Positions 1-5,713 of a stretch of DNA of 5,713 nt are shown one piece after another; the first letter of the stretch is position 1; each line of letters begins with the position of its first letter. This stretch comes from Burkholderiales bacterium. Lineage in GTDB: Bacteria > Pseudomonadota > Gammaproteobacteria > Burkholderiales > Burkholderiaceae_E. Where the stretch lies: the NCBI GenBank assembly GCA_020348765.1, contig CP070753.1:1332269-1337981 (forward strand), in the 5' to 3' direction. A program made the translations under genes and the position numbers. The notes beneath the pieces are model-generated. The model worked only from the letters and a program-made list of their open reading frames with translations, ran no database searches and was not told where the DNA came from.

Positions 1-91
1 AATCCAGCACGTACTTTGGGTCGTCCAGGATCCGGGTGCAGCTGCGGATCACGATCTCCTCGTCGTCGACGATCAGTATCCTGGCGCTCAT
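1..91 (-). CDS. Response regulator, N-terminal fragment (receiver domain start)
   Basis: Only the first 30 codons are inside the window, and the gene continues beyond base 1. The translation begins MSARILIVDDEEIVIRSCTR, the typical first strand and acidic pocket of a receiver (CheY-like) domain, with D9 and D10 as Mg-binding acids. The ATG (89-91 read on the minus strand) overlaps the TGA of the upstream histidine kinase in an ATGA arrangement. The two proteins are therefore probably translationally coupled and form a cognate pair. No clear Shine-Dalgarno sequence is visible before the ATG, which fits coupling. The phosphoacceptor Asp and any output domain lie outside, so an NtrC-type regulator and a stand-alone receiver are both possible. 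Confidence 0.85.
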   Translation of the reverse strand, partial: MSARILIVDDEEIVIRSCTRILDDPKYVLD

Positions 92-1725
92 GATTCGAAG
101 TGGCTGGTACCGGGATCGGCCTCGGCAAACGGCGATGCAGTCGGCAACTGTACCCTGAACGTCGAGCCCTCGCCGACCGCGCTCTCGACCTTGATCGAGC
201 CGCCGTGCGCCTTGACGATGCCGTAGCTGACCGAAAGGCCCAATCCGGTTCCCTTGCCCACCTGCTTTGAGGTGAAGAACGGGTCGAAGATGCGCTGCAG
301 GTTCTGTTCCGGGATGCCGCAGCCGGTGTCCTTGATCGAGACCTCGACCATCGCCGGTGCGTCGGGTCTCTGCGGCTGCGCCTCGGGCGCGAGCAGACGG
401 CTTCGCACCAGGACGTTGCCGCTGCCCTCGATGGCCTGGGTCGCGTTGACCAGGATGTTCATGACGACCTGCTTGATCAGGTCCGCGTCGCCCCAGACCT
501 TGGGCAGGTCCGGGGCCAGGCGGGTCTTGATCTCGATGTTCTGCAGCGTGGCCGGGTTGGCGACGAACCGCACCACTTCCTCGATCAACGCGTTCAGGTC
601 GACAAAGCCCTCGGTCGGGACCTTTTCGCGGGCGAAGTCGAGCAGCCTGCGGATGATGCTGGCGCACCGCTTGGTCTCGCGGATGACCAGATCCAGGTCT
701 TCGGCCTCGGCGCTGTCGGGCGGCATCTTCTTGCGCAACAGCGTCGTGAAGGTCAGGACGCCGGTCAGCGGGTTGTTCAACTCGTGGGCGACGCCCGAGG
801 CCAGCAGGCCGACCGACGCCAGCTTCTCTCCGTGCGCGATTTCGCGTTCGGCGACACGCAGCTCGCGCGTGCGTTCGGCGACCTTCTCCTCCAGCGTCTG
901 CACCAGGTCCCTGAGCTCGCCCATCGTGTTCTTCAGCGCCGCGCTCATGTGGTTGAACGACTGCGCGACGCGACCGAATTCGTCGGCGCTGCGCACCGGC
1001 AGCTGGTGCTCGAGGTCGCCCGAGGAAATCTTGCGCGCGCCCGTGTTCAGGTCCTTCAGCGGCACGTAGATGAGCCGCTGGAACAGCAGCCCGACGCCTG
1101 CGGCCACGAGCAGGATGATCCCCGCTGACAGCCCGAAGATGAACAGCCCGTGGCTGCGCAGCGTCTCGTCGATCTCGTCGAGCGAATACGCGACGTCGAC
1201 CACGCCGAGCACGGACTGGGTGGGGCGGTGCTCGTGGCACTCGGCTTCCGAGCAGGAGCTCTCGTTGCGGATCGGCGCCATCGTCGCGAGCAGCCGATGG
1301 CCGCCGCCGTCGGTGTAGATGCGCCAGCGCTTCTCCTGGGCGAGCCGGCTCAGCGGCTCGCTGGTCTCGTGGCAGCGCACGCAGGGCTCGTCCTCCTGCT
1401 CCACCGAATGCCCGGCCTCGTCCTTGTGCTTCGAGTGCACGATCGTGCCGTCCTTGTTCAGCACGCGGACGCGCTCGATGCCGGCCTGACGGCTGATGTC
1501 CCGGATGATCTGCTCGGCGACTTCGCGCTCGTTGACGAGCATCGCGAAGCGCGTGCTCCTGACGATCAGCTCCGCGCTCTGGGTTGCCTGCCGGCCAATC
1601 TCGCCCTGCAGCAGGGCCTTCTCGTACTCGACGATGAGGTACGGCAGCAGGAATGCCACCGGTGCCAGCGCGAGGATCAGGTACAGGCCGACCTTGAGCC
1701 TGAGATTGAGATTGCGCCGAAACAT
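88..1725 (-). CDS. Membrane sensor histidine kinase with periplasmic di-haem c-type domain
   Basis: A 545-residue protein that should autophosphorylate on His and pass phosphate to the overlapping response regulator. Domains in order: membrane helix at about 12-32; periplasmic sensor 33-191; second helix about 193-216; HAMP about 216-270; coiled coil 263-300; HisKA with H314 in GVAHELNNPL; HATPase about 412-530. The ATPase boxes are intact: N423 and N427 (N box), D466-G470 (G1), DPFF at 481-484 (F box) and GKGTGLGL at 490-497 (G2). The sensor has CVRCH at 115-119 and a CX4CH motif at 158-164, both classical covalent haem c attachment patterns, so it probably senses redox state or a diatomic gas. 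The H-E-L-N-N-P-L phosphoacceptor motif resembles NtrB/DctB-like kinases. The chosen ATG places MFRRNLNLRLK directly before the first helix; its ribosome binding site is weak. Haem binding is inferred from the motifs. The cognate signal is unknown. Confidence 0.93.
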   Translation of the reverse strand: MFRRNLNLRLKVGLYLILALAPVAFLLPYLIVEYEKALLQGEIGRQATQSAELIVRSTRFAMLVNEREVAEQIIRDISRQAGIERVRVLNKDGTIVHSKHKDEAGHSVEQEDEPCVRCHETSEPLSRLAQEKRWRIYTDGGGHRLLATMAPIRNESSCSEAECHEHRPTQSVLGVVDVAYSLDEIDETLRSHGLFIFGLSAGIILLVAAGVGLLFQRLIYVPLKDLNTGARKISSGDLEHQLPVRSADEFGRVAQSFNHMSAALKNTMGELRDLVQTLEEKVAERTRELRVAEREIAHGEKLASVGLLASGVAHELNNPLTGVLTFTTLLRKKMPPDSAEAEDLDLVIRETKRCASIIRRLLDFAREKVPTEGFVDLNALIEEVVRFVANPATLQNIEIKTRLAPDLPKVWGDADLIKQVVMNILVNATQAIEGSGNVLVRSRLLAPEAQPQRPDAPAMVEVSIKDTGCGIPEQNLQRIFDPFFTSKQVGKGTGLGLSVSYGIVKAHGGSIKVESAVGEGSTFRVQLPTASPFAEADPGTSHFES

Positions 1726-1746
1726 TGGCTGGTCGACCTGCTCGTT

Positions 1747-1764
1747 GGCCCGTCCCCCCGGGCC
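1747..1764 (-). other. Possible hairpin in the leader of the haem kinase mRNA
   Basis: GGCCCG at 1747-1752 and CGGGCC at 1759-1764 form a perfect 6-bp stem around a 6-base loop. It lies 21 bases upstream of the kinase ATG and downstream of the candidate -10 box, so it would be transcribed into the 5' leader. It could modulate translation or transcript stability. No U-tract follows on the minus strand, so it is not an obvious terminator. GC-only stems are common at this base composition. Confidence 0.3.
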
Positions 1765-1793
1765 CGGTCACTTCGTTGAAGTTGAACCGATCC

Positions 1794-1823
1794 AATATAG
1801 GCAGATTCGCCGGGGGGCCGCAA
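1794..1823 (-). promoter_or_regulatory. Candidate sigma70-type promoter for the haem kinase
   Basis: Read on the minus strand, TTGCGG (1818-1823) and TATATT (1794-1799) are separated by 18 bases. They resemble the -35 and -10 boxes of the housekeeping sigma factor. The AT-rich -10 stands out in very GC-rich surroundings, and its position would give a leader of roughly 60 bases before the kinase ATG at 1725. The -35 box matches only TTG plus partial. No transcription start is known. Confidence 0.4.
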
Positions 1824-1824
1824 G

Positions 1825-1868
1825 GGAATTCGTGGCGCAGGGAACTCGTGGTGCGGAATCTGTGGTGC
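1825..1868 (-). repeat. Three 14-bp direct repeats upstream of the kinase -35 box
   Basis: Three near-copies lie at 1825-1838, 1841-1854 and 1855-1868. On the minus strand the middle copy reads GCACCACGAGTTCC. Pairwise matches are 12/14 (first and middle), 11/14 (middle and last) and 11/14 (first and last). The starts are 16 and 14 bases apart. The array sits immediately upstream of the candidate -35 box (1818-1823), where an activator or autoregulator would bind. It could serve the response regulator encoded by this operon or the LytTR protein. This is inferred from position and repetition only. Confidence 0.45.
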
Positions 1869-1965
1869 ACCGGCTCCAGCGGGTGCGACGCCCCGGGGCG
1901 GCCCGCTGCCACCAGCGCCCGCGCAGGGTCGGTGCACCCTGTCCAGCTGGGTTCGCGACTGCGGG

Positions 1966-2086
1966 GTTCGTCCGCGCTATCGGGCGCTTTCGGGGTGCCC
2001 GGCCTCGATCCCCGCTCGGGAGTTCGATCCGCGACATCGGGTGTTCACCGGCGCTCGGGCGCGCTCGTCGGCGCTATCCGGCACTC
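1966..2086 (+). repeat. Imperfect direct repeats upstream of the tandem kinase gene
   Basis: The segments at 1966-1989 and 2063-2086 match at 19 of 24 positions, sharing the core GCGCTATC. A third, looser copy starting at 2022 shares GTTCG, TCCGCG and ATCGGG with one inserted base. The first copy contains GTTCGTC at 1966-1972, which resembles the core of the AlgR binding site known from Pseudomonas. This is suggestive because the operon encodes an AlgR/LytR-type regulator. Weak repeats also arise by chance in GC-rich DNA. Confidence 0.25.
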
Positions 2087-2169
2087 GTGCCCCGAAACGG
2101 CGGGTTCATCGATCCGAGGGCTCCGGTCGCGGCCGCGCTCACGCACAATGGGCCTCGGTCGGGCGACCC

Positions 2170-2173
2170 AGGA
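2170..2173 (+). promoter_or_regulatory. Ribosome binding site that decides the tandem kinase start
   Basis: AGGA lies 5 bases before the ATG at 2179. The upstream in-frame ATG at 2041 has no comparable site and would add an Arg-rich, low-complexity 46-residue extension, so 2179 is preferred. Confidence 0.6.
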
Positions 2174-2178
2174 CTCCG

Positions 2179-4401
2179 ATGCAGGCGACCCACGGATTGA
2201 CGCGCGCTCGCAGCGACGCGGGCTTCTTCCCGCGCGTGCTGCGAGCGCTCGATTGGCGGCGGCTGGCAGCCGCGGCCCTGGTGGCGCTGTTGCTGTCGCT
2301 CGGGGCCCTGGTCAGCCCGGCGCTGTGGGATTTCCTTTCGCCGGCCGAGGTGGCGCTGGCGTGGCTCGAACACCTCTTGGAGCTGGGCGTGATCGCGGCC
2401 GCCTTGCTCTGCGTCTTCGTGCTGCTCGACGAAGCGCTACCGCGCACGTTGCCACTGCGGCTCGGAATCGTTTCCGGTGCGCTGCTCGGGCTGTCCGCGG
2501 TGCTCTCCGTGCTGCTGCACGTCTACTATGCGGGCGGGGTCGCGCACCTGCCGCCGCTGCTGCGCATGCTGGCCGACTCGCTTCGGTGGGGGTTGCCGGC
2601 CGTGTTCCTGGTGCTGATCGCCGACGTGCACCGTCGGGCGCTCCAGGCCGCATCGGAAGCTCAGAGCGCCCAGCTCGCCCGTTCGCAGCTCGAGGAGGCC
2701 GAGGGCGAACAGCGGCTCGCGCTGCTGCAGGCGCAGATCGAGCCGCACTTCCTGTTCAACGTGCTGGGCAACGTGCGGCGCCTGTACCGCACGCGACCGC
2801 AGGACGGCGCGCAGGCGGTCGACAGCCTGATGCAGTACCTGCGGACCGCTTTCTCGCAATTGCGCAGCCGCCACGGATCGCTCGGTGACGAAATCGCCGT
2901 GGTACAGGCCTATGTGGATCTGTTCCGGTTGCGCATGGGCGGAAAGCTCGATTTGTCGGTCGGGGTCGAGCCCGGTCTACGGGATGCGGATTTCCCGCCG
3001 ATGCTCCTGATGACGCTGGTCGAGAACGCGATCAAGCACGGGCTTCAGCCCGCCGGCGGGGGGCGTATCGAAGTGCTCGCCCGACGCAACGGGCCGGTGC
3101 TCGAGGTTTCCGTTCAGGACGACGGCGTGGGCTTCGGGGCCGTGGCCAGCAGTGGCACCGGGGTCGGTCTCGCCAACTTGAGGCGCCAGCTCGCTGCACG
3201 CTACGGCAACCAGGCCCGGCTGACGCTTCAGGCGGGAGATCCCCGAGGTGCCCGCGCGACGATTTCGCTGCCGTTTCAGGCGCGGCGGGTCGCCGGCCCC
3301 GGGGCCGGCGAGGCGGTTGCCGACACGACGCGTCCCGAGCCGGCTGCCGGATCCGGGCAAGGACCGCGTCCCCAGCGGCCGGTCGCGCGCCGGAACTCGA
3401 TCGCGGTCGCGGGGCTGCTCGCCTTCGCCGCGCCGCTGACCTACTTCGTCGGGGCGCTGAGCGTGGTGGCTTCGGCTCCGGCCGAGGCGGTCGCGCGGCT
3501 GGGCCTGTGGTGGCTGCTCTACGGGGCGGCCCTGTGGTGTCTGTTGCTGGCCGCCGGTCACGCCTGCGAGCGCTGGTGCCGCGGCCCGGGGCGGTATCGG
3601 GTCGCGGCGATGTGGCTAGCGGCCGCGTGCTCGACGGCGGCACTGGCCAACGCGTCGACGCTCGGACGTGTCGAAGTGCTGCTCGAACTGGGGCTCGTCC
3701 ACGGTGCCGTCACGGCACAGCTCTATGCGTTCGCGTCCTCGCTCGTCATGGCGCTGCTCTACTTCTTCCACTTGCGTCGGAGCCGAGCGCACGAACGGGC
3801 CGCGGCGCGCCTGGCGGCTGCCCAGGCAGCCCAGCGCGAATCCCGGTTCCGGCTGGTGCAGGCGCGCCTGCAGGAATTGCGGGCGCGCGTCGATCCGCAG
3901 TTCCTGTACGCGATGCTCGATACGACGCGCTCGATGTACCAACGGAGCGCTGCGCAGGGCGAGCGCTTCCTGGACGCACTGATCGCGTTCCTGCGTTCCG
4001 CGCTGCCGCAGCTGCGAACGACGTCCTCGAGTCTGGCGCGAGAGCTCGATCTGGCGCGTGCGTTCGTCAGGCTGCACGCTCTGGCAGGCGCTGCCGTGTC
4101 CGACGTCGTGGTCGACGTCGACGCCGCCGTCAGGCATGCGCGCCTTCCGCCGGGCGTGCTGACGACGCTGCTCGAGGCTGTCGTTGCCGGCGGCGGCGGT
4201 CCGTGCCGACTGAGCGCAACGCGCACCGACGATCGGTGTCGGTTAACCTTGCGGTCTCGTACGCCGCCCTCCGACGCATCCGTGGCGCAGGTTCGCTCGC
4301 TGCTGGGCGCGGTCTACGGGGCTTCGGGAAGGCTCGAAGTCGAGCGCGCGGACGCTGCCTTCGATGTCATCGTGGAGATTCCCCATGAGTTCGCCCGCTA
4401 G
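2179..4401 (+). CDS. Tandem LytS-type sensor histidine kinase with degenerate second half
   Basis: A 740-residue membrane protein with two successive copies of one architecture: about four membrane helices, a coiled coil, a His_kinase (LytS/YehU-type) phosphoacceptor region and an ATPase region. Half one has helices at about 28-47, 60-84, 93-116 and 136-150, then QIEPHFLFN with phosphoacceptor H190, the N box VENAIKHG (N283, H287), DDGVGFG from 314 and GTGVGLANL from 326. It looks fully active. A Pro/Gly/Ala-rich linker (about 367-406) leads to half two, with helices near 407-429, 440-460, 474-494 and 511-531. Half two reads RVDPQFLYAML, with Gln574 where His should be; LLEAVVAGG replaces the N box and the glycine boxes are gone, so it is a predicted pseudokinase. 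The halves are clearly homologous (15 of 37 identities in the segment after the His motif). The frame is open throughout. The stop overlaps the downstream LytTR regulator gene by 17 bases, marking it as the partner. The signal is unknown. Confidence 0.9.
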   Translation: MQATHGLTRARSDAGFFPRVLRALDWRRLAAAALVALLLSLGALVSPALWDFLSPAEVALAWLEHLLELGVIAAALLCVFVLLDEALPRTLPLRLGIVSGALLGLSAVLSVLLHVYYAGGVAHLPPLLRMLADSLRWGLPAVFLVLIADVHRRALQAASEAQSAQLARSQLEEAEGEQRLALLQAQIEPHFLFNVLGNVRRLYRTRPQDGAQAVDSLMQYLRTAFSQLRSRHGSLGDEIAVVQAYVDLFRLRMGGKLDLSVGVEPGLRDADFPPMLLMTLVENAIKHGLQPAGGGRIEVLARRNGPVLEVSVQDDGVGFGAVASSGTGVGLANLRRQLAARYGNQARLTLQAGDPRGARATISLPFQARRVAGPGAGEAVADTTRPEPAAGSGQGPRPQRPVARRNSIAVAGLLAFAAPLTYFVGALSVVASAPAEAVARLGLWWLLYGAALWCLLLAAGHACERWCRGPGRYRVAAMWLAAACSTAALANASTLGRVEVLLELGLVHGAVTAQLYAFASSLVMALLYFFHLRRSRAHERAAARLAAAQAAQRESRFRLVQARLQELRARVDPQFLYAMLDTTRSMYQRSAAQGERFLDALIAFLRSALPQLRTTSSSLARELDLARAFVRLHALAGAAVSDVVVDVDAAVRHARLPPGVLTTLLEAVVAGGGGPCRLSATRTDDRCRLTLRSRTPPSDASVAQVRSLLGAVYGASGRLEVERADAAFDVIVEIPHEFAR
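4374..4377 (+). promoter_or_regulatory. Ribosome binding site of the LytTR regulator
   Basis: GGAG lies 7 bases before the ATG at 4385, inside the end of the kinase gene. It supports 4385 over the earlier in-frame ATG at 4364, which has no good site and would add only seven residues (MSSWRFP). Confidence 0.6.
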
Positions 4402-5161
4402 CGGCTCGACAGCCGCGCCGAAGGCAATCCTGGCCGAGGACGAACCGCTGCTGGCCGAAGAGCTGCAAGAGCTGCTGCGCGCGCTGTGGCCGCAGCTCGA
4501 GATCGTGGCTCGCGCCGGCGACGGCGTCGAAGCGCTGCACGCGATCGAGACGCATCGTCCGGACGTCGCGTTCCTCGACATCCACATGCCGCTGATGACC
4601 GGCCTCGAGGTGGCGCGGCAGGTCACCGGGCGCTGCCACGTGGCTTTCATCACGTCCTACGACGCGCATGCAGTCGAGGCATTCGAGGCCGGTGCGATCG
4701 ACTACGTGCTGAAGCCGCCGACGGTCGCGCGCATTGCAGCGACCGTCGAGCGGCTCAAAGCGCGCATCGCGCAGCCGCCGCCGGATCTGGGCGCCGCGCT
4801 GCAGAGCCTGGCGCAGGGCGGGCCGCGGGCACCGCGCTACCTGCAGTGGATCAACGCCTCGCGCGGTACGTCGGTGCGCCTGATCACCGTGGACGAGATC
4901 CTGTACTTCAAGTCCGACCAGAAGTACACGCTGGTGGTCACGGCGGACACGGAAGCGCTGATCAAGAAGACGATCAAGACCCTGAGCGGCGAGCTCGACC
5001 CGTCGATGTTCTGGCAGGTCCACCGCTCGACGATCGTCAACGTGCACGCGATCGACAGCGTGATCCGCGACGATCGCGGTGGCCTGTCGCTGCGCCTGAA
5101 GGAGCGGCCCGAGCGGCTGCCGGTCAGCGAGGCCTACCATCACCTGTTCCACCAGATGTGA
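4385..5161 (+). CDS. LytTR-family response regulator (AlgR/LytR type)
   Basis: A 258-residue DNA-binding response regulator, presumably phosphorylated by the tandem kinase whose gene it overlaps. The receiver domain spans about 14-130. It has the acidic pocket E18-D19-E20, phosphoacceptor D65 in FLDIHMP, switch Thr90 in FITSYD and K110 in DYVLKPP. All catalytic positions are present, so it should be phosphorylatable. A short linker follows, then a LytTR domain at about 150-254. This shows the family pattern VDEILYFKSDQKYT, then MFWQVHRSTIVNV, and ends in a conserved region near VSEAYHHLF. LytTR domains bind DNA through beta strands and recognise direct repeats. Family members control alginate, autolysis, competence, bacteriocins and other functions; which applies here cannot be told. 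The final Met codon and stop lie in the first unit of a 29-bp tandem repeat. Confidence 0.95.
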   Translation: MSSPASGSTAAPKAILAEDEPLLAEELQELLRALWPQLEIVARAGDGVEALHAIETHRPDVAFLDIHMPLMTGLEVARQVTGRCHVAFITSYDAHAVEAFEAGAIDYVLKPPTVARIAATVERLKARIAQPPPDLGAALQSLAQGGPRAPRYLQWINASRGTSVRLITVDEILYFKSDQKYTLVVTADTEALIKKTIKTLSGELDPSMFWQVHRSTIVNVHAIDSVIRDDRGGLSLRLKERPERLPVSEAYHHLFHQM

Positions 5162-5241
5162 CGCCCGGCCCGCCGGCCGAATCGATGTGACCCCCGGCCC
5201 GCCGGCCGGATCGATGTGGCGCCCGGCCCGCCGGCCGGATC
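5155..5241 (+). repeat. Three 29-bp tandem repeats, each able to form a hairpin
   Basis: The units are 5155-5183, 5184-5212 and 5213-5241, directly adjoining and differing at only a few positions. Each starts GATGTG and ends in ATC. The core CCGGCC-CGCC-GGCCGG gives a 6-bp stem with a 4-base loop; it is perfect in units two and three, and the outer pair is lost in unit one (GGCCGA). Unit one contains the TGA stop of the LytTR regulator, so the array probably expanded from the gene's 3' end by slippage or unequal exchange. It fills most of the gap before the cupin gene. The hairpins could attenuate transcription or protect the mRNA end. No U-tract follows, so a classical terminator is unlikely. 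It is not CRISPR-like because there are no spacers. Confidence 0.9.
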
Positions 5242-5262
5242 GCGACGGCAAGTGACCCGATC

Positions 5263-5268
5263 AGGAGG
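5263..5268 (+). promoter_or_regulatory. Strong Shine-Dalgarno sequence of the cupin gene
   Basis: AGGAGG is a full consensus site 5 bases before the ATG at 5274. It is the best ribosome binding site in the window and fixes the cupin start. Confidence 0.85.
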
Positions 5269-5273
5269 TTCCG

Positions 5274-5681
5274 ATGAAGTCCGGAAAGCGCAACACGCGC
5301 CGCGAGGCATTGGCAATGCTCGCCGCCTTCGGCGTCGCGCCCGAAGTGCTCGCGCAGGACGCGGTGACGACCGACCCGCGGTCGTTTCGCGTGGTGCTCG
5401 AGAACGAGCGCGTGCGCGTCGTCGAGTACAACAGCAAGCCGGGCCTCGGCGTCTGCGGCCAGGGCATGCACTCGCACCCGGACCGCGTGACGGTCGTCCT
5501 GACGCCGGCCAAGGTCAGGGTGACGAACGCCAAGGGCGAGTCGGTCGTACGCGACATCGAGCCGGGGCAGGTGTTCTTCGCGCGGGCCGAAACGCACGCG
5601 GCCGAGAACGTCGGCGGCGCCGGCGCACGGATCTACATCATCGAGCTCAAGGACGGGCAGTTCGGGTCGCGAACCGGCTGA
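5274..5681 (+). CDS. Small exported cupin-domain protein
   Basis: A 135-residue protein with an N-terminal signal followed by a single cupin barrel. The N-terminus has T8-R9-R10-E11-A12-L13, close to the twin-arginine consensus, then a short apolar stretch and a likely cleavage after VLA (residue 27). Export by Tat or Sec is therefore plausible, with a mature chain of about 108 residues. The cupin shows GMHSHPD with metal-ligand candidates H66 and H68, but D70 replaces the usual Glu region. The second motif follows as PGQVFF then AETHAAEN, where H108 and N112 fit the H-X3-N pattern. A mononuclear metal site is likely. Substrate and reaction are not identifiable. It lies 112 bases after the LytTR regulator in the same direction, so it may be co-transcribed through the repeats or be a target of that regulator. 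A purely structural or binding role is also possible. Confidence 0.85.
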   Translation: MKSGKRNTRREALAMLAAFGVAPEVLAQDAVTTDPRSFRVVLENERVRVVEYNSKPGLGVCGQGMHSHPDRVTVVLTPAKVRVTNAKGESVVRDIEPGQVFFARAETHAAENVGGAGARIYIIELKDGQFGSRTG

Positions 5682-5682
5682 T

Positions 5683-5700
5683 GCCCGGTGCGACCCGGGC
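5683..5700 (+). terminator. Possible hairpin terminator after the cupin gene
   Basis: GCCCGG (5683-5688) and CCGGGC (5695-5700) form a perfect 6-bp stem around a 6-base loop, starting 2 bases after the stop codon. No T-run follows before the window ends, so intrinsic termination is uncertain; it could also be a transcript-end stabiliser. Confidence 0.3.
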
Positions 5701-5713
5701 GACGGCCGCGCCG

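Follow-up and report, generated by a model that had tools for sequence, protein, structure and literature searches.

The window, by which we mean the whole 5,713-nucleotide stretch of Burkholderiales DNA analyzed here, contains at positions 2179-4401 one unbroken frame of 740 amino acids with two LytS-type DHp domains and one recognizable ATPase domain. Judging from its relatives, this gene appears to be the fused form of a wider kinase/pseudokinase system. Because many related bacteria hold the two halves as separate genes, side by side when sampled, the dead half probably serves as a conserved partner and an additional sensor and is unlikely to be a broken remnant. The unbroken frame encoding both halves, reported in an earlier sequence-only reading of this DNA, is seen directly in the sequence, and its start falls in the same alignment column as that of 14 of the 17 other rows in alignment A1. 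Pfam finds two PF06580 stretches in the fused protein and a single HATPase_c domain (residues 276-367). Table 1 gives the map.

Table 1. Parts of the fused gene and the adjoining regulator gene, in window positions.
Feature	Positions	Strand	Observations
Fused kinase-pseudokinase gene, 740 aa	2179..4401	+	single open frame
Module 1 membrane part (approximately residues 26-150)	2254..2628	+	predicted helices; without Pfam family
Module 1 DHp, phosphoacceptor His190 at 2746-2748	2728..2937	+	PF06580 residues 179-257; His in 115/115 listed pair kinases
Module 1 CA/ATPase domain, Asn283 at 3025-3027, DDGVGFG and GTGVGLAN	2938..3279	+	HATPase_c; 8/8 key residues
Pro/Ala-rich linker, apparent site of two-gene fusion	3280..3393	+	stop-free in all frames; low-confidence model region 371-402
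Module 2 membrane part (approximately residues 408-533)	3400..3777	+	likeness to module 1 membrane part undetected
Module 2 coil and pseudo-DHp, Gln574 at 3898-3900	3778..4086	+	PF06580, DHp profile match; best conserved pseudokinase part
Module 2 degenerate CA domain	4087..4383	+	CA profile E 3.2e-10; kinase fold in model; N box and G boxes absent
LytTR response regulator, 258 aa	4385..5161	+	Response_reg and LytTR Pfam matches

The sequence-only reading had described two homologous membrane-kinase modules, a description that holds for part of each. Profile-profile comparison relates the two DHp domains at E = 9.4e-20 and the two CA domains at the value given in Table 1, while three column-shuffled controls and one reversed control for the CA comparison gave E of 0.099 or worse. 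Further, the second half alone matches PF06580 in Pfam (3.6e-9). Homology between the two membrane parts was not detected in the same kind of comparison (probability 0.1%, E 0.41), which with profiles of 18 sequences is weak evidence of absence, and common ancestry of these parts was set aside as undetectable. At the level of sequence, homology of the two modules is thus demonstrated for the coil, DHp, and CA regions only. The second half does not prove unrelated in structure prediction, an outcome that had been named as counting against the proposal. Its model is confident and kinase-like, and among solved structures it most resembles the LytS/YesM-type kinase GanS (6swk). The full-length model, built from 18 sequences, has a pTM of 0.53, and residues 371-402 of the linker are predicted to be disordered.

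Eight key residues were scored in each module: His190, Asn283, Asp314, Gly316, Gly318, Gly326, Gly328, and Gly330. The first module of the window keeps them all, in agreement with the earlier description of an intact phosphoacceptor His, N box, and glycine boxes, and with its Pfam matches it has the features of a LytS/YehU-type histidine kinase. The set is equally complete in all 115 pair kinases among the matches listed (16/16 fused, the window among them, and 99/99 standalone). The second module of the window has the DHp-CA fold of the same kinase type and retains none of the eight residues; the reported replacement of His by Gln574 and loss of the ATP-binding boxes are confirmed. Among the matches listed, no key residue survives in 15 of the 16 fused and 100 of the 119 standalone second modules. 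One is kept in a single fused and 18 standalone modules, and two, the maximum among the 135, in one standalone protein. The aligned His occurs in 6 and the aligned Asn in 5 of these 135 modules, never both in one, and the G1 columns are gaps in every one of them.

Conservation of the Gln among orthologues, a point raised by the sequence-only reading, was not borne out. Across the 16 fused proteins, column 574 reads Q 12, R 3, and H 1; the 119 listed standalone pseudokinases have Q 97, R 10, H 5, G 3, N 2, M 1, and K 1. Gln574 was rejected as a conserved functional residue because the column varies, and the conserved trait of module 2 is loss of the catalytic set, not the Gln itself. The catalytic residues are gone in orthologues that evolve under purifying selection (see below), the behavior expected of a pseudokinase. 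The kinase/pseudokinase reading is supported by this conservation in relatives, by the profile homology, and by the match of the pseudokinase model to GanS.

One protein search returned 15 further full-length fused homologues (P0002 to P0016, 48-62% identity). A profile search found at least 99 new standalone kinases of approximately 366-394 amino acids (P0084 to P0182; best 120 of 527 matches), and a search with the second half found at least 119 standalone pseudokinases (P0183 to P0301; best 120 of 296 matches). When 140 loci were scanned, a degenerate second module adjoined or was fused with a live kinase at 22 loci besides the window's own gene (which recurs as L001 and L111). Three of these are fused (L003, L011, and L082) and 19 are split. 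The tally becomes 18 adjacent and 4 fused if the window is counted as fused and L007 and L128 are counted once; these two are probably one species because their ORF lengths are identical. Loci with several ordinary kinases (L009, L018, and L047) or weak second matches (L104 and L115) were left out of the count. First modules at all 22 loci keep the full set of key residues, and second modules keep 0 to 3, seven of them being incomplete there or weakly matched. In L024 and L076, the second module retains three of the residues (part of G1, or G1 and one G2 glycine), has Arg or Gln for His, and looks like a less degenerate stage.

Split orthologues, which the sequence-only reading had named as grounds for abandoning the proposal, were indeed found and are the commoner form. 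They do not refute it, since what they support is a conserved pair and not an artefact. A 4-base stop/start overlap is possible in 9 of the 12 split loci examined, the other three having gaps of 4 to 9 bases. Independently, 27 of the 99 listed standalone kinases have a longest contig identical in size to that of a listed pseudokinase, compared with 0 to 2 when shifted; one of these matches (1749 bases) is too short for both genes and is due to chance, and 26 were used afterwards. A close form is carried by 3 of the 74 genomes of the family (G000, G006, and G005). An order-wide search with a two-row pseudokinase alignment matched 255 of 399 genomes, mostly through ordinary active LytS kinases, and this figure is no count of pseudokinases. 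Besides the window, no genome in that list exceeded approximately 110 bits among the matches listed. Eight other long PF06580 proteins (P0035, P0072, P0075, P0077, P0078, P0079, P0081, and P0082) included no further double kinase, each having one PF06580 stretch compared with two in the controls P0014 and L011. In a plasmid search with the L011 protein, none of the 206 matching records covers 80% of the protein.

At 19 of the 22 loci the pair has a neighboring LytTR regulator ORF, downstream in 12 and upstream in 7 (L006, L007, L014, L025, L027, L076, and L128). None was seen beside the pair in L010, L021, or L138, where the contig or available stretch ends nearby. The window itself has the makings of a two-component system, with a regulator bearing receiver and LytTR domains in the same operon. 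The regulator gene overlaps the fused gene by 17 bases (an alternative start at 4364 is possible), and its receiver keeps the FLDIHMP acceptor stretch.

A careful tree of 73 modules separates 23 pair kinases, 24 pseudokinases, and 26 single kinases, each group lying on one side of a branch, with support of 98/89, 100/98, and 86/83, respectively, the pseudokinase value being possibly inflated by long branches (L008_C, L056_C, and L011_C). The 26 sampled single kinases sit apart from the pair kinases. Loci with an incomplete or weakly matched second module (L007, L010, L021, L027, L070, L128, and L138) were left out of this tree. Kinase distances and pseudokinase distances correlate at r = 0.945 across 48 pairs, 26 of which rest on longest contigs of identical size, and the highest value in 2000 permutations was 0.461; shared species history alone could produce this correlation. 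Taken as sequence comparisons, the data show a kinase and a putative pseudokinase that are inherited together, whether fused or as neighbors, along with a LytTR regulator.

Conservation within the dead module is uneven. Mean pairwise identity across 46 pseudokinases is 0.77 in the coil, 0.77 in the DHp domain, 0.65 in the membrane part, and 0.55 in the CA domain. In the fused set, identity is 0.68 (DHp) and 0.48 (CA) for module 2, and 0.79 and 0.72 for module 1. The would-be pairing part of the dead module is therefore its best conserved and the ATP-binding fold its worst.

On balance, and by a modest preference, we take the fused protein to be an asymmetric kinase/pseudokinase receptor whose dimer geometry we infer. 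A LytS-type sensor kinase would be fused to its own degenerate partner, the halves likely pairing through their DHp helices. Only module 1 would bind ATP, and it would autophosphorylate at His190, in cis in the case of a 1:1 pair, before the phosphate is passed to the adjacent LytTR regulator. From module 2 would come a second membrane input of a different kind, and its contact through coil and DHp domain would determine how the module 1 catalytic domain is positioned. Fusion would hold the two at a 1:1 ratio, which separate genes may reach by overlapping translation. More tentatively, and at rather less than an even chance, the protein may be a single-chain asymmetric histidine kinase with a permanent dead partner, an intramolecular cis pseudodimer with two inputs and one LytTR regulator that represents the repeatedly fused form of an ancient betaproteobacterial operon of kinase, pseudokinase, and regulator.

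The general view of LytS-type kinases is that they work as homodimers, a point in favor of another arrangement that we regard as somewhat unlikely, in which the protein dimerizes through module 1 and autophosphorylates as usual while module 2 stands outside as an extra sensor in the membrane or a brake, not as a DHp partner. The long, predicted-disordered linker (371-402) need not force intramolecular pairing. However, the coil and DHp regions are the best conserved parts of module 2, which suggests that it uses a helical pairing surface of its own. That surface could instead serve pseudokinase homodimers, and two separate homodimers (kinase-kinase and pseudokinase-pseudokinase) would fit the same sequence data. 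We consider it improbable that the main task of module 2 is to dock the LytTR regulator or act as its decoy, for instance by keeping it nearby or in check, and not to partner the kinase. The stretch just after the phosphoacceptor His is where kinases generally contact regulators, and the two DHp domains have residues in common there in the clade of the window (NVRRLY in the kinase and commonly TVRRLY in the pseudokinase, with TTRSMY in the window), but this likeness is weaker in distant pairs and may be explained by shared ancestry.

The pseudokinase is under purifying selection. By a counting method applied to 10 locus pairs, with dS near saturation, dN/dS is 0.09-0.26 for the first module and 0.18-0.50 for the second, with one saturated. 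Module 2 diverges faster than module 1, it has lost the catalytic set, and L007/L128 have a truncated second gene, yet we consider it very unlikely to be a decaying relic without function: dN/dS is well under 1, on which the relic reading was rejected, the frame is open at full length in 15 fused homologues and at least 119 standalone proteins, the model is confidently kinase-like, and the two partners are co-inherited.

The fusion looks real because the linker is free of stops and 15 other full-length fused homologues exist. Positions 3265-3436 contain zero stop codons in any frame, and residues 366-419 offer no in-frame start codon (one out-of-frame TTG start lies in the linker). The fused L003, L011, and L082 carry start codons in frame, within the linker or close to it, and internal initiation is possible in these three. 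In a rapidly built tree of 126 kinases (19 fused and 107 split), in which standalone proteins were labeled by length and which carries a long-branch warning, fused and split forms are interspersed and require 11 state changes, 4 of them forced by well-supported branches; one-base metagenome errors could inflate this number. Such errors could interconvert fused and split forms, and close relatives are split, with differing reading frames (L083), but we find it scarcely credible that faulty sequencing or assembly has joined two overlapping genes here, given that a single missed base in this linker would not yield the two genes of a split relative and that the 15 fused homologues include a supported fused subgroup (P0007, P0008, P0009, and L003; SH-aLRT 100). 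Assembly fusion or a frameshift, raised in the sequence-only reading as a way it could fail, was rejected on these grounds.

Histidine kinases are textbook homodimers, and the heterodimers or pseudokinase partners known to us are few, mostly single cases. The closest published analogue seems to be FasBCA of group A Streptococcus, although the analogy is partial. It too has two kinase-like proteins and one regulator, and in the part of the report considered here, two-hybrid data for FasB and FasC fit heterodimers, not homodimers, and the authors propose FasC to be a pseudokinase (PMC12675982). The same part describes FasC as keeping and needing its phosphoacceptor His246 (PMC12675982), whereas the second module here has lost the His in nearly all members (Q in the window; His in 1/16 fused and 5/119 listed standalone). 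The Fas proteins are further described there as separate genes of a Gram-positive organism with six predicted membrane segments each (PMC12675982); the window pair is fused. RocA of group A Streptococcus, from the sections of the source drawn on, is likewise a membrane-bearing pseudokinase that modulates an active sensor kinase (CovS), but it is a separate accessory protein acting on CovR/S (PMC7028121), in contrast to a co-inherited LytS-type pair whose members are fused or neighbors. DivL-CckA of Caulobacter and the ChrS pseudokinase of Corynebacterium are also dead histidine-kinase relatives modulating another kinase; within the portion of the source used, neither is described as joining kinase and pseudokinase in one protein alongside a LytTR regulator, and ChrS lost its CA domain through a laboratory-selected frameshift (PMC9491836). 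GanS and ordinary LytS/YehU-type (PF06580) kinases share the DHp-CA architecture of module 1, with catalytic residues present, but have one module where the window protein has two. In the literature searched, with most subscription papers outside its scope, we found no LytS-type kinase/pseudokinase pair or fusion in Betaproteobacteria. A family of well over a hundred members, with one partner always live and the other always dead, in split, fused, and graded intermediate forms, makes it testable whether the dead partner adds a second input by replacing one dimer half and whether autophosphorylation in cis is imposed by fusion. For structure work, the fused protein is a natural fixed-stoichiometry construct.

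Several features of the surroundings deserve mention. Starting at the regulator stop codon, a GC-rich unit of 29 bases is repeated in tandem to give three copies (5155-5242), and the degenerate 25-base core of this unit occurs in the genome only at these three places. A 135-aa protein encoded after the regulator (5274-5681) has a weak, below-cut-off match to the mannose-6-phosphate isomerase C-terminal (cupin-like) family, and a similar-looking small gene follows the regulator in L002, L003 (L003:4453-4851), L004, and L142. For the small genes that follow the regulator in L003 and L142, including the L003:4453-4851 copy, Pfam found no family (0 families for 4/4). The small protein is a possible target of the system. 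Upstream on the minus strand (88-1725) lies an opposite-facing HAMP-HisKA-HATPase sensor kinase identified by Pfam, in which CVRCH and CSEAECH regions resemble, by eye, heme-binding CxxCH sites, the second not strictly. Genome G000 is a single 3.02-Mb contig scored as 57% complete, which is low for its size. At L024 (L024:1534-9697), a TonB-dependent receptor gene is flanked by two copies of the kinase/pseudokinase pair, and the pseudokinase of the second copy retains a DRGAGF stretch.
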